A stretch of 64,000 nucleotides of DNA from Nisaea sp. (GTDB lineage Bacteria > Pseudomonadota > Alphaproteobacteria > Thalassobaculales > Thalassobaculaceae), in NCBI RefSeq assembly GCF_017640745.1, contig NZ_JAEPQA010000001.1, positions 82,852-146,851 on the forward strand. Reading direction: 5' to 3'. This document shows, in pieces, positions 1 through 64,000 of the stretch; positions within the stretch are counted from its first letter, which is position 1; every line of letters starts with the position of its first letter. A model generated the notes under the pieces. That model made no database searches, was not told the DNA's origin, and saw only the letters and a list, made by a program, of their open reading frames with translations. Both the position numbers and the translations under genes were made by a program.

Positions 1-1788
1 CTCTACAAGTTCACCCCGCTGCAGACCAGTTTCGGCGTCAACATGCTGGCGCTGAACGGCGGCAAGCCGGAGCAGATGAACCTGCGCGACATCATCGTCG
101 CCTTCATCGCCTTCCGCGAGGTCGTCATCACGCGGCGGACCCGGTTCCTGCTGCGCAAGGCCCGGGACCGGGCGCATGTCTTGGCCGGCCTGCTCGTCGC
201 GGTGAACAATATCGACGAGGTGATCCGGGTGATCCGGGCGTCCCGCGATGCCGCAGACGCACGCGAGCAGCTGATGGGCCGGGACTGGCCGGCCGAGGAT
301 GTCGAGGAATTCATCGGCATCATCGACGATCCGGGGCACAAGGTCATCGACGGCAAGTACCGCCTCTCCGACGCCCAGGTCCGCGCCATCCTCGAGCTGC
401 GCCTGCAGCGCCTGACCGGCATGGAGCGCGAGAAGCTGATCGAGGAAACCAAGGAACTCGCCGCGAAGATCGCCGAGTACCTGGAAATCCTGCAGTCGCG
501 CCCGCGCATGATGGAAGTGCTGCGTGCGGAGCTGGTCGCCGCCAAGGAAGCCTATGCAACGCCGCGCCGGACCGAGCTCGTCGAAGCTGAGTTCGAGCAC
601 GACATGGAAGACCTGATCCAGCGCGAGGACATGGTCGTCACGGTCAGTCACAACGGTTACATCAAGCGCGTGCCGCTCTCGACCTACCGGGCCCAGAAGC
701 GCGGCGGCAAGGGCCGCTCGGGCATGTCGACGCGCGACGAGGATTTCGTCAGCCGGCTCTTCGTGGCCAACACCCACACGCCGATCCTGTTCTTCACCTC
801 GCGTGGCATGGTCTACCAGATGAAGACCTACCGGCTGCCCATCGGCACCCCGCAGTCCCGCGGCAAGGCGCTGGTGAACCTGCTGCCGCTCGAGCAGGGG
901 GAATGGATCCAGACCATCATGCCGCTGCCGGCCGAGGAGGAGGAATGGGAGAACATGCATGTCATGTTCGCCACGTCCGCCGGTACGGTCCGCCGGAACG
1001 CGCTCTCCGATTTCACCAATATCAAGCGCAACGGCAAGATCGCCATGCGTCTCGATGAAAACGACCGCCTGATCAACGTGCAGCCCTGCATGGAGGCGGA
1101 CGATGTCTTCCTCACCACGCGGGACGGCAAGGCGATTCGCTTCCGTGCGACCGACGTACGGCTGTTCCGCGGCCGCGATTCGCTCGGTGTCCGCGGTATC
1201 AGGCTCGCCAAGGGCGACGAAGTCGTCTCGATGTCGATCCTGCACCATGTCGACTATCAGGACGTGCCGGGTTCGGATGTCCTGGAACGCGATCTCTACC
1301 TGAAGCTCGCCGGTCAGATGCGCCGTGCGACTGGAGAGGGCGAGGAGGAGGTCGAAGCACCGTCCGGCGACATCTCGCAGGAGCGCTTCATCCAGCTCAG
1401 TGCCGAGGAGGAATTCATCCTCACCGTCACCGAGAGCGGTCTCGGCAAGCGGACCTCCGCGCACGAATACCGGATTACAAATCGTGGCGGTCAGGGGATC
1501 GCCAATATGGAACTGACCAAGCGCAGCGGCGGGGTCGTGGCCGCCTTCCCGGTGGCCGACACCGATCAGATCATGCTCGTCACCGACGGCGGACAGGTGA
1601 TCCGCTGCGCTGTCAACGAAATCAGCATTACTGGGCGCAGAACCCAGGGTGTCTGGATTTTCCGCGTCGATGAAGGCGAGAAAGTCGTGTCCGTCAGCCT
1701 CGCAGGCGATGAGAACGGAAACGATGCGGAAGAGGGGGAAGAATCGGAAGCCGACGGTAGCGGTGGCGGAGACGCCTCCGAGAGCTAG
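1..1788 (+). CDS. gyrA: DNA gyrase subunit A, C-terminal part (5' end outside window)
   Basis: This is the ATP-dependent type II topoisomerase subunit that breaks and rejoins DNA. The open frame runs in from base 1 without a start, so the N-terminal domain and catalytic tyrosine lie outside the window. What remains is the end of the breakage-reunion domain (TSFGVNMLAL, then the coiled coil around RRTRFLLRKARDRA) and the full C-terminal beta-pinwheel. The GyrA box, needed to wrap DNA, is visible as QKRGGKGRSG at codons 232-241. The protein ends in an acidic, Gly/Ser-rich tail, as in many gyrases. coaD follows 16 bases later in the same direction, a common alphaproteobacterial order that suggests co-transcription. 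The identification is certain; only the truncation is unusual, and it is caused by the window edge. Confidence 0.98.
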   Translation, partial: LYKFTPLQTSFGVNMLALNGGKPEQMNLRDIIVAFIAFREVVITRRTRFLLRKARDRAHVLAGLLVAVNNIDEVIRVIRASRDAADAREQLMGRDWPAEDVEEFIGIIDDPGHKVIDGKYRLSDAQVRAILELRLQRLTGMEREKLIEETKELAAKIAEYLEILQSRPRMMEVLRAELVAAKEAYATPRRTELVEAEFEHDMEDLIQREDMVVTVSHNGYIKRVPLSTYRAQKRGGKGRSGMSTRDEDFVSRLFVANTHTPILFFTSRGMVYQMKTYRLPIGTPQSRGKALVNLLPLEQGEWIQTIMPLPAEEEEWENMHVMFATSAGTVRRNALSDFTNIKRNGKIAMRLDENDRLINVQPCMEADDVFLTTRDGKAIRFRATDVRLFRGRDSLGVRGIRLAKGDEVVSMSILHHVDYQDVPGSDVLERDLYLKLAGQMRRATGEGEEEVEAPSGDISQERFIQLSAEEEFILTVTESGLGKRTSAHEYRITNRGGQGIANMELTKRSGGVVAAFPVADTDQIMLVTDGGQVIRCAVNEISITGRRTQGVWIFRVDEGEKVVSVSLAGDENGNDAEEGEESEADGSGGGDASES

Positions 1789-1804
1789 CAGGGGACTAGG
1801 GAAC

Positions 1805-2311
1805 ATGAGAGTAGGTGTTTATCCGGGCACGTTCGACCCGATCACGAACGGGCACCTGGACATCATCCGGCGCGGCAGCAAGCTAGTGGACAAGCTGATT
1901 GTCGCCGTGGCGCGCAATGCCGGGAAGGGTCCGCTTTTCAGCCTCGACGAGCGGGTCGAGATGGTTCAGGACGAGATCGACCTGATCAACAAGGCGCATG
2001 CGGAAAACGGCATCCACGGCGAGATCGTGGTGATGTCCTTCGGCAATCTGCTGATGCATTTCGTCGAGGAAAACGGCGCGGCGACCATCATTCGCGGCCT
2101 GCGGGCCGTTTCGGATTTCGAATACGAGTTCCAGATGGTCGGCATGAACGCCCGGCTCAATGCGAGCGTCGAGACCGTCTTCCTGATGGCGTCGGACCGC
2201 AACCAGTTCATCTCCTCTCGCCTCGTGAAGGAGATCGCGCATATGGGCGGGAACATCGACCAGTTCGTCCCGAACCGGGTGGTCGAGCGGGTCGAGGACA
2301 AGTTCCGCTGA
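1805..2311 (+). CDS. coaD: Phosphopantetheine adenylyltransferase
   Basis: CoaD is a cytosolic enzyme that transfers AMP from ATP to 4'-phosphopantetheine, the penultimate step of coenzyme A synthesis. The protein has 168 residues, the usual length. It opens with the nucleotidyltransferase signature GTFDPITNGH (residues 8-17, including the TxGH motif) and carries the second ATP-binding motif ISSRLVKE near residue 137. The reading frame is open further upstream into gyrA, but the ATG at 1805 is preceded by an AGGGGA-type ribosome binding site, and the family signature begins right after it, so this start is preferred. It lies 16 bases behind gyrA and is probably cotranscribed with it; a tRNA-Lys gene follows. 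Confidence 0.97.
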   Translation: MRVGVYPGTFDPITNGHLDIIRRGSKLVDKLIVAVARNAGKGPLFSLDERVEMVQDEIDLINKAHAENGIHGEIVVMSFGNLLMHFVEENGAATIIRGLRAVSDFEYEFQMVGMNARLNASVETVFLMASDRNQFISSRLVKEIAHMGGNIDQFVPNRVVERVEDKFR

Positions 2312-2339
2312 CGGCGGGAAAAAAACTTCTCGGAAGAGG

Positions 2340-2368
2340 TTGACCGCCGGGCCCTGTTTGCATAGGTT
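2340..2368 (+). promoter_or_regulatory. Candidate promoter of tRNA-Lys
   Basis: TTGACC (2340-2345) is followed after 17 bases by TAGGTT (2363-2368), about 16 bases before the tRNA 5' end. The -35 match is good and the -10 match weak. It was assigned by eye from position and spacing. Confidence 0.45.
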
Positions 2369-2383
2369 CCGGCTTCCTTTCGG

Positions 2384-2459
2384 GGGCGCGTAGCTCAGCT
2401 GGTAGAGCATCTGACTTTTAATCAGACGGTCACAGGTTCGAATCCTGTCGCGCTCACCA
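2384..2459 (+). tRNA. tRNA-Lys (anticodon TTT)
   Basis: This 76-base cloverleaf includes the encoded CCA. The acceptor arms GGGCGCG and CGCGCTC pair, with one G-T. The D-arm sequence TAGCTCAGCTGGTAGAGCA and the T-arm GGTTCGAATCC are canonical. The anticodon stem TCTGA/TCAGA encloses the loop CTTTTAA, giving anticodon TTT at 2417-2419. It reads Lys codons AAA and AAG by wobble. Confidence 0.98.
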
Positions 2460-2476
2460 TTTCCTCCAATACTCCG

Positions 2477-3007
2477 TCATCCTCTCTCATCCGCTGTGTT
2501 CTTGGGCTCAGCCAGGGTTGCGCACGCGAATCCGTCCGGAAGACCCTTAACCTCAAGGGGCAGGACCATGCGCCGCCAGTAGGGCGCGACGTTGACCGAA
2601 TCCCTCGTATGGACCTCACCGAGCCAGGGTTCGCGCTTGTTCATCAGTTCCATGTAATGGGCCAGGAACTTGGCCCCCGCGCGGCCCGGATGGTTTCCGA
2701 CCCATTTCCGGTGCATCGCCGCCTTCGCCGACCTAGCCGCCATTTCACCGTAGATTCGATAGAAGAAATCGTTCCGCTCGGCATCGTACTGGACCAGATG
2801 CAGGTATCCGACGGATAGGCGGATCTCCAGTGGATCGAACTCTCTGACCGAGAGACGTTTATTCGCATCGGATTTTGAAGACCAGTAGCCATAGAGCTGT
2901 CGCTGTCGCGGTGTCATCCGTGCCTCGTCGAATTTCCACGGGATGATTTCCACATCGTAGGCTTCTGTCGCGGTTAAGATTTCGCCGAGAACTTGGCGGG
3001 TATCCAT
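2477..3007 (-). CDS. PAS_5-type (single PAS domain) protein
   Basis: This is a small cytosolic protein of 176 residues that looks like a stand-alone PAS fold of the PAS_5 type frequent in Rhodospirillales. The recognisable order is a YW motif (LYGYWSSKSD), a basic/acidic helix, then strands ending FFYRIYGEMAARS, and a C-terminal segment RRMVLPLEVKG. A second protein with the same layout lies at 36837-37406. No output domain is present, so a sensory or ligand-binding role is inferred and the ligand is unknown. I place the start at the ATG at 3007, which has GGGGAG six bases upstream. An in-frame ATG at 3046 would add 13 residues but has no clear ribosome binding site. It converges on tRNA-Lys and faces an AT-rich intergenic region. 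Confidence 0.7.
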   Translation of the reverse strand: MDTRQVLGEILTATEAYDVEIIPWKFDEARMTPRQRQLYGYWSSKSDANKRLSVREFDPLEIRLSVGYLHLVQYDAERNDFFYRIYGEMAARSAKAAMHRKWVGNHPGRAGAKFLAHYMELMNKREPWLGEVHTRDSVNVAPYWRRMVLPLEVKGLPDGFACATLAEPKNTADERG

Positions 3008-3388
3008 GCCGGTCTCCCCGGAGCGCTTCCCAAAAGAAAATAACATAAAAATTTCTGTAATTTTAGTATCAATATTTGTTTATCATTCTGGCACTTCCTG
3101 AATGGCGACAGAGTTCATGCATCCCCGGGCGATCCCGTGCGCCTCTACCCCGTTCACTTTTCTCGTCTCGGCAGAGGTTTAATCCCTACCTTTAGAGCGA
3201 ATATTTAAGTGCAATACCTTGTTACTTGAAAATTACGCCCATTTTGACGATAGTCTGGGTTGAGCCTTGGCTCAGTCCGAAAAACACGCTGGCTTGGGTG
3301 CGTTCTGCCTCTGGAAACCGGTGTGCATTCGGCAACCTTCTGGAAGCAATGACGCTGAATCGGCGCGAACGGCGAAAGGGAATCGGGC
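3008..3388. other. AT-rich divergent intergenic region with an operator-like palindrome
   Basis: These roughly 380 bases separate the divergent PAS_5 gene and the PilZ-like gene and are clearly richer in A and T than the neighbouring genes. I see no supported gene here. A hyphenated palindrome TGAGCC-TT-GGCTCA lies at 3261-3274, about 115 bases before the PilZ-like start, and could be a regulator site. Promoters for both neighbours are expected here, but I could not place them with confidence. Confidence 0.4.
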
Positions 3389-3733
3389 GTGGGGCTTCTT
3401 GACTTCCTCAAGATCACCGCAGATTCGAGAAAGAAGACGGCGCGGCCGACCAAGGCTCAGGGCATCAAGAGTGTCAAAGCCAAGGGCAAGCTCGATTCCT
3501 GCGGTATTGTCAAGATCGACAGCTTCACCTTCAATGTGAAGGACTACAATCTGAAGGGCTTCATCATCGAGCCTTACGACAAGGACTTGCTGATCAAGAG
3601 TCAGCGGTTCCGCTTCGAGATCGACGTCTCGAAGGGGCAGCACAAGATGAAAGGCTCCGCCGAGGCTGTGGTTACCAAGGTGACCCAGAATGCACTCGCC
3701 GCCGCCTTCACGATCAAGCCCTTCGATCACTGA
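3389..3733 (+). CDS. Small PilZ-like protein
   Basis: This 114-residue protein has a GTG start preceded by AAAGGGA. After a basic N-terminal 30 residues the predicted beta-rich part contains DYNLKG near residue 52, which resembles the second PilZ motif (DxSxxG, with Asn in place of Ser), and later strands FRFEIDVSKG and LAAAFTI fit the PilZ barrel. The first PilZ motif RxxxR, which contacts cyclic di-GMP, is not evident; the region before the barrel is Lys-rich instead. It may therefore be a divergent or non-binding PilZ domain acting as an adaptor. PilZ membership is an inference from this pattern. The small gene at 3824 follows in the same direction after about 90 bases. Confidence 0.5.
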   Translation: MGLLDFLKITADSRKKTARPTKAQGIKSVKAKGKLDSCGIVKIDSFTFNVKDYNLKGFIIEPYDKDLLIKSQRFRFEIDVSKGQHKMKGSAEAVVTKVTQNALAAAFTIKPFDH

Positions 3734-3823
3734 GGCGCCGTCGGCCGGTTTCTGGTATCTTTCTTGCTGGGATGAGAGAGGTGGCCCTGGATCGGGAAGC
3801 TTCCACCGGCAAGGAGATCCGTC

Positions 3824-4057
3824 GTGGATGAACGCAAGAAACTGCTGCTGATGATGCGGGAGATCCGCAAGAAGATCGACCCGAAGGTCCTCGAACGAGC
3901 GCATCAGGCTGCCTTGATTCAGATGGGCGAGAAGCCGGCTCCGATGCAGGAGAACGAAGCGTCCCGGTTGTTCAAGCTCGCACGTGCCAACAATGGCGCC
4001 CGCAAGAGCGAGGTGCTCGCTTTCCTCGAGAAGAAGTTCCGCAACAAGCTGAACTGA
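3824..4057 (+). CDS. Small basic helical protein of unknown function
   Basis: This is a 77-residue protein that I do not recognise. It starts with GTG, preceded by a strong AAGGAG seven bases upstream, which supports it being real. The sequence is rich in Lys, Arg and Glu and looks almost wholly helical: an N-terminal KKLLLMMREIRKKID helix, a middle ERAHQAALIQMG helix, and a C-terminal part KSEVLAFLEKKF. No membrane segment, signal peptide or metal-binding cluster is visible. It lies about 90 bases after the PilZ-like gene on the same strand, so the two may be linked, and it converges on the PLP enzyme gene at 4063 with five bases between the stops. Confidence 0.65.
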   Translation: MDERKKLLLMMREIRKKIDPKVLERAHQAALIQMGEKPAPMQENEASRLFKLARANNGARKSEVLAFLEKKFRNKLN

Positions 4058-4062
4058 AGCCT

Positions 4063-5244
4063 TCAGCCGGCCAATCTTTCCACGGCGCCCGCCAGCCGCT
4101 CGTAATCCGCCATCTCGTTGTAGATCTGCGCCGAGAGCCGGCACCAGAGCGTGCCTGTCAGCGGATTGATGGGTATCTGGATTCTGAATTCGTCCGTCAA
4201 GCGGTCGCGCAGGGCTTCGGCTTCCTCTCGCGTACTGCCGAAACCGTCCGGCAGACGCACCATGACCATATGTCCGGTCAGTTCCTGTCCCGCACCGCGC
4301 TCCGTGCCCCAGCGCGCGGCCAATGCATCGGCCGCCTCGTTGGCAAGCGCAGTGTTGTAGGCGCGGATCGCGTCCTGGCCGTGCGCGTCGATGAAGTCCA
4401 GCGCACTCTGCAGGCAAAGCTGGCTCGAGGCGTCGCGGGTGCCGACATATTCGAACTCGGCGTCGTAGCCTTGCTGGTACCAGTGAGAGATCGCCAAAGG
4501 ATGCGTGGTCGCGCGCTGCACCTCGGCGGTCCAGAGGAAGCCGCAGCCTTTCGGCGTGAACATCCATTTATGCAGGTTGCCGGTGTACCAGTCGCAGGGA
4601 ATGGCGCTGAGATCGAGATCCAGCATCCCCGGCGCATGGGCGCCGTCGACGAGCACCAGCGCGCCTCTGGCACGGGCGGCTTCCGCCATTTCCCGGAGCG
4701 GCAGCACGAGCGCCGTCGGCGAGGTGATGTGGTCGAGGATGACAAGCGCCGGAGCCGGATCCAGGGCGGCGCTGTAGGCCGCGATAATTTCGTCGGCCGA
4801 TGCGGCAGGAAAGGGCAGGGTGACGCTGCGCAGGTTCCAGCCGTTGCGCGCGCTCATGTGACGGGCGGCGTTCTTAACCGCGCCGTAGGTCTGGTCGGTG
4901 ATGAGGACGTCGGACCCTGCCGGCAGGTCCAGTTCGCGAAGCACGGCATTGACGGCCTGCGTGGCGTTCTCGACCAGGGCAAGCCCCTCCGATCCGACGC
5001 CGAGTCGCGGCGCCAGCGCTGCGATGGCCGCACGCATGCCGGGCTTGTAGTCTCGCCGCATGAAGCGGCTCGGCTCCAGCTCGAGCTTGTCCTGCCAGAT
5101 CCGCTGCGCTGCCATCACCGAGACGGGAGTCGCGCCGTAGGAGCCATGATTGAGATGCGTGTAGTCCCGCTGCAGAGAGAAGGCTGCGCGGACGGGCGCG
5201 CCGAAGGACGGGGACGAGTTGCTGAGGGTGGCGGGACGCGGCAT
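4063..5244 (-). CDS. Class V aminotransferase, isopenicillin-N-epimerase-like
   Basis: This is a cytosolic PLP-dependent enzyme of fold type I, 393 residues. The N-terminal HLNHGSYGATP segment is typical of the isopenicillin N epimerase-like branch of class V aminotransferases. The cofactor region shows VDGAHAPGMLDLDL (Asp and His under the PLP ring), and the Schiff-base lysine is in TGNLHKWMFTPKGCGFLW. Relatives include epimerases, cysteine-desulfurase-like and ergothioneine-pathway lyases, so the substrate cannot be read from sequence. No beta-lactam pathway genes are nearby, which argues against a true epimerase role. It is divergent from the dehalogenase-like gene at 5304, with 59 bases between the starts, so the two may share a control region. 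Confidence 0.85.
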   Translation of the reverse strand: MPRPATLSNSSPSFGAPVRAAFSLQRDYTHLNHGSYGATPVSVMAAQRIWQDKLELEPSRFMRRDYKPGMRAAIAALAPRLGVGSEGLALVENATQAVNAVLRELDLPAGSDVLITDQTYGAVKNAARHMSARNGWNLRSVTLPFPAASADEIIAAYSAALDPAPALVILDHITSPTALVLPLREMAEAARARGALVLVDGAHAPGMLDLDLSAIPCDWYTGNLHKWMFTPKGCGFLWTAEVQRATTHPLAISHWYQQGYDAEFEYVGTRDASSQLCLQSALDFIDAHGQDAIRAYNTALANEAADALAARWGTERGAGQELTGHMVMVRLPDGFGSTREEAEALRDRLTDEFRIQIPINPLTGTLWCRLSAQIYNEMADYERLAGAVERLAG

Positions 5245-5303
5245 GGTGCTCTCCGGAAGTGGCCCCGTGAGAGTGCCATGGCGGCGAGAGGGAGCGCAGC
5301 AGA

Positions 5304-6176
5304 ATGTTCGAGGGCTTCGAGCGGAAAAGAATCCGGACCTCAGGCACGGAGATCAATCTCGTCACCGGCGGGAGCGGACCCGGCCTGCTGCTGCTGCACG
5401 GCTATCCGCAGACCCACGCGATCTGGCACAAGGTCGCGCCGAAACTCGCCGAACGCTTCACCGTCGTGGCGACCGATCTCCGCGGCTATGGCGACAGCGG
5501 AAAGCCGCCGACCGATGCGGCGCACATGCCCTATTCCAAGCGCGAGATGGCGCGGGACCAGGCCGAGGTGATGTCGGCGCTCGGCATCGAGCGGTTTTCC
5601 GTCGTCGGCCATGACAGGGGCGGGCGGGTCGCGCACAGACTGGCGCGGGATTGCCGGGACCGGGTCGAACGGCTCGCCGTGCTCGATATCTGCCCGACGC
5701 TCGACATGTACGAGACCACCGACATGGCCTTCGCTTCGGCCTATTATCACTGGTTCTTCCTGATCCAGCCGGCGGACTATCCGGAACGGATGATCGGGGC
5801 GGATCCGGATTTCTATCTCGCGAAGAAGATGAAGTTCCTCGCCGATGGAACCGCCATAACGAAGGAAGCGATGGCGGAATATCTCCGCTGCTTCCGAGAT
5901 CCGGCCACAATCCATGCCAGCTGCGAGGATTACCGCGCCGGCGCCACAATCGATCTCGAACACGACCGTGCCGACCGCAGCGAACGTCTCGATATTCCCA
6001 TTATCGCACTCTGGGGCGCCGAAGGGATCATCGGAAGGCTCTACCGGCCGCTCGATGTCTGGCAGGCCTATACGAACGGGCCGGTTACCGGCGGTCCCGT
6101 GCCGTCCGGACACTACATACCGGAAGAGGCGCCGGAGCGGCTTCTGGAGAAACTTGAAGGCTTTCTTCAAGCCTGA
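5304..6176 (+). CDS. Alpha/beta hydrolase, fluoroacetate-dehalogenase-like
   Basis: This 290-residue alpha/beta-hydrolase closely resembles fluoroacetate (haloacetate) dehalogenases, which displace halide from haloacetate to give glycolate. The oxyanion-side motif LHGYPQ is at residues 31-36. The nucleophile elbow GHDRGGR gives nucleophile D104 and the carboxylate-binding arginines R105 and R108. D128 in VLDICPT fits the acid. H149 and W150 (YYHWFF) and Y210 (CEDYRAG) match the halide-binding trio of the characterised enzyme, and H270 (SGHY) is the base. All these residues fall at a constant offset of about six from the Rhodopseudomonas enzyme as I recall its numbering. Epoxide hydrolase activity is the main alternative. 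It is divergent from the PLP enzyme gene and precedes the DUF502 gene. Confidence 0.85.
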   Translation: MFEGFERKRIRTSGTEINLVTGGSGPGLLLLHGYPQTHAIWHKVAPKLAERFTVVATDLRGYGDSGKPPTDAAHMPYSKREMARDQAEVMSALGIERFSVVGHDRGGRVAHRLARDCRDRVERLAVLDICPTLDMYETTDMAFASAYYHWFFLIQPADYPERMIGADPDFYLAKKMKFLADGTAITKEAMAEYLRCFRDPATIHASCEDYRAGATIDLEHDRADRSERLDIPIIALWGAEGIIGRLYRPLDVWQAYTNGPVTGGPVPSGHYIPEEAPERLLEKLEGFLQA

Positions 6177-6242
6177 GGGGAACCGATTGCTTCCGCGCCC
6201 GGCATCCCTATATGGTCAGGCTCGGGACAGGGAGCTCCATAC

Positions 6243-6950
6243 ATGACCAAGGACAATTCCGGCATCGTTCGGCCGACATTCTTCGGGCGGCTGCGGGCCT
6301 ATCTTTTTGCCGGCATCCTTGTCACGGCTCCGCTTGGGATCACGCTCTATCTGACCTGGGTCTTTATCGACTTCATCGACGGCAAGATCATGCCGCTGCT
6401 GCCGGCGAAATATCATCCCGAGAACTTCCTGCCGTTCTCCGTCCCCGGCATCGGACTGCTCGTGATGCTGACCACGCTGACCCTGATCGGGTGGCTGACA
6501 GCAGGCATTCTCGGGCGCTGGATGATCCGTCTGAGCGAGCATCTGCTCGCCCGGATGCCCGTGGTGCGCAATGTCTACAGCGCCATCAAGCAGATCATGG
6601 AAACCGTGATGGCACAGCAGTCCAACGCGTTTCGCGAGGTCGTGCTGGTGGAATACCCGCGGCGCGGGATCTGGGCGATCGGCTTCATCACCGGTGGCAC
6701 CGTGGGCGAGGTCCAGAACGTCACCGATGACACGATGATCAATGTCTTCCTGCCCACCACGCCGAACCCGACCTCCGGGTTCCTGCTGTTCATTCCGGAC
6801 CGCGACCTCTACCGCCTGAACATGACGGTAGAGGAAGGCATCAAGATGGTGATTTCGGCGGGCATCGTGACCCCGCCCGACCGGCGTCCGGAATCTGAGC
6901 GCAAGAAGCCGGTGATCCACGTCGAGACCACTGGCATTACCCAGGAATAG
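6243..6950 (+). CDS. DUF502 family inner-membrane protein
   Basis: This is an inner-membrane protein of 235 residues from the widely conserved but uncharacterised DUF502 family. It has a first membrane segment near residues 18-45 (YLFAGILVTAPLGITLYLTW) and a second near 68-92 (SVPGIGLLVMLTTLTLIGWL). The soluble part carries the family's conserved stretch MPVVRNVYSAIKQ, followed by GFITGG and the FLPTTPNPTSGFLLFIP motif. It has the usual family length. The gene lies 66 bases after the dehalogenase-like hydrolase on the same strand and converges on recG, with four bases between the two stops. A transport or envelope role is only a guess. Confidence 0.9.
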   Translation: MTKDNSGIVRPTFFGRLRAYLFAGILVTAPLGITLYLTWVFIDFIDGKIMPLLPAKYHPENFLPFSVPGIGLLVMLTTLTLIGWLTAGILGRWMIRLSEHLLARMPVVRNVYSAIKQIMETVMAQQSNAFREVVLVEYPRRGIWAIGFITGGTVGEVQNVTDDTMINVFLPTTPNPTSGFLLFIPDRDLYRLNMTVEEGIKMVISAGIVTPPDRRPESERKKPVIHVETTGITQE

Positions 6951-6954
6951 GCGT

Positions 6955-9036
6955 CTAGCCGCCCCTCAGATAGCGGATCGCGGCATCGCGTTCGAAGAGA
7001 TAGAGCAGGGTGCGCAAGGCCGCTCCGCGCTCGCCCTTCAGGTCCGGGTCGTTGTGGAGGACGAGACGCGCGTCGTCACGGGCGGCCGCCAGAAGATCGT
7101 CATGCACCGCCAGATCTGCCAGCCGGAAGGTGGGCAGGCCGCTCTGCTTGGTGCCGAGAATCTCTCCGGCGCCGCGGAGTTTCAGGTCCTCCTCGGCGAT
7201 CCGGAAGCCGTCCTCTGTCTCCCGCATGACCGCCAGGCGCGCATGGCCGGTTTCAGATAGCGGCGTGCTGTAGAGCAGGAGGCAGGTCGAGGCCTTGCTG
7301 CCCCGGCCGACCCGGCCGCGGAGCTGGTGCAACTGGGCGAGGCCGAAGCGCTCGGCATGCTCGATCACGATCACCGTTGCGTCCGGCACGTCGACCCCGA
7401 CCTCGATCACAGTGGTTGCGACGAGGATATCGAGCGGGCCGTTCTTGAAGCGGTCCATCACCGCGTCCTTCTCTGCCGCCTTCATCCGTCCGTGCACCAG
7501 CCCGACCCGGTCGGGATAGAGCCGGCTCAGGTGCTGGAAGCGTTCCTCGGCGGCAGCGACGTCGATCTTTTCGGATTCCTCGACCAGCGGGCAGACCCAA
7601 TAGGCCTTGTTCCCCGACGCAGCGGAACGGCCGATGGCCTCCGCCACTTCCGAGAGACGGCCAAGCGGGATGGTGCGGGTGTCGATCGGCTGCCGCCCCG
7701 GCGGCTTCTCGGTCAGGCGCGAGACGTCGAGATCGCCGTAGGCGGTCATGGTGAGGGTGCGCGGGATCGGCGTCGCGGTCATCACCAGTGTGTCCACGGC
7801 GGCGCCTTTCTCGCCGAGGCTCATACGCTGGTGCACGCCGAAGCGGTGCTGTTCGTCGATCACCGCCAGCGCCAGATCCTTGAAGGCCACGCTCTCCTGG
7901 AACAGCGCATGGGTGCCGACGACGATATCCACCTCGCCGGCGGCGATGCGCTCCTGAGTCTCCGCGCGGCTCTTGCCCTTGTCGCGTCCGGTCAGAACCG
8001 CCATGCGTACGCCGGCGGCGTCTGCCAGCGGCTGCATGGAGGCGAGATGCTGGCGCGCGAGGATTTCCGTCGGCGCCATCATGGCGGCCTGTGCGCCGCA
8101 TTCGACCGCGTTCAGCATGGCGAGCAAGGCGACAACCGTCTTGCCGCTGCCGACATCGCCCTGAATCATCCGGAGCATCCGCTCCGGTGCCGCCATGTCG
8201 CCGTAGATATCGGCAAGCGCCACGGCCTGGGCGTTGGTGAGCTTGAAGGGCAGGGCGGCCTCCGCCTTGTGCCGCAACCTGCCGTCGCCCTTGAAGACGC
8301 GACCCTTTCGCTTCTTCTGATGCGCGCGCACCAGCGCCAGCGCAAGCTGGTTGGCCAGCAGTTCGTCATAAGCCAGTCTCTGCCGCGGCAGGGCCGACGG
8401 GTCGATGTCCTCCATCGAGGCCGGCGCGTGCGCTGCCATCAGCGCAGTACGCCAGTCCGGGAAATGCCGCATGGCGAGGAACGGCTTGTTGCCCCATTCG
8501 GGCAGTTCCGGCACCTCGGGCAGGGCCGCGCCGATCGCCTTGCGCAGGGTCTTCTGGGTCAGGCCATGGGTCAGCGGATAGGTCGGCTCGACCTGCATGA
8601 TCTCCTTGATCTTCGCTTCCGGGACCATGTGGTCCGGATGAGTCATCTGCAGGCGGCCGTTGAAATGCTCGACCTTGCCGCTGATCGCACAGCGGGTGCC
8701 GGTCGGCAGCATCTGGCCGATATAATCCGCCTTGGCGTTGAAGAAGACGATCTCCATCTCGCCGGTCTCGTCCCAGGCGCTGACCCGGTATGGCTGCTTG
8801 CGGCTGCGGCCTGGCCGGTGTTCGCCGACGGTGACGACCAGCGTCGCGATCGTGTCGTCCGGCGCGTCCGCGATCTTCGGATTGAAGCGCCGGTCGATGA
8901 TCCCGCTCGGCAGGTGCCAGAGCAGGTCGATCACGGAACGGCCGGCCAATGTCTCCAGCAGTTTCGCGATGCGCGGGCCGACGCCGGGAAGGCGCGTCGT
9001 GTCGGCAAAGAGGGAATAGAGAATTTCCGGTCGCAA
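6955..9036 (-). CDS. recG: ATP-dependent DNA helicase RecG
   Basis: RecG is a monomeric helicase that reverses stalled forks and processes Holliday junctions. The protein shows the N-terminal wedge region with the helix-hairpin LPGVGPRIAKLL. The helicase core follows, with Walker A GDVGSGKT, a DEQHRFGV Walker B, MTATPIPRT (motif III) and the motif VI region QLRGRVGRG. The C-terminal part contains the family LRGAGEILGTKQSG motif. I place the start at a TTG at 9036 (LRPEIL...), because homologues begin with this segment and the protein is then 693 residues. An in-frame GTG at 9093 would add 19 residues with a poor ribosome site. It is divergent from sdhE. Confidence 0.96.
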   Translation of the reverse strand: MRPEILYSLFADTTRLPGVGPRIAKLLETLAGRSVIDLLWHLPSGIIDRRFNPKIADAPDDTIATLVVTVGEHRPGRSRKQPYRVSAWDETGEMEIVFFNAKADYIGQMLPTGTRCAISGKVEHFNGRLQMTHPDHMVPEAKIKEIMQVEPTYPLTHGLTQKTLRKAIGAALPEVPELPEWGNKPFLAMRHFPDWRTALMAAHAPASMEDIDPSALPRQRLAYDELLANQLALALVRAHQKKRKGRVFKGDGRLRHKAEAALPFKLTNAQAVALADIYGDMAAPERMLRMIQGDVGSGKTVVALLAMLNAVECGAQAAMMAPTEILARQHLASMQPLADAAGVRMAVLTGRDKGKSRAETQERIAAGEVDIVVGTHALFQESVAFKDLALAVIDEQHRFGVHQRMSLGEKGAAVDTLVMTATPIPRTLTMTAYGDLDVSRLTEKPPGRQPIDTRTIPLGRLSEVAEAIGRSAASGNKAYWVCPLVEESEKIDVAAAEERFQHLSRLYPDRVGLVHGRMKAAEKDAVMDRFKNGPLDILVATTVIEVGVDVPDATVIVIEHAERFGLAQLHQLRGRVGRGSKASTCLLLYSTPLSETGHARLAVMRETEDGFRIAEEDLKLRGAGEILGTKQSGLPTFRLADLAVHDDLLAAARDDARLVLHNDPDLKGERGAALRTLLYLFERDAAIRYLRGG

Positions 9037-9150
9037 GTTACCCGCCGATGCTATTAAGTGCGCGGCTCCAGGACGCGGGCCGAGGGCTGACACGCCAAGG
9101 CTTCGATTTATATCCTAGCCGATGCTTCAGACAAACCGGGAGTGAGACCG

Positions 9151-9411
9151 ATGAGCGGGCTCGACGATCGCCGCAAGAAACTGATTTACCGGAGCGCCTA
9201 TACGGGCACCAAGGAAACCGACCTGCTGCTCGGGGCCTTCGCACGCGCGCACATTGCGGAGCTCGATGAAGAAGGCCTCGACACCTACGAAGCTCTGCTC
9301 GAAATTCCCGATCCGCGGCTCTACAAGTGGATCACTGGCCAGGAAGAAGCGCCGGAGGAATACGAAACCCCGATCCTGGACATGATCCGCAACTTCAAAC
9401 TCGTCGACTAG
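9151..9411 (+). CDS. sdhE: FAD assembly factor SdhE (succinate dehydrogenase flavinylation factor)
   Basis: SdhE is a small cytosolic chaperone of 86 residues that helps attach FAD covalently to the flavoprotein subunit of succinate dehydrogenase and fumarate reductase. The diagnostic segment KKLIYRSAYTGTKETDLLLG contains the family's RGxxE-like core, here TGTKE: the first position is Thr and the glutamate is kept. LYKWITGQEEAP near the C-terminus is also conserved. I prefer the ATG at 9151, which has GGGAG eight bases upstream; an in-frame GTG at 9142 is an alternative. It sits divergent from recG and four bases before mfd, the standard alphaproteobacterial arrangement recG/sdhE-mfd. Confidence 0.93.
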   Translation: MSGLDDRRKKLIYRSAYTGTKETDLLLGAFARAHIAELDEEGLDTYEALLEIPDPRLYKWITGQEEAPEEYETPILDMIRNFKLVD

Positions 9412-9415
9412 TCTT

Positions 9416-12400
9416 TTGAAATATAACAAATCCCTGCTCGAGAGCCCGGCCAAGATCGCGTTCTCCGCGGCGCCGGAAGGCCACGATTCCCGCATCCTGC
9501 TGCAGATCGCCGCAAGCCATGGCGGCGCGGTCCATGTCGCACGCGACGATTCGCGTCTGGCCGTGCTGCGCCAGGCGCTCGGCTTTTTCGCGCCGGAACA
9601 ACAGGTTATCACGCTTCCTGCATGGGATTGCCTGCCTTATGACCGGGTGTCTCCACACGGGGATCTGATCAGCCAGCGGGTCGAGGCACTTGCCCGCATT
9701 GCTTCATCCGGATTGCAGGGCGGAACCGTCCTGCTGACGACGGTGAACGCCCTGCTGCAACGCGTTCCGCCGAGACGCTTTTTCACCGATGTGGGGCTGT
9801 CGCTCACGCCCGGGGACAGCAGGCCCGTCGAGGAGCTGTCCGCCTTCTTCGAGGCCAACGGGTACCACCGTGCCGCGACCGTGCGCGAGGCTGGCGAATA
9901 TGCGATCCGCGGCGGTATCGTCGATGTCTATCCTCCGGGTGCCGAAGAGCCCTTGCGGCTGGACTTCTTCGGCGACGAACTTGAGACCATCCGCTCCTTC
10001 GACCCGGTCAGCCAGCGCACCACCGGCAAGCTCGATGCCTTCGAGATCTTTCCGGTCGGGGAATTCCGGCTCGACGAGGAGAGCATCCGGCGTTTCCGTG
10101 CCGGTTACAGAACCCATTTCGGCGCGGAGATCTCCAAGGATCCGCTCTACGAGGCTGTCAGCGAGGGGCGCCGCCATGTCGGAATGGAGCATTGGCTGCC
10201 GCTCTTCCACGACGATCTTGAGACCCTTCTGGATTACACGGGCGCGGTGCCAATTACCTTCGATCATCAGGACGACGCTGCGATCGCCGGGCGGTTCGAG
10301 CTGATCGAGGAATATTACGAGGCCCGCAAGAGCTTCCACGACCGGGGCACGCCGGACGGCGGCGTGGTCTACCGCCCGCTGCCGCCGGACAGCCTCTATC
10401 TGACGCCGCGCGACCTCGAGAGCCTGCTGGCCAGCCATCCCGTCGGGCGATTTACACCCTTCGCCCTGCCGGAAGGCGGCGCCGGACAGACGGTCGTCGA
10501 TTGCGGCGGCCATGGCGGCACAGGGTTCGCCGAGGCGCGGGCCATGCCCGACACCGATCTTTATGGCGTGGTCAGGGACACGGTGCTGAAAGAAGCAAAG
10601 TCCCGCCGCGTGCTGATCGCCGGATATACCTCAGGGTCGCGCGACCGCCTTGTCACGCTGCTGCACGAGCACGGTCTCGAACAGCTTGAACCGGTCACGT
10701 CCTGGAAAGAGGCGGACGCCCTGCCGGCCGGCACCGCCGCCGCCGTGGTTCTGCCGCTGGAGCAGGGTTTTGCCAGCGACGATCTTCTCTGTATCGCCGA
10801 GCAGGATATTCTCGGCGAACGGCTTGCCCGACCGACGGTGCGCCGGAAACGCCGCGGCGAGGATTTCCTGCAGGAAGTCTCGGCCCTCCATGAAGGCGAC
10901 TATGTCGTCCATGTGGAGCATGGGATCGGCCAGTACGATGGCCTCGAGACGCTGGAGATCGGTGGCGCGCCGCACGACTGCCTGCGCCTGATCTATCTCG
11001 GCGGCGACAAACTCTTCGTGCCTGTCGAGAATATCGAGGTCCTGTCCCGCTACGGCTCGGCCGAGAGCGGCGCGCAGCTCGACAAGCTCGGCGGGGCCGC
11101 CTGGCAGGCGCGCAAGGCGCGGGTCAAGAAACGCCTGCGCGACATGGCCGAGCAGCTGATCCGTCTCGCCGCCGAACGCGAGATCCGCGAGACCGAGCCG
11201 GTTGCGCCGCCGCCCGGCATCTTCGACGAATTCTGCGCCCGCTTCCCCTATACCGAGACGGACGATCAGCTGAAGGCGATTGAGGACACACTCGACGATC
11301 TCAACCGGGGCCGGCCGATGGACCGGCTGGTCTGCGGCGATGTCGGCTTTGGCAAGACGGAGGTCGCGCTTCGCGCGGCACTTGTCGTCGCCATGCAGGG
11401 CTATCAGGTCGCCGTCGTGGTGCCGACCACGCTGCTCGCGCGCCAGCACTACAACCAGTTCAAGGAGCGCTTCAAAGGCCTGCCGATCAAGATCCGCCAG
11501 CTTTCCCGTATGGTCGCGCCGAAGGACCAGACCGCGGTGAAGGAGGAACTGGCGAGCGGCGATTGCAGCATCGTCATCGGCACCCACGCGGTGCTGGCGA
11601 AGAGCATCCGCTTCTCCAATCTTGGTATGCTGATCGTCGACGAGGAACAGCATTTCGGCGTCGCCCAGAAGGAGCGGCTCAAAGACCTCCGCTCAGAGAT
11701 TCATGTCCTGACGCTGACCGCGACGCCGATCCCGCGCACGCTGCAGATGGCGCTCAGCGGCGTCCGGCAGATGAGCCTGATCACAACGCCGCCGGTCGAC
11801 CGGCTGGCCGTGCGGACCTTCGTGATGCCCTATGACGGCCTCGTCATCCGCGAGGCGATCATGCGCGAGCATTATCGCGGTGGTCAGACCTTCTATGTCT
11901 GCCCGCGTCTCGAGGACCTGCCGCGGGTGCACGACCGGCTGACCCAGCTCGTCCCGGAAGTCCGCGTCGCGACGGCCCACGGGCGGATGAGCCCTGCCGA
12001 GCTTGAGAAGGTCATGACCCAGTTCTGCGACGGGCATTACGACATCCTGCTGAGCACCAACATCGTCGAATCCGGCCTCGACATTCCGAACGCCAACACC
12101 ATCGTCATCCACCGGGCGGACATGTTCGGTCTGGCCCAGCTCTATCAGCTGCGCGGCCGCGTCGGGCGCTCGAAGACGAGGGCCTACGCCTATCTGACCA
12201 CCCATCCGACCAAGATCCTGACGGCGGACGCCAAGCGCCGGCTGGAGGTGATGCAGACGCTGGACAGCCTCGGCGCCGGCTTCAGCCTTGCCAGCCACGA
12301 CATGGATATCCGCGGCGCCGGCAACCTGCTCGGCGAGGAACAGTCCGGGCAGGTGAAGGAGGTCGGCATCGAGCTCTATCAGACCCTGCTGCAGGAGGCT

Positions 12401-12898
12401 GTCCAGGCGGCCAGGGAAGGGGGCTTCGAAGCAGGCGAGCCGGAAGAGCAATGGACGCCGCAGATCTCGCTCGGCACGCCGGTGCTGATCCCGGAGAGCT
12501 ATGTGCAGGACCTGACCGTGCGCCTCAGTCTCTACCGCCGGATCGCCAATCTGGTGGACGAATCCGAGATCGACAGTTTCGCCGCGGAGCTTGCCGACCG
12601 TTTCGGCACACTGCCGGCAGAGGTCGAGAACCTGCTGAAGGTCATCGCGATCAAGCAACTCTGCAAGCTCGCGGGTGTGGAACGGGTCGATGCCGGACCG
12701 AAGGGCGCCGTCATCAGCTTCCGCAACAACGATTTCGTCAATCCGCGCGGCCTCGTCGGCTTCATCGCCAAGCAGGCCGGCAGCGTGCAGCTCCGCCCGG
12801 ACCACAAGCTGGTGTACCGGCGCGCCTGGGAAAAGCAGGATGTCCGCGTGCGCGGCCTGACGAACCTGATGCAGGAGCTGGTGTCGATCGCGACCTAG
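9416..12898 (+). CDS. mfd: Transcription-repair coupling factor Mfd
   Basis: Mfd removes RNA polymerase stalled at DNA lesions and recruits UvrA. At 1160 residues it has normal length. The order is the UvrB-homology N-terminal part (SPAKIAFSAAPEGHDSRIL... PHGDLISQRVEAL) and the RNA-polymerase-interacting domain (GDYVVHVEHGIGQYDGLE near 500). Next comes a RecG-like translocase with Walker A GDVGFGKTEVALRAA, Walker B DEEQHFGV and LTATPIPRTLQM. The translocation-motif region QLRGRVGRSKTRAYAYL and the C-terminal UvrA-gating domain complete it. The start is a TTG four bases after the sdhE stop, so translation is probably coupled. Its stop overlaps the convergent DUF1272 gene by four bases. Confidence 0.97.
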   Translation: MKYNKSLLESPAKIAFSAAPEGHDSRILLQIAASHGGAVHVARDDSRLAVLRQALGFFAPEQQVITLPAWDCLPYDRVSPHGDLISQRVEALARIASSGLQGGTVLLTTVNALLQRVPPRRFFTDVGLSLTPGDSRPVEELSAFFEANGYHRAATVREAGEYAIRGGIVDVYPPGAEEPLRLDFFGDELETIRSFDPVSQRTTGKLDAFEIFPVGEFRLDEESIRRFRAGYRTHFGAEISKDPLYEAVSEGRRHVGMEHWLPLFHDDLETLLDYTGAVPITFDHQDDAAIAGRFELIEEYYEARKSFHDRGTPDGGVVYRPLPPDSLYLTPRDLESLLASHPVGRFTPFALPEGGAGQTVVDCGGHGGTGFAEARAMPDTDLYGVVRDTVLKEAKSRRVLIAGYTSGSRDRLVTLLHEHGLEQLEPVTSWKEADALPAGTAAAVVLPLEQGFASDDLLCIAEQDILGERLARPTVRRKRRGEDFLQEVSALHEGDYVVHVEHGIGQYDGLETLEIGGAPHDCLRLIYLGGDKLFVPVENIEVLSRYGSAESGAQLDKLGGAAWQARKARVKKRLRDMAEQLIRLAAEREIRETEPVAPPPGIFDEFCARFPYTETDDQLKAIEDTLDDLNRGRPMDRLVCGDVGFGKTEVALRAALVVAMQGYQVAVVVPTTLLARQHYNQFKERFKGLPIKIRQLSRMVAPKDQTAVKEELASGDCSIVIGTHAVLAKSIRFSNLGMLIVDEEQHFGVAQKERLKDLRSEIHVLTLTATPIPRTLQMALSGVRQMSLITTPPVDRLAVRTFVMPYDGLVIREAIMREHYRGGQTFYVCPRLEDLPRVHDRLTQLVPEVRVATAHGRMSPAELEKVMTQFCDGHYDILLSTNIVESGLDIPNANTIVIHRADMFGLAQLYQLRGRVGRSKTRAYAYLTTHPTKILTADAKRRLEVMQTLDSLGAGFSLASHDMDIRGAGNLLGEEQSGQVKEVGIELYQTLLQEAVQAAREGGFEAGEPEEQWTPQISLGTPVLIPESYVQDLTVRLSLYRRIANLVDESEIDSFAAELADRFGTLPAEVENLLKVIAIKQLCKLAGVERVDAGPKGAVISFRNNDFVNPRGLVGFIAKQAGSVQLRPDHKLVYRRAWEKQDVRVRGLTNLMQELVSIAT

Positions 12899-13209
12899 CG
12901 GTCTTCGGGCGCAATGTCCCTGATCCGCGCGACGTGCGCCGCGATATCCTCTCGGCTGTAGGGCGAGTGGACCCGGACGTCGGAGGGCGGGCGGTGATCG
13001 CGGCCGAGTTTCTTCTCCGGCCGCCACGAGCGGAGCGGGCGGATCGGCCTTGGCACGAAATTGCCGCCGCAGGTCGGGCAGACATCGAACAGCACGGTCT
13101 CGACACAGTCCGCGCAGTAGGTGCACTCGTAGGAACAGATTCTTGCGTCCCTAGAGTCCGCGGGCAGATCGCAGTCACAGAGTTCGCAATTGGGTCTCAA
13201 CTGGAGCAT
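12895..13209 (-). CDS. DUF1272 zinc-ribbon protein
   Basis: This is a small protein of 104 residues from the DUF1272 family. It is almost certainly zinc-binding: eight cysteines are arranged as CELCDCD, CSYECTYCADC and CPTCGG within the first 50 residues, enough for two zinc sites. The family hallmark MLQLRPNCELC at the start and NFVPRPIRP after the last pair are clear. The C-terminal half is basic and unstructured in appearance. Its function is not known; such zinc ribbons often bind nucleic acid or protein, but nothing here proves it. Its stop codon overlaps that of mfd through a shared CTAG, so the two transcripts must converge. Confidence 0.9.
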   Translation of the reverse strand: MLQLRPNCELCDCDLPADSRDARICSYECTYCADCVETVLFDVCPTCGGNFVPRPIRPLRSWRPEKKLGRDHRPPSDVRVHSPYSREDIAAHVARIRDIAPEDR

Positions 13210-13313
13210 GGCGATTTCCCGTTAGTGGTTCCGTAATGGCTTGGGCGACACTCTGCGGAAGTAAGACACGGATCGTTGCGAGCCGCTGTCGTCCGATACT
13301 TGGAGGATAATCG

Positions 13314-14090
13314 ATGAAGCTCAATGGCCGCGTCTCTTTCAAATTATGCCCGGGCCTGTTCTTCGCAGCATTCATTCTGGTTTGTGGGGCGATCGCCTCA
13401 ACTCCGGTCCTGGCTCAGAGCAACTTCTTCGGGAAGGCACAGAATCTCCTCAACACCCTTGGCACCGGCGGTGGCAGCACGACGTCGCTCGATAACCAGA
13501 CGATTTTCGCCGGTCTGAAAGACGCGCTGAAAGTCGGCACGGAGCGCACGGTCTCACGCCTCGGGACGGAAAACGGCTATTTTACCGATAGTGCCGTTCA
13601 CATACCGCTTCCGGAGAAACTGGCACCCGTCGCCAAGACGCTGAAGAAATTCGGTTTCGGCAACCTTTCGGACGATCTGGAACTGCGCATGAACCGCGCT
13701 GCCGAAGAGGCAGCCCCGGAAGCCGGCGCGGTCTTCGCCGACGCGATCTCCTCGATGTCCCTCGAAGATGTGAAGGCGATCTATCACGGTCCGTCAGATG
13801 CGGCGACGCGCTGGTTTCAGGAGCGGACGGGCGACAGCCTGGTCAAGCGGATCACCCCGATCGTGGAGAGCGCCATGGCGGAGCACGGCGTCGTCAAGAG
13901 CTACGACGCGCTGATCGGGCAGTATAAAACCCTGCCGCTTGTTCCAAACGTAAAGACCGAGCTGACCGGCCATGTCGTGCAGCGCGCGCTAGACGGGCTG
14001 TTTCACTACATCGCCGTCGAGGAAAAGGCGATCCGGGAAAATCCTGCCGCGCGGAGCACCGAGTTGCTGAAGAAAGTCTTCGGCAGCTAG
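13314..14090 (+). CDS. DUF4197 family exported protein
   Basis: This 258-residue protein carries an N-terminal signal peptide (basic MKLNGRVSFK, hydrophobic stretch to about residue 32, cleavage likely after VLAQ), so it is periplasmic. The mature part matches the DUF4197 family: FAGLKDALKVGTERTV near the start, a proline-rich PLPEKLAPVAKTLKKFGFG segment, MNRAAEEAAPEAGAVF, and a conserved C-terminal ALDGLFHYIAVEEKAIRENPAARSTELLKKVFG pattern read in pieces. The molecular function is unknown. It has GGAGG seven bases before the ATG. It is divergent from the DUF1272 gene and overlaps the convergent DsbA-like gene by four bases. Confidence 0.88.
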   Translation: MKLNGRVSFKLCPGLFFAAFILVCGAIASTPVLAQSNFFGKAQNLLNTLGTGGGSTTSLDNQTIFAGLKDALKVGTERTVSRLGTENGYFTDSAVHIPLPEKLAPVAKTLKKFGFGNLSDDLELRMNRAAEEAAPEAGAVFADAISSMSLEDVKAIYHGPSDAATRWFQERTGDSLVKRITPIVESAMAEHGVVKSYDALIGQYKTLPLVPNVKTELTGHVVQRALDGLFHYIAVEEKAIRENPAARSTELLKKVFGS

Positions 14091-14740
14091 GCCTGGTTCG
14101 CGACCGGCGATTTCTGCGAGGCGTCGAGATCGAAGAGCGGAAAGAAGGCTTCCGGCTCCTGGGCGCCCGAGACCGCGTATTGCCGGTTGAAGATGAAGCA
14201 GGGAACGCCATTGATGCCGTTTTCGTAGGCGAAGCGGGTCTCCGCCATCACCTCGGTCGCGCCGCCCTTGCCTTCGAGCCAGGTGCGGGTCTCTTCCGCG
14301 TCCATGCCGGATGCCTCGGCGAGGGTGACCAGGTTATCGAGATCGCCGATATCGACGCCCTCGATGAAATAGGCGTTGAACAGATTTTCCACCAGGGCGT
14401 CCGATGTGCCCATGGCGGTCGCAAGATTGATCGTGCGATGTGCGAGCACCGTATTGGGCGTCCGCTGGATCAGGTCGAAACGGAAGTCGATTCCCTCACC
14501 ATCGCCCATGCGCCGGATATTGTCGTAGATCTGGCTGGCGCGCTCGGGGCCGCCGAACTTGTTCTCCAGGTAGGCCTGTCGCGACATGCCTTCTACCGGC
14601 ATGTCCGGATTGAGCTGGAAGGCGCGCCACTGGATCGTGAGGTCCGGCACAGGCCGCAGCTTCAATGCCCGCTCCAGGCGGCGCTTGCCGATGAAACACC
14701 AGGGGCAGATTACGTCCGAGAAAATGTCGATCTGAGTCAT
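14087..14740 (-). CDS. DsbA-family (FrnE-like) thioredoxin-fold oxidoreductase
   Basis: This is a cytosolic thioredoxin-fold protein of 217 residues from the FrnE branch of the DsbA / 2-hydroxychromene-2-carboxylate isomerase superfamily. It has no signal peptide. The active site C12-P-W-C15 sits in the typical start IDIFSDVICPWCFIGKRRLERAL. A long helical insertion follows, and the cis-proline loop is GVPCFIFNRQYAVSGAQ near residue 180, with the GAQ motif of FrnE proteins. It probably catalyses thiol-disulfide exchange on an unknown substrate. It overlaps the DUF4197 gene tail to tail by four bases (CTAG) and is divergent from the acyl-CoA ligase gene. Confidence 0.88.
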   Translation of the reverse strand: MTQIDIFSDVICPWCFIGKRRLERALKLRPVPDLTIQWRAFQLNPDMPVEGMSRQAYLENKFGGPERASQIYDNIRRMGDGEGIDFRFDLIQRTPNTVLAHRTINLATAMGTSDALVENLFNAYFIEGVDIGDLDNLVTLAEASGMDAEETRTWLEGKGGATEVMAETRFAYENGINGVPCFIFNRQYAVSGAQEPEAFFPLFDLDASQKSPVANQA

Positions 14741-14808
14741 TCAGGTCCGGCTCCCTGGGCCGTTATTGTGTAGGCTCGCGGTACGGGCGCGGCAGCTTTC
14801 TGGCGCGC

Positions 14809-14837
14809 TTGACGCTTTCTTAAAACGAAGAAACGAT
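14809..14837 (+). promoter_or_regulatory. Candidate promoter with internal palindrome, acyl-CoA ligase gene
   Basis: TTGACG (14809-14814) and AACGAT (14832-14837) are 17 bases apart. The spacer holds a hyphenated inverted repeat TTTCTT (14816-14821) and AAGAAA (14828-14833), which reaches into the -10 element and would suit a repressor. The gene starts 38 bases further on. It was assigned by eye only. Confidence 0.35.
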
Positions 14838-14875
14838 GTCCCGCAATCAACACAGGGAAACATCTGGGGACGGAG

Positions 14876-16498
<1,623 letters not shown>

Positions 16499-16507
16499 GG
16501 CGCCGGG

Positions 16508-17593
16508 TCAGATCCGGTAGCGCTCCAGCGCCGCCGGATCCGGCTCGAAACCGATCCCCGGACGGTCCGGAACCTGCACCATGCCTTTCTCCGGGAGCGG
16601 GATCGACGGATCCAGATATCCGTCCGGCGCGACATAGAGGTGCTCGAACTGCTCGCAGATGTCGCGGGCGGCCATGAGCTGGAGCGTGGCCCAGTAGCCC
16701 GGTCCGAAATAGGGCGCATGCGGCATGATTTTCGCGCCGTGCCGTTCCGCGAGGTCGCAGACCTTGAGGAATTCTGTAACTCCGCCGACCTTCGTCACGC
16801 TCGGCTGCAGATAGTGGATCGCAGGTGCCGTACGGGCAAATTCGACCGCGGTGCAGGCATTCTCCCCGCTTGCGATCGGCACGCCATATTCGGTTTGCAG
16901 GGCGCCAAGCACCTCGGCATCGTCCGGCGGAAAGACCGGTTCCTCGACCCAGTAGAGATCGAGGCGTTTCATCTCCGGCATGATCTTCCGCGCGATATCC
17001 AGTGACCAGTTGCAGTTCACGTCGGTGGAGATTCTGGTTGCCGCGCCGGCACCTTCGCGTCCGGCCTCGATGGCCTCCAGGGTAATCTCGTGCAGCTTGA
17101 CGGTGCGATACCCTTCCTGCACGACCTTCGCGCCGAAAGAGCGTACCAGATCCGGCTCGCCGTACCGCACAAGGCTTGCGTAGGCGGGCAGGGAGGCCTT
17201 TGGCCGATCGCTCAGAAGCTTCGCAAGGGATACGCCTTCGGCCTTCGCTTTAAGATCCCAGAGGGCGATATCGACTGCGGAAATGGCAAAAATGGTGATC
17301 CCGTAGCGTCCATGCAGATGCAGGCGCCGCTGGAGTTCGATGTTGAGTGCCGAAATGTCGCCGACCTCACGCCCGATGAGCAGCGGGGCGACCATGTCCT
17401 CGATAGCGGCGCCCGTCGCCCGCCGGCAGGAATAGGCGAAGCCGTCCCCCCAGCCGACAAGGCCGTCCTCGGTCTCGATCCGTACCAGCGCAATGTCGAG
17501 CTTGGTCCATTTCGTCGGCATCAGCCCGACGCCGGGGCTGCCGTCCTCGAAGGGGATCTGCAAAGGGATGACGTCGACGGATTTGATCTTCAT
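16508..17593 (-). CDS. Mandelate racemase/muconate lactonizing enzyme family protein
   Basis: This is an enolase-superfamily enzyme of 361 residues that would abstract the alpha proton of a carboxylate with Mg2+ help. The metal ligands are visible in order: D191 in STDVNCNW, E217 in YWVEEP and E244 in SGENAC. On the base side I see K166-x-H168 (TVKLHE) rather than the common KxK, and H292 in MPHAPYFGPGY. The substrate is unknown; sugar acid dehydratases and racemases are typical of the subgroup, and a link to the uronate locus 20 kb away is possible but unproven. The ATG at 17593 has GGAGGA nine bases upstream; an in-frame GTG at 17614 overlaps that site. It lies 46 bases after the cyclase gene, probably in the same transcript. 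Confidence 0.88.
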   Translation of the reverse strand: MKIKSVDVIPLQIPFEDGSPGVGLMPTKWTKLDIALVRIETEDGLVGWGDGFAYSCRRATGAAIEDMVAPLLIGREVGDISALNIELQRRLHLHGRYGITIFAISAVDIALWDLKAKAEGVSLAKLLSDRPKASLPAYASLVRYGEPDLVRSFGAKVVQEGYRTVKLHEITLEAIEAGREGAGAATRISTDVNCNWSLDIARKIMPEMKRLDLYWVEEPVFPPDDAEVLGALQTEYGVPIASGENACTAVEFARTAPAIHYLQPSVTKVGGVTEFLKVCDLAERHGAKIMPHAPYFGPGYWATLQLMAARDICEQFEHLYVAPDGYLDPSIPLPEKGMVQVPDRPGIGFEPDPAALERYRI

Positions 17594-17639
17594 GCGAATG
17601 CTTCCTCCGGGCACGTTCCGGCGTGCCCTCGTTTGTTAC

Positions 17640-19469
17640 TTATGTCCGGTCGAGATTGAGACGGTAGACCTTGACCGCGCCGCTGCGTCCGCGCAGTTCA
17701 AACTCCCCGACATCCTCGAGATCGGGAGGGTTTCCGGCCGCGACGGCTGTTTCCTCGGACACGAGGACGCAGAGATCCGTACCGGGCGCGACCTGCTTGC
17801 CGAGTTGTTCCAACCGGTTCGCCACATTCACCGTATCGCCGATCATGGTGTAGTTGATGCGTCCCGGCGCGCCGATATTACCGACGACCGCCCGTCCGGT
17901 CGCGATACCGAGACGGATGTGAAGCACTCTCTGTCCCGTCCGCTCCCGCCGCTCATTGTCCGCGCGCAGCAGTTCCGCGATACGCCGGACCGACCGGAGA
18001 CAGGCCGCTGCATGGTCCGCGCGTTCCGCAGGTGCGCCCCAGAACGCCATCACGCTGTCTCCGACATATTTGTCGATATTGCCGCCTTCGGCTTCGATGG
18101 CTTCGTTCATCAGGGTGAAGTGGTCGTTCGGCAGCGCGACGATCTCTTCTGGCGGTGCGCTCTGCGACAGGGTGGTGAAGCCGACGATATCGGAGAACAG
18201 AACGGTGACCTCCCGATCGACGGAGGAAATGCCGGTCGGCTCGGACCTGTCCAGAATGGCGCGGACCAGGGAACGGGGAACATAGATGCCGAACTGAGAA
18301 AGACCTTTCACCATGCGGTTGAAAGCGGTTGCCGCGTCGTTGAATTCCCGCACCGAATTGCCGCCGATAGGCGCAACACCGTCGAGTTCGAACTTGGCAA
18401 CCGCATTCGACGCCGTCGCCAGTTCGCTGACCGGCAGCCGGATCCGTTCGGCCAATTGCCAGAGACGCAGCATGGCGAGCGCCATCACCGCCAGACCGGC
18501 AAGCGCTCCGTAAGCCAGATAGCGGATCAAATCCGTGTAACTAGAGGAATCCTCGTCGACATAGATCCCGACGGTAAAGACACCCTCCCGGCTCACCGGT
18601 ATATCGAGCGTCAGAGAGAAATACCGCGTCTCGCCGACCTTCGCCCTCCGAACCTTGATGCCGTCGCCGTCCTCGAGGTCGTCCACCTTGTGCCTGGCCG
18701 GATCGAGAAAAGCGGCAAGCACCGGGTCGCCTATTTCCGATCCGTGCAGCAGCGGCTTTTCGGCCGTCATGCGTTTCGCAATATCGGGATCGGTGAGGGA
18801 GGGATGCGCGATCACTTTGCCGTCTTCGTTCACGACAAAGACCAGACCGCCGACCAGATCGACCTGACTGGCGAATTCGGAAAGGTCGTAGAGCGATATC
18901 GCGCTGGCGGCGAACCCGAGATAGTTGCCGGTATCGTCGAAGATCGGATTTCGCGCCGTCACGAGAGTCCGCCCGACCAGCCGGGAGAAGATCGGTTCGG
19001 CGATAAAGGGCTCAGCCGCCAGGCGGGCTTCTTTGACCGCCCGATCAGCCTCCGAGCCCGGTGCATAGGTGTGCAATCGGGCTGTGCCGTCCGCCTGCAC
19101 CGTCTCATATCTTCCGTCGGTCCAGAAGAACGCCATTCCACGGATCTGCGGATCGAGCTGCATGGCCGTCCGGGCCATTTCTATATTTGCGGGACTCACC
19201 TGAGGGCCGTCGAGAAGGATTTTTCGTCCCACGATCTCGGCCGTTCTGATTGCCGGTTCCATATGCGTGGAGAGAAACCGCGCCGTCGTGTGGATCACGT
19301 TGCCCGCGTTCTCGCGCAGCACGGCGAACGCGCCCAAGGTGCCGAAATACATCGTGACCGCCATGAGTGCGACAAGGGCGACGAGAAAGAGACCGCCGAT
19401 ATCCCGCAACAGGAGCGTGCGGATGGTGATGCGGTTCTCCGGGCTGAGACTGTCCGTGTCGATCTTCAT
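17640..19469 (-). CDS. Membrane adenylate cyclase with periplasmic Cache-type sensor
   Basis: This 609-residue class III nucleotidyl cyclase makes cyclic AMP in response to an outside signal. A membrane segment is at about residues 24-48, followed by a large periplasmic region (50-310) of double-Cache type (RNPIFDDTGNYLGFAASAISL). A second membrane segment is at 316-336, then a HAMP-like linker and the cyclase domain. Metal-binding aspartates are D427 (FSDIVGF) and D471 (VGDSVMAF). K467 and T541 form the adenine-selecting pair, N548 and R552 (TVNVANR) stabilise the transition state, so it should be active. The Lys/Thr pair is that of class IIIb cyclases, several of which respond to bicarbonate. 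Its start overlaps the P1 peptidase stop by four bases. Confidence 0.93.
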   Translation of the reverse strand: MKIDTDSLSPENRITIRTLLLRDIGGLFLVALVALMAVTMYFGTLGAFAVLRENAGNVIHTTARFLSTHMEPAIRTAEIVGRKILLDGPQVSPANIEMARTAMQLDPQIRGMAFFWTDGRYETVQADGTARLHTYAPGSEADRAVKEARLAAEPFIAEPIFSRLVGRTLVTARNPIFDDTGNYLGFAASAISLYDLSEFASQVDLVGGLVFVVNEDGKVIAHPSLTDPDIAKRMTAEKPLLHGSEIGDPVLAAFLDPARHKVDDLEDGDGIKVRRAKVGETRYFSLTLDIPVSREGVFTVGIYVDEDSSSYTDLIRYLAYGALAGLAVMALAMLRLWQLAERIRLPVSELATASNAVAKFELDGVAPIGGNSVREFNDAATAFNRMVKGLSQFGIYVPRSLVRAILDRSEPTGISSVDREVTVLFSDIVGFTTLSQSAPPEEIVALPNDHFTLMNEAIEAEGGNIDKYVGDSVMAFWGAPAERADHAAACLRSVRRIAELLRADNERRERTGQRVLHIRLGIATGRAVVGNIGAPGRINYTMIGDTVNVANRLEQLGKQVAPGTDLCVLVSEETAVAAGNPPDLEDVGEFELRGRSGAVKVYRLNLDRT

Positions 19470-20470
19470 GCCAATCCGAAATGCGCGCGGTAACCGGTCG
19501 CGTCACCCAGGCTTTCCGCCTCGTAGATCCCGCGGGCAATCGCCCGTGCGAGACAGTTGGCCGCAAAGCCCCCCAGTCTTGCAAGGTCCATGGCCGGTTG
19601 AGCCAGCTCCCTCAGACCGGTCGAAACCCCGAACACCGTGTCTCCGTCGAATGGCGTGTGGGCGGGACGGATCGCGTGCGTCAGGCCTTGCTGGGCCATC
19701 AGTGCGAATTGCCGACATTCCGCCTTCGATAGCCGCGCATCGGTCGCCACGATGGCAATCGTGGTGTTCTCCCCCGCACGGGCGAGTTTCGGCAGACGAA
19801 TGCCGCTTGCCCGGTCTTCCGGCCGCGGGCTCTTGCCGCCGAACTCATTATAGATTTCCACATCCCAGGCAAAGAAGGCGCCAGAGAAAGGGTATGTCGC
19901 GGCCCCGACCGCGTTCACCGCCACCAGCGCGCCAACCGTCGTGCCGTCTTCGAGCCTGATCGAGGCGCTGCCGAGCCCGCCCTTGAAGCCGCTCGCCTGC
20001 GCGCCGTATCCGGCACCGGCATTCCCAAGCGCGAACTCTGGCTTGGCGTCCTCCGCGGCTGCACGTCCGAGCGCAGGGTAGGGGCTGTGCTCTCCCCAGT
20101 CCTTGTCGCCGCCATTATTCAGGTCGAAGAGAATCGCTTGCGGCACGATGGGGACAACGGACGGTCCGGCCTTGTAGCCGATTCCTCTGGCACGGAGATG
20201 GCCCATCACCCCGCCGGCCGCGTCGAGCCCGAAGGCGGAACCGCCGCTGAGAACCAGCGCGTTGATCTCGGAAACGGTCGCTTCCGGACGCAGCAGATCG
20301 AACTCGCGGCTGCCGGTCCCGCCGCCGCGCGCGTCGACCGAAGCCACCATCTCGCCGCTTTCCGGAACAAGGACGGTGACGCCGCTGCGGATCCGCTTGT
20401 CATGGGCGTTTCCGACCAGCAATCCCGGCACGTCGGTGATCAGGTTTCGTTTCCCCGGCCGCGACTGCAT
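19466..20470 (-). CDS. P1 family peptidase (DmpA/NylC-like, self-processing)
   Basis: This is an N-terminal-nucleophile hydrolase of 334 residues of the DmpA/BapA/NylC family. Members cleave N-terminal residues, beta-peptides or amide oligomers after autoproteolysis into two chains. Family motifs are ITDVPGLLVGNAHD at the start, LVLSGGSAFGLDAAGGVM near 73-90, GFKGGLGSAS near 161 and VGALVAVNAVG near 179. The likely self-cleavage point is N235/T236 in ENTTIAIVATDAR, by analogy with the Asn/Thr site of NylC; T236 would then be the nucleophile. There is no signal peptide. The gene is first in a chain with the cyclase (four-base overlap) and then the enolase-superfamily gene, an unusual association. 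It is divergent from prfC. Confidence 0.88.
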   Translation of the reverse strand: MQSRPGKRNLITDVPGLLVGNAHDKRIRSGVTVLVPESGEMVASVDARGGGTGSREFDLLRPEATVSEINALVLSGGSAFGLDAAGGVMGHLRARGIGYKAGPSVVPIVPQAILFDLNNGGDKDWGEHSPYPALGRAAAEDAKPEFALGNAGAGYGAQASGFKGGLGSASIRLEDGTTVGALVAVNAVGAATYPFSGAFFAWDVEIYNEFGGKSPRPEDRASGIRLPKLARAGENTTIAIVATDARLSKAECRQFALMAQQGLTHAIRPAHTPFDGDTVFGVSTGLRELAQPAMDLARLGGFAANCLARAIARGIYEAESLGDATGYRAHFGLA

Positions 20471-20514
20471 CTTCTCTCCCCAATCGAGGCATACCCGCCC
20501 CCAAGGATCGTCTA

Positions 20515-20543
20515 TTGGACTGATCGCGCAAAATCTTTATATA
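20515..20543 (+). promoter_or_regulatory. Candidate promoter of prfC
   Basis: TTGGAC (20515-20520) and TATATA (20538-20543) are separated by exactly 17 bases. They lie 29 bases before the prfC ATG, giving a short leader that carries AAGGA as ribosome site. It is one of the better matches in the window. Confidence 0.6.
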
Positions 20544-20571
20544 CACGGCGTTCTCCAACAAGGACGGTTTG

Positions 20572-22161
20572 ATGAGTTCCCTGGACCAAGCGGTCGAGCG
20601 CCGGCGCACCTTCGCGATCATCGCGCACCCCGATGCCGGTAAGACCACGCTTACGGAAAAACTGCTGCTGTTCGGCGGCGCCATCCAGATGGCGGGCGCG
20701 GTCAAGGCGCGTGGACAGCAACGGCGTGCGCATTCCGACTGGATGAAGGTCGAGCGCGAGCGCGGCATCTCGGTCGCCTCGTCGGTCATGACCTTCGACT
20801 ACGGGAACAACACCTTCAACCTGCTGGATACGCCGGGCCACGAGGATTTCTCCGAAGACACCTACCGGACCCTGACGGCCGTCGACAGCGCCATCATGGT
20901 GATCGACGGCGCGAAGGGTATCGAGGAACAGACCCTGAAGCTGTTCGAGGTCTGCCGCCTGCGCGACGTGCCGATCATCACCTTCGTCAACAAGATGGAC
21001 CGCGAGGCAAGGGACAGTTTCGAGCTGCTTGACGAGATCGAGCAGAGCCTCGCGCTCGACGTCACTCCGGCGAGCTGGCCGATCGGCATGGGGAAAAGCT
21101 TTCGCGGCTGTTACGACCTGCTGAACGACAAGCTCATCCTGATGGACCGCGGCAGCCACGATGCGCCGGACGAAGGCCAGACCTGCAAGGGCCTCGACGA
21201 TCCGAAGCTCGACCAGCTCCTGCCGGCCTCCGCCGTAAGCCAACTGCGCGAGGAAGTCGAGATGGCGCGCGGACTCTGCCCGGAATTCGATCCGGAAGCC
21301 TTCCTCGGCGGCCACATGACCCCGGTCTATTTCGGCAGCGCGGTCAATAATTTCGGCGTCCGCGAGCTGCTCGACGGTGTGGCGCGCTATGCGCCGTCGC
21401 CGCGCCCGCACCCGACCAAGACCCGCAAGGTGAAGCCGGACGAGAAGAAGGTCGCCGCCTTCGTCTTCAAGATCCAGGCGAACATGGACCCGAAACACCG
21501 GGACCGCATCGCTTTCGCCCGGATCTGCTCCGGTCATTTCAAGCGCGGCGCCAAGCTGAAGCATGTCCGCAGCGGCAAGATTATGAACATCCACAATCCG
21601 GTGATGTTCCTGGCCCAGGACCGAGAGATCGCCGACGAAGCCTGGCCGGGTGACATTATCGGCATTCCGAACCACGGCAACCTCCGGATCGGCGACGCGC
21701 TCACCGAGGGCGAGGATTTGCAGTTCAACGGCATCCCGAGCTTCGCGCCGGAACTGCTGCAGCGGGTCCGGCCGACCGATCCGCTCCGCGCCAAGCACCT
21801 TGAGAAGGCGATCGTCCAGCTTGCGGAGGAGGGCGCGGCGAAGGCCTTCAAGACCCGGATCGGCGGCAGCTGGATCGTCGGCGTCGTCGGGGCCCTGCAA
21901 TTCGACGTGCTGGCGGACCGTATCCGGACGGAATACGACGTTCCGGTGACGTTCGAGCCGGCCGCCCTTCATACGGCACGCTGGCTCGAGGCTGACGATC
22001 CGGCGGAGCTGAAGAAGTTCATGGACGCCAATCAGGGCGATCTCGCCGACGACCATGACGACATGCCGGTCTTCATGGCCCGCAACGGCTGGCACCTTCA
22101 GCACACCGCCGAGAACTGGCCGAAGGTGAAGTTCCTCAAGGTGAAGGAGCAGATGGCCTGA
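20572..22161 (+). CDS. prfC: Peptide chain release factor 3
   Basis: RF3 is a translational GTPase that removes RF1 and RF2 from the ribosome after termination. The protein has 529 residues, the normal length. GTPase motifs are complete: G1 AHPDAGKTT, G2 region RGISVASSVM, G3 DTPGHEDF and G4 NKMDRE. The long middle insert (RGCYDLLNDKLILMDRG) and the C-terminal domain with RFKGDTD-like IGVVGALQFDVLADR reading (here VGVVGALQFDVLADR) are those of RF3 rather than EF-G. The ATG at 20572 has AAGGA nine bases upstream; the TTG three bases before it is in frame but less likely. It is divergent from the P1 peptidase gene and stands alone. Confidence 0.96.
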   Translation: MSSLDQAVERRRTFAIIAHPDAGKTTLTEKLLLFGGAIQMAGAVKARGQQRRAHSDWMKVERERGISVASSVMTFDYGNNTFNLLDTPGHEDFSEDTYRTLTAVDSAIMVIDGAKGIEEQTLKLFEVCRLRDVPIITFVNKMDREARDSFELLDEIEQSLALDVTPASWPIGMGKSFRGCYDLLNDKLILMDRGSHDAPDEGQTCKGLDDPKLDQLLPASAVSQLREEVEMARGLCPEFDPEAFLGGHMTPVYFGSAVNNFGVRELLDGVARYAPSPRPHPTKTRKVKPDEKKVAAFVFKIQANMDPKHRDRIAFARICSGHFKRGAKLKHVRSGKIMNIHNPVMFLAQDREIADEAWPGDIIGIPNHGNLRIGDALTEGEDLQFNGIPSFAPELLQRVRPTDPLRAKHLEKAIVQLAEEGAAKAFKTRIGGSWIVGVVGALQFDVLADRIRTEYDVPVTFEPAALHTARWLEADDPAELKKFMDANQGDLADDHDDMPVFMARNGWHLQHTAENWPKVKFLKVKEQMA

Positions 22162-22218
22162 TCGGGGCATCTTCACCGCAGGCCCGCGAAGCCGACCGGA
22201 CCAATTTGTCGCGTGTCA

Positions 22219-22345
22219 CAAGTGGGTCCCGACGTCCGCCGGTGTGACGGGTTTGGAATGCAGACGAATCAGTCGGGGTACCGGCTACATTCCATAGGAT
22301 ACGCCGCGCCAGTTTCGTCATCCCGACAGACGCCGGGTTCCACTG
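22219..22345. repeat. Imperfect palindromic repeat element (about 127 bp)
   Basis: The two ends are imperfect inverted copies. The left arm begins at 22219 (CAAGTGGGTCCCGACGTC) and the right arm ends at 22345 (GACGCCGGGTTCCACTG). A perfect inner inverted pair TGGAATG (22254-22260) and CATTCCA (22288-22294) closes a central loop. The right arm, CGTCATCCCGAC with GCCGGGTTCCACTG, resembles a short dispersed repeat type common in proteobacterial genomes. It abuts the 3' end of the DUF1203 gene. No transposase is present, and I saw no second copy in the window. Confidence 0.5.
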
Positions 22346-22349
22346 CGTA

Positions 22350-22841
22350 TCATCGGGCCTGGTGCTGTTTTGCCGGCTCGATCCGCATCTGGTAGCAGTT
22401 GTTCTTCGCTGAGCGGGCATGGACGTAGCGCACATCCGGGTGCGCCATGATGGCATCTGCCGTTGCTGCAAGTTCGTTCGCATCGACCACCGTGCCGGTG
22501 CCGTAGACGATACGGTCGTCGGCGCCGTAGCCGCGCAGCATGATGCGGTCCCACTCCCTGAACATGTCCGGTATCTGCGTTTCGTCGGCATAGCGCGGGC
22601 AATCGCCCGCATGAAGGAAGATCGGGCCGATCTCCGCATAGGGCTGGGCCATGGGGAAGGGACGGTGGGCGAGGATCAGATATTCCTCTCCGGCCGCGAT
22701 GTTCTCGAGGCAATGGCGGCAAGGCATGGCGCCGCCTTCGGAGATCTTCGGCTCCGGCACTTGCCCGTTGGCGTCTTTGCCGCCCGCCCGGTAATGGCGC
22801 GCGTCCTCGGTATCGAGGGCGATGAAACGTTTGTCGGTCAT
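22350..22841 (-). CDS. DUF1203 domain-containing protein
   Basis: This is a small cytosolic protein of 163 residues matching the uncharacterised DUF1203 family. Diagnostic pieces are the PCRHCLENIAAGEEYLIL segment near residues 40-57 (a CxxC pair, possibly metal-binding), the FPMAQPYAEIGPIFLHAGDCPRY block, and the conserved YGTGTVVDANELAATADAIM region. The C-terminus VRYVHARSAKNNCYQMRIE is also typical. I place the start at the ATG at 22841 (MTDKRFIALD); a TTG at 22889 would add 16 residues with no family support. Function is unknown. A palindromic repeat lies immediately downstream, and the flavoenzyme gene lies upstream on the same strand, 84 bases away. Confidence 0.88.
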   Translation of the reverse strand: MTDKRFIALDTEDARHYRAGGKDANGQVPEPKISEGGAMPCRHCLENIAAGEEYLILAHRPFPMAQPYAEIGPIFLHAGDCPRYADETQIPDMFREWDRIMLRGYGADDRIVYGTGTVVDANELAATADAIMAHPDVRYVHARSAKNNCYQMRIEPAKQHQAR

Positions 22842-22925
22842 GGATCTGTTCCGGTTCCAGGTTGAGAATGGAACGGATGATCCGGGCAAGACGCACGCGG
22901 CGATATCCGCCGCTTGCGCGTCAAC

Positions 22926-24227
22926 CTATTTCGAGCGCCAGGCGCTCCAGAGATCCTGCAGCTGGAAGCCCCAGTAGGCGATCTGCGCGATCACCGGGCC
23001 GAGCTGTCCGCCGGCGAAATCAAGTCCGAAGGGCGCGAAGAGCTTGTAGGTTTCGTCGCCGTCCGCAATCGCCTTCGCCACGACCTCGCCGCCGGCGGTG
23101 GTCGCGCACATGCCGTGTCCGCCATAACCCTGGTTGAACCAGACACCGTCAGACAGCCTGCCGATCTGCGGCATCTTATGTACCGAATAGCCCATGGTTC
23201 CGGGCCAGGCGACTTCCGCCCTGATCCCCTCGAGCTGGGGATAGATGCGCAGGATGTCGCCGATCATCTTCTTGTCGAGATCGCGCGGCGAAAGATTGGA
23301 GCTGACCCGTCCACCCCAGAGCAGGCGCGTATCCGGCAGCGCCCGGTAATAGTCGTTCGCGATCCTGCTGTCGGAGGTGCCGTAGGGCGCCCGGATCGCA
23401 TCCTGCAGGCGATCCCCGAGCGGTTCGGTCAGAACCACATAGGTGCCGACTGGCAGAGTCGCGCGCGACAGCTTCGGATGCAGATAGCCGATATAGCCCG
23501 AACAGCAGATCACGACCTGATTTGCGGAAACACTGCCTCGCGCCGTATCGATCCGTTTGCGGTCGTGCGTCAGGTCCATATGGGTGACGACCGAGTTCTC
23601 ATAAATCCGCGCGCCGTTGGACATCGCGGCGTCGGCGATGCCGTTGGTGAAATTCAGCGAGTGGAACTGGAAGGCCGTCGGGTTCAGCACGCCTTCATAA
23701 TAACGCGCCGTTCTGTAGAGCTCGCGCATCTGCTCGCGGCTTTGAAACTCGAGGCCAAGGCCGAACCGCTCGTTCATCATGTCCGCATTCGCCTTGAGTC
23801 CGTCGGGATTGGCGAACCAGGAGGCCTTCATGATCCCGGAACGCATGGGCCCGGCATCGATGGCGTAGCGCTCGATCCGATTCTTGATGAGATCCATCGC
23901 GTCGAGGGTGAGACGGAAGAGGGCATCCGCATCCGCCCGCCCAACCCTGGCCTCGATATCGCCGAGACCGAGACTGTATCCGCCGCTGACAAAGCCGCCA
24001 TTGCGCCCGGAGGCGCCCCAGCCGACCCGGTTCGCTTCTAGAAGCACGACATCGCGCCCACGCTCCGCCAGTCCGAGCGCCGTGGCGAGGCCCGCCATTC
24101 CGCCGCCGACAACGCAGATATCGCAATCCGTATCCGTGTCCAGAACCGGGCGCGCCGCGGGCGCCTTGACGCTGCGGCTATAGTAGCTGTCGATATAGCG
24201 CGCGCCGTTTTCCGTCGCTGTGTTCAT
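22926..24227 (-). CDS. FAD-dependent oxidoreductase (D-amino acid oxidase/PuuB-like)
   Basis: This flavoenzyme of 433 residues belongs to the glycine/D-amino-acid oxidase (DAO) superfamily. The FAD-binding Rossmann motif is CDICVVGGGMAGLATALGLA near residue 35, followed by the acidic LLEANRVGWGASGRNGGFVSGG that marks the gamma-glutamylputrescine oxidase (PuuB)-like branch. The C-terminal FAD contact is WFNQGYGGHGMCATTAGG. It likely oxidises a primary or secondary amine to an imine with release of peroxide or transfer to a quinone; the substrate is unknown. A putrescine pathway is not seen around it. I prefer the ATG at 24227 over one at 24239. It is divergent from the MarR regulator, and ACTGTG (24294-24299) / CACAGT (24308-24313) lies upstream of it. 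Confidence 0.88.
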   Translation of the reverse strand: MNTATENGARYIDSYYSRSVKAPAARPVLDTDTDCDICVVGGGMAGLATALGLAERGRDVVLLEANRVGWGASGRNGGFVSGGYSLGLGDIEARVGRADADALFRLTLDAMDLIKNRIERYAIDAGPMRSGIMKASWFANPDGLKANADMMNERFGLGLEFQSREQMRELYRTARYYEGVLNPTAFQFHSLNFTNGIADAAMSNGARIYENSVVTHMDLTHDRKRIDTARGSVSANQVVICCSGYIGYLHPKLSRATLPVGTYVVLTEPLGDRLQDAIRAPYGTSDSRIANDYYRALPDTRLLWGGRVSSNLSPRDLDKKMIGDILRIYPQLEGIRAEVAWPGTMGYSVHKMPQIGRLSDGVWFNQGYGGHGMCATTAGGEVVAKAIADGDETYKLFAPFGLDFAGGQLGPVIAQIAYWGFQLQDLWSAWRSK

Positions 24228-24562
24228 TATCGATTCCATTCTGCTGCGATATCCGGTGTCGGTTTATAGCCGGTTCGGTGAGGGACCGGTCAAACTGTGC
24301 GGAGTCTCACAGTGCTGTCGCGGACAAGCGCGTAGATCCGGTTCTAGAGGTCCGGTCAGACGCTCGTAATTAAGATTTTCTCCACGAATTTCATCTAAAT
24401 TTTTATTTAGAAAACAGGGGATTAGCCTATGGAAATAGATACATACCATGCACTGACAATCGTTCGTAATGTCGATCGCTCTTTAAACTTTACAATTCGA
24501 AACCATTTTGATGGAATGGTATTAGTTCGTAAGCAACGGAACATCCGACGCGGAGGCCTCCT
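24228..24562. other. AT-rich divergent control region between flavoenzyme and MarR genes
   Basis: No gene is supported in these 335 bases. The half near the flavoenzyme gene holds ACTGTG-8-CACAGT (24294-24313). The AT-rich half near the MarR gene holds two direct copies of GTTCGTAA (24462-24469 and 24525-24532), 63 bases apart and so about six helical turns, and the inverted repeat ACCATT-7-AATGGT (24502-24520). Confidence 0.45.
24489..24517 (+). promoter_or_regulatory. Candidate promoter of the MarR gene with overlapping operator
   Basis: TTTACA (24489-24494) and TGGAAT (24512-24517) are 17 bases apart. The inverted repeat ACCATT/AATGGT (24502-24520) covers the -10 element, a placement suited to repression. 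The MarR ATG follows about 45 bases after the -10. Confidence 0.4.
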
Positions 24563-25090
24563 ATGACCGTCCAGACACTTCGACGCTCTGCTCTCAAGAT
24601 CGATACGGCCGATATTGCCGTCGGTGGAAGCGCGGAAGACGTGCGGGCGAGCTACATGGAGCTGACGGCCATGCTCGACCGGCTGCACCGGCGCTATCTC
24701 GACGTCGTGCGCGTCGAGCTGGAAAGCATGGGCATCAACAACATCAATCCGTCTCAGGCTCTCATGCTGGTCGGGATCGGCGACGAGGACATTCCGGTCC
24801 GCGACCTGATCCACCGCAAGGGATATCAGGCCTCCACGGTCTCCTATAACGTCAAGAAGCTGTCCGAGTACGGCTATCTCGAGCAGGAGCGGGCCGCGCA
24901 TGACCGCCGGTCGGTGCGCCTTCGGCTCTCCCCGAAAGGCCGGGACGTGGTTGCCCGTCTCAGGGATCTCGAACAGCGTCACATGGAATTCACCAACGGC
25001 CGCGCCGATCTCGCGAAAGAGATGGAAGCCGCGACCGCGACCCTGCGTCAGCTCGATCAAATCTGGGCCGAATACATAACTTTCGGCTAA
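24563..25090 (+). CDS. MarR-family transcriptional regulator (LdtR-like)
   Basis: This is a dimeric winged-helix DNA-binding protein of 175 residues. The helical N-terminus (YMELTAMLDRLHRRYLDVVRVELE) and the C-terminus make the dimer interface. The recognition part is INPSQALMLVGIGDEDIPVRDLI ... ASTVSYNVKKLSEYGYLEQERAAHDRRSVRLRLS, where DRRSVRLRL is the wing. The NPSQALML and SYNVKKL segments strongly recall the LdtR branch known from Rhizobiales, which controls an L,D-transpeptidase and stress genes; no transpeptidase gene lies here. The region before it holds several repeats, so self-regulation is likely. GGAGG lies 7 bases before the ATG. A clear terminator follows the stop. Confidence 0.92.
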   Translation: MTVQTLRRSALKIDTADIAVGGSAEDVRASYMELTAMLDRLHRRYLDVVRVELESMGINNINPSQALMLVGIGDEDIPVRDLIHRKGYQASTVSYNVKKLSEYGYLEQERAAHDRRSVRLRLSPKGRDVVARLRDLEQRHMEFTNGRADLAKEMEAATATLRQLDQIWAEYITFG

Positions 25091-25114
25091 GCCCCACCCC
25101 CGAGGCTCCCTAAG

Positions 25115-25140
25115 CGCGCCGCTTCTGCGGCGCGTTTTTT
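25115..25140 (+). terminator. Rho-independent terminator after the MarR gene
   Basis: A perfect 8-bp stem CGCGCCGC (25115-25122) / GCGGCGCG (25127-25134) with loop TTCT is followed by six T (25135-25140). It ends the MarR transcript. The T tract runs into the stop codon of the convergent racemase gene. Confidence 0.92.
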
Positions 25141-25825
25141 ATGCGCATGCGGCGTCGAGCGCCGCGCGTGCCAACAATCGTGTCGAATCCAGAACCGGGA
25201 GCGCGCTGTTGGCGTCGTTGATGATCAGCGGAATTTCGGTGCATCCAAGGACTACCGCATCGCATCCTGCATCCTTGAAGCGCGCGATGACCTTCCGGAA
25301 ATAGGAGATCGAGTCCGGACGGATAATCCCGGGCACCAACTCGTCCATTATGATCCGGGCGGTTTCGGCGATCTCATCGGGCGAGGGGCGCAACCAGGCA
25401 ATCTCCGAGGCCTCCAGCTTCTCCGGATAAACCTCGCTTTCGACCAGCCAGCGCGTGCCCATAATGCCGAGCTTTTTATAGCCGTTCCCGACCGCCGCGG
25501 CTGTTACCGCGTCCGCGATATGCAGCCATGGAAGCGGGGATCGCTCCGCAAGGAGCGGGAAAGCCTGATGAATCGTATTGTCGGGGCAGATCAGGAAATC
25601 GGCTCCGGCGCGCTCCAGCCGACGGGCCGAATCCAGCATGACATCGGCCACGCCCGCCATGTCGCCGGCTTCCAGACAGGCAACGTAGCGCGAGAGCGAG
25701 GGCGTATGCATGGAGATATCCGGATGGACATGCGCGCCGAGTCGCTCCGCCCCCTCCGAGCAGATCGTCCGGTAGCACAAAGCCGCGCCTTCGGCCGAAC
25801 ACCCGACGATACCGATATGTTTCAT
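25139..25825 (-). CDS. Aspartate/glutamate racemase family protein (RacX/YgeA-like)
   Basis: This 228-residue protein belongs to the PLP-independent Asp/Glu racemase superfamily, which interconverts enantiomers using two acid/base residues, usually cysteines, facing each other. The second site is intact: C195 in VVLGCTEIPL. The first site reads LICPDNTIHQ (residues 78-87): the position just before the NT pair, normally Cys (or Thr in E. coli YgeA), is Asp82, and the only nearby cysteine is C80. Activity as a two-base racemase is therefore uncertain; an isomerase or lyase of the same fold is possible. It lies 18 bases after the ytoQ-like gene on the same strand, so the two form an operon. Confidence 0.85.
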   Translation of the reverse strand: MKHIGIVGCSAEGAALCYRTICSEGAERLGAHVHPDISMHTPSLSRYVACLEAGDMAGVADVMLDSARRLERAGADFLICPDNTIHQAFPLLAERSPLPWLHIADAVTAAAVGNGYKKLGIMGTRWLVESEVYPEKLEASEIAWLRPSPDEIAETARIIMDELVPGIIRPDSISYFRKVIARFKDAGCDAVVLGCTEIPLIINDANSALPVLDSTRLLARAALDAACA

Positions 25826-25843
25826 CTGACCCTGTGCCGCCGG

Positions 25844-26296
25844 CTAGAGCTCGCCGGTCATCACATATCGCAGGATCGCCGCGACCTGAGCCGGCGTTTC
25901 GGCCACGGCAAGAGCCGCACCATCGACCTCTTTCAGCGGATGGGTCAGTGATGGATCGTGCTGCACGATCAAGGGCTTGCCGAGTGCCGCCGCATAACCT
26001 GCATCGAACGCCGCGTTCCATTGCTTGTATTTGTCGCCAAACCGCACCACGACCACGTCGGCGCGTTCGATCAGGGTGCGTGTCCGGATCGCGTTGATCT
26101 TGGCGCCCTTGTGATCGGCCCAGAAATTGTTCTCCTCGGCGCCAAGGATCGTCACGCCGCAATCGTCGCTGTTCTCGTGCACCGTCACGGGCGCGGTGAA
26201 TGCGATATCGAGAGAAGCATTCCTCGCCGCGTCCTCGATCTCCTTGCGCCAATCCGTATGGATCTCACCCGACAGGTAGACCTCTAGTTCCGCCAT
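25844..26296 (-). CDS. YtoQ family protein (nucleoside 2-deoxyribosyltransferase-like fold)
   Basis: This is a cytosolic protein of 150 residues matching the uncharacterised YtoQ family. Recognisable segments are VYLSGEIHTDWRKEIEDA at the start, TAPVTVHENSDDCGVTILG in the middle, and FGDKYKQWNAAFDAGYAAALGKPLIVQHDP near residue 88. The last segment recalls nucleoside 2-deoxyribosyltransferase-like folds, in which a Glu or Asp at AFDAGYAAA contacts the sugar; this functional link is an inference. GGAGGAGGA precedes the ATG as ribosome site. It is the first gene of a pair with the racemase and is divergent from the binding-lipoprotein gene, sharing about 155 bases of control region with it. Confidence 0.85.
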   Translation of the reverse strand: MAELEVYLSGEIHTDWRKEIEDAARNASLDIAFTAPVTVHENSDDCGVTILGAEENNFWADHKGAKINAIRTRTLIERADVVVVRFGDKYKQWNAAFDAGYAAALGKPLIVQHDPSLTHPLKEVDGAALAVAETPAQVAAILRYVMTGEL

Positions 26297-26401
26297 CGTC
26301 TCCTCCTCCTTAATGACAGGCCATTGATAGCTGATTCGGATCGTCAGTGCAGTGCCTCGGGGAAAGATTAGAGTGGGCCGGAGGACCGTGTTTACGAATC
26401 A

Positions 26402-26421
26402 TTATCTCAAAAGTGAGATAA
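26402..26421. promoter_or_regulatory. Perfect 20-bp inverted repeat, probable operator
   Basis: TTATCTCA-AAAG-TGAGATAA is a perfect inverted repeat with 8-bp arms. It sits 31 bases before the ATG of the binding-lipoprotein gene and 106 bases before the divergent ytoQ-like gene, so it could control either. Its AT-rich arms contrast with the local sequence. No regulator gene is adjacent, and the cognate protein is unknown. Confidence 0.5.
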
Positions 26422-26451
26422 ATCGGCTTCTTCACCATGGCGGAGATACCC

Positions 26452-27549
26452 ATGCGGTCCGTGAAATTCGGCTTGTCGATCCTTGTCAGTCTCTTCTCGC
26501 TCGGCGGATGCGGTGAGCCGGATCCGGTCCGGATCGGCTTCATCGGAGGCCTGGAAGGGCGGGCGTCGGACATCGGGATCGCGTCGCGAAACGCGGTTCA
26601 GCTAGGTGTGGACGAGGTGAATACCGCCGGCGGGATCAACGGTCGAAAGGTCGAGCTCTACGTGCGGGACGATGGTGGGACCGCCGAGGGCGGTGCCGAA
26701 GCGGCGCGGGCTCTGGTCGGCGAAAAGGTCGACGCCATTATCGGCCCCAATCTCAGCGTGGTCGCCAGCGGAATGGTTCCGGTCATCAACGAGGCCGGGA
26801 TCGTCTCGATCTCACCGACGGTCTCCTCCTTGGCCTTCGTCGGGAAGGACGACTATTTCTACAGAATCGGATCCACGACGAGACAATATGCGACCGCTTA
26901 TGCTGACTTCTGCGAGAAGGCCGGCATCAAGCGGATGGCGATGACCCTCGACAAACGCAATGCCGTTTTTTCCGAAAGCTGGCTTGCGGAGTTCCGTGCC
27001 GCGCACGAAGCTCGGGGAGGAGAGGTCATTGCCGCCGTTTCGTTCGATGCCACTGTGAGCGGCGACTTCGCCAGGGTTACGCGCGAGATTCTCGAAACCC
27101 GGCCGGACGCTCTGCTTTTCATCGCAAACGGCGTCGACTCTGCCCAGTTTGCTCAGCAGGTTCGTAAACTGGATCCAGACATCCCTTTTTTCGCGGCGGA
27201 ATGGGCCGCGTCCGAGAGCCTGTTCGAGCTCGGCGGACGGGCAATCGAAGGTCTGATCCTGCTGCAGACATACGATCGCTATGACGATCGAGCGCGATAT
27301 GTGTCTTTTCGGGATGCCTATCGGGATCGATTTCAGGAAGATCCGGGTTTCTCCAGTGTGGCTGCCTATGACGGGCTGACGGCTCTTTTAGCGGCCTTGC
27401 GGTCCGGCAACGAGAACCTGAAAGAAGCGATGGATTCAGTTGGGTCGGTGGAAGGCTTGCAGCAGATCGTTGAGTTTGACGCCTTCGGCGACAGTGAGAG
27501 GCGCCGCGTATTCGTCGAAGCCAGAGACGGCAAGTTCATCCGCAAATGA
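26452..27549 (+). CDS. Periplasmic-binding lipoprotein (LivJ-like) coupled to a histidine kinase
   Basis: This 365-residue protein has the fold of branched-chain amino acid/amide ABC binding proteins (type I, Peripla_BP_6). The start at the ATG at 26452 gives a short signal peptide ending in the lipobox L17-G-G-C20, so it is a lipoprotein anchored in the envelope. Mature motifs are RIGFIGGLEGRASDIGIASRNAVQLGVDEVN and AIIGPNLSVVASGMVPVINEAGI, as read in parts. No permease or ATPase gene is near. Instead its stop overlaps the start of a sensor kinase by four bases (ATGA), so it most likely senses a small ligand and signals through that kinase, in the manner known for LuxP-LuxQ or TorT-TorS. The ligand is unknown. 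An ATG at 26437 is an alternative start. Confidence 0.85.
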   Translation: MRSVKFGLSILVSLFSLGGCGEPDPVRIGFIGGLEGRASDIGIASRNAVQLGVDEVNTAGGINGRKVELYVRDDGGTAEGGAEAARALVGEKVDAIIGPNLSVVASGMVPVINEAGIVSISPTVSSLAFVGKDDYFYRIGSTTRQYATAYADFCEKAGIKRMAMTLDKRNAVFSESWLAEFRAAHEARGGEVIAAVSFDATVSGDFARVTREILETRPDALLFIANGVDSAQFAQQVRKLDPDIPFFAAEWAASESLFELGGRAIEGLILLQTYDRYDDRARYVSFRDAYRDRFQEDPGFSSVAAYDGLTALLAALRSGNENLKEAMDSVGSVEGLQQIVEFDAFGDSERRRVFVEARDGKFIRK

Positions 27550-29507
27550 TCTTCGGCACGGCCTTTTCCCTCAGGTTTGCGCTGACAGGACTCTTCCTGC
27601 TGACCCCGCTGGTGGCGCTGATCATCGTCGGTTCGGTCACACTTGCGGTGCGCCTGCCCCAGATCTCCAAAGAAAACAATGCGATCGCGCGTGCCTCGGC
27701 AGCGGAGATGGCGGCCCGCCTGGAAGAATATCTGACCTCGCTCGAGGACCGGTTGCAGGTGGTGGCTTCCGGGATCGACTCGCTTTCCGGCATTAACAGC
27801 CACGCCATGCTGGAGGCCGCGCGGGGGCACAGTTTCGACGCGATCTATCTCCTCGACACTGGCGGGATTGTACGCGACGCAAGCGTCAGAAACTTCGATC
27901 TCGAATTCACGGTCGAACTTATCGGCACGGATCTCTCGGGCAACAAGCTGTTTCAGGAGACTTCGGCAACTGGGGAAAAGGCATGGAGCGATACGCAGCT
28001 CTCTGCGATCACCGGCATCGTCATGGTCGGTCTGGCCGTCCCGGTTCCGAGTACCGGCCAGGTGATCATCGGCGAGGTTTCGCTCGAACAGATCGTTTCC
28101 ATCAGCCGCTTCAGCAGAAGCAACGAGCAATTGGACCTTTGGATCGTCGACCGACGCGGCGAGATCGTTGCGGATACCAATCCGACCCGCTCCGGCAGGC
28201 GCAATCTTCTGAACGTTCCGATTGTCCGCGCCGGGCTTAACGGTACTCCGATCCCGGATGAGATCTCATTCGACGGTTATGACTATTTCGCCTGGGCAGA
28301 GTTCTCCGAATCACTCGGTTGGCTATTCGTCAGTCGAATTCCGCGCGGGATGGATAATGCGACGACGCGGGAAACTGTCTGGATCGTCGCGATCGGCTTC
28401 ATCGCGACATCGTTGCTCGGCGTGTTGCTCGCACCGCTCTGGGCACAGGCGATGATACGCACGATCAGCTCCGTCATCGATCAGGCGCGGATGATCGCGT
28501 CGGGGAAAACCCCCGAAGCGTGGCCGACCGGGCCAATCAAGGAGTTCAATCAGTTATCGGACGATCTGGAAGCGATGGCCAACGCATTGGTCAGTCGCGA
28601 GAAGGCGCTCAAGGAAATCAACGAAGAGCTTGAGAACCGGGTACGGAACAGAACGCGAGACCTCGCAGCTTCGAATGCCGAACTGTCTCAGGCACTGGAC
28701 CATCTCCGCAAGACACAGGGAGAACTTGTCGAGTCGGAGAGGCTTGCCGCCCTCGGTCGCCTCGTCGCCGGCGTGGCGCATGAACTGAACACACCGCTCG
28801 GGAACAGCAAGCTCAGTCTGTCGGCGCAGATCCACGAGATCGAAAACTTCTCTCGCCTTATGAACTCGGGACTGAAGAAGTCCGATCTGACTGGTTTCGT
28901 GGATAGAATGCGCCAAGGAACATCCGTCGCCGAGATGAATGTCGAGCGTGCCTGCAATCTCGTGAGCAGTTTCAAGCAGGTCGCTGTCGATCGCACGGCC
29001 TCCTACAGACGGGTCTTCAGGCTCAACGACCTGATCAGCGGAACCGTGCTCACGCTGCAGCCTTCGATCAGCAAGTCGATCAACGTCGTTGTCGAGGAGA
29101 TCCCGGCAAAGATCGAACTCGACAGCTATCCGGGAGAATTCGGGCAGGTCATAACGAACCTCGTCGACAATGCGGTAAAGCATGCTTTCCCCGACGGAGC
29201 AGGAACCGTGCGCCTGACCGTATACGAGCCGGATTCGAAATCGATATCCGTGACTATCGAGGACGACGGGATCGGCATGACGGAAGACATCGCCGATCAG
29301 ATCTTCAACCCGTTCTTCACCACAAAATTCGGCCAGGGCGGAACGGGTCTCGGTTTGCACATCTCCTACAACGCCGTGGCCAATGTCCTTGGTGGCACCT
29401 TGTCGGTGACCAGCGCACCGGGAACCGGTAGCGCTTTTAAGATCACGGTGCCGCTCGTCGCGCCGCAACCGGATACCGAGTCCGAGACTGTCAGGGAAAC
29501 GTCCTAG
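27546..29507 (+). CDS. Membrane sensor histidine kinase (Cache-HAMP-HisKA-HATPase)
   Basis: This 653-residue kinase has a first membrane segment at residues 12-36, a periplasmic region of about 240 residues with a Cache-like strand pattern (FDAIYLLDTGGIVRDASV; LWIVDRRGEIVADT), and a second membrane segment at 278-300. A HAMP-like linker and a coiled coil (345-400) follow. The phospho-acceptor is H412 in VAHELNTPLGNSK. The ATPase domain shows the N box NLVDNAVKHAF, the G1 box DDGIGM, the F box NPFFTTKFGQGGTGLGL and G2. There is no receiver domain, and no response regulator gene lies nearby, so the partner is encoded elsewhere. Translational coupling to the binding-lipoprotein gene (four-base overlap) suggests a fixed sensor complex. 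Confidence 0.93.
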   Translation: MIFGTAFSLRFALTGLFLLTPLVALIIVGSVTLAVRLPQISKENNAIARASAAEMAARLEEYLTSLEDRLQVVASGIDSLSGINSHAMLEAARGHSFDAIYLLDTGGIVRDASVRNFDLEFTVELIGTDLSGNKLFQETSATGEKAWSDTQLSAITGIVMVGLAVPVPSTGQVIIGEVSLEQIVSISRFSRSNEQLDLWIVDRRGEIVADTNPTRSGRRNLLNVPIVRAGLNGTPIPDEISFDGYDYFAWAEFSESLGWLFVSRIPRGMDNATTRETVWIVAIGFIATSLLGVLLAPLWAQAMIRTISSVIDQARMIASGKTPEAWPTGPIKEFNQLSDDLEAMANALVSREKALKEINEELENRVRNRTRDLAASNAELSQALDHLRKTQGELVESERLAALGRLVAGVAHELNTPLGNSKLSLSAQIHEIENFSRLMNSGLKKSDLTGFVDRMRQGTSVAEMNVERACNLVSSFKQVAVDRTASYRRVFRLNDLISGTVLTLQPSISKSINVVVEEIPAKIELDSYPGEFGQVITNLVDNAVKHAFPDGAGTVRLTVYEPDSKSISVTIEDDGIGMTEDIADQIFNPFFTTKFGQGGTGLGLHISYNAVANVLGGTLSVTSAPGTGSAFKITVPLVAPQPDTESETVRETS

Positions 29508-29556
29508 CGCGTTTCCCGTCCCCGGCGGCACATGCACTGCCCTTCGTCGGGTTCCA

Positions 29557-29585
29557 TTGACATTCCAAAGCCAAAAAGCTGAAAT
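29557..29585 (+). promoter_or_regulatory. Strong candidate promoter of the BMP transporter operon
   Basis: A consensus TTGACA (29557-29562) is followed after 17 bases by TGAAAT (29580-29585, four of six consensus bases). Transcription would start near 29592, leaving a leader of about 170 bases before the BMP gene. Confidence 0.6.
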
Positions 29586-29591
29586 CCAATT

Positions 29592-29763
29592 GTCACACGC
29601 GATGGCATCGCTGGCCCGGACCCTCGTCCGGGCTCCCCGCAGAAAGGGGCGATGCGCAGAAGAATGCCACGGGTGCGGCGGGAGGATTTGGCAAAAAGAA
29701 ACTGAGCTCAATGTGACCGGAGGGGTCCGGATCACAGGCCGTTTCGCTTTTCGGGGGACTGAC
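29592..29763 (+). ncRNA. Structured 5' leader, candidate riboregulator of the BMP operon
   Basis: The leader holds several pairings. (a) GCATCGC (29605-29611) pairs perfectly with GCGATGC (29649-29655), enclosing two hairpins: GCCCGGAC/GTCCGGGC (29614-29621 and 29626-29633) and CCC/GGG (29636-29638 and 29646-29648). This gives a three-way junction. (b) The same GCATCGC can pair locally with GCGAT (29599-29603), a competing fold. (c) TGCCA (29665-29669) pairs with TGGCA (29689-29693). (d) TGTGACCGGA (29712-29721) pairs with TCCGG-A-TCACA (29726-29736). The ribosome site GGGGGA follows at 29753-29758. It matches no riboswitch class I can name. The fold was made by eye in GC-rich DNA, so it is tentative. 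Confidence 0.4.
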
Positions 29764-30768
29764 ATGACTTTCATTTCGCGCCGCCAGGCTCTGACCACGC
29801 TGGCCGCTCTCAGCGCCATTTCCATGCTGCCGGTGACGGCGAACGCCGCCGACAAGATCAAGGTCGCGGGCATCTACACCCAGCCGATCCAGCAGAAGTG
29901 GGACGCCCGCCTGCACCAGGGGCTCGAAGCCGCAAAGGCCGCGGGCAAGATCGAGTATTCCTATTCGGAGAAGGTCTCCAACACCGATTATATCCGCGTG
30001 CTGCGCGAATATGCCGAAAGCGGTGTCCAGCTGATCGTCGGCGAGGCCTTCGGCATCAGCCGCGAGGCGCGCAAGGTGGCGGACGAGTATCCGAATGTCG
30101 CCTTCCTGATGGGCGATCCCTTCAAGCCCCACGGCAGCAACTTCTCGGTCTTCGACAACTACATTCACGAGCCCTGCTACCTGATGGGCATCATCGCCGG
30201 GCATATGACCAAGTCCAAGAAGATCGGCATGGTCGGCGGTTATCCGATCGGCGAGGTGAACCGGCTGTTCCACGCCTTCATGAACGGCGCCCGTTCGGTT
30301 AACCCGGACATTCAGTTCAAGGTCACCTTCATCGGCTCCTGGTACGACCCGCCGAAAGCCAAGGAAGCCGCCTTCGCGCAGATCGAGGCCGGCGTCGACG
30401 TGCTCTATGCCGAGCGTGCGGGCGTGGTCGACGCGGCGCGCGAAAAGGGCATCATCGCCTTCGGGAACGTGAACGACATGAACAAGGAGGAGAACGGCAC
30501 CAATGTCGTCGTGACCTCCGCGCTCTGGCACATGGAAGAAGCCATTGCTCATGCCATCGACCTTGTGAAGGCCGGCAATTTCAAGGCCGAGGATTACAAG
30601 GAATGGACGATGATGCAGAAGGGCGGCGCCAGCCTCGCGCCTTATTATGAGTTCGAGGACAAGATCCCGGCTGAAGCGAAGGCCAAGGTCGAAGAGCTGA
30701 AGGCGAAGATCCTCTCCGGCGAGTTCGTGGTCGAGATCAACGACGAAGAGCCGAAATCGACCTTCTGA
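29764..30768 (+). CDS. BMP family ABC transporter substrate-binding protein
   Basis: This 334-residue periplasmic binding protein belongs to the basic membrane protein (BMP/PnrA) family, which binds purine nucleosides or nucleobases for an ABC importer. The ATG at 29764 has GGGGGA as ribosome site. The signal peptide MTFISRRQALTTLAALSAIS carries a twin-arginine pair and a cleavage site after TANAA, so Tat export is possible. The mature protein starts DKIKVAGIYTQPIQQKWD and shows the BMP segments GFGISREARKVADEYPNVAFLMGD-like (here EAFGISREARKVADEYPNVA) and KKIGMVGGYPIGEVNR. The longer frame back to 29557 covers the promoter and leader and is not used. It is the first gene of a five-gene unit with the ATPase, two permeases and a deaminase. 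Confidence 0.93.
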   Translation: MTFISRRQALTTLAALSAISMLPVTANAADKIKVAGIYTQPIQQKWDARLHQGLEAAKAAGKIEYSYSEKVSNTDYIRVLREYAESGVQLIVGEAFGISREARKVADEYPNVAFLMGDPFKPHGSNFSVFDNYIHEPCYLMGIIAGHMTKSKKIGMVGGYPIGEVNRLFHAFMNGARSVNPDIQFKVTFIGSWYDPPKAKEAAFAQIEAGVDVLYAERAGVVDAAREKGIIAFGNVNDMNKEENGTNVVVTSALWHMEEAIAHAIDLVKAGNFKAEDYKEWTMMQKGGASLAPYYEFEDKIPAEAKAKVEELKAKILSGEFVVEINDEEPKSTF

Positions 30769-30788
30769 TCCCGCGCTGGGTTACCCCT

Positions 30789-32324
30789 GTGACTGTAAAA
30801 ACCGGTGACGTGACGCCCCTGCTGAGCTTCAGGGGCGTCACCAAGCGTTTCGGCCCGCTGACGGCGAACGACGCGATCTCGCTCGACCTGAAGGCAGGCG
30901 AGGTCCTGGCGTTGCTTGGCGAAAACGGTGCCGGCAAGACCACGCTGATGAATATCCTCTTCGGCCATTACATGGCGGATGAGGGGGCGATCCTGATCGA
31001 CGGCAATCCGCTGCCGCGGGGCTCGACCGACGCCGCGATCCATGCCGGGATCGGTATGGTGCATCAGCATTTCACTCTCGCCGAAAACCTTACCGTGCTG
31101 GAAAACATCACGCTCGGGACCGAACCGCTCTTCTCCTGGCGCCGGAACATCCGCGCGGCACGCGAGAAGATCTCCTCCATGGCCGTCGAATTCGGTCTCG
31201 ATGCGGATCCGGACAAACTCGTGGGCGAGCTCTCCGTCGGCGAGCGCCAGCGGGTCGAGATCCTGAAGGCGCTCTACCGCGATGCCCGCATCCTGATCCT
31301 CGACGAGCCGACCGCGGTGCTCACACCGCAGGAATCCGACAGTCTCTTCCAGACCCTGAAGAAACTGACCGCGCGCGGCCTTGCGGTGATCTTCATATCT
31401 CACAAGCTGAACGAGATCCTCAGCCATACCGACCGGGTTGTGGTACTCCGCCGCGGCAAGGTCGCGGGGACGGTGAAAACATCTGATGCCGACCGTGCCG
31501 GTCTGGCTCGGATGATGGTGGGCGAGGAGGTCAAGCGCCCGACCGCTGAGGCGATGGAGCCGGGCGCGCCGGTCGTGCGGCTCGCCGCGGTGTCCTGCAA
31601 GGCCGGATCGGAAGCCCAGAGCCTGAAATCGGTCAGCCTGGAGATACGCGCCCACGAGATCGTCGGGCTTGCCGGGGTTGCAGGCAACGGACAGCGCACG
31701 CTCGCGAGCCTGCTGTCCGGCCTCGCGGTCGCCGACAGCGGCGATGTCGAGATCCTCGGTGCGCCGGGAACGGACGATCCGACAGCGCTGGTCGCACGCG
31801 GTGTTGCCCGTATTCCCGAAGACCGGCATGCGACCGGCGTGGTCGGCGAGATGCCGCTTTGGGAGAACATCATCAGCGAGGAAAGACGGAGTGCGGAGAT
31901 CGCCCGCGCCGGGATCGTCATCGACAAGGGCAGGGCACTTGAGCGCACCCGCAACCTGATCAAGGAATTCGATATCCGCTGCGAAGGACCTGAGGCCGAA
32001 ACCCGTTTGCTTTCAGGCGGTAACATGCAGAAGCTCATCCTCGCGCGGGTTCTGTCGCGCGGGCCGCGCTTCATTCTCGCCAACCAGCCGGTGCGCGGCC
32101 TCGATGAGGGCGCGATCGCCTATGTGCAGCGCCGTTTGCTCGAAGCGCGCAAGGAGGGTGCCGGCATCCTGCTGATCTCCGAGGATCTCGACGAGCTCTT
32201 CGCGCTCAGCGACCGGATCGCCGTCATGTATCACGGCCACCTGTCGCCGGCGCGGCCTGCCTCCGAACTGACTGTCGGCGAGGTCGGATTGATGATGTCC
32301 GGCCAAGGCGCGGAGGCCGCCTGA
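30789..32324 (+). CDS. BMP-type ABC transporter ATP-binding protein (two nucleotide-binding domains)
   Basis: This 511-residue ATPase has two fused ABC domains and drives import through the two permeases that follow. Domain 1 (about residues 10-240) shows Walker A GENGAGKTTL, Q-loop VHQHFTL, signature LSVGERQRVEI and Walker B ILILDEPTAVL. Domain 2 (about 260-500) has the degenerate Walker A GVAGNGQRTL normal for this family, signature LSGGNMQKLILARVL, and ILANQPVRGLD in place of the usual DEPT, also typical of nucleoside importers of the BMP/NupO type. The GTG start lies 20 bases after the binding-protein gene. Its stop shares one base with the next start (TGATG), so translation is coupled. 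Confidence 0.93.
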   Translation: MTVKTGDVTPLLSFRGVTKRFGPLTANDAISLDLKAGEVLALLGENGAGKTTLMNILFGHYMADEGAILIDGNPLPRGSTDAAIHAGIGMVHQHFTLAENLTVLENITLGTEPLFSWRRNIRAAREKISSMAVEFGLDADPDKLVGELSVGERQRVEILKALYRDARILILDEPTAVLTPQESDSLFQTLKKLTARGLAVIFISHKLNEILSHTDRVVVLRRGKVAGTVKTSDADRAGLARMMVGEEVKRPTAEAMEPGAPVVRLAAVSCKAGSEAQSLKSVSLEIRAHEIVGLAGVAGNGQRTLASLLSGLAVADSGDVEILGAPGTDDPTALVARGVARIPEDRHATGVVGEMPLWENIISEERRSAEIARAGIVIDKGRALERTRNLIKEFDIRCEGPEAETRLLSGGNMQKLILARVLSRGPRFILANQPVRGLDEGAIAYVQRRLLEARKEGAGILLISEDLDELFALSDRIAVMYHGHLSPARPASELTVGEVGLMMSGQGAEAA

Positions 32325-33373
32325 TGCGCATCGAGGCACGGCAGCAGGTCGAGGTCTGGCGCATCGTTCTGGCGCCAATTCTCGCCGTCCTGGCGGCTCT
32401 GGTACTCGGTGCCGGACTGATCCTCTGGGCAGGAGAGGCGGTGTTCGCCTCCTACTGGGCGCTGCTGAAAGGCGCTCTCGGGTCGTCCTTCGCGATCAAC
32501 GAGACCCTCACCCGGACCACGCCGCTGATCTTCACCGGCCTTGCCGCCGCCGTCGCCTTCCGCGCCAAGTTCTACAATATCGGTGCCGAGGGGCAGCTCT
32601 ATTGCGGGGCGCTCGCCGCCACCTTCTTCGGAACCGGTCTCGTCGGACTGCCGCCTTTCCTGATGATTCCCTTCCTGATGCTGGTGGGCGCGATCGCGGG
32701 CGGTGCCATCCTGATCGTGCCGGTGCTGCTGAAGACCCACATGAAGGTCGACGAGGTGGTGACGACACTACTGCTGAACTTCGTCATCCTGCTGCTCGTC
32801 GGCTACCTGCTCGAAGGCCCCTGGAAGGACCCGATGTCGCTTGGCTGGCCACAGGCCGCACCGATCGTGGACGAGGGGATCTGGCCGCCGCTGCTTGCCA
32901 AGGGACGCCTGCACCTCGGCTTCGTCTTCGCGCTGATCGCGGCCGCGCTTGCCTGGGCGCTCATGCGCTTCACGGTCTGGGGCTACGAGATCCGCGCCGT
33001 CGGTCTCAATGCGTCCGCCGCCGGTTTCGCCGGGATCGGCGTCAATGCGACGGTGATCCGCACCGCGCTGATCTCCGGCGGTCTTGCCGGTCTCGCCGGT
33101 GTGAGCGAGGTCGCGGGGCTCAAGGGGTACCTCACGCTCGATCTCTCACCTGGCTTCGGCTATGCGGGCATCGCCGTCGCCATGCTCGCGCAGCTGCATC
33201 CGCTCGGTGTCATCCTCTCCGCCTTCTTCATCTCGGCGGTCTATGTCGGGGCCGACGCGATGAGCCGGACCACGGATATCCCGACCTATATCGCGGACGT
33301 GCTCGTCGGCCTTTCGGTCCTCACCATTCTGGTCAGCGTCATGCTCACCCGCTACCGTATCCGCTGGAGCTGA
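32324..33373 (+). CDS. BMP-type ABC transporter permease (first)
   Basis: This is an inner-membrane permease of 349 residues of the BPD_transp_2 family used by nucleoside/BMP importers. About ten hydrophobic segments are visible, starting with IVLAPILAVLAALVLGAGLILW at residues 14-35. Family motifs are the RTTPLIFTGLAAAVAFRAKFYNIGAEGQLY block near 65-95 and GYEIRAVGLNASAAGFAGI near 220, which couples to the ATPase. It begins in the stop codon of the ATPase gene and ends four bases before the second permease. It is the larger partner of a heterodimeric channel. Confidence 0.92.
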   Translation: MRIEARQQVEVWRIVLAPILAVLAALVLGAGLILWAGEAVFASYWALLKGALGSSFAINETLTRTTPLIFTGLAAAVAFRAKFYNIGAEGQLYCGALAATFFGTGLVGLPPFLMIPFLMLVGAIAGGAILIVPVLLKTHMKVDEVVTTLLLNFVILLLVGYLLEGPWKDPMSLGWPQAAPIVDEGIWPPLLAKGRLHLGFVFALIAAALAWALMRFTVWGYEIRAVGLNASAAGFAGIGVNATVIRTALISGGLAGLAGVSEVAGLKGYLTLDLSPGFGYAGIAVAMLAQLHPLGVILSAFFISAVYVGADAMSRTTDIPTYIADVLVGLSVLTILVSVMLTRYRIRWS

Positions 33374-33377
33374 GGCG

Positions 33378-34328
33378 ATGATCGGCGACCTGCTCGAAAT
33401 CCTCCTTACCGCCGGCTTCTGGGCCGCCACCATCCGTATCGTCAGTCCGCTCATCCTCGGCACCCTCGGAGAGCTGATCTGCGAGCGGGCAGGGGTGCTC
33501 AATCTCGGCATCGAGGGCATCATGACGATGGGTGCGATGGCCGGATGGATGTGGGTCTACCAGGGCGGAGACCTATGGGGAGGGATCGTCTTCGCCGCCT
33601 TCATCGGCGCGCTGTTCGGTATGTTTCACGCGGGTTTCACGGTCTATCTGGGGCTGTCCCAGCACGTGACCGGCATCGGCATCACGCTCTTTGCCTCCTC
33701 GCTCAGCTACTATGTCTTCCGCATGCTGCTGCCGACCGCGACGACCCCTCCGAAGATCACGCCCTTCCAGCCCTTCGCGGTCCCGGTCCTCTCCGACATC
33801 CCGGTGATCGGCGAGGCGCTCTTCACCCAGACGCCGCTGACCTACCTGGCCCTGCTCTCCGTTCCCGCCGTCTGGTACGTGCTCGAGCGGACGCCCCTCG
33901 GCCTCGCCGTCCGCATGGCGGGGGAGAACCCGGTCGCGGTCGAGAGCCAGGGCATCGACGTGCTGGTGGTCCGTACCGGCGCTGTCATGGTCGGCAGCGC
34001 CTTCATGGCGATCGGCGGCGCCTTCATCACCATGAGCGCTTTCGACGCCTTCTATTTCGGCATGATCAACGGCCGCGGCTGGATCTGCGTCGCGCTGGTG
34101 ATCTTCGCCTCCTGGCGGCCCGGAAAGGCGCTGCTCGGCGCGCTGCTCTTCGCCGGGCTCGACGCGCTGCAGGTCCGCGCGCAGCAGCTTGCCGGCGCCC
34201 AGATCCCCTACCAGTTCTTCCTTATGGCCCCGTACCTGCTCTCCATCGCCGCCATGGTGGTGATGGCGCGGCGGGCACGCTATCCGAAGGCGCTGCTGGT
34301 GCCGTTCCGGCGCGGCGACCGGGTCTGA
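33378..34328 (+). CDS. BMP-type ABC transporter permease (second)
   Basis: This is the second inner-membrane permease of the importer, 316 residues with eight or more hydrophobic segments. The start MIGDLLEILLTAGFWAATIRI and the motif PLILGTLGELICERAGVLNLGIEGIM near residue 30 are diagnostic for the short permease of BMP/nucleoside systems. AVRMAGENPVAVESQGI near 180 is the cytoplasmic coupling loop. It pairs with the preceding permease. It lies between the larger permease and the deaminase gene, 17 bases before the latter, so import and first metabolic step are encoded together. Confidence 0.92.
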   Translation: MIGDLLEILLTAGFWAATIRIVSPLILGTLGELICERAGVLNLGIEGIMTMGAMAGWMWVYQGGDLWGGIVFAAFIGALFGMFHAGFTVYLGLSQHVTGIGITLFASSLSYYVFRMLLPTATTPPKITPFQPFAVPVLSDIPVIGEALFTQTPLTYLALLSVPAVWYVLERTPLGLAVRMAGENPVAVESQGIDVLVVRTGAVMVGSAFMAIGGAFITMSAFDAFYFGMINGRGWICVALVIFASWRPGKALLGALLFAGLDALQVRAQQLAGAQIPYQFFLMAPYLLSIAAMVVMARRARYPKALLVPFRRGDRV

Positions 34329-34345
34329 CAAACAAGGTTTCAACG

Positions 34346-35620
34346 ATGCTCGATATCCTGATTACCAACGCAACGCTCCCCGACGGGCGCACGGGCCAGT
34401 CCATCGCGATCGCGGGCGGGAAGATCCTTGAGGTCGGCCTGAACGTGACCGGAGCGGCCGGCCGGACCATCGATGCGGGCGGCTGCCTCGTGACGCCGCC
34501 CTTCATCGACCCGCATTTCCATCTCGATTCCACCCTCAGTCTCGGGGAACCGCGCCTCAACCAGTCGGGCACGCTGCTCGAGGGCATCCAGCTCTGGGGC
34601 GAACTGAAGCCGCATCTGACCGGTGACGCGATCAAGGACCGGGTGCGGGAGCTTGCCCGCTGGTCCATCGCCAAGGGGACGCTCGCGATCCGCAGCCATG
34701 TCGATACCTCGGACCCGCGCATGATCAATGTCGACGCTCTGATCGAGGTCCGTGAGGAGCTGAAGCCCTATATCGACATCCAGCTCGTCGCCTTCCCGCA
34801 GGACGGCTACTTCCGCTCCGCCGGGAACGTGGAGAACGTCGCGCGGGCGCTCGACAAGGGGGTCGACGTGGTCGGCGGCATCCCGCATTTCGAGCGCACG
34901 ATGGAAGACGGCGCCCGCTCTGTCCGCGCGCTCTGCGAGCTGGCGGCGGACCGCGGTCTCCGCGTCGACATGCATTGCGACGAAACGGACGATCCGATGT
35001 CGCGCCATATCGAGACACTGACGGCGGAGACCAGGCGCCTCGGGCTCGAGGGCAGGGTGGCCGGGTCGCACCTGACCTCGATGCATTCGATGGACAATTA
35101 CTACGTCTCGAAGCTGCTGCCGCTGATGGCGGAGAGCGAGATCCATGCAATCCCGAACCCGCTCATCAACATCACCCTGCAGGGACGCCACGACACCTAT
35201 CCGAAGCGCCGCGGCATGACCCGGGTGAAGGAGATGACCGCGCAGGGCATCAACGTCGCCCTCGGTCACGACTGCGTCATGGATCCCTGGTACAGCCTCG
35301 GCAGCCACGACATGCTGGAGGTCGCCCATATGGCGGTGCATGTCGGGCAGATGACCGGCGTCGAGGAGATGAAGGCGATGTTCGCCGCCGTGACCGAGAA
35401 CTCGGCAAAGGCGATGGGCCTCGAAGGCTACGGCATCGCCAAGGGCTGCAATGCCGATCTCGTCATTCTCCAGGCGGGCGATCCGATGGAGGCCATCCGC
35501 CTGAAGCCGAACCGCCTATTCGTGCTCCGCCGCGGCAAGGTGATCGCCGAGGCCCCGCCGCAGATGAGCACCGTTTCGATCGGTAGCGAAAGCTACAGCG
35601 TCGATTTCCGCCGCGCCTAG
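34346..35620 (+). CDS. codA: Cytosine deaminase-like amidohydrolase
   Basis: This metal-dependent amidohydrolase of 424 residues resembles E. coli CodA, which turns cytosine into uracil and ammonia and also accepts isoguanine-type bases. Metal and catalytic residues are all in place: FIDPHFHLD (two His) near residue 55, HCDET (His plus catalytic Glu) near 209, SHLTSMHS (His) near 240 and LGHDCVMDPWYSLG near 305, where the Asp after GHDCVM corresponds to the CodA metal/base region. It is the last gene of the BMP importer unit, 17 bases after the second permease, which points to salvage of an imported nucleobase. Related pterin or triazine deaminases cannot be excluded. Its stop overlaps the convergent aminotransferase. 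Confidence 0.88.
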   Translation: MLDILITNATLPDGRTGQSIAIAGGKILEVGLNVTGAAGRTIDAGGCLVTPPFIDPHFHLDSTLSLGEPRLNQSGTLLEGIQLWGELKPHLTGDAIKDRVRELARWSIAKGTLAIRSHVDTSDPRMINVDALIEVREELKPYIDIQLVAFPQDGYFRSAGNVENVARALDKGVDVVGGIPHFERTMEDGARSVRALCELAADRGLRVDMHCDETDDPMSRHIETLTAETRRLGLEGRVAGSHLTSMHSMDNYYVSKLLPLMAESEIHAIPNPLINITLQGRHDTYPKRRGMTRVKEMTAQGINVALGHDCVMDPWYSLGSHDMLEVAHMAVHVGQMTGVEEMKAMFAAVTENSAKAMGLEGYGIAKGCNADLVILQAGDPMEAIRLKPNRLFVLRRGKVIAEAPPQMSTVSIGSESYSVDFRRA

Positions 35621-36756
35621 GCGAGTTCCGCGTCCAACGCCTCGAACAGGCGATCGACGTCGCCCATGTCGTTGAAGAGATAGGGACTGACCCGCAAGGC
35701 ATTGTTCCGGAAGCAGATATGGACGCCGCGCGCGGCCATCTTCTTCTCCAGGCCCTCCGGCCAGGGCATGTCGCGATAGAGCCCGATGAAATGCCCGATG
35801 CGGCGCTCCTTCGGAGGGTATTTCAGCCCGCGCTCGGCCGCCTTGTCCGCGACGGCATCCACCAGTCCGCTCAGATATTCGTGGATGGCCGCCGGTGTCC
35901 ATTCCGCGATCTGCTCCAGCGCCGTGACCGACATCGGCATATGCACCATGCTGTCGGCAGCCCCCATGTCATAGCGCCGCGCGCTCGGCTTCAGTTCGCC
36001 GCCGAGCCCGTCACCGCTTTCCATCGAAGGCGCACCCGTCCGGGCCTGCTGGTTCAGCTCCAGCGGCATGCCGCGCTGATGCTTCGGCGCGACATACATG
36101 AAGCCCATCGTGTCGGGACAGAGTAGCCACTTGTAGCCGGAGGCGACGACGAAATCCGCCTGAACCTTCTTCAGATCGAAGGGCCGCGCGGCGATCGACT
36201 GGGTCGCATCGACCACGAGCGGGATCCCGCGGCGGCGGCACTCGGCGCTGACCGTTTCCAGATCGACGAGCGCGCCGTCCGACCAGTGGCAATTCGGCAG
36301 GGCGACGATGCCGACCCCGTCGTCGAGCGACTCCAGTACCGGCCCGGTCCAGTCGAAATCCTCCCCGCGCCGCACCAGACGCACGTCCCCGCCTGCAATA
36401 CGCGCCAGACGGATCCAGGCATAGACGTTGGAGGGAAACTGTCCGCCGAGCATCAGCACGTCCTTGCCCGCTTCGAGTCGCAGATTTGCCGCGGCGGTCG
36501 CGATGCCGTAGCTGGTCGAGAAGCAGATGGCGATATCGTCAACGGTCGCGCCGATCAGCCCGCCGAAAAGCGTACGGCAGCGCTCCATCTCCGGACCAAG
36601 ATCGGCCCGCTCCGGCGTCCAGGGGTGCAGTTTCCTTAGCAACCCGCGCTGCCCGGCTTCAAAACTCGCCTTCAGGCACGGCGACTGGCTGGCGCTGTTG
36701 AGGTAGGCGACACCGTCCGGCAAGTCGAACAGGTCGCGCTGGCAGGCGAGGGGCAT
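35617..36756 (-). CDS. Class V aminotransferase (cysteine desulfurase-like fold)
   Basis: This is a cytosolic PLP enzyme of 379 residues, fold type I, class V. It begins with the substrate-side motif GVAYLNSASQSP. The PLP-binding parts are FSTSYGIATAAANL (phosphate side), VDATQSIAARPFDL (Asp below the ring) and the Schiff-base lysine in VASGYKWLLCPDTMGFMYV. The family contains kynureninase-like, cysteine desulfurase-like and epimerase-like members, and I cannot choose among them. It is not adjacent to iron-sulfur or selenium genes. It converges on the deaminase gene with a four-base overlap (CTAG); a PAS_5 gene lies upstream on the same strand. Confidence 0.83.
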   Translation of the reverse strand: MPLACQRDLFDLPDGVAYLNSASQSPCLKASFEAGQRGLLRKLHPWTPERADLGPEMERCRTLFGGLIGATVDDIAICFSTSYGIATAAANLRLEAGKDVLMLGGQFPSNVYAWIRLARIAGGDVRLVRRGEDFDWTGPVLESLDDGVGIVALPNCHWSDGALVDLETVSAECRRRGIPLVVDATQSIAARPFDLKKVQADFVVASGYKWLLCPDTMGFMYVAPKHQRGMPLELNQQARTGAPSMESGDGLGGELKPSARRYDMGAADSMVHMPMSVTALEQIAEWTPAAIHEYLSGLVDAVADKAAERGLKYPPKERRIGHFIGLYRDMPWPEGLEKKMAARGVHICFRNNALRVSPYLFNDMGDVDRLFEALDAELA

Positions 36757-36836
36757 GGAAAGAGGCTCCGCTGGAAGAGTTGTTCCGGAGACGGGCGCCC
36801 CGGCTCCTCAACTAAACGGCGCCTGCATGTTCGCAG

Positions 36837-37406
36837 TCAAGCCCGGTGGGCGGCTTGGCGGTCCGGCTCGACACGGCTCCAGCGGAAATATTTGACCTTC
36901 TGGTCTCCCGTTAGTGAACCGGCGAAGCTGGAGGTGCTGAGGAAATTGGTGATCCCAATGAGATGCGTCGGCGTGCGTCTGTCGTTTCCCAGCGGAAGGA
37001 CTAGACGCTCACCGAGGACGCTCGCCCCTTGTTCCGACTGATGATCGGTCAGAATGAAAAAGGCGGCGGGTATTTCCAGCATGAGCCGCCAGCGTTTCGA
37101 AATCGCCTCTGCGGCGCCGGACTGCATGATATCGGATAGCCGCATCCCCTTCAGATTGCGGCGGTAGCGCTGCGTGTGTTCCTCGCCGGCGATGCGGTAG
37201 ACGAAATCTCCTCCCGCCAGCACCTCGACGACGAAAATGTTCGGCAGCGCCCATGGAAAGTCCACGGGGTCGATGTCCGCATAGGACGGCATCGCATGCC
37301 CGTCGCGCAATGTGAGCCAGTAATCGAGAAATCTGCGATGCAGGCGCGTTCCGTCACGCGGTGCAAGCTCCTCTACGGGAACCCGATCCTCTTCGTTGAA
37401 TTCCAT
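36837..37406 (-). CDS. PAS_5-type (single PAS domain) protein
   Basis: This 189-residue protein is a stand-alone PAS_5-type domain. The order LHRRFLDYWLTLRDGHAMPS, then FPWALPNIFVVEVLAGGDFVYRIAGEEH, then GMRLSDIM and the C-terminal RLVLPLGNDRRTPTHLIGITNF is characteristic. It is similar in layout to the protein at 2477-3007. It lacks any attached kinase or cyclase domain, so its partner is unknown. The frame is open far upstream, but that extension would translate the complement of the adjacent tRNA-Ser; the ATG at 37406 is therefore chosen, right before the conserved part. The region between it and the tRNA is only about 115 bases. Confidence 0.75.
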   Translation of the reverse strand: MEFNEEDRVPVEELAPRDGTRLHRRFLDYWLTLRDGHAMPSYADIDPVDFPWALPNIFVVEVLAGGDFVYRIAGEEHTQRYRRNLKGMRLSDIMQSGAAEAISKRWRLMLEIPAAFFILTDHQSEQGASVLGERLVLPLGNDRRTPTHLIGITNFLSTSSFAGSLTGDQKVKYFRWSRVEPDRQAAHRA

Positions 37407-37522
37407 AGTTAGGCTGAAGTCCGTATCGTGCAGGAATACCGCCGCATCATCTGCGGGTGTTCGAAACCGACTTTTAGCAGAGAGAATTAAACAAAAAGAA
37501 AACGGCAGCGAAAAAGAAGCGC

Positions 37523-37612
37523 TGGCGGATGGGGTGGGATTCGAACCCACGAGACGGTCACCCGCCTGCCGGTTTTCAAGACCGGTGCCTTCAACCACTC
37601 GGCCACCCATCC
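37523..37612 (-). tRNA. tRNA-Ser (anticodon TGA)
   Basis: This 90-base tRNA lies on the minus strand and includes the encoded CCA. The acceptor stem GGATGGG pairs fully with CCCATCC. The anticodon stem CGGTC/AACCG region encloses CTTGAAA, giving anticodon TGA (forward-strand tca at 37576-37578). A long variable arm (class II), as required for serine, lies between anticodon and T arms, and the T arm reads GGGTTCGAATCCC. Confidence 0.98.
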
Positions 37613-37639
37613 GTTCGTCATGAGAGACGAGGCCGGCTG

Positions 37640-37668
37640 TCTATACGCAACGATGATGCTTCCCGCAA
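37640..37668 (-). promoter_or_regulatory. Candidate promoter of tRNA-Ser
   Basis: On the minus strand TTGCGG (37668-37663) and TATAGA (37645-37640) are 17 bases apart. The -10 lies 27 bases before the tRNA 5' end. It was assigned by eye. Confidence 0.45.
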
Positions 37669-37758
37669 CCGTCAAGAGAACCGGAAAGGCATTGATCAAT
37701 TTGCAGCATTAGTACTACACATGAGGCATAATAGTCATACTTGAGGATTGAACTTCCT

Positions 37759-38481
37759 GTGATCCGAAAACCTTCTACAGCGTCCAGCGGTCGAACTCTG
37801 GCCCAGGACACCACCGAAGCATTGCGCGCAAAGATCGCTTCCGGCCCGATGAAAGCAGGGGACCGCCTGCCGACCGAAAAGGAGCTCGAAGCCGAATTCG
37901 GCGTCAGCCGCACGGTGATCCGCGAGGCTGTGGCCGTTCTCAAGGCCGACGGCTTGGTGGAGCCGCGGCGCGGCGCCGGGATCTTCGTCCGCGATCCCGA
38001 AGGCTCGCGCCGCAAGAACCTGCCGAGCTTCGTACCGTCCGGTGTCCACGAGGCGCTGGATCTGCTCGAACTCCGGATGGCGGTCGAGATCGAGGCGGCC
38101 GGACTTGCGGCGACGCGGCGAAGTCTTTCCCAGGACGCGCGGATCCGCGAATGCCAGGTGCAATTCGAGCGCGCCATCGAATCCGGCGCATCGGCGGTCG
38201 ATCGTGATGCCGCGTTCCATCTTGCGATCGCGCAAGGCACGAACAACAGCCTTTTCACTTCTTTTCTCGAATCGCTTGGCAGCAACGCCATTCCGCGCAG
38301 CAACCTTTCGGACGAGGACCGTGCACGGCTGATCGACCGCTCCTATCTCGAGCGGGTGAACAAGGAACATCGGGCAATCGTCGATGCGATTTCCGCCGGC
38401 GACGCGGACGGCGCCCGGGTGGCCATGCGCGCGCATCTGAGCGGCAGCATTACCCGTTACCGGACATCTCTTTCCACCTGA
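37759..38481 (+). CDS. FadR-subfamily GntR transcriptional regulator
   Basis: This is a DNA-binding repressor of 240 residues: an N-terminal winged helix (ALRAKIASGPMKAGDRLPTEKELEAEFGVSRTVIREAVAVL, residues about 20-65) and a C-terminal all-helical FCD ligand-binding domain with ELRMAVEIEAAGLAA, a DAAFHLAIAQGTNN core and HRAIVDAI. FCD regulators of this type often respond to sugar acids such as uronates or aldarates. It sits 33 bases before the lactonase gene on the same strand and near the uronate locus, so it probably controls both transcription units. I prefer the GTG at 37759 as start; a TTG at 37741 is in frame. An AGTCATA box lies at 37733-37739. Confidence 0.88.
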   Translation: MIRKPSTASSGRTLAQDTTEALRAKIASGPMKAGDRLPTEKELEAEFGVSRTVIREAVAVLKADGLVEPRRGAGIFVRDPEGSRRKNLPSFVPSGVHEALDLLELRMAVEIEAAGLAATRRSLSQDARIRECQVQFERAIESGASAVDRDAAFHLAIAQGTNNSLFTSFLESLGSNAIPRSNLSDEDRARLIDRSYLERVNKEHRAIVDAISAGDADGARVAMRAHLSGSITRYRTSLST

Positions 38482-38514
38482 CGCGGATACTTCGCGAATA
38501 CGGGAGACCCATTC

Positions 38515-39420
38515 ATGAATGTGCCGGTCGACTGCGTGCTGGATGTCCGCGCGACGTTGGGCGAGGGCGCGGTCTGGGACAGCGGGACCGGTTCGCTCTG
38601 GTGGGTCGATATCGCGGCACCGGCGCTCCATCGCTACATGCCCGGCACCGGCCGTGCGGAAGAGTGGCCGATGCCGTCCGCCATCGGCTGCGTCGCCCCG
38701 CGCCACGCAGGAGGCGCCATTCTCGGGCTCGAGCAGGGCTGGTCCGCATTTGATCCGACGGATGGTTCGATTTCTCTGATCAACGACCAGGCCCCGGCCC
38801 GGCCCGGTCACCGCTTCAATGACGGCTCGGTCGATCCGGCCGGTCGTTTCTGGGCAGGAACGATGCCGAAAACCGGTCCAAAGAATGCCGCGGCCGGAGA
38901 GGCGGGCGACGGTGAGCTCTTCTGTCTTGACGCCGATGGTTCCTGCCGCATGGTCGTCGACGGGCTCTACACCCAGAACGGTCTCGCGTTTTCGCCGGAC
39001 GGCACGCGCATGTATCTCTCAGACAGCCACCCCGCCGTGCGGACGATCTGGCAATTCGACTACGAGCTGGAGAGCGGAACGCCGACGAACCAGCGGCTCT
39101 TCTTCGACACGAGAGAGGTCGCGGGGCGTCCCGACGGTGCCGCGATGGATGCCGACGGCTGCTACTGGATGGCCGGCATCGAGGGCTGGCAGATTCTCCG
39201 AATCACGCCACAAGGCACGGTCGACCGTACCATCGCCGTTCCGGTCGAAAAGCCGACCTGTCTCGCGTTCGGCGGCACCGACCTCAAGGATCTCTACATC
39301 ACCTGCATGGGGCCAGGCCTGATCACGCCCGGCACCGAAGAGCGCCAGCCGAATGCGGGCTGTCTCTTCGTCTGCCGTCCGGGTGTCGAGGGCTACGCGC
39401 CCCCGCCCGCCGCTGCGTGA
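38515..39420 (+). CDS. SMP-30/gluconolactonase family sugar-acid lactonase
   Basis: This is a six-bladed beta-propeller lactonase of 301 residues that opens sugar-acid lactones with a bound Ca2+ or Zn2+. Key family parts are LGEGAVWD (metal-ligand Glu near residue 17), HRFNDGSVDPAGRFWAGTM (Asn and Asp near 103), YTQNGLAFSPDG (metal-ligand Asn) and GRPDGAAMDADGCYW (metal-ligand Asp). In this locus the likely substrate is the aldarolactone made by uronate dehydrogenase, which is opened to galactarate or glucarate; that is inferred from context. It is co-directional with the FadR-type regulator (33 bases) and converges on the TRAP permease gene with three bases between the stops. Confidence 0.9.
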   Translation: MNVPVDCVLDVRATLGEGAVWDSGTGSLWWVDIAAPALHRYMPGTGRAEEWPMPSAIGCVAPRHAGGAILGLEQGWSAFDPTDGSISLINDQAPARPGHRFNDGSVDPAGRFWAGTMPKTGPKNAAAGEAGDGELFCLDADGSCRMVVDGLYTQNGLAFSPDGTRMYLSDSHPAVRTIWQFDYELESGTPTNQRLFFDTREVAGRPDGAAMDADGCYWMAGIEGWQILRITPQGTVDRTIAVPVEKPTCLAFGGTDLKDLYITCMGPGLITPGTEERQPNAGCLFVCRPGVEGYAPPPAAA

Positions 39421-39423
39421 CGC

Positions 39424-40707
39424 CTAGCCTTCGATCAGGCGCGGCAGAGTCAGCGAGATCTCAGGAATGAAGGTCGTCAGCATCAGCGCGACCAGGATCG
39501 CGGCATAGAACGGCCAGATCGTCTTCACTGCCCGTTCGATAGGAACCTTGCCGACGGCGCAACCGAGGAAAAGACAGGCCCCGACCGGCGGGGTGCACAG
39601 CCCGAGCCCGAGGTTCATCATCAGGATCATGCCGAACTGCACCGGATCCATGCCGATGGAAATCACCACCGGCAGGAAGATCGGCGTGCAGATCAGGATC
39701 AGCGCGGCCATGTCCATGATCATGCCGAGGATCAGCAGCATGGCATTGATCATCAACAGCATGCCGATCGGGTTTTCCGTCACGCCGGTCATGAAATCGA
39801 TCATCCGCGACGGCACCTGGTAGAAGGTCAGCATGTAGGCGAAGGCGGTCGCCGAGGCGACCAGGATCAGCACCATCGAGGTCGTGCGCACCGAGTTCAC
39901 CACGGCGGTCTTGAACGCCTCCCAGCTGAGAGAGCGGTAGACGATCAGGGTCACAAGGAAGGCGTAGAGCGTGCCGAAGGCACCGGATTCGGTCACCGTG
40001 AAGACGCCGGACAACACACCGCCGACGATGATCACCGCCGTGAAGAGGCCGGGCAGGGCCGCCACGAAGCTGAGGAAGAGGGCGGTGAAACCGGGGAAAA
40101 CCTCGACCGGATAATTGCGGCGGACGGCGATCAGATAGGCCGCGACGGCGAGACAGATGCACATGAGCACGCCGGGCACGACGCCGGCGAGGAAGAGTTG
40201 CGAGATCGAGATTCCGCCGCCCGCCGCGATGGCGAAGAGAATCATGTTGTGGCTCGGCGGAACCAGGATGCCGGCGATGGAGGAGGTCACGGTCACGTTG
40301 ACCGCATAATCGTCGTCGTAACCCTTTTCCTTCATCACCGGGATCAGGATCGAGCCCAGCGCTGAGATGTCCGCGACGGCGGAACCGGATATCCCGCCGA
40401 ACAGCATCGAGGAGAGCACGTTCACGACGCCGAGGCCACCGCGCACCTTGCCGACCGCGGCCGACGCAAAGCGCACCAGCCGGATCGCGATGCCGCCATG
40501 GAACATGAGTTCGCCGGCGAAGATGAAGAAGGGGATCGCCATCAGCGAGAAGACGTTGATCCCGGAGATGATGCGCTGGAAGGCGACGACCAGCGGCAGC
40601 CCCTCGACGAAGAAAGCGGTGACGGCGGCGACCGCCAGCGCGAAGGCGACAGGAACGCCGATGACGACGCAGACGGCAAAGACGCCGAGCAGAATGAGAA
40701 GACCCAT
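39424..40707 (-). CDS. dctM: TRAP transporter large permease (DctM)
   Basis: DctM is the main inner-membrane subunit of a tripartite, Na+-driven importer. The protein has 427 residues and about twelve hydrophobic segments. Family motifs are LLGVFAVCVVIGVPVAFAL at the start, AIPFFIFAGELM near residue 58, ISGSAVADISALGSILIPVM near 105 and VPPSHNMILFAIAAGGGISI near 150. It is the last gene of the unit dctP-dctQ-dctM, ten bases after dctQ. With uronate genes upstream on the same strand, the substrate is probably a hexuronate (inferred). It converges on the lactonase gene. Confidence 0.95.
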   Translation of the reverse strand: MGLLILLGVFAVCVVIGVPVAFALAVAAVTAFFVEGLPLVVAFQRIISGINVFSLMAIPFFIFAGELMFHGGIAIRLVRFASAAVGKVRGGLGVVNVLSSMLFGGISGSAVADISALGSILIPVMKEKGYDDDYAVNVTVTSSIAGILVPPSHNMILFAIAAGGGISISQLFLAGVVPGVLMCICLAVAAYLIAVRRNYPVEVFPGFTALFLSFVAALPGLFTAVIIVGGVLSGVFTVTESGAFGTLYAFLVTLIVYRSLSWEAFKTAVVNSVRTTSMVLILVASATAFAYMLTFYQVPSRMIDFMTGVTENPIGMLLMINAMLLILGMIMDMAALILICTPIFLPVVISIGMDPVQFGMILMMNLGLGLCTPPVGACLFLGCAVGKVPIERAVKTIWPFYAAILVALMLTTFIPEISLTLPRLIEG

Positions 40708-40717
40708 GACGGCGCCC

Positions 40718-41287
40718 CTATGAGCTCTGGTTACGCGGATCCGGGGTCTTCTCCCGGAAGAATCTGATCAGATGGCCGATCGAATAAAGCAGGCATGCCG
40801 CGCCGCAGAACGTCAGCGGGACCGCGCGCAGTCCCTCCGGGAGATCGATCAGGGGAATCTGGGTGCTCCATTTGAAGAGCACGAGCTTGTAGGTCTGCAC
40901 CATCATGACGAGGCCGAAGCCGCCCATGATGAGATAGGTGAGCAGCTCCATCAGACGCTGCACCGGCCGTGGCGCGATATCGCGGAAGAAGGAGACGCCG
41001 AGATGGGAACGCTCATGCACGCCGGAGGCGGCCCCGACAAAGCCGATCAGCGAAACCAGAAGCAGGGCGATCTGCTCCACCCAGGTGGGAGTGGCGTTCA
41101 GGACGTAGCGGCCGAACACCAGCCAGCCGAAGATCACCGTCAGGACGACCATGCCGATCCCCGATACCCAGAGACTGAGTCCGGAGAGGCGGTCGAGCAG
41201 ACGGTAGAACAGCCTGAAAATGTCGGCCGCGCCGCGCCTGGAGCCTTGAGCACCGCTTTCGGCGCCAGTCGAATGCATGGAGTTCAT
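40718..41287 (-). CDS. dctQ: TRAP transporter small permease (DctQ)
   Basis: DctQ is the four-helix inner-membrane subunit of the TRAP importer, 189 residues. Hydrophobic segments begin at LSLWVSGIGMVVLTVIFGWLV, followed by WVEQIALLLVSLIGFVGAA, LLTYLIMGGFGLVMMV and AVPLTFCGAACLLYSIG. The family signature YVLNATPTWVEQIA precedes the second helix. I place the start at the ATG at 41287 with GGGA upstream; another ATG three codons later and an upstream in-frame start to 41329 are alternatives. It lies downstream of a terminator-like hairpin that follows dctP and ten bases before dctM. Confidence 0.93.
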   Translation of the reverse strand: MNSMHSTGAESGAQGSRRGAADIFRLFYRLLDRLSGLSLWVSGIGMVVLTVIFGWLVFGRYVLNATPTWVEQIALLLVSLIGFVGAASGVHERSHLGVSFFRDIAPRPVQRLMELLTYLIMGGFGLVMMVQTYKLVLFKWSTQIPLIDLPEGLRAVPLTFCGAACLLYSIGHLIRFFREKTPDPRNQSS

Positions 41288-41341
41288 CTGCACATCCCGG
41301 GTCGTGGCCGCCCTGAGGCGGCAACACAAAGATCAAGCAGG

Positions 41342-41386
41342 AAAAAGGTGCCGCCGGAGCGGTCGCGCGAGCGACACCCCGGCGGC
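41342..41386 (-). terminator. Terminator-like stem-loop between dctP and dctQ
   Basis: On the minus strand an 8-bp stem GCCGCCGG/CCGGCGGC (41386-41379 and 41357-41350) carries an inner GTCGC/GCGAC stem with a TCGC loop, and is followed by ACC and five T (41346-41342). Such partial terminators often let the binding protein be made in excess over the permeases. Confidence 0.65.
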
Positions 41387-41400
41387 CACGGGACAGGAGC

Positions 41401-42387
41401 TTACTGAGTGGCCTGGATTGCCGCGACGAGCGGCTTCAGTTCCTCGTTGCTGGCGAGGAATTTCTCGTAGACCGGCTTCATGGCGTCCTGGAAGGCCTGC
41501 TTGTCGGCGACATCGTTGAACTTCACGCCGGCCTTCATGACCATCGCACGGCTCGCTTCGGCGCGTTCCGCCCAGAGCTTGCGCTGCAGGTCCGCGGATT
41601 CACGTGCCGCGGCCTTGACTGCCGCCTTGTCGGCATCCGAGAGCGCGCCATAGACATCCGCATTGATACAGACGCATTCCGGGATGATCAGGTGCTGGGA
41701 GTCCGAATAGTAGCCCGCGACCTCGAAATGACCGGTCGATTCATAGGACGGCCAGTTGTTCTCGGCACCGTCGACCACGCCGGTCTTCAGCGACTGATAG
41801 ACTTCGGAGAAGGCCATCGGCGACGGGTTGCCGCCGAGCGCGGAAATCATCCCGGAATAAAGGTCGTTGTTCATCACGCGGACCTTCATGCCTTTCACAT
41901 CATCCGGGTTCATGATCGGGCGCTTGGAATTGTAGAAGGAGCGCGCACCGGCATCATACCAGGCCAGCGCGATCATGCCCTTCTTCGCCATTCCGGCGCT
42001 GATCTGGTCCCCCGGCGCCCCATCGAGGGCCCGGTGCATATGGCCTTCATCCTTGAAGATGAAGGGCAGGGAGACGACGTTGGCCTCGGGAGCGATCGGA
42101 CCGATCGGACCCAGGTTGAAGTTGCCGATCTCGACCGCGCCGATGCGGAGCTGCTCGATGGCGTCCGGCTGGTTTCCGAGAACCCCGGAATGGAACATCT
42201 TGAGCGTGTAGCGCCCATCGGTCTTCGCGGCGAGAAGCTCGGCGAACTTGTCCATGGCGACCGTGTTCGGATAGCCCGGCTTGTGAATGTTCCAGCCTTT
42301 CCATTCGGCCGCATCGACGGCGCCGGAGAGACTGACGGCCAGGGTCACGGCAACAGCCGCGGAACCGATATTCCGAATAAGTGACAT
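41401..42387 (-). CDS. dctP: TRAP transporter substrate-binding protein (DctP)
   Basis: DctP is a periplasmic solute receptor of 328 residues that delivers an organic acid to DctQM. A Sec signal peptide is clear: MSLIRNIGSAAVAVTLAVSL with cleavage after VDAA. Mature motifs include the LGPIGPIAPEANVVSLPFIFKDEGH region, MKVRVMNNDLYSGMISALG (containing the Arg that usually pairs with the substrate carboxylate) and FSEVYQSLKTGVVDGAENN, the TRAP signature. The ATG at 42387 has GGAGG eight bases upstream; the longer frame to 42483 has no support. The uronate genes kdgD and udh lie upstream on the same strand, so a uronate or aldarate is the likely ligand. Confidence 0.94.
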   Translation of the reverse strand: MSLIRNIGSAAVAVTLAVSLSGAVDAAEWKGWNIHKPGYPNTVAMDKFAELLAAKTDGRYTLKMFHSGVLGNQPDAIEQLRIGAVEIGNFNLGPIGPIAPEANVVSLPFIFKDEGHMHRALDGAPGDQISAGMAKKGMIALAWYDAGARSFYNSKRPIMNPDDVKGMKVRVMNNDLYSGMISALGGNPSPMAFSEVYQSLKTGVVDGAENNWPSYESTGHFEVAGYYSDSQHLIIPECVCINADVYGALSDADKAAVKAAARESADLQRKLWAERAEASRAMVMKAGVKFNDVADKQAFQDAMKPVYEKFLASNEELKPLVAAIQATQ

Positions 42388-42508
42388 TTGGTTTTCCTCC
42401 CTTTTGGTCCGGCTCAGAGGCCGGAGCAGGGGCACCTTTTGTTGATTTATCTGATTGGGTGCCCGGTTCCGGGGAAACGGCACACACGGCGCCGCTCCTC
42501 GTTGAAAA

Positions 42509-42538
42509 GAAGTATGCCCTGTTTCCGAAATTGGTCAA
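42509..42538 (-). promoter_or_regulatory. Candidate promoter of dctPQM
   Basis: On the minus strand TTGACC (42538-42533) is followed after 18 bases by TACTTC (42514-42509). The 180-base gap between kdgD and dctP also holds GGGCACC (42432-42438 region) and GGTGCCC as an inverted pair and a CCGGC/GCCGG hairpin near the ribosome site. The dctPQM genes may thus be expressed separately from udh-kdgD. Confidence 0.35.
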
Positions 42539-42567
42539 TCTATTGGGCAATACATCTTACTTATTTC

Positions 42568-43488
42568 TTATGCCGCTTTCCGCATGCCCTTGATCACGTT
42601 CAGAAGCTCGGCGACATCGCTGTCCCGCGCCGTGCTCAGCGGCGGACGGACCGGCCCCGGATCGCGGCCGACCGCGCGAAGGCCACCCTTGATCAGGCTC
42701 ACCGCATATCCCGGCACCCGGTCGCGGATTTCCGCGAACGGATAGAAGAACTCCCTCAGAATTCGGTCGGTCGTGACACGGTCGCCGGCCCGCAGGGCGC
42801 GATAGAAGTCCAGCGCCAGTTCCGGCACAAAATTGAACACCGCCGAGGAATAGGTGCTGAAACCGATCCCGTCATAGGCGGAGGCAAACAGTTCGTGCGT
42901 CGGCATGCCGCCGACATAGACCAGGCGATCCGCCAGCTCCGCACGGATCCGGGTGATCAGGTCGATCTCGCCGATGCCGTCCTTGAAGCCGATGAGGTTC
43001 GGGCAGACCTCGGCAAGGCGCGCAATGGTCCCGGCAGAGAGCCGGCAGGTCCCACGATTGTAGACCACCACGCCGATGGAGACCGCGTCGCAGACCGCTT
43101 TCACATGGGCGAACTGTCCCTCCTGCGTGCCGGCCATCAGATAGCTCGGCAAGAGGAGCAAACCGTCCGCGCCGGCCGCCTCGGCCGCGCGAGCATCGGC
43201 GATCGCCCGGACCGTATTCACGCCGCAGCCGGCGACGACCGGGCAGCGGCCATCCGCCGCCTCGACCGCCGCTCGGACGATTGACGGATATTCCTCCTGC
43301 CCGATGGAGAAATACTCCCCGGTCCCCCCGGCCGCGAACAGGGTTGCGGCATCGAAGGAGGAGAGCCAGTCGACATGCTCCTGATAGGGGGCAGGGGCGA
43401 ACTTCAGCTCCGCGTCGAAATGCGTTACGGGGAACGACAGCAGACCGCTTCCCATCTTTGTTTTCAGATCCGGGGGAGAGAGAGGCAC
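42568..43488 (-). CDS. kdgD: 5-dehydro-4-deoxyglucarate dehydratase
   Basis: KdgD is a cytosolic class I aldolase-fold enzyme that dehydrates and decarboxylates 5-keto-4-deoxy-D-glucarate to 2-oxoglutarate semialdehyde. The 306-residue protein has the DapA-type barrel with GGTGEYFSIGQEEYPSIV near residue 54, the catalytic tyrosine Y143 in VVVYNRGTC, and the Schiff-base lysine K169 in LIGFKDGIGEID. The GGTGEYFS and YNRGT variants separate it from true dihydrodipicolinate synthases. It follows udh by about 30 bases in the same direction, and both belong to the oxidative uronate pathway. dctP lies 180 bases downstream. Confidence 0.94.
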   Translation of the reverse strand: MPLSPPDLKTKMGSGLLSFPVTHFDAELKFAPAPYQEHVDWLSSFDAATLFAAGGTGEYFSIGQEEYPSIVRAAVEAADGRCPVVAGCGVNTVRAIADARAAEAAGADGLLLLPSYLMAGTQEGQFAHVKAVCDAVSIGVVVYNRGTCRLSAGTIARLAEVCPNLIGFKDGIGEIDLITRIRAELADRLVYVGGMPTHELFASAYDGIGFSTYSSAVFNFVPELALDFYRALRAGDRVTTDRILREFFYPFAEIRDRVPGYAVSLIKGGLRAVGRDPGPVRPPLSTARDSDVAELLNVIKGMRKAA

Positions 43489-43518
43489 TGTGCGGCTCCT
43501 TGAGTCAGGCGAGGGGGC

Positions 43519-44343
43519 TCAGGCGAGAGGTTTCTGACGGGTCACCCGTTTCGGGTCGCCCTCATATCCGGTGCTGGCGAAGGGGCCGCCCTGGACCGCA
43601 AGCGCGACCTCGTTTCCGGGCTCGGGCGGGCCGGCATCGACCTCGGCGGCCCAGACATCGGATGAATCCTGGGGCTCATAGCCGAGCCGCCTTGCGGTCT
43701 TGTTGTCCCAGAGCGTGCGGGAATTGTCGGAAACGCCCCAGACGATCTCGTGGTGCAGTTCCGGCGTCTCGAGGCCGACGCGGCAGAGCCGCGTGAGATC
43801 ACCGATGCTCACCCAGGAGGCAAGAGTGCGCGGAGTGTTCGGCTTCTCGAAACACCAGCCGATCCGGATCGAGAGAATGCCGAGGCCGTAATTGTCGGCG
43901 AAATACTGCGACAACCCTTCTCCGAACACCTTGCTGAGACCGTAGCGGCAGTCGGGACGAGGGCGCTCCGACCCATCGAGGCGTTGGGTGCGCGGATAGA
44001 ACCCGATCGCATGGTTTGAGCTGGCGAACACGATCCGTTTCACGCCGGCCTCGTAGGCCGCCTCGTAGAGCCGGTAGGTACCGTCGATATTGACCCTCAG
44101 GATATCGTCCCACTCGTGCTCGACCGAGAGACCGCCGAGATGGATGATGCCGTCGACGCCGGCAACCAGACGCTTCAGGTCCGCGGGATCGGTGATGTCC
44201 CCGATCGCGATTTCCTCGCCGTCAGCCGCCGGGCCGAGGTCGGCAATGTCGCTCACACGCAGGACCGGATAGACATTTGCGAGTGATTGGCGCATCCGGC
44301 GGCCGATCCCGCCCGCCGCCCCGGTCAGCAGAACACGTCTCAT
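43519..44343 (-). CDS. udh: Uronate dehydrogenase (NAD-dependent)
   Basis: This is an extended short-chain dehydrogenase of 274 residues that oxidises D-galacturonate or D-glucuronate to the aldarolactone with NAD+. The cofactor motif is TGAAGGIGR (G8, G11, G14). The catalytic set is S109 in FASSNHAIGFYPR and Y134-x-x-x-K138 (YGLSK). SSNHAIGFYPR and the IRIGWCFEKP segment near residue 160 are typical of characterised uronate dehydrogenases. It is the first gene of the minus-strand unit udh-kdgD, with dctPQM following. An AGTCATA box lies 47 bases upstream (44390-44396), matching one before the FadR-type regulator. Confidence 0.92.
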   Translation of the reverse strand: MRRVLLTGAAGGIGRRMRQSLANVYPVLRVSDIADLGPAADGEEIAIGDITDPADLKRLVAGVDGIIHLGGLSVEHEWDDILRVNIDGTYRLYEAAYEAGVKRIVFASSNHAIGFYPRTQRLDGSERPRPDCRYGLSKVFGEGLSQYFADNYGLGILSIRIGWCFEKPNTPRTLASWVSIGDLTRLCRVGLETPELHHEIVWGVSDNSRTLWDNKTARRLGYEPQDSSDVWAAEVDAGPPEPGNEVALAVQGGPFASTGYEGDPKRVTRQKPLA

Positions 44344-44635
44344 CAGAACTCACATTGATATGATTAATTTATATATTAAGCTTACGTAATATGACTTATC
44401 TGTCCAGAGCTATATTGTCAGCCCTTTACGGCTACCGCCCGGCAGAGCAGGCGCCGCCCGAGTCCGGGCGGATTCGCCATTTCCTCGGCGGTAGTGCCAC
44501 GCGGGGCCTGGCATTGATCTCTTGCAATCAACGACTTGTGAGCTGGTTTTGACCTATCTTGCGAGCTTTCTAGCCCTGTGCCACAACTTCACGAACCGGC
44601 AGGAATCACAAAGCTTGGCATTGGACGCGCGCAAC
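44344..44635. other. AT-rich divergent region between udh and the transglycosylase gene
   Basis: No gene is supported here. The AT-rich part next to udh holds the palindrome TTACGTAA (44383-44390 region), ATATTA/TAATAT repeats and, overlapping, an AGTCATA box read on the minus strand (44396-44390). Together these are a candidate operator/promoter zone for udh. The other half, before the transglycosylase gene, shows nothing I can assign. Confidence 0.4.
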
Positions 44636-45610
44636 ATGATGAGACGATCAATACTGGCAGCAGGACTTCTCGCAGCCATTTCCTTCGGTCCGGCCTCCGC
44701 CTCCGAGCAGCCGTTCGAGGCATGGGTCGCCGACCTTAAAGCCGAAGCTGCGTCACAGGGGATCAAGCGCGATATCCTGGATCAGGCTTTTGCCGGAGTT
44801 GCTCCGATCCCGCGGGTGATCGAACTGGACCGAAAGCAGCCGGAATTCACGCTCACCTTCGAACAGTATCTCACCCGCGTCGTCCCGGACGCCCGGATCC
44901 AGAAGGGCCGCCAGTTGCTGGCGGAGAACAGGGCGCTGCTGGACGAGGTCTCGGCGAAATACGGCGTTCAGCCGCGCTTCATCGTCGCCCTCTGGGGGGT
45001 GGAGACGGATTTCGGCCGCATCACGGGAGGTTTCCCGGTGGTCGCCTCTCTCGCTACGCTCGCCTATGACGGTCGCCGTAGCGCGTTTTTCCGCAAAGAG
45101 CTGCTGCTCGCCCTGAAGATCCTGGACGAGGGGCATATCGCTCCCGGCGACATGAAAGGCTCCTGGGCCGGCGCGATGGGGCAGAGCCAGTTCATGCCAT
45201 CCAGCTTCACCAATTTCGCCGTCGACCATAACGGCGACGGACACAAGGACATCTGGGGCACCAAGGAAGACGTTTTCGCCTCGATCGCCAACTACCTGTC
45301 CCGTTCCGGCTGGAACAACGACATCAACTGGGGCCGTGCGGTGACGCTTCCGGCCGGCTTCGACAAGTCGCTGATCGATGCGAAGGTCATCAAGACCATG
45401 CGCGAGTGGGAAGCGCTCGGCGTGACCAGGCGGGACGGCGGCGCATTGCCGGAACGCAACCTCACCAGTCATCTCGTGGTTCCGGGGGACGGAGAGCTGG
45501 CGCCGGCCTACCTTGCCTATGCGAACTATGACGTGATCCTGAAATGGAACCGGTCGAGCTATTTCGCGACCGCTGTCGGCACGCTGGCCGATGCGATCGG
45601 TCGCCCGTAG
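44636..45610 (+). CDS. Lytic murein transglycosylase (MltB-like)
   Basis: This periplasmic enzyme of 324 residues cleaves peptidoglycan between MurNAc and GlcNAc with formation of an anhydro sugar. A signal peptide MMRRSILAAGLLAAISFG ends near ASASE; no lipobox is present, so it differs from lipoprotein MltB of E. coli. The catalytic glutamate is E123 in FIVALWGVETDFGR. Other family parts are QLLAENRALLDEVSAKYGV, SWAGAMGQSQFMPSSF (the MGxxQFMPSS motif) and DHNGDGHKDIW. The start is the first ATG of a pair at 44636/44639; a frame back to 44522 lacks support. It precedes rlpA on the same strand. Confidence 0.93.
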   Translation: MMRRSILAAGLLAAISFGPASASEQPFEAWVADLKAEAASQGIKRDILDQAFAGVAPIPRVIELDRKQPEFTLTFEQYLTRVVPDARIQKGRQLLAENRALLDEVSAKYGVQPRFIVALWGVETDFGRITGGFPVVASLATLAYDGRRSAFFRKELLLALKILDEGHIAPGDMKGSWAGAMGQSQFMPSSFTNFAVDHNGDGHKDIWGTKEDVFASIANYLSRSGWNNDINWGRAVTLPAGFDKSLIDAKVIKTMREWEALGVTRRDGGALPERNLTSHLVVPGDGELAPAYLAYANYDVILKWNRSSYFATAVGTLADAIGRP

Positions 45611-45716
45611 TCGGCGATCCAGTTATCGATCCCGACGGCCACAAAATATGGTAGTGTTGAGCTCACGCAGAGGCAGCGGTAGTTTTGCGGAAACTGGACG
45701 AATCAAAGGGACACTT

Positions 45717-46718
45717 ATGAAACCTCTCGCCACGCTTTCATTGGTGACGCTTGCCGTTCTGCTTTCCGCCTGCGCGGAAACCGAGTTCGTCGTCCACACG
45801 GCCAAACAGATCAACAACGCGACCTCCGACGGACGTCCGCTCGGAACCTACAAGATTGGCTCGCCATACCAGATCAACAACGTCTGGTATTATCCGCAGG
45901 TCGACTACGGTTACGAGGAAACCGGCATCGCCTCCTGGTACGGCCCGAACTTCCATAACAAGAAGACGGCCAATGGCGAGATCTTCGATCAGAACGATGT
46001 CTCGGCCGCGCACCGGACCCTGCCGCTCCCGAGCGTAGTGCGGGTGACCAATCTCGAGAACGGCCGCGCGCTTGTGGTCCGGGTCAACGACCGCGGGCCG
46101 TTTGCGCATGGGCGTATCATCGACATGTCTCGGAGAGCTGCCCAGTTGCTCGGTTTCGAACGGCAGGGAACCGCCAAGGTGCGGGTCGAGATCCTGCCGG
46201 AAGAGAGCAGGATCATGGCCGAGGCCTATAGCAACGGCCGGCCGGTCCGACTGGCGAGCCTTAATATACCGCCGGCGAAGGTCCCGGTGCCGGCGCCGAC
46301 AGCCGCCCCGAGCGTTCCGGTTTCCAAGGGATCCGTGTCCTCCATCCCGGGTGCGGTGACTTTGACGCCGCCTCCGGCCCCGGTCAGCCCCGCCGCAGTG
46401 TCGGCCAGTCCGGCCGCGCAAGGCAGTGCGGTCGACCTGCCGGTACACTCCGAGGACAGTCCTGCCGTGATCCAGACGGTGCCGGAAAAGACCGAGATCT
46501 TCGTTCAGGCGGGTGCGTTCACCAACGCGACCAACGCGGACAAGCTTACCCAGATGCTCGCCTCAGTCGGGCCGGTCATGATTTCTCCGCGCGAGGTGAA
46601 GGGGAAGTACTTCTACCGCGTCCGTCTCGGCCCGCTCGATACCGTCGAGGAAGCGGACAGAATTCTCGAGGCGGTGATCGACCGCGGTTATCCGGCCGCC
46701 CGCGTGATCGTCGAGTGA
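45717..46718 (+). CDS. rlpA: RlpA family septal lytic transglycosylase lipoprotein with SPOR domain
   Basis: RlpA is an outer-membrane lipoprotein that cleaves denuded glycan strands at the septum. The protein has 333 residues. The signal peptide ends in the lipobox L-L-S-A-C19. The double-psi beta-barrel is clear: GIASWYGPNFHNKKTANGE, then VRVTNLENGRALVVRVNDRG and RIIDMSRRAAQLLGF. A proline/alanine-rich linker of about 80 residues leads to a C-terminal SPOR domain (EIFVQAGAFTNATNADKLTQ to the end) that binds septal peptidoglycan. The ATG at 45717 has AAAGGG six bases upstream. It sits between the MltB-like gene and dacA, forming a cell-wall cluster. Confidence 0.95.
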   Translation: MKPLATLSLVTLAVLLSACAETEFVVHTAKQINNATSDGRPLGTYKIGSPYQINNVWYYPQVDYGYEETGIASWYGPNFHNKKTANGEIFDQNDVSAAHRTLPLPSVVRVTNLENGRALVVRVNDRGPFAHGRIIDMSRRAAQLLGFERQGTAKVRVEILPEESRIMAEAYSNGRPVRLASLNIPPAKVPVPAPTAAPSVPVSKGSVSSIPGAVTLTPPPAPVSPAAVSASPAAQGSAVDLPVHSEDSPAVIQTVPEKTEIFVQAGAFTNATNADKLTQMLASVGPVMISPREVKGKYFYRVRLGPLDTVEEADRILEAVIDRGYPAARVIVE

Positions 46719-46870
46719 GCCGGCGCGGCGGCAAGGAGTGCGGATATCCGGGCCGGTATGTCTCATTTAGATCAAATTTGCCCGTTACCTTTCCCAACGG
46801 GCAGGGCTATAGAAACCGCAGGTTTCACGGGTAGCCACCTTTCGGACCAGTGACGGGTAGGGAATTCATC

Positions 46871-48037
46871 ATGACTTTCGCCAGCAATCTGAACGCAGCG
46901 ATCAGACGCGCAGCCCGGGTGTTGCCGGCCGCTCTCCTGTTGCTGACGGTACAGATTTCGGCTTCCGAAGCCCTCGATACGAGTGCGCGCGAGGCGTTCC
47001 TCATCGATTTTGATACCGGCGCGGTGCTGTTCGAAAAGGATTCGGAAAAGCCTATGCCGCCGGCGTCCATGACCAAGATCATGACGGCGTTCATGGCTTT
47101 CGAGCGCCTGAAGGACGGACGCCTTTCGATGGACGACACCATCGCGATCAGCGAGAAAGCCTGGCGCAAGGGTGGCTCCAAAATGTTCGTGAAGGTGAAC
47201 ACGCGGGTGCCCATAAGCGATATTCTGAGGGGGATCATCGTACAGAGCGGAAACGATGCCTCGATTGCCTTGGCCGAGGCGCTCGCGGGGACGGAAGAGG
47301 CATTTGCCGAGGAAATGACCCGGCGCGGCCGGGAGATTGGCCTGACCAACAGCACTTTCAAGAACGCGACCGGCTGGCCGGACCCCGAACACCGCTCCAC
47401 CGCGCGCGATCTTGCGTTTCTGGCGATGGAGATCATCCGAAGATTCCCCGAATACTATCCGATCTATTCCGAGACCACTTTTACCTACAACAACATCAAG
47501 CAGGGGAATCGGAACCCGCTGCTCTACAAGAACATGGGGGCCGACGGCCTTAAGACCGGCCACACCGAAGCGGCGGGATACGGCCTGACGGCCTCCGCCA
47601 TCCGTAACGGCCGGCGGCTGGTGCTCGTGGTCAACGGGCTCGAGAGCGTCAAGGACCGGTCGCGGGAGTCGGAAGCGCTGCTGGACTGGGGTTTCCGCGA
47701 GTTCGAGAATTATCAGCTTTTCACCGCCGGACAGACCGTTGCGGATGCCGATGTCTGGCTTGGCAACGCGAAGACCGTGGCCCTCACGACCGATCGCAAT
47801 GTCCTGCTGACAATCCCGCGGACCTCGCGGCCGAAAATGAAAGTCAGCGTTGTCTATGAAGGCCCGATCCCGGCGCCGATCACCGCGGGCACACAGCTTG
47901 CCACCCTCAGAGTGACGGCGCCCGAGATGGAAGACGTCAACATACCGCTTTTTGCGGCGGCGGATGTCGAACAGCTCGGCGTTTTTGGCAAGGTCGGAGC
48001 GGCGGTCCAGTATCTCGTCTGGGGCAGCGGTGGCTGA
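46871..48037 (+). CDS. dacA: D-alanyl-D-alanine carboxypeptidase (PBP5/6-type)
   Basis: This is a penicillin-binding protein of 388 residues that trims the terminal D-Ala from peptidoglycan stem peptides. A signal peptide spans about residues 1-34. The three catalytic motifs are S66-x-x-K69 (ASMTKIM), S126-G-N128 (VQSGNDAS) and K228-T-G230 (LKTGHTEAAG). A beta-rich C-terminal PBP5 domain follows from about residue 275; the very C-terminus (VGAAVQYLVWGSGG) is amphipathic and may anchor it to the membrane. I take the ATG at 46871 rather than an upstream GTG at 46850. tmk begins inside its last codons, so it leads the dacA-tmk-holB transcript. Confidence 0.95.
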   Translation: MTFASNLNAAIRRAARVLPAALLLLTVQISASEALDTSAREAFLIDFDTGAVLFEKDSEKPMPPASMTKIMTAFMAFERLKDGRLSMDDTIAISEKAWRKGGSKMFVKVNTRVPISDILRGIIVQSGNDASIALAEALAGTEEAFAEEMTRRGREIGLTNSTFKNATGWPDPEHRSTARDLAFLAMEIIRRFPEYYPIYSETTFTYNNIKQGNRNPLLYKNMGADGLKTGHTEAAGYGLTASAIRNGRRLVLVVNGLESVKDRSRESEALLDWGFREFENYQLFTAGQTVADADVWLGNAKTVALTTDRNVLLTIPRTSRPKMKVSVVYEGPIPAPITAGTQLATLRVTAPEMEDVNIPLFAAADVEQLGVFGKVGAAVQYLVWGSGG

Positions 48038-48698
48038 CCAGCCGGGCCGCGCACGCGGACGTTTCATCACATTCGAAGGCGGAGAAGGGGCCGGCAAAAG
48101 CACCCAGATCCGCTTGCTTGCGGATGCCCTCGCAGCGTCCGGCCTAGAGGTCTGTCTGACCCGGGAGCCCGGCGGCTCGCCGGGTGCCGAACAGATCCGC
48201 GAACTGCTTGTCACAGGCGAGACGGGCCGCTGGGACGCCCTGACCGAACTTCTGCTGCTTTATGCGGCGCGCCGCGACCATGTGCAGCGCCTGATCGAAC
48301 CCGCTCTGACGCGCGGCTGTTGGGTGCTGTGTGACCGCTTCGCCGATTCCACCATGGCCTATCAGGGGTACGGACACGGTCTCGATCTCCAGAAGATCAG
48401 GGATCTGCACCGCATTGTGCTCGGCGAGCTGAAGCCGGACCTGACCCTGGTGCTCGACCTTGCCCCTGAAGTCGGTCTTGCGCGGACGCGGGCGGGCGGT
48501 GAGGCCGAGAGGCGCGGCGGAGAGGACCGTTTCGAGCGGATGGAACTCGCCTTTCACGAACGCATGCGCGACGGTTTCCGTGCGATCGCCGAGGCAGAGC
48601 CGGACCGCGTCGCCCTCATCGACGCCGCGCGCGACACCGACGCCGTGACAAATGACATCACGGCACTTGTCCGCACCCGCCTCGGGGCGGCGGTATGA
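48030..48698 (+). CDS. tmk: Thymidylate kinase
   Basis: Tmk is a cytosolic enzyme that phosphorylates dTMP to dTDP. The protein has 222 residues with a P-loop FEGGEGAGKSTQ near residue 15, the DR(F/Y) motif CDRFADSTMAYQGYG near 96, and a lid region RAGGEAERRGGEDRFE. I choose the GTG at 48030, which overlaps the dacA stop by eight bases; it places the P-loop at the usual distance from the N-terminus, whereas the longer frame to 47952 lies inside dacA. The holB start overlaps its stop by four bases, so the two are translationally coupled. Confidence 0.94.
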   Translation: MADQPGRARGRFITFEGGEGAGKSTQIRLLADALAASGLEVCLTREPGGSPGAEQIRELLVTGETGRWDALTELLLLYAARRDHVQRLIEPALTRGCWVLCDRFADSTMAYQGYGHGLDLQKIRDLHRIVLGELKPDLTLVLDLAPEVGLARTRAGGEAERRGGEDRFERMELAFHERMRDGFRAIAEAEPDRVALIDAARDTDAVTNDITALVRTRLGAAV

Positions 48699-49816
48699 GC
48701 GAGGAGCAAAGCATCCCCTTGCCCCGGGAAACCGAGGAGCTCGTCGGTCACGAGGCCGCTGAGCGCGCCATGGCCGAGGCGGTCGCGTCCGGCAAGATCC
48801 CGCATGCCTGGCTGATCACCGGTCCCTCCGGCATCGGCAAGGCGACGCTTGCCTACCGTTTCGCGCGCCACATCCTCTCGGGCGCCGGCGCGGCCGCGGA
48901 CGAGGGGCCCGGGCTGTTCGGCGACGCGCTTCCCGCCGTACCAGCGAGCCTCAATGTCCCGCGCGACAATCCTGTCTTCTCCCAGATCGCAGCGGGCAGT
49001 CATCCGGACATGCTGGTCGTCGAGCGCGGCTACGACGAAAAGCGGAAGAAGATGCGCGGCGAGATCGTGGTCGACGACGTCCGGCAGATCGGCAACTTCC
49101 TGCGTCTGACCCCGTCGCTCGGCGGCTGGCGGGTCGTCGTGCTGGATAGCGCCGACGAGATGAACCGCAATGCGGCCAACGCCGTCCTGAAACTGCTCGA
49201 GGAGCCGCCGCGCCAGGCCTTGCTGTTGCTGGTGAGCCACGCGCCGGGACGCCTGCTGCCGACAATCCGCTCGCGCTGCCGCGCCGTCCGCCTCGGACCG
49301 CTTTCCGACGCCCAGGTCGCGGAACTTCTGACGAAGCACCTTCCCGAACTCGACCCGGCGAGCGCCGAAACCCTGGTCGCTCTCTCGGAAGGGAGCATCG
49401 GCCGGGCTTTGTCTCTCGCTGCAGAAGGTGGCATCGACGCGCTCCGGGAACTGTTTCGCGCCCTTGAGAGCTATCCGCAGATCAAAGACCTTGCCGTGCT
49501 CGAACTGGCGGATAAATGGACCCGGGCAACGAAGGCCGAGGAAACGGATCCTTTCGAGACCGGCATCGCTCTGCTCGACTGGTGGCTCGGCCGGATCGCA
49601 CGGGATGCGGCGTCCGGCGACCGCCCGGTTGACCGCGTTCCGGGTATGGCTGCCGCCGCCGAGAAACTCGCGGCCGCCCTCGGGCCGGCAGGGATCGCGG
49701 AACGCCGCGCCGGCATCTCCGCCATGCTCGGCCGCGGCAGCCGGCTCAGCCTCGACAAGCGGCAGATGCTGATGGACGCCTTCCAGATGCTCGCCCCCGA
49801 TCACGCCGGATCCTGA
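48695..49816 (+). CDS. holB: DNA polymerase III subunit delta'
   Basis: HolB is a clamp-loader AAA+ subunit of the replicative polymerase, 373 residues. Visible motifs are LVGHEAAERAMAEAVASGKIPHAWLITGPSGIGKATLAYRFA-like segments, read here as PHAWLITGPSGIGK (P-loop) near residue 40, then VVLDSADEMNRNAANAVLKLLEEPP (Walker B and the box with NAANALLK) near 150, and LLLVSHAPGRLLPTIRSRCR (sensor 1 and SRC). The SRC motif is kept, as expected for delta'. It overlaps tmk by four bases (ATGA) and is followed after about 100 bases by metG. Confidence 0.94.
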   Translation: MSEEQSIPLPRETEELVGHEAAERAMAEAVASGKIPHAWLITGPSGIGKATLAYRFARHILSGAGAAADEGPGLFGDALPAVPASLNVPRDNPVFSQIAAGSHPDMLVVERGYDEKRKKMRGEIVVDDVRQIGNFLRLTPSLGGWRVVVLDSADEMNRNAANAVLKLLEEPPRQALLLLVSHAPGRLLPTIRSRCRAVRLGPLSDAQVAELLTKHLPELDPASAETLVALSEGSIGRALSLAAEGGIDALRELFRALESYPQIKDLAVLELADKWTRATKAEETDPFETGIALLDWWLGRIARDAASGDRPVDRVPGMAAAAEKLAAALGPAGIAERRAGISAMLGRGSRLSLDKRQMLMDAFQMLAPDHAGS

Positions 49817-49915
49817 CGTTTCGTCTTGAAACTGGAGGGTGCGGGGGGTACCTCAAGACACCCAATTCAATGTTTGCCCCGAAACGGGACAGCGACCGCC
49901 GATCGGACAGTTTCC

Positions 49916-51448
49916 ATGAGCGCGCATTACTACCTGACGACGCCGATCTACTACGTCAACGACAAGCCCCATATCGGCCATGCCTACACGACGCTGGCCT
50001 GCGATGCGCTCGCGCGCTTCAAGCGGCTGGACGGCTATGAGGTCAAGTTCCTGACCGGCACCGACGAGCATGGCCAGAAGGTCGAGACCGCGGCCGCCAA
50101 TGCGGGCGTCGATCCGCAGAGCTTCACAGACCGCGTCTCGCAGAATTTCCGCGATCTCGCAAAGGCGATGAACTATTCGAACGACGATTTCATCCGCACC
50201 ACGGAGGAGCGTCACAAGAAGGCCTGTCAGGAGATCTGGAACAAGCTTCTGGAGAAGGGGCACATCTATCTCGGCGCCTATGCGGGCTGGTACTCGGTGC
50301 GCGACGAGGCCTTTTTCACCGAGACGGAAGTGGTCGACGGCAAGGCGCCGACCGGCGCACCGGTCGAGTGGGTCGAAGAGCCGAGCTATTTCTTCGATCT
50401 CTCGAAATGGCAGGAGCCGCTGCTGAAGCATTACGAGGAGAACCCGGACTTCATCGCCCCCCAGGCGCGGCGCAACGAGGTGATCAGCTTCGTGAAGTCC
50501 GGCCTCCGCGATCTCTCGGTCTCGCGCACCAGCTTCAAATGGGGCGTGCCGGTACCGGGCGACGACGCGCACATCATGTATGTCTGGCTCGACGCGCTGA
50601 CCAACTACATCACCGCGGCAGGCTATCCCGACACGGAAAGTCCCGAGTACAAGGCCTTCTGGCCGGCCGATCTGCACATGGTCGGCAAGGACATCCTGCG
50701 CTTCCACGCGGTCTACTGGCCGGCCTTCCTGATGGCCGCCGACCTGCCGCTGCCGAAGCGCGTCTACGCCCACGGCTGGTGGACCAACGAGGGGCAGAAG
50801 ATCTCCAAGTCGCTCGGCAACGTGATCGATCCGCTGGAACTGGTGGAGAAATACGGTCTCGATCAGGTGCGCTATTTCCTGCTGCGCGAGGTTCCGTTCG
50901 GCAATGACGGCGACTTCTCGCACCAGGCGATGGTCAACCGGATGAACAGCGAATTGGCGAACGATTTCGGCAACCTCTCGCAGCGCGTGCTCTCGATGAT
51001 CGCGAAGAACTGCGGCGCTGCCGTCCCGGCGCATGGCGCGTTCACCGAGGCAGACCTGAAGCTGCTGAACGCGGCGACCGGGCTGCTTGGCGAGCTGCGC
51101 ACCTCTTATGACGCGCAGGCCTTCCACAAGGCTCTGGAGCAGATCTGGCAGGTGATCGGCGACGCGAACCGCTATGTCGACGAAATGGCACCCTGGGCGC
51201 TCAAGAAAACCGATCCGGACCGTATGGCGACGGTGCTCTACGTGCTGGCCGACGTGATCCGCGTGCTGGCCGTGCTGATGCAGCCCGTGGTGCCGGAAAG
51301 CGCCGCGAAGATGCTCGACCAGCTCGCCGTTGGCGAGGAGGGACGGAGCTTTGCCGCGCTCGGCACAAGCCTGGTTCCTGGGACGCCGCTGCCGAAGCCG
51401 AGCGGTGTCTTCCCGCGCTATGTCGAACCGGAAGAAGCGGGGGCCTGA
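49916..51448 (+). CDS. metG: Methionyl-tRNA synthetase
   Basis: MetG is a class I aminoacyl-tRNA synthetase of 510 residues that charges tRNA-Met. It shows the HIGH motif in DKPHIGHAYTT (near residue 17) and the KMSKS motif as KISKSLGNVI (near 300). The connecting peptide lacks paired CxxC zinc knuckles (YSVRDEAFF instead), placing it in the shorter type 1 group, and there is no C-terminal EMAPII-like dimerisation domain. The ATG at 49916 (MSAHYYLTTPIYYVND) is the family start; the longer frame to 49826 is not used. tatD begins on the base after its stop. Confidence 0.96.
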   Translation: MSAHYYLTTPIYYVNDKPHIGHAYTTLACDALARFKRLDGYEVKFLTGTDEHGQKVETAAANAGVDPQSFTDRVSQNFRDLAKAMNYSNDDFIRTTEERHKKACQEIWNKLLEKGHIYLGAYAGWYSVRDEAFFTETEVVDGKAPTGAPVEWVEEPSYFFDLSKWQEPLLKHYEENPDFIAPQARRNEVISFVKSGLRDLSVSRTSFKWGVPVPGDDAHIMYVWLDALTNYITAAGYPDTESPEYKAFWPADLHMVGKDILRFHAVYWPAFLMAADLPLPKRVYAHGWWTNEGQKISKSLGNVIDPLELVEKYGLDQVRYFLLREVPFGNDGDFSHQAMVNRMNSELANDFGNLSQRVLSMIAKNCGAAVPAHGAFTEADLKLLNAATGLLGELRTSYDAQAFHKALEQIWQVIGDANRYVDEMAPWALKKTDPDRMATVLYVLADVIRVLAVLMQPVVPESAAKMLDQLAVGEEGRSFAALGTSLVPGTPLPKPSGVFPRYVEPEEAGA

Positions 51449-52267
51449 GTGAGCGTTCCGGCGATCGTCGATTCCCACTGCCATCTCGATTTCGAGACCT
51501 TCGAGGAGGAACGGGATGAGGTGATCGCGCGCGCGCGGCGCGCCGGCGTCTGCCGTATGGTGACGATCAGCACCCGGATCTCGACCTTCCCGCGCATCCG
51601 CGCCATCGCGGAACAGTATGACGATGTCTTCTGTTCCGTCGGCATCCATCCGCACCAGGCGGGCGAGGAGAATCCGGTCTCGGTCGAGGAACTGGTGGAA
51701 CTCGCCGCTCATCCGAAGGTGGTCGGGATCGGCGAATCCGGTTTCGATTATTACTACGACAGCTCGCCGCGCGACGCACAGCGGCGCAGCTTCACCACCC
51801 ATATCCGAGCAGCGCAGGAAACCGGCCTGCCGCTCATCGTCCATGCCCGCGACGCAGACGAGGACACGGCGGCTTTGCTGGAAGAGGAATATGCCCGCAA
51901 GCCCTATACCGGCGTGCTGCATTGCTTCAGCAGCGGCCGGGAGCTCGCCATGCGGGCGCTCGATATCGGCTTCTACGTCTCGCTGAGCGGCATCATCACG
52001 TTCAAGAATGCCGAGGATATCCGGGCCACGGTGCGGGATGTCCCGGAAGACCGGCTGCTGGTCGAAACCGATGCGCCCTATCTCGCTCCAGTGCCGAAGC
52101 GCGGCAAGCGCAACGAACCGGCCTATGTCGCCTATACCCATGCGGCGCTGGCGGAGCTCCGCGGCATTTCCGAAGCGGACATGGCCGCGTGCACGACCCG
52201 GAATTTCTTCCGGCTGTTTTCCAAGGTTCCACCGCCGGCCGATCTCGATCTCGGCAAAGCGGCCTGA
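51449..52267 (+). CDS. tatD: TatD family metal-dependent hydrolase/DNase
   Basis: This TIM-barrel metallohydrolase of 272 residues is a likely 3'-5' exonuclease or DNA-repair nuclease. Metal ligands are visible as DSHCHLD near residue 7, GESGFDYYYD near 93, PLIVHARDADEDT near 127, HCFSSGRELA near 155 and LVETDAPYLAPVPKRGKRNEP-like end, read here as ETDAPYLAPVP near 205. The GTG start follows directly after the metG stop, so translation is coupled. The order metG-tatD-MBL hydrolase is a conserved alphaproteobacterial cluster. Confidence 0.94.
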   Translation: MSVPAIVDSHCHLDFETFEEERDEVIARARRAGVCRMVTISTRISTFPRIRAIAEQYDDVFCSVGIHPHQAGEENPVSVEELVELAAHPKVVGIGESGFDYYYDSSPRDAQRRSFTTHIRAAQETGLPLIVHARDADEDTAALLEEEYARKPYTGVLHCFSSGRELAMRALDIGFYVSLSGIITFKNAEDIRATVRDVPEDRLLVETDAPYLAPVPKRGKRNEPAYVAYTHAALAELRGISEADMAACTTRNFFRLFSKVPPPADLDLGKAA

Positions 52268-52276
52268 AGCACGCAC

Positions 52277-53053
52277 ATGAAGATCACCATGCTCGGCTGC
52301 GGTCCGTCATCGGGTGTCCCCGTCGTCGGTGACGGCTGGGGCGCCTGCGACCCACGCAATCCGAAGAACCGCCGGCGCCGGCCGTCGGTACTGGTCGAGG
52401 AGGACGGGGTCTCCGTCCTCGTCGACACCACGCCGGACCTGCACGACCAGCTCGTCGACGCGGGCGTCACCGATCTCGATGCCATCATCTATACCCACAG
52501 CCATGCCGACCATGTGCACGGTATAGACGATGTCCGCCCGCTCTGCTGGGGCACCGGAAAGCAGATCCCGGCCTACATGGATGCCAGGACCTGGAAGGAT
52601 ATCAACCAGCGCTTCGGCTATATGTTCGAAAAGACACCGGAAAGCCCGCCGCATTTCCGTTCGCCGCTCTCGATGCACGAGATCGCGGCCGGCCAGACAC
52701 TGGAGATCGGACCTCTCTCGATCGAGATTGCCGAACAGGATCACGGACCGAGCGGGACCAGCCTCGGTCTCGTCTTCAACGGCAAGTTCGCTTACTCGAC
52801 CGACGTCGCGGTTCATACGGAGGCAGAGCTCGACCGGCTGAAGGGGATCGATGTCTGGATCGTCGATTGCCTGCGCGTCGATGCCGCGCGCAGCCATGCG
52901 AACCTCGAGACGGCGCTTTCCTGGACCAAGCACGTAAAAGCGGGGCGGACCTATTTCACCCATATGGCCGCGTCTCTCGACTACGAGGAGACGCTCGCGA
53001 AATGTCCGCCGGGCGTCGAACCGGGATACGATGGCCTGGTTATCGAGATCTGA
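52277..53053 (+). CDS. MBL-fold metallohydrolase (PhnP-like)
   Basis: This is a metallo-beta-lactamase-fold phosphodiesterase of 258 residues. The metal-binding motif is YTHSHADHVHGIDD near residue 75; other ligands appear as AEQDHGPSGTSLG and FAYSTDVAVH. The start TMLGCGPSSGVPVVGDGWGAC is typical of the PhnP-like group related to phosphoribosyl 1,2-cyclic phosphodiesterases, but there are no phosphonate genes here, and this group is widely found after tatD in alphaproteobacteria with unknown substrate. It begins nine bases after tatD and is probably cotranscribed with it. Confidence 0.9.
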   Translation: MKITMLGCGPSSGVPVVGDGWGACDPRNPKNRRRRPSVLVEEDGVSVLVDTTPDLHDQLVDAGVTDLDAIIYTHSHADHVHGIDDVRPLCWGTGKQIPAYMDARTWKDINQRFGYMFEKTPESPPHFRSPLSMHEIAAGQTLEIGPLSIEIAEQDHGPSGTSLGLVFNGKFAYSTDVAVHTEAELDRLKGIDVWIVDCLRVDAARSHANLETALSWTKHVKAGRTYFTHMAASLDYEETLAKCPPGVEPGYDGLVIEI

Positions 53054-53072
53054 CGGAGGGAGGGGAGCGGAA

Positions 53073-53720
53073 ATGCTGAAGGTCTGGGGCAGGCGCAGCG
53101 CGTTCAACGTCCAGAAAGTCATGTGGCTCATCGGCGAGCTCGGCCTTGCGCACGAGCACACGACTCTCGGCGGCGATGCCGGGGGCCTCGACGATCCTGA
53201 TTTCCTGAAAATGAACCCGCACGGGCGCGTTCCGGTGATCGACGACAACGGGACGATCGTCTGGGAGTCCCACGCTATCCTCCGCTACCTGGCTGCAGTC
53301 TACGGCGACGCCGCACTCTGGCCGGACGATCCGGCAGTGCGGTCGGAGGCGGACCGCTGGATGGACTGGGCACAGAGCAGCCTGCAGCCGACCTTCCTCA
53401 ACGGCATTTTCTGGGGCTATTTCCGCACCCCGGAAGCAGAGCGCGACTGGCCTACAATCCGGGAAAAACAGGAACTTACCAACCAGTACTTCAAGCGGCT
53501 CGACGAGGCTCTGAAGGGCAGGGACTATCTCGGCGGCGCGTGCCTCGGTCTCGGCGACATTCCGGCCGGAACGCACCTTTACCGGTATTTCGGGATGGAT
53601 CTGGACAGACCTGCGCTCCCGCATGTCGAAGCCTGGTTCGAACGCCTGCAGGAACGCCCGGCCTACCGGGAGCATGTGATGATCCCGTTCCAGAACCTGA
53701 AGGGCAAGACGAGCTATTAG
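53073..53720 (+). CDS. Glutathione S-transferase family protein
   Basis: This is a cytosolic two-domain GST of 215 residues. The N-terminal thioredoxin fold shows VWGRRSAFNVQKVMWLIGELGL (S9 with N12 as likely glutathione-activating site), PHGRVPVIDDNGTIVWESHAILRYLA with the cis-Pro VPV and the ES pair that binds the gamma-glutamyl group. The helical C-terminal domain contains LGGACLGLGDIPAG in place of the common (S/T)xAD N-capping box. It is close to the Gtt/YfcG-like group; the substrate is unknown. GGGGAG precedes the ATG at 53073. It follows the MBL hydrolase after 19 bases. Confidence 0.9.
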   Translation: MLKVWGRRSAFNVQKVMWLIGELGLAHEHTTLGGDAGGLDDPDFLKMNPHGRVPVIDDNGTIVWESHAILRYLAAVYGDAALWPDDPAVRSEADRWMDWAQSSLQPTFLNGIFWGYFRTPEAERDWPTIREKQELTNQYFKRLDEALKGRDYLGGACLGLGDIPAGTHLYRYFGMDLDRPALPHVEAWFERLQERPAYREHVMIPFQNLKGKTSY

Positions 53721-53758
53721 GAAGAATACCGACAGATCAATTGGTTAAAGGGTTCTTC

Positions 53759-54376
53759 TCATAGATCCTGCAGATCCAGAAGCGCCCAGTCCGGTGAGCG
53801 GCCTTCGGCTTCCGCCCGATGCCGAAGCATGCTCCGGAAGCCGTTCCGTGCCATTTCCAGATCCAGCCTGAGATCGAATCTTTTGGCCACGGTTTCCGCG
53901 ACATCCAGCAGCGTCTCGAAGCCTTGCAGGCAACGCGGTTCGCTGCGTGCATTCTGATTGGCCAGGATCAGCCAGCGCGGCTGGCTTCGCTGCAAGGCGT
54001 CGACAAAACCGGCGGTGCCGCCGGGCACGGACGGATCCGGTAACGGGGGGATGACCTCCCGGACATAGAATTCCATCCAGCGCTCGAAATAACCCCGCAG
54101 TTCAAGGATCGGCGGAGCATCGTGGGTGACCGTATCGGGGTTTGCCCGTTCGGCCTCAAGGCGTTCGAAGAGCAATTCCTCGATAAACAGCTCGAGAAAT
54201 TCGTAGAGCGTCGTGGTTGATCCGATCGCGTGCAACATGCCTGCGAGTTCCTTCGGAACCACGGTGATATAATCCTCGCGACTGGAGGTCTTGTGCGAGC
54301 GGTTGTGTTGCCCCGCATGCCAGGTGATAACCCGGCCCGGCTTCTTCAGGGCTTCTTCGAGTGCTATCCTGCGCAC
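53759..54376 (-). CDS. Hypothetical protein (205 aa)
   Basis: I do not recognise this protein. It is predicted soluble and mostly helical, with no signal peptide or membrane segment. The N-terminal third is basic and contains the unusual WHAGQHNRSHKTSSREDY stretch with several His and Ser. The middle holds an acidic helix ELFIEELLFERLEAERAN, followed by RGYFERWMEFYVREVIPPLPDP and a C-terminal FDLRLDLEMARNGFRSMLRH helix. It starts with a GTG at 54376 and is divergent from the small unknown gene at 54415, with 38 bases between. It converges on the GST gene. Confidence 0.6.
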   Translation of the reverse strand: MRRIALEEALKKPGRVITWHAGQHNRSHKTSSREDYITVVPKELAGMLHAIGSTTTLYEFLELFIEELLFERLEAERANPDTVTHDAPPILELRGYFERWMEFYVREVIPPLPDPSVPGGTAGFVDALQRSQPRWLILANQNARSEPRCLQGFETLLDVAETVAKRFDLRLDLEMARNGFRSMLRHRAEAEGRSPDWALLDLQDL

Positions 54377-54414
54377 ATCGCCATCCAGACCGCTGCAACC
54401 GAAGGACAGAAGCC

Positions 54415-54666
54415 ATGATAGACCCGAACCTGATCGGCGAGTTGCAGAAAGATCATAAAAAACTGCTTCTGAACAAGGAGGAGGCCGCAGCCTTTCTGGG
54501 TGACCTGGCGGCGCTCTGCCGGAAACACAACGTGTTGCTGAGAACCTCGGATGGGATGATCCGTTTTTCCAAGGGTTTCGACAATTCGGAGACGCGCACG
54601 ACCTTCAAGGCAGCGCTCGATCAGTCGGGAAGCGTCCCGGCGGCGAAGATCGCGATCAAAGGATAG
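54415..54666 (+). CDS. Hypothetical small protein (83 aa)
   Basis: This is a small soluble protein that I cannot assign. It has 83 residues with an ATG at 54415 preceded by AAGGAC, a fair ribosome site. The N-terminal helix IGELQKDHKKLLLNKEEAAAFLGDLAALCRKHN ends in a strand pair NVLLRTSDGMIRFSKG, then a C-terminal TTFKAALDQSGSVPAAKIAIKG. It has one cysteine and no evident metal or nucleotide motif. It is divergent from the 205-residue unknown gene, so the two may be controlled together. Confidence 0.6.
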   Translation: MIDPNLIGELQKDHKKLLLNKEEAAAFLGDLAALCRKHNVLLRTSDGMIRFSKGFDNSETRTTFKAALDQSGSVPAAKIAIKG

Positions 54667-54853
54667 CGTTCCCGGTCATAGGCATGATTTCCCATAATAT
54701 ACATTATGATATACGTCTTTGTGGACCAGAAACCTTAAACACATGGCCCAGCCCCCGCGCCCGGTGCCTAGCTTGACGCAACAAAGGGAAATTCTTAGAG
54801 CTAATTCAACCTGATTCAATCGGACCGCACCGCATCCCGACGGAGAGCATTCT
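54667..54853. other. AT-rich region before the glycosyltransferase gene
   Basis: No gene is present. The perfect inverted repeat CATAAT-ATAC-ATTATG lies at 54693-54708 in AT-rich sequence. TTGACG (near 54774) with TAGAGC about 17 bases later is a weak promoter candidate. GGAGA precedes the ATG at 54854. Confidence 0.4.
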
Positions 54854-56434
54854 ATGATCGAGTTCATTGGACGCCGGTCCGACGTCATGATGCCGGAAAT
54901 CACCACTCCGAGAGCGGACCTCGACAAGCTCTATCTCGATCTGACTCAGTCCAATATCCCCTACATCCCGACAAACGACGCGGCTTATGCGCAACACCAG
55001 CCAAAAATCTATCTGCAGAATGACATGCAGGTGCAGGCTTTCGTGGAGCAAGCCCTCACCCTATTGAGCGCCGAAGACGCAGAGAAATTCAGAACGCTAC
55101 TTGCATCCGCGGGCGACCAGCTCGGCGCCCGTCTCCAGGAACTCTTCGAGTCGGTAAAACCGAGGGTCGATGTCGGGTTCATAGAGGCAACCTTCGACCG
55201 GTTCATAGACAAAGCCTATAAGGACGCTTTCCAGGCTATCGCGGCCTCTGTCGATAAATCCACGAACGGAGATCGGTTCAAGGGGTCCGTGGTCTTTGTC
55301 GCTCGTAACAGTTTCAATGTGATACAGCGCGAGGCATTGTACCTAAAGCGCAATGGCTACAAGGTCACACTGCTGAACCTCAACCCGATCAGAGAGAGCC
55401 TCAAGCCGTTCTTCAACGAAGCGTTCCACATCGTCTTCGACAGTATCGGGTCCTACCGTACGCTCGGAAAACTTCTTCCGCTCCTGAAGCCGGATATCTT
55501 TCACGTCCAATGCCTGATGCACGAGTACTTCATGGCGCGCTTCATCAATGAGAACAAGACGACCGGAAGACTTGTCTGCGAATTCTATGACATCACCTCA
55601 GTCTTCGCGCCGACCGAGATTCTGAAGGAGATTTACTGGCCCGCCAGCATCGATCTGGATGTCGAGATGGAGCGTTATATTTTCAACCACGCAGACGCGG
55701 TCGTTCATCGCTTCTATCCGCCCTTCATTGACCGGCTCGCCAAGAATTATGGGGCCACCGCACCGCGGCAGCTGGAGATTCAGCAATCCGCCTGCGCGGA
55801 ATATATCCATTACAGATCCGAGCCGGCCGCCCCTGATGAGCCGATCAAGCTTGTGTTTTGCGGTGGCCTGATGCCTCGAACGGATACGCATCCGGGGCGT
55901 CTCTTCGCCGAGCAATACAATCCAGAAACCTGGGCTCTGCTTCTTGAGCAGGGTTTCGAAATCAACGTTTATCTAAGCGTATTACGCAGTTACGGAGAGC
56001 GCGGTCTCGAGCATTTCTTGGAACTCGCCGCGACCCATCCCGGTTTGAAGCTGCATGAAGGCGTTCCTCAAAACCAACTCTCGAAAACAATCTGCACGAA
56101 TGATTTCGGCATGATTCTCTCCCTGATGCCGTCCGAAGGCACATGGAGCTACCAGGAACAACTCGAAACAAGCGTGTCGACCAAGCTCTACTCGTATCTG
56201 GAAGCCGGCCTCCCGGTCATCATCAACTCAGAATACAAATACATGGCCGAATTGCTGGAGCGTGAAGGCATGGGCCTCACGCTGAGCCACGACGAGATTC
56301 CCCATGCCAGCGAAAAGATCCGCAGCTTCGATCGCGCTGCGGCTTTCGAGAACATCAAACGGTTCAACAGAGAACGTGGCATGGACAGGGAAATCCATCG
56401 TCTCATAAACCTTTATGACGAGATCCTGGCATAG
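54854..56434 (+). CDS. Glycosyltransferase-like protein (GT-B fold, GT4-type C-terminus)
   Basis: This 526-residue protein has a helical N-terminal region of about 140 residues that I do not recognise, followed by two Rossmann-like halves. The first shows SVVFVARNSFNVIQREALYLKRNGYKVTLL and PDIFHVQCLMHEYFMARF. The second shows IKLVFCGGLMPR, HEGVPQNQL and STKLYSYLEAGLPVIINSEYKYMAELLE, resembling the nucleotide-sugar binding end of GT4 enzymes, though the usual E-x7-E motif is only approximate. It probably glycosylates a surface polymer or protein (inferred). It stands alone in an AT-rich setting with less GC-biased codons than its neighbours, which could mean acquisition by transfer. Confidence 0.7.
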   Translation: MIEFIGRRSDVMMPEITTPRADLDKLYLDLTQSNIPYIPTNDAAYAQHQPKIYLQNDMQVQAFVEQALTLLSAEDAEKFRTLLASAGDQLGARLQELFESVKPRVDVGFIEATFDRFIDKAYKDAFQAIAASVDKSTNGDRFKGSVVFVARNSFNVIQREALYLKRNGYKVTLLNLNPIRESLKPFFNEAFHIVFDSIGSYRTLGKLLPLLKPDIFHVQCLMHEYFMARFINENKTTGRLVCEFYDITSVFAPTEILKEIYWPASIDLDVEMERYIFNHADAVVHRFYPPFIDRLAKNYGATAPRQLEIQQSACAEYIHYRSEPAAPDEPIKLVFCGGLMPRTDTHPGRLFAEQYNPETWALLLEQGFEINVYLSVLRSYGERGLEHFLELAATHPGLKLHEGVPQNQLSKTICTNDFGMILSLMPSEGTWSYQEQLETSVSTKLYSYLEAGLPVIINSEYKYMAELLEREGMGLTLSHDEIPHASEKIRSFDRAAAFENIKRFNRERGMDREIHRLINLYDEILA

Positions 56435-56530
56435 GCGAGCCGACCCACCTTCACTATGCCTCAGCCGTCATCGCGGATGGAAAACCACATCTCCGCGCAT
56501 CCAGAAGCGACAGAGAAGATGCTACAAACA

Positions 56531-56571
56531 GGACGGTCGAGGTCATGCCGTGAAGCATTCCTCGACCGTCC
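56531..56571. terminator. Long hairpin between convergent glycosyltransferase and chemoreceptor genes
   Basis: A perfect 12-bp inverted repeat GGACGGTCGAGG (56531-56542) / CCTCGACCGTCC (56560-56571) encloses a further ATGC/GCAT pair. On the minus strand it is followed by TGTTTGT, so it may end the chemoreceptor transcript; a T run is absent on the plus side. Confidence 0.6.
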
Positions 56572-56605
56572 CGCGCAAGATGGTTCCGGTACCCGGAAGC
56601 CCGTG

Positions 56606-58987
56606 TTAAGCCGCCAGCCTGATCCGAATACCCTCGCGATGGCAGCTCACCACGATACCCGAGGCATTCGAGCGGCCCTGAACGGCGACCTGGATACGCT
56701 CCCCTTCCTCGAACTTCGCGTCCTTCGTGTCGGTGAAGAACGCCGTCCCTCCGGATTCGTCGCGCAGGACACACTTCACGCGGTTGTTTCCGACGCTGAG
56801 CTCGGCCGGCAGGTTCACTTTCGGACGCTCGCTTTCGCGGCGGTTTGAATCCTCCGTTGCGGTGCGGACCGCGCGGACAATGGCGGAACTGAGTTCAACG
56901 ATCGCCCCTTCGACGTCGCCCGCCGCTGCCCGAACGCTTCGCGTCGCTTCCCGCGTGCTGGCCGCCTCGTCCGAGACGGTCGTGATACGCAGCGAAACCT
57001 CGTTTGTCGCGTCCGTCGTTTCGGCCACATTGCGGCTGATCTCGGACGTCGCCGCAGCCTGTTCTTCCATTGCGGCGGAAACGGAGGCGGAAATCGCGTC
57101 GATGTCGGAGATCTTCTCACTCATCTCGCCAACCTCGGAGACCGCATTGCCGGTCACCGCCTGAACCGCAGAGATTTGCGTGGCGATTTCCTCGGTGGCC
57201 TTCGCGGTCTGGGTCGCAAGGCTTTTCACCTCGCTCGCCACGACGGCAAAGCCTTTGCCCGCCTCGCCCGCACGCGCGGCCTCGATGGTCGCGTTCAGTG
57301 CAAGGAGGTTGGTCTGCTCGGCAATACCGCGGATCAGTTCCGAGACCTCGCCGATCTTCTGCACGCTGTCGGCCAGAGACTGGATCGTTTGCCGGGTCCT
57401 GTTTCCGATTTCGACCGCACCGCTGGTCGCGGAGCGCGCGAGGCCGACCTGCTCGGTGATCTCGTGGATCGAGCTGGACAATTCTTCCGTTGCCGACGCG
57501 ACCGACTGCGCGTTTTGCATGGATTGCGTGGCGGCAGAGGCGACGGAGCTCGAGTTCTCCGAAACCAGTTCGGCGGACTTCGCCATTATAGCGGCATCTT
57601 CGGCCATCTTCCGCGTCAGCCGGGCCACGCCGTCGACCGCGCTGCGGGCTTCCTGCTCGACCGTATCGGCCATCTCCCGGATCGCCTTGCGCCGGATTTC
57701 CTGCGCTTTGGCCTCGTTGGCCAGCCGTTCGAACTCTGAGTAGTTGATCTGCGCCTGCAGGGCGCGGACCCGCGCCGTGACAGGGCGAAATTCGGCGACC
57801 TTCGGCGTAAGGATACGAGCTGATTTCGGATCCTTGGCAATCGCCACAAAATCCTGCTCCAGCTTGCCGAATCCGGAGCGCAGAACCGCAAAGATGCGAG
57901 CCGCGAAGAGCACCGCCATCACAATCGCTATGATCGTCGCCACGATCATGACGATCAGCGCGCTGGTGAGCGTCTCTGCGGCGTCACTTGTAATCTGCTC
58001 CGCCGTTCCCTGCAGCTTGGCTGCCATAACGGAAATCTGGTCCGTCAGCGGGTCGACGGAGGGGTAGAGGTCTTTCTCGATGAAGACGACGAGATCATCC
58101 ATGGATTTGGCCCGGACGATTTCGAGCAGGCGAGCAACGGCGACGTCTGTCACTTTCTTCTTGACCTTGGCGTCTGCCAGAAGCGCGGCCTCTTCTGCGG
58201 GATGGTCTTCGTTCGCGTAGATGTTCCAGTTCTCGTCAATGGTGGCGAGCGCATCCTTAACGGACGCCTCGGTCTCCTCCCAGGTGAAGCTGCCGCCCCT
58301 CATTTTGTGCGACGCGTCGACGATCTGAACAGCATAGGCGTCCGAAACCGCCTTGAGGATCGCCATTTCGGTGAGCACTTCCTCGCGCAGCTCGTCGAAA
58401 ATCCCGGTCGAGGTCTTGTTGACGTAAAATCCGATTCCCGAAAGCATCATCATCAGGATCAGGACAATCGCGAAGCCGGTTCCGACCGCCCCCTTGATAC
58501 TGCCGAAAAAGCGCGACAGCTTGGCCATCGGCGTCGTCGAGAAGATGTCGCCGCCCTCGACCGCGACATTCTTGGCCTTGCCTTCTCGGAGATCGCGATA
58601 AAGCGCCTCGTAATGCTTCTTCTCGCTTTCGGTCGGACGGGTTCTGATCGAGATGTAGCCTGTGACCTTGTCACCTTCCATTGTCGGGGTGACGTTCGCG
58701 CGGACCCAGTAATGGTCGCCGGACTTCGCGCGGTTCTTGACGAACCCTTCCCAGCATTTCCCGGCCTTGACCGTGGCCCAGAGATCGGCAAAAGCCTCCT
58801 TGGGCATGTCGCGGTGACGCACCAGGTTGTGCGGCTGGCGCAGCAGTTCCTCTTCGGTAAAGCCGCTGATCTTTACGAAGGCTTCGTTGGCAAACTCGAT
58901 CCTGCTGTCCGGCGCAGTCCTTGATACAAGAACTTCGTCCGCACCAAACGTAACTTCCCGATTGGTTACCGGTCCATTGTCACGCAT
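56606..58987 (-). CDS. Methyl-accepting chemotaxis protein with PAS and C-terminal PilZ domains
   Basis: This 793-residue chemoreceptor has an N-terminal Aer-like PAS domain (about 15-120; [38 protein letters not shown]), typical of redox or energy sensing. Membrane segments lie near 163-190 and 343-370 around a roughly 150-residue periplasmic helical region. A methyl-accepting coiled coil has its hairpin tip at [21 protein letters not shown]. At the end (about 715-793) is a PilZ domain with RxxxR as RRESER and a DESGG motif one residue shorter than the standard DxSxxG. A PAS/MCP/PilZ architecture is known from Azospirillum receptors (Aer, Tlp1), where c-di-GMP tunes taxis. GC-rich codon use is normal for the region. 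Confidence 0.94.
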
Positions 58988-59365
58988 TCAAACTGATCTC
59001 CTGACGCAGACGGCGGGCCCAGCGCCCCCGCCCCGATGCCTGGCAGGCGTCCCATGCGCCGCCACTGGCGATTTCGGCGGACAATCTGCTCCCCGAAAAT
59101 AAACATTCGGTTAAAATGCCTACTTGTTTTTACGACGCGTATCGAAGTTGGAATCCTGACCTGTATGTCGTATTTAAATATGCAAAATACGGATCGAAAA
59201 TCCAAGTCTAACGTTCATGAAGAAGGGGCCTATCGATCCGCCCTTTCCCGCCGGCGGAACCGGAACAGACACCATTTATCCGGGACAATTTCGAACAGCT
59301 GATTTATGCGCCGGTCGCGTTTCGGTCTTTTGCGCCATTCCCCCAGACAGTAAGGTGCGGCCATC
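58988..59365. other. Divergent intergenic region, chemoreceptor and mazG
   Basis: No gene is supported in these 378 bases. The AT-rich middle holds an inverted repeat CGTATTT (59169-59175) / AAATACG (59185-59191). Both flanking genes should have their promoters here, but I could not place them. Confidence 0.4.
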
Positions 59366-60229
59366 ATGAGCACCCGCACGCCGACTTCCTCCCGCCGTCC
59401 CGCACCACCAGCCGATCTTTCCCCGATCGAGCGCCTTCGCCAGGTCATGGCCGCGTTGCGCGATCCGCAGCATGGCTGCCCCTGGGATATCGAGCAGACA
59501 TTCGAGACCATTGCCCCCTATACCATCGAGGAAGCCTACGAAGTCGCCGATGCGATCGCGCAAGGCGACATGCCGCACCTCGAGGAGGAGCTCGGAGACC
59601 TGCTTCTGCAGGTGATCTACTACACGCAGATGGGCAGCGAAGCCGGGCATTTTGATTTCGACAGCGTGGCAGACGGCATCGCCGAGAAGATGATCCGGCG
59701 GCATCCCCATGTCTTCGGCGGCGAGAGTGTCGCGGACTCCGAGGCACAGACCCGGAACTGGGAAGCCCAGAAGGCCGAGGAACGCGCGCGCAAGGCCGCA
59801 GAGGCGGGGGTCAGGCCAAGCGCTCTCGACGGCGTCTCCGCCGCCTTCCCGGCTCTGATGCGGGCGGTCAAGCTACAGAAGCGTGCAAGCCGGGTCGGTT
59901 TCGACTGGCCCGATGCGGAGCGAGTGCTCGACAAGATCGACGAGGAAATCGGCGAGGTCCGGGCCGAGATGACCGCCGATCCGGCCAAGCGCGACATGGA
60001 CCGGCTGGAAGACGAGGTCGGCGACCTCCTGTTCGTCTGCGTCAATCTCGCGCGTAAGCTCGGAGTCGATCCGGAAAGCGCGCTAAGGCGCTGCAACCGG
60101 AAATTCGAGAGCCGCTTCCGGATGGTCGAGACCCTGATGCAGGACGAGCATGGGCGTACTCTCGAAGAGTCCGAACTCGAGGACATGGAAGCGCTCTGGC
60201 AACGCGCCAAGCAGCTCGAAAAATCCTGA
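59366..60229 (+). CDS. mazG: Nucleoside triphosphate pyrophosphohydrolase MazG
   Basis: MazG is a cytosolic all-alpha NTP pyrophosphatase of 287 residues that hydrolyses abnormal NTPs and lowers ppGpp-related stress in E. coli. The first MazG domain shows CPWDIEQTFETIAPYTIEEAYEVADAI, with the EEAYE metal motif, and HLEEELGDLLLQVIYY. The second shows EEIGEVRAEM and LEDEVGDLLFVCVNLARKLG, so both metal-binding EExxE/ExxD pairs are present. RRHPHVFGGE between them is typical. It reads away from the chemoreceptor gene and is followed by the SDR gene after about 60 bases. Confidence 0.95.
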   Translation: MSTRTPTSSRRPAPPADLSPIERLRQVMAALRDPQHGCPWDIEQTFETIAPYTIEEAYEVADAIAQGDMPHLEEELGDLLLQVIYYTQMGSEAGHFDFDSVADGIAEKMIRRHPHVFGGESVADSEAQTRNWEAQKAEERARKAAEAGVRPSALDGVSAAFPALMRAVKLQKRASRVGFDWPDAERVLDKIDEEIGEVRAEMTADPAKRDMDRLEDEVGDLLFVCVNLARKLGVDPESALRRCNRKFESRFRMVETLMQDEHGRTLEESELEDMEALWQRAKQLEKS

Positions 60230-60291
60230 GTCCACTTTAAGAACCGGCAGCAACACCCTGCGCCGACTCATTTTCCAGATGGAGATTTCTC

Positions 60292-61041
60292 ATGGCCAAG
60301 ACCGTATTCATCACCGGGGCGACCTCCGGATTCGGTGAGGCGACCGCCCGCCGCTTTGCCGCCGAAGGCTGGCAGACCATCATCTCCGGCCGCCGGACCG
60401 ATCGCCTCGAGAAACTGAAGAACGAACTGCCTACACCGTGTCATGCAATCACACTCGATGTGCAGGACAAGGCTGCGGTCGATGCGGCCGTCGCCGGAAT
60501 TCCCGACGGCTTCAAGCCGGTCGACGTGCTGGTGAATAATGCGGGGCTCGCGCTCGGCCTCGAGGGCGCCGACGAGGTGTCGATCGAGGACTGGGAGACC
60601 ATGATCGATACCAATATCAAGGGGCTGCTCTACTGCACCCGTGCCCTCCTCCCGCTCATGGTCGAGGCCGGTCACGGCCATGTGGTCAATCTCGGCTCCG
60701 TCGCCGGCAACTGGCCCTATCCCGGCGGCAATGTCTACGGCGCGACCAAGGCCTTCGTCCGCCAGTTCACGCTCAATCTTCGTGCCGACCTGGTCGCCAA
60801 GAACATCCGCGCGACGGACATCGAACCCGGCCTTGCCAATACCGAGTTCTCCTCTGTTCGCTTCAAAGGCGATACGGACAAGGCCGGCGAGGTTTACAGC
60901 GGCATCGACCCGCTGAGAGCCGAGGATATTGCGGACGCCATTTTCTGGGCCGCCTCGCGCCCGGCGAACGTGAATATCAACCGGATCGAGATGATGGCGG
61001 GTTGCCAAGCCTTCTCGCCTTTCAATATTGTGCGGAAATAG
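60292..61041 (+). CDS. Short-chain dehydrogenase (YdfG-like NADP-dependent 3-hydroxy acid dehydrogenase)
   Basis: This is a classical SDR of 249 residues. The cofactor motif is TGATSGFGEATAR (residues 8-20), NNAG at 82-85 stabilises the sheet, and the catalytic set is S136 (NLGSVAGN), Y149 and K153 (YGATK). R34-R35 after the second strand (ISGRRTDRLEK) favour NADP. The sequence is close to YdfG-like enzymes that oxidise serine, 3-hydroxypropionate or related 3-hydroxy acids, as suggested by the GNWPYPGGNVYGATKAFVRQF stretch. GGAGA lies before the ATG. It precedes argC by 36 bases, though with no evident pathway link. Confidence 0.93.
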   Translation: MAKTVFITGATSGFGEATARRFAAEGWQTIISGRRTDRLEKLKNELPTPCHAITLDVQDKAAVDAAVAGIPDGFKPVDVLVNNAGLALGLEGADEVSIEDWETMIDTNIKGLLYCTRALLPLMVEAGHGHVVNLGSVAGNWPYPGGNVYGATKAFVRQFTLNLRADLVAKNIRATDIEPGLANTEFSSVRFKGDTDKAGEVYSGIDPLRAEDIADAIFWAASRPANVNINRIEMMAGCQAFSPFNIVRK

Positions 61042-61077
61042 GCGCGGTACGGGATCGCGCATTTCAGGAGATCCGCT

Positions 61078-62043
61078 ATGGCGGTACGCATTTTCATCGA
61101 CGGAGAAGCCGGGACCACGGGCCTGCAGATCCGCGAGCGGCTGATGGGCCGGGACGACGTCTCGCTGATCAGCCTCGGCGCGGAGGAACGCAAGGACACC
61201 GAGGCCCGACGCCGTGCGCTGAACGAGGCGGATCTCTCCATCCTCTGCCTGCCCGACGCGGCGGCGGTGGAAGCGGTCTCCATGATCGAGAACCCCGATA
61301 CCAAGGTGATCGACGCCTCGACGGCCCATCGTGTCGCAGACGGCTGGGTCTATGGTTTCCCCGAGATGACGGCAGGCCACGAGAATGCCGTGCGCAATGC
61401 GCGCTTCGTCGGCAATCCGGGCTGCTATCCGACCGGCGCGATCGGGCTGATCCGTCCACTGGTGGAGCATTCCCTGCTGCCGGCGACCTATCCGATCACG
61501 GTGAACGCGGTCTCCGGCTATTCCGGCGGCGGCAAGGCACTGATCAACCAGATGGAGGACAGCAAGGCCGAAGACCATATCGGCTCTGCCATCTTCTCCT
61601 ACGGCCTGCAGCTGCAACACAAGCACCTGCCGGAGATGCAGCAATATTCGATGCTGGAGCACAAGCCGATCTTCCAGCCGAGCGTCGCGCGTTATTACAA
61701 GGGCATGGCGGTCTATGTGCCGCTGCATCTCTGGGCGCTTCCGGGCGGGGTCGGTGCCAAGCGGATCCACGAGTGCCTCAGCGACCATTACAGCGGCCAT
61801 CTCTTCACGGACGTGGCGCCGCTGGAACAGTCCCTCGCCCTCGCCCGGCTCGATCCGGAAGAGCAGAACGACAGCAACCGGATCCGCTTCTATGTCTTCG
61901 CCAACGAGAAGAACGGCCAGTGCGTGCTGGCAGCGACGCTCGACAATCTCGGCAAGGGCGCATCCGGCGCCGCGGTCCAGAATATGAACCTCATGCTCGG
62001 CCTTGAGGAAGGTCTCGGGCTGACGCTCGAACGCGCAGCCTGA
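61078..62043 (+). CDS. argC: N-acetyl-gamma-glutamyl-phosphate reductase (type 2)
   Basis: ArgC is a cytosolic NADPH-dependent enzyme of arginine synthesis that reduces N-acetylglutamyl phosphate to the semialdehyde. At 321 residues it is of the short type 2 form common in alphaproteobacteria. The cofactor motif GEAGTTG is at residues 9-15, and the catalytic cysteine is C116 in FVGNPGCYPTGA. SGYSGGGKALINQME near 150 and the C-terminal FANEKNGQCVLAATLDNLGKGASGAAVQN block are diagnostic. GGAGA lies 8 bases before the ATG. A strong terminator follows the stop. Confidence 0.97.
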   Translation: MAVRIFIDGEAGTTGLQIRERLMGRDDVSLISLGAEERKDTEARRRALNEADLSILCLPDAAAVEAVSMIENPDTKVIDASTAHRVADGWVYGFPEMTAGHENAVRNARFVGNPGCYPTGAIGLIRPLVEHSLLPATYPITVNAVSGYSGGGKALINQMEDSKAEDHIGSAIFSYGLQLQHKHLPEMQQYSMLEHKPIFQPSVARYYKGMAVYVPLHLWALPGGVGAKRIHECLSDHYSGHLFTDVAPLEQSLALARLDPEEQNDSNRIRFYVFANEKNGQCVLAATLDNLGKGASGAAVQNMNLMLGLEEGLGLTLERAA

Positions 62044-62064
62044 TCGCAAAGAACAGGAAACAGG

Positions 62065-62094
62065 AAAGCCCCGGCCGATGCCGGGGCTTTTTTT
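62065..62094 (+). terminator. Rho-independent terminator after argC
   Basis: An 11-bp perfect stem AAAGCCCCGGC (62065-62075) / GCCGGGGCTTT (62080-62090) with loop CGAT is followed by further T bases (62088-62094 form TTTTTTT). It ends the argC transcript. Confidence 0.93.
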
Positions 62095-62118
62095 GATTTT
62101 CTCCGGATCTCCCGAGCG

Positions 62119-62943
62119 TCAGGGCCAGAGCCTGTCACGCAGATCATCCCAGGCCGCTTCGTCCGGAGCGATCAGCAAACCGCCGTCCAGCTGGTCCGGA
62201 AGGTAGGGCATCTTGTTGAAGCGCGCATGGAAGCCGCCCGCTTCCTGATGCAGCAGCGTGCCCGCCACGTGATCCCACGGCATGTTCTTCGGATACATCG
62301 CGAAATGCGCCTTGCCGGTCAGCAGGGTCAGATATTCGTGGCCGGCACAGCCATAGCGGAAATGCTCCTCGACCGCGTCCTTGGCCCGCTCCTTCATCTC
62401 TTCCTTCAGGGGAGACGGCATGAAACGGAAATTCAGCGCGCCCCGCATTTCCGTGCTGGGACGCCCCGCGAGGACCGAAAGCCGCTCTTCCCGGCCAGTG
62501 TAATGGCACATCCAGGCCCCTTCGCCGCGGACAGCCACGGCACAGCGCTCACCCAGCGGGTCGAGAATGAGGCCGAGCACCGACTGGCGCCGGTGCACGA
62601 GAGAAACCATCACGCAGAACTTGCTGTCGCCCCGGGCAAAATTCCGGGTTCCGTCGACCGGGTCGACGATCCAGACCGGGGCGTCGCCGGTCAGGGCGTT
62701 CAGGATCAGCTTGTCGGCGGAAACGGCCTCCTCTCCGACCACCAAGGAGCCCGGCAGCAAATCCTGGAGAAGCGGCGTCATCCGCCGCTCGGATTCGATA
62801 TCGGCAATGGTGACGAGATCGTCCGGGCCGGTCTTTTCCTGGATTTCTCCCCTCTGCAGCGACCTGTAACGCGGCAGGATCACGGAATTCGCGGTTTCCC
62901 GCATGATGCCCATGACGGCAGAGGGATCTGGATATCTGTTCAT
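62119..62943 (-). CDS. Inositol monophosphatase family protein
   Basis: This is a Mg2+-dependent, Li+-sensitive type phosphatase of 274 residues. Metal-binding motifs are GEEAV (E71, E72) and D94-P-V-D97-G-T (WIVDPVDGTRNFARGD), with a C-terminal PWDHVAGTLLHQEAGG holding the last Asp. The early lysine/Asp segment KTGPDDLVTIADIESERR is also typical. Family members hydrolyse inositol-1-phosphate, histidinol phosphate, fructose-1,6-bisphosphate or 3'-phosphoadenosine 5'-phosphate; the sequence does not fix which. It converges on argC, sharing the terminator region, and is followed upstream by hflX on the same strand. Confidence 0.92.
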   Translation of the reverse strand: MNRYPDPSAVMGIMRETANSVILPRYRSLQRGEIQEKTGPDDLVTIADIESERRMTPLLQDLLPGSLVVGEEAVSADKLILNALTGDAPVWIVDPVDGTRNFARGDSKFCVMVSLVHRRQSVLGLILDPLGERCAVAVRGEGAWMCHYTGREERLSVLAGRPSTEMRGALNFRFMPSPLKEEMKERAKDAVEEHFRYGCAGHEYLTLLTGKAHFAMYPKNMPWDHVAGTLLHQEAGGFHARFNKMPYLPDQLDGGLLIAPDEAAWDDLRDRLWP

Positions 62944-63043
62944 TCGCGCCAGCAGGTGATTTGCCGGCGGGTGCCGGGCTTCGGAAGATACAATTTAACC
63001 GGAGCAGCCGGTATTGGAAGTGAGCTTCCGCACCCGATTGAAA

Positions 63044-64000
63044 TCACGCGTTAAATCTGGCGTCGAAACGTTCGGCATCGACTGGAGTCATGCGCACTTT
63101 CATGTGGATTTCGGAGTCCCTGTCCTCCCGGTCCACCACCTGTCCGTGCTGGTAGAGCCAGGCGACCGCCGCCCCGTTCGCCGCATCCAGTTCGAAAGTG
63201 CGGGTCACGTCCCCGACTCCAAGCATCTCATCCAGCAATCCAAGAAGGTCCTGGCAGCCTGTCCCGTCGAGCGCCGATACCGCGATCTTCCGGCTCATGC
63301 CCTTTGCGAGGGCTTCCCCGCGCTCCGGCAAACCCAGCAGATCGATCTTGTTGAGGACCTCGACGGTCTGCTCGGTCAGTTTCCGTTCGTCCAGGCCGAG
63401 ATCGCGCAGAACGGCGATGACGTCGTTTCTCTGGGCCTCGGTATCCGGATGGGAGAAGTCCCGCACGTGAAGCAGGATGTCCGCCTCCTTCACCTCCTCT
63501 AGCGTCGCCCGGAAAGCGGCAACAAGGTGAGTCGGCAGATCGGAAATGAACCCGACCGTGTCGGAGAGGATGATGGTCCGGCCCGACGGCAGTTCCAGCC
63601 GGCGCATCGTCGGATCGAGCGTGGCGAAGAGCAGATCCTGCGCAAAGACCGCGGATTCTGTCAGCCGGTTGAACAGGGTCGATTTGCCGGCGTTCGTATA
63701 GCCGACAAGCGCGACGATCGGATAGGGAACCTTGCGCCGGGACTCGCGGTGCAGTTCGCGCGTCCGCTTGACGTCCTCGAGTTCCTTGCGGATCCGGGTG
63801 ATCCGCTCGCCGATCAGCCGTCGGTCGATTTCGAGCTGGCTTTCGCCCGGGCCGCCCACGAAGCCGAGACCGCCGCGCTGGCGTTCAAGGTGCGTCCAGG
63901 AGCGGACGAGACGGCTACGCTGGAAAGTCAGCGCGGCCAGTTCGACCTGAAGCCGGCCTTCATGGGTGCGTGCGCGGGCGCCGAAGATCTCGAGGATAAG
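63044..64000 (-). CDS. hflX: GTPase HflX (5' end outside window)
   Basis: HflX is a ribosome-associated GTPase that splits stalled or stressed ribosomes. The frame is open to the window edge at 64000, so the N-terminal part is missing. The visible part begins ILEIFGARARTHEGRLQVELAAL, has the conserved SRLVRSWTHLERQRGG stretch and the glycine-rich GFVGGPGESQLEIDRR loop, then the G domain. Its Walker A is GYTNAGKST, G3 region DTVGFISDLP, and NKIDLL for base recognition. The C-terminal segment after about 100 residues is the family's small beta domain. Next to the inositol phosphatase gene on the same strand, 100 bases upstream of it. Confidence 0.96.
   Translation of the reverse strand, partial: LILEIFGARARTHEGRLQVELAALTFQRSRLVRSWTHLERQRGGLGFVGGPGESQLEIDRRLIGERITRIRKELEDVKRTRELHRESRRKVPYPIVALVGYTNAGKSTLFNRLTESAVFAQDLLFATLDPTMRRLELPSGRTIILSDTVGFISDLPTHLVAAFRATLEEVKEADILLHVRDFSHPDTEAQRNDVIAVLRDLGLDERKLTEQTVEVLNKIDLLGLPERGEALAKGMSRKIAVSALDGTGCQDLLGLLDEMLGVGDVTRTFELDAANGAAVAWLYQHGQVVDREDRDSEIHMKVRMTPVDAERFDARFNA

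Follow-up and report, generated by a model that had tools for sequence, protein, structure and literature searches.

A probably functional, genus-specific structured leader precedes the Bmp importer/deaminase operon of Nisaea

Does the long stretch in front of a putative nucleobase-importer operon of Nisaea sp. hold a regulatory RNA and, if so, of what kind? It lies in the window (the whole 64,000 nucleotides of DNA that were analysed) between a sensor-kinase gene, which ends at 29507, and the operon's start codon, ATG 29764. An earlier note on this DNA had described a promoter-like TTGACA-17-TGAAAT (29557-29585, + strand) followed by some 170 bases of leader up to ATG 29764, and both are present as described. 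The two hexamers (29557-29562 and 29580-29585) were invariant in all five Nisaea genomes compared, and 24-27 of the 29 positions of the promoter stretch were identical between the window and the other four. TGAAAT matches TATAAT at four of six positions and breaks the scanner's rule of an A at position 2; therefore, a consensus promoter scan of 29480-29800 listed no promoter. No sigma-54 sites were seen by eye. From the hexamer spacing, transcription is predicted to start at about 29592.

The operon, on the + strand, encodes a Bmp/PnrA-like substrate-binding protein (29764-30768; PF02608, 8.9e-39), an ABC ATPase with two ATPase domains (30789-32324; PF00005, two stretches), two ABC permeases (32324-33373, PF02653, 5.4e-34; 33378-34328, PF02653, 2e-27), and a cytosine-deaminase-family amidohydrolase (34358-35620; NF005748, 751 bits, cut-off 438). 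Of 80 ortholog loci, 78 contain the ATPase. At least 50 have the amidohydrolase, 4.5-5.3 kb downstream of their Bmp match, a lower bound as several of the 80 contigs end short of the codA position. Matches to preA (four of the 80 loci) and rutR (five of the 80), some of them partial, were also found. Pyrimidine bases or nucleosides are a fair guess for the operon's substrate. The reading of these genes as a nucleobase operon is likewise a fair guess from the genes, the RutR-type boxes described below and the preA/rutR neighbours.

By blastn, the leader was found in five of 61 genomes, every one of them Nisaea: the window's genome (G000), G001, G004, N. denitrificans (L005/L006) and N. nitritireducens (L004/L007). 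The last two have identical leaders, which leaves four distinct sequences. In an alignment of the five, conservation begins at TTGACA. Two blocks stand out when the window is compared with N. denitrificans: 29592-29610 and 29656-29693 were together identical at 52 of 57 positions, compared with 19 of the 45 positions between them and seven of 18 in the linker after the second block (52/57 versus 26/63, P = 4e-9); the operon's fourfold-degenerate sites were identical at 538 of 1007 (P = 3.5e-9 against the blocks). The window and G001 gave 55/57 versus 41/63 (P = 9e-6), and the window and its nearest genome, G004, gave 56/57 versus 56/63, which is not significant (P = 0.06). Since block identity exceeds that of both the flanking stretches and the fourfold sites, the blocks are, on these comparisons, under selection; identity in the stretch between them is close to that of the fourfold sites. 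The second block (+ strand, 35 of 38 positions identical to N. denitrificans) consists of GCAGAAGA (29656-29663), the 3′ strand of the stem described below (29664-29679), and the invariant GGGAGGATTTGGCA (29680-29693). Downstream, identity to N. denitrificans was 19 of 26 positions in the region of a further hairpin, P4, and 22 of 27 in the last positions before the start codon, where the ribosome-binding site GGGGGA (29753-29758, + strand) is invariant in all five genomes and lies five bases before ATG 29764. The purine run of GGGAGGATTTGGCA itself resembles a ribosome site, and has no usable start codon at normal spacing.

The two blocks can be joined by a long imperfect stem, P1. Its 5′ strand (GTC.CAC.CG.TGGCAT in DNA letters; 29592-29608, + strand) begins at the hexamer-predicted +1 and overlaps the invariant palindrome CGATGGCATCG (29600-29610); written for the genus, GUC.A.CAY.R.CG.A.UGGCAU pairs with AUGCCA.CG.G.RUG.M.GRC (29664-29679). 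All 14 pairs form in the four distinct sequences (100% of cells). Twelve are invariant, pair 9-84 is C-G in two sequences and U-A in two and is thus compensatory, and pair 4-89 is U-G or U-A, a one-sided change. The duplex of the two P1 blocks goes beyond chance: in the five genomes, 4, 2, 10, 5 and 12 of 2000 dinucleotide shuffles did as well, as did 20-47 of 2000 mononucleotide shuffles. P1 does not explain the conservation of the tail at 29680-29693. A variable interior inside a conserved stem suits a constraint on RNA better than one on DNA or protein.

RNAalifold recovered P1 unprompted, except in ending at pair 18-76; its covariation term (+0.32) gave no support and it drew the interior otherwise than the hairpins P2 and P3 given below. 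The whole structure paired 95.3% of cells against 31-47% when slid along the alignment, a control that a structure derived from the same sequences tends to win anyway. Both sides had changed in two pairs of the whole structure, where shuffles averaged 1.1 (98 of 500 were as high), and 23 of 500 shuffles reached the covariation score and the cells paired. Significance is out of reach for covariation here, as a single genus supplies only four distinct sequences. Fold energies were uneven, with whole-leader z-scores of -1.5, +0.6, -0.8, -3.1 and -3.7; the two low values belong to the two genomes with identical leaders, and the other three are unremarkable. When folded freely, the G001 leader had no P1 and paired UCCCC with the ribosome site instead, and in the window the upper P1 pairs had a probability of 0.40, below the 0.52 of a competing inner stem.

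This inner stem was the centre of the earlier note, which had proposed that GCATCGC (29605-29611) pairs with GCGATGC (29649-29655) around two hairpins, or exclusively with GCGAT (29599-29603) in a local hairpin, as in a switch. All three sequences are there, and the minimum-energy fold of the window has the inner stem, although the whole leader is just slightly more stable than shuffled sequence (z = -1.5; 14 of 200 shuffles did as well). As a conserved feature, however, the stem (29605-29655, + strand) did not hold up, being intact in the window's genome only. N. denitrificans and N. nitritireducens lack four of its seven pairs through deletions, and it has a C-A mismatch in G004 and a G-G mismatch in G001; its pairs had probabilities of 0.46-0.53 in the window, and in the other four genomes the probability was 0.00 or the partner was deleted. 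It lies inside P1 and the two compete for GCAT, so that three upper P1 pairs are displaced. The local hairpin has four of five pairs invariant but sits inside the conserved 5′ block, and its probability did not exceed 0.07 in the window or 0.01 in the other Nisaea. The switch between the two is therefore unsupported, as the inner stem is not conserved. What survives of the earlier proposal is a conserved, structured leader with a different fold, in which a long stem closes a variable inner region; conservation fails for the inner stem and is found for the outer stem and P4, each with one compensatory pair. For candidates drawn from single sequences this is a caution: the best-looking stem was not kept by evolution, and the conserved stem encloses it.

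Inside P1, two variable hairpins were drawn on the + strand. P2 (29613-29634) occurs in the window fold, and its GCCC/GGGC pairing is found in all five genomes, provided that N. denitrificans and N. nitritireducens are moved by one base in the alignment (by eye). P3 (CCCC/GGGG; 29635-29649) has the same pairs in the window, G004 and G001; the aligned N. denitrificans and N. nitritireducens sequences break three of its four pairs and fold others there. Beyond P1, the hairpin P4 (TGTGA-CCGGA-GGGG-TCCGG-A-TCACA; 29712-29736, + strand) folds in isolation in all five and also goes beyond chance, being equalled by 0-1 of 1000 mononucleotide shuffles; its pair 127-144 is A-U, U-A or U-G among Nisaea, and N. 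denitrificans and N. nitritireducens have its lower stem in a shifted position. Two further pairings were considered and not adopted: TGCCA (29665-29669) with TTGGCA (29688-29693), a candidate switch of two invariant strands (pair probability at most 0.04), and a long RNAalifold helix of 29681-29692 with about 29738-29750 (single-sequence probability at most 0.03).

No known RNA family matched the leader above its cut-off. A search of window positions 29300-30000 against Rfam gave six weak matches, all far below cut-off, and the five Nisaea loci gave none at E values up to 1. The best score, to the guanidine-III riboswitch (29602-29655, 17.5 bits where the cut-off is 36, E = 0.35), was rejected as a chance match, being far below cut-off and on the minus strand. 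No intrinsic terminator was found on the + strand of window positions 29480-29800, in which one terminator-like site lies on the opposite strand. A covariance model of the 5′ domain of the leader, R1, trained on Nisaea sequences, matched the window's genome at a single place (of 1721 first-look candidates, 150 were scored), and neither this search nor blastn found other copies there. Among 385 genomes of the class, of which only two have a Nisaea match, R1 gave three matches, i.e. the two Nisaea and G095 (E = 0.031 per genome); ten candidates per genome were scored under strict filters, so weak homologues could escape. The G095 match was discarded as a homologue, since it is not significant over 385 genomes and is not beside a Bmp gene; it adjoins accC-like and aat-like genes (read by eye). 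Of 87 loci searched with R1 (L003, L006-L085 and L091-L096), only L003, L006 and L007 matched, all of them Nisaea and R1 training sequences; three of the 80 ortholog loci have fewer than 80 bases upstream of the gene. The leader thus appears to be genus-specific, with no credible homologue in the 385 class genomes or the non-Nisaea ortholog loci.

In many relatives of Nisaea, a TetR-type operator seems to serve the same operon. A box within three mismatches of TTGACCAnnTGGTCAA, which we take to be the RutR-type consensus, occurs in 36 of 78 ortholog upstream regions, compared with 37 of 1560 shuffles. The 78 regions are 85 loci minus four that were skipped (L001, the window's own; L002, the G004 minus-strand locus; L004 and L005, duplicates of L007 and L006) and three that were too short (L013, L017 and L038). 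Three of the 78 are Nisaea, so that the count outside the genus is 36 of 75; start codons of the ortholog loci are estimates, and L013 and L020 come from one MAG. The result suggests that the Bmp/deaminase operon belongs to a RutR-type regulon in many Proteobacteria. Within 400 bases upstream of the Nisaea operons there is no such box, the best sites having 4-6 mismatches of 14 (window 6; G004, scanned separately from the 78, 4 at -337; G001 6; N. denitrificans 5; N. nitritireducens 5). At the rutR-preA locus, in contrast, all five Nisaea have a box with 1-2 mismatches at the rutR-like gene. The RutR-like TetR gene lies beside preA with the box before it in all five (L104:1323-3558; L106:55-2286), and in the window's genome this locus and the Bmp operon are on different contigs. 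Nisaea preA is named by NCBIfam (736 bits against a cut-off of 335); the neighbouring protein scores about 226-229 bits against the cut-off of 368 of TIGR03613 in the five Nisaea, and its gene is best called RutR-like only. Nisaea thus appears to keep the regulator without a box at the Bmp operon. Two relatives of the same family, L091 (the L037 stretch of Thalassobaculum fulvum) and L092 (the L061 stretch), gave no sign of the leader; the box of L037 has three mismatches, and L061 is outside the list of 36. In E. coli, RutR is described as repressing pyrimidine-use genes, with uracil impairing its binding to DNA (PMC10891134), and the RutR motif is said to differ between taxa (PMC5343134). 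The Nisaea operon resembles systems under RutR operator control in its putative link to pyrimidine catabolism and in the box before 36 of 78 of its orthologs, and differs from them in lacking the box, which is retained at rutR-preA.

We consider it somewhat probable that the Bmp importer/deaminase operon of Nisaea has, as its 5′ untranslated region, a genus-specific cis-acting leader RNA; from sequence comparison the leader is real and probably functional and structured. Transcription would start at about 29592, and the first 17 bases would pair with 29664-29679 into the long imperfect stem, closing a fast-evolving inner region, probably of two hairpins, together with the invariant GCAGAAGA. 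The purine-rich invariant tail and then P4 would precede the ribosome site. The RNA would affect how translation is initiated or how stable the mRNA is, either by itself or by way of a protein or small RNA that binds it; we infer both this effect and such folding in the cell. Because the window's coding strand has no intrinsic terminator, such a route is the likelier one. Structured mRNA leaders of narrow spread that bind proteins or small RNAs are a known kind, and the Nisaea leader is like them in serving a single operon, in its narrow spread and in its structured 5′ end. As many orthologs carry a RutR-type operator and the Nisaea operon has none, the leader may take over part of RutR-type control. 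If it does control the operon, this would be a recent case in which a DNA-bound repressor was replaced or joined by messenger-level control of nucleobase uptake.

The same conservation might act at the DNA level, with the palindrome CGATGGCATCG, at about +9 to +19, as a repressor operator and the remaining conservation due to other causes. This is unlikely, though the palindrome is a perfect 5-1-5 repeat, invariant in all five genomes, at a place where repressors act, and many relatives use a TetR-type operator. With up to three mismatches, GTCACAYRCGATGGCATCG has 6-12 matches per genome against 0-1 for the reversed pattern; however, each of the five genomes matches the longer pattern exactly at one place only, the leader, and the palindrome with one mismatch shows no clear enrichment in the window, where it was found eight times against 4.8 expected (15 of 100 shuffles had as many). 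An operator would also leave unexplained the downstream partner strand, the C-G/U-A exchange and the 38-base block.

A ligand-sensing riboswitch that acts on translation, in which closed P1/P3 would alternate with pairing of CCCC (29635-29638) to GGGGGA and the signal would be a nucleobase or its breakdown product, is a doubtful reading. A closed junction with invariant bases ahead of an importer operon would fit it, and the alternative UCCCC/GGGGA pairing is available in the window, G004 and G001, with an ensemble energy 1.7 and 3.2 kcal/mol above that of the P1 fold in the first two and 3.4 kcal/mol below it in G001. In N. denitrificans and N. nitritireducens, however, the alternative is 8.2 kcal/mol worse, and C-runs pair readily with G-runs in G+C-rich leaders; ribosome-site pairing is thus a possible switch, though not a conserved one. 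Conserved mutually exclusive folds, i.e. an expression platform, were found among the five Nisaea for neither candidate pairing, and, as regards an aptamer-like fold, the outer stem is conserved and the interior is not, in just four distinct sequences. The nearest precedent is the NMT1-motif (xanthine/uric acid), described as a proteobacterial leader of purine-related and transporter genes, with a two-stem architecture, conserved junctions and 649 representatives, that also acts at the ribosome site, almost without terminators (PMC7373994). Unlike the NMT1-motif, the Nisaea leader has no Rfam match above cut-off and was found in one genus, at one operon, in the genomes and loci searched. A riboswitch identity is possible but unsupported. 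A rare genus-restricted riboswitch for a pyrimidine as free base (uracil, cytosine, thymine) or for a catabolite, replacing RutR here, seems most improbable; if true, the same signal would be read by RNA in Nisaea and by protein in relatives. The main text of a review of former orphan riboswitches does not include uracil or cytosine (PMC7266159), and literature searches on riboswitches in Nisaea, in BMP-family/cytosine-deaminase contexts or in pyrimidine sensing showed nothing on this leader, going by titles and the opening of abstracts.

Translation of a short upstream frame from ATG 29664 (MPR[V/M]RREDLA...), regulating the operon as a leader peptide, is quite improbable. The frame is open in all five genomes: it runs for 13 codons in the window, and for 32-34 or more in each of the other four. 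One double change in it is synonymous (CGG/AGA), a change that P1 explains as well (U-G to U-A plus an unpaired position). The first ten codons are alike and then lengths, frames and peptides diverge, so that no conserved short frame for attenuation was found in the five; no good ribosome site was seen by eye, and the frame relative to the gene differs between genomes, both from ATG 29664 and from the first ATG. An open reading frame in the window (29557-30768) fuses the leader to the Bmp frame; a coding explanation was rejected, since indels of lengths not divisible by three leave no common frame, and no reading frame from the leader into the gene is common to all Nisaea genomes compared. That there is no RNA function at all, only chance pairing in G+C-rich DNA conserved through the promoter and the ribosome site, is very improbable: fold energies are modest in three of five genomes and a single genus is involved, but conservation drops within the leader and recovers at the second P1 block, well away from both promoter and ribosome site, and the duplex shuffle test favours the P1 blocks.

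Upstream of the leader, at 26437-29507, a periplasmic-binding-protein gene (PF13458) overlaps the gene of the sensor kinase, which has a dCache domain. N. denitrificans and N. nitritireducens also have this kinase upstream of the operon, at 65% identity; it evolves faster than the operon, whose substrate might be its signal.
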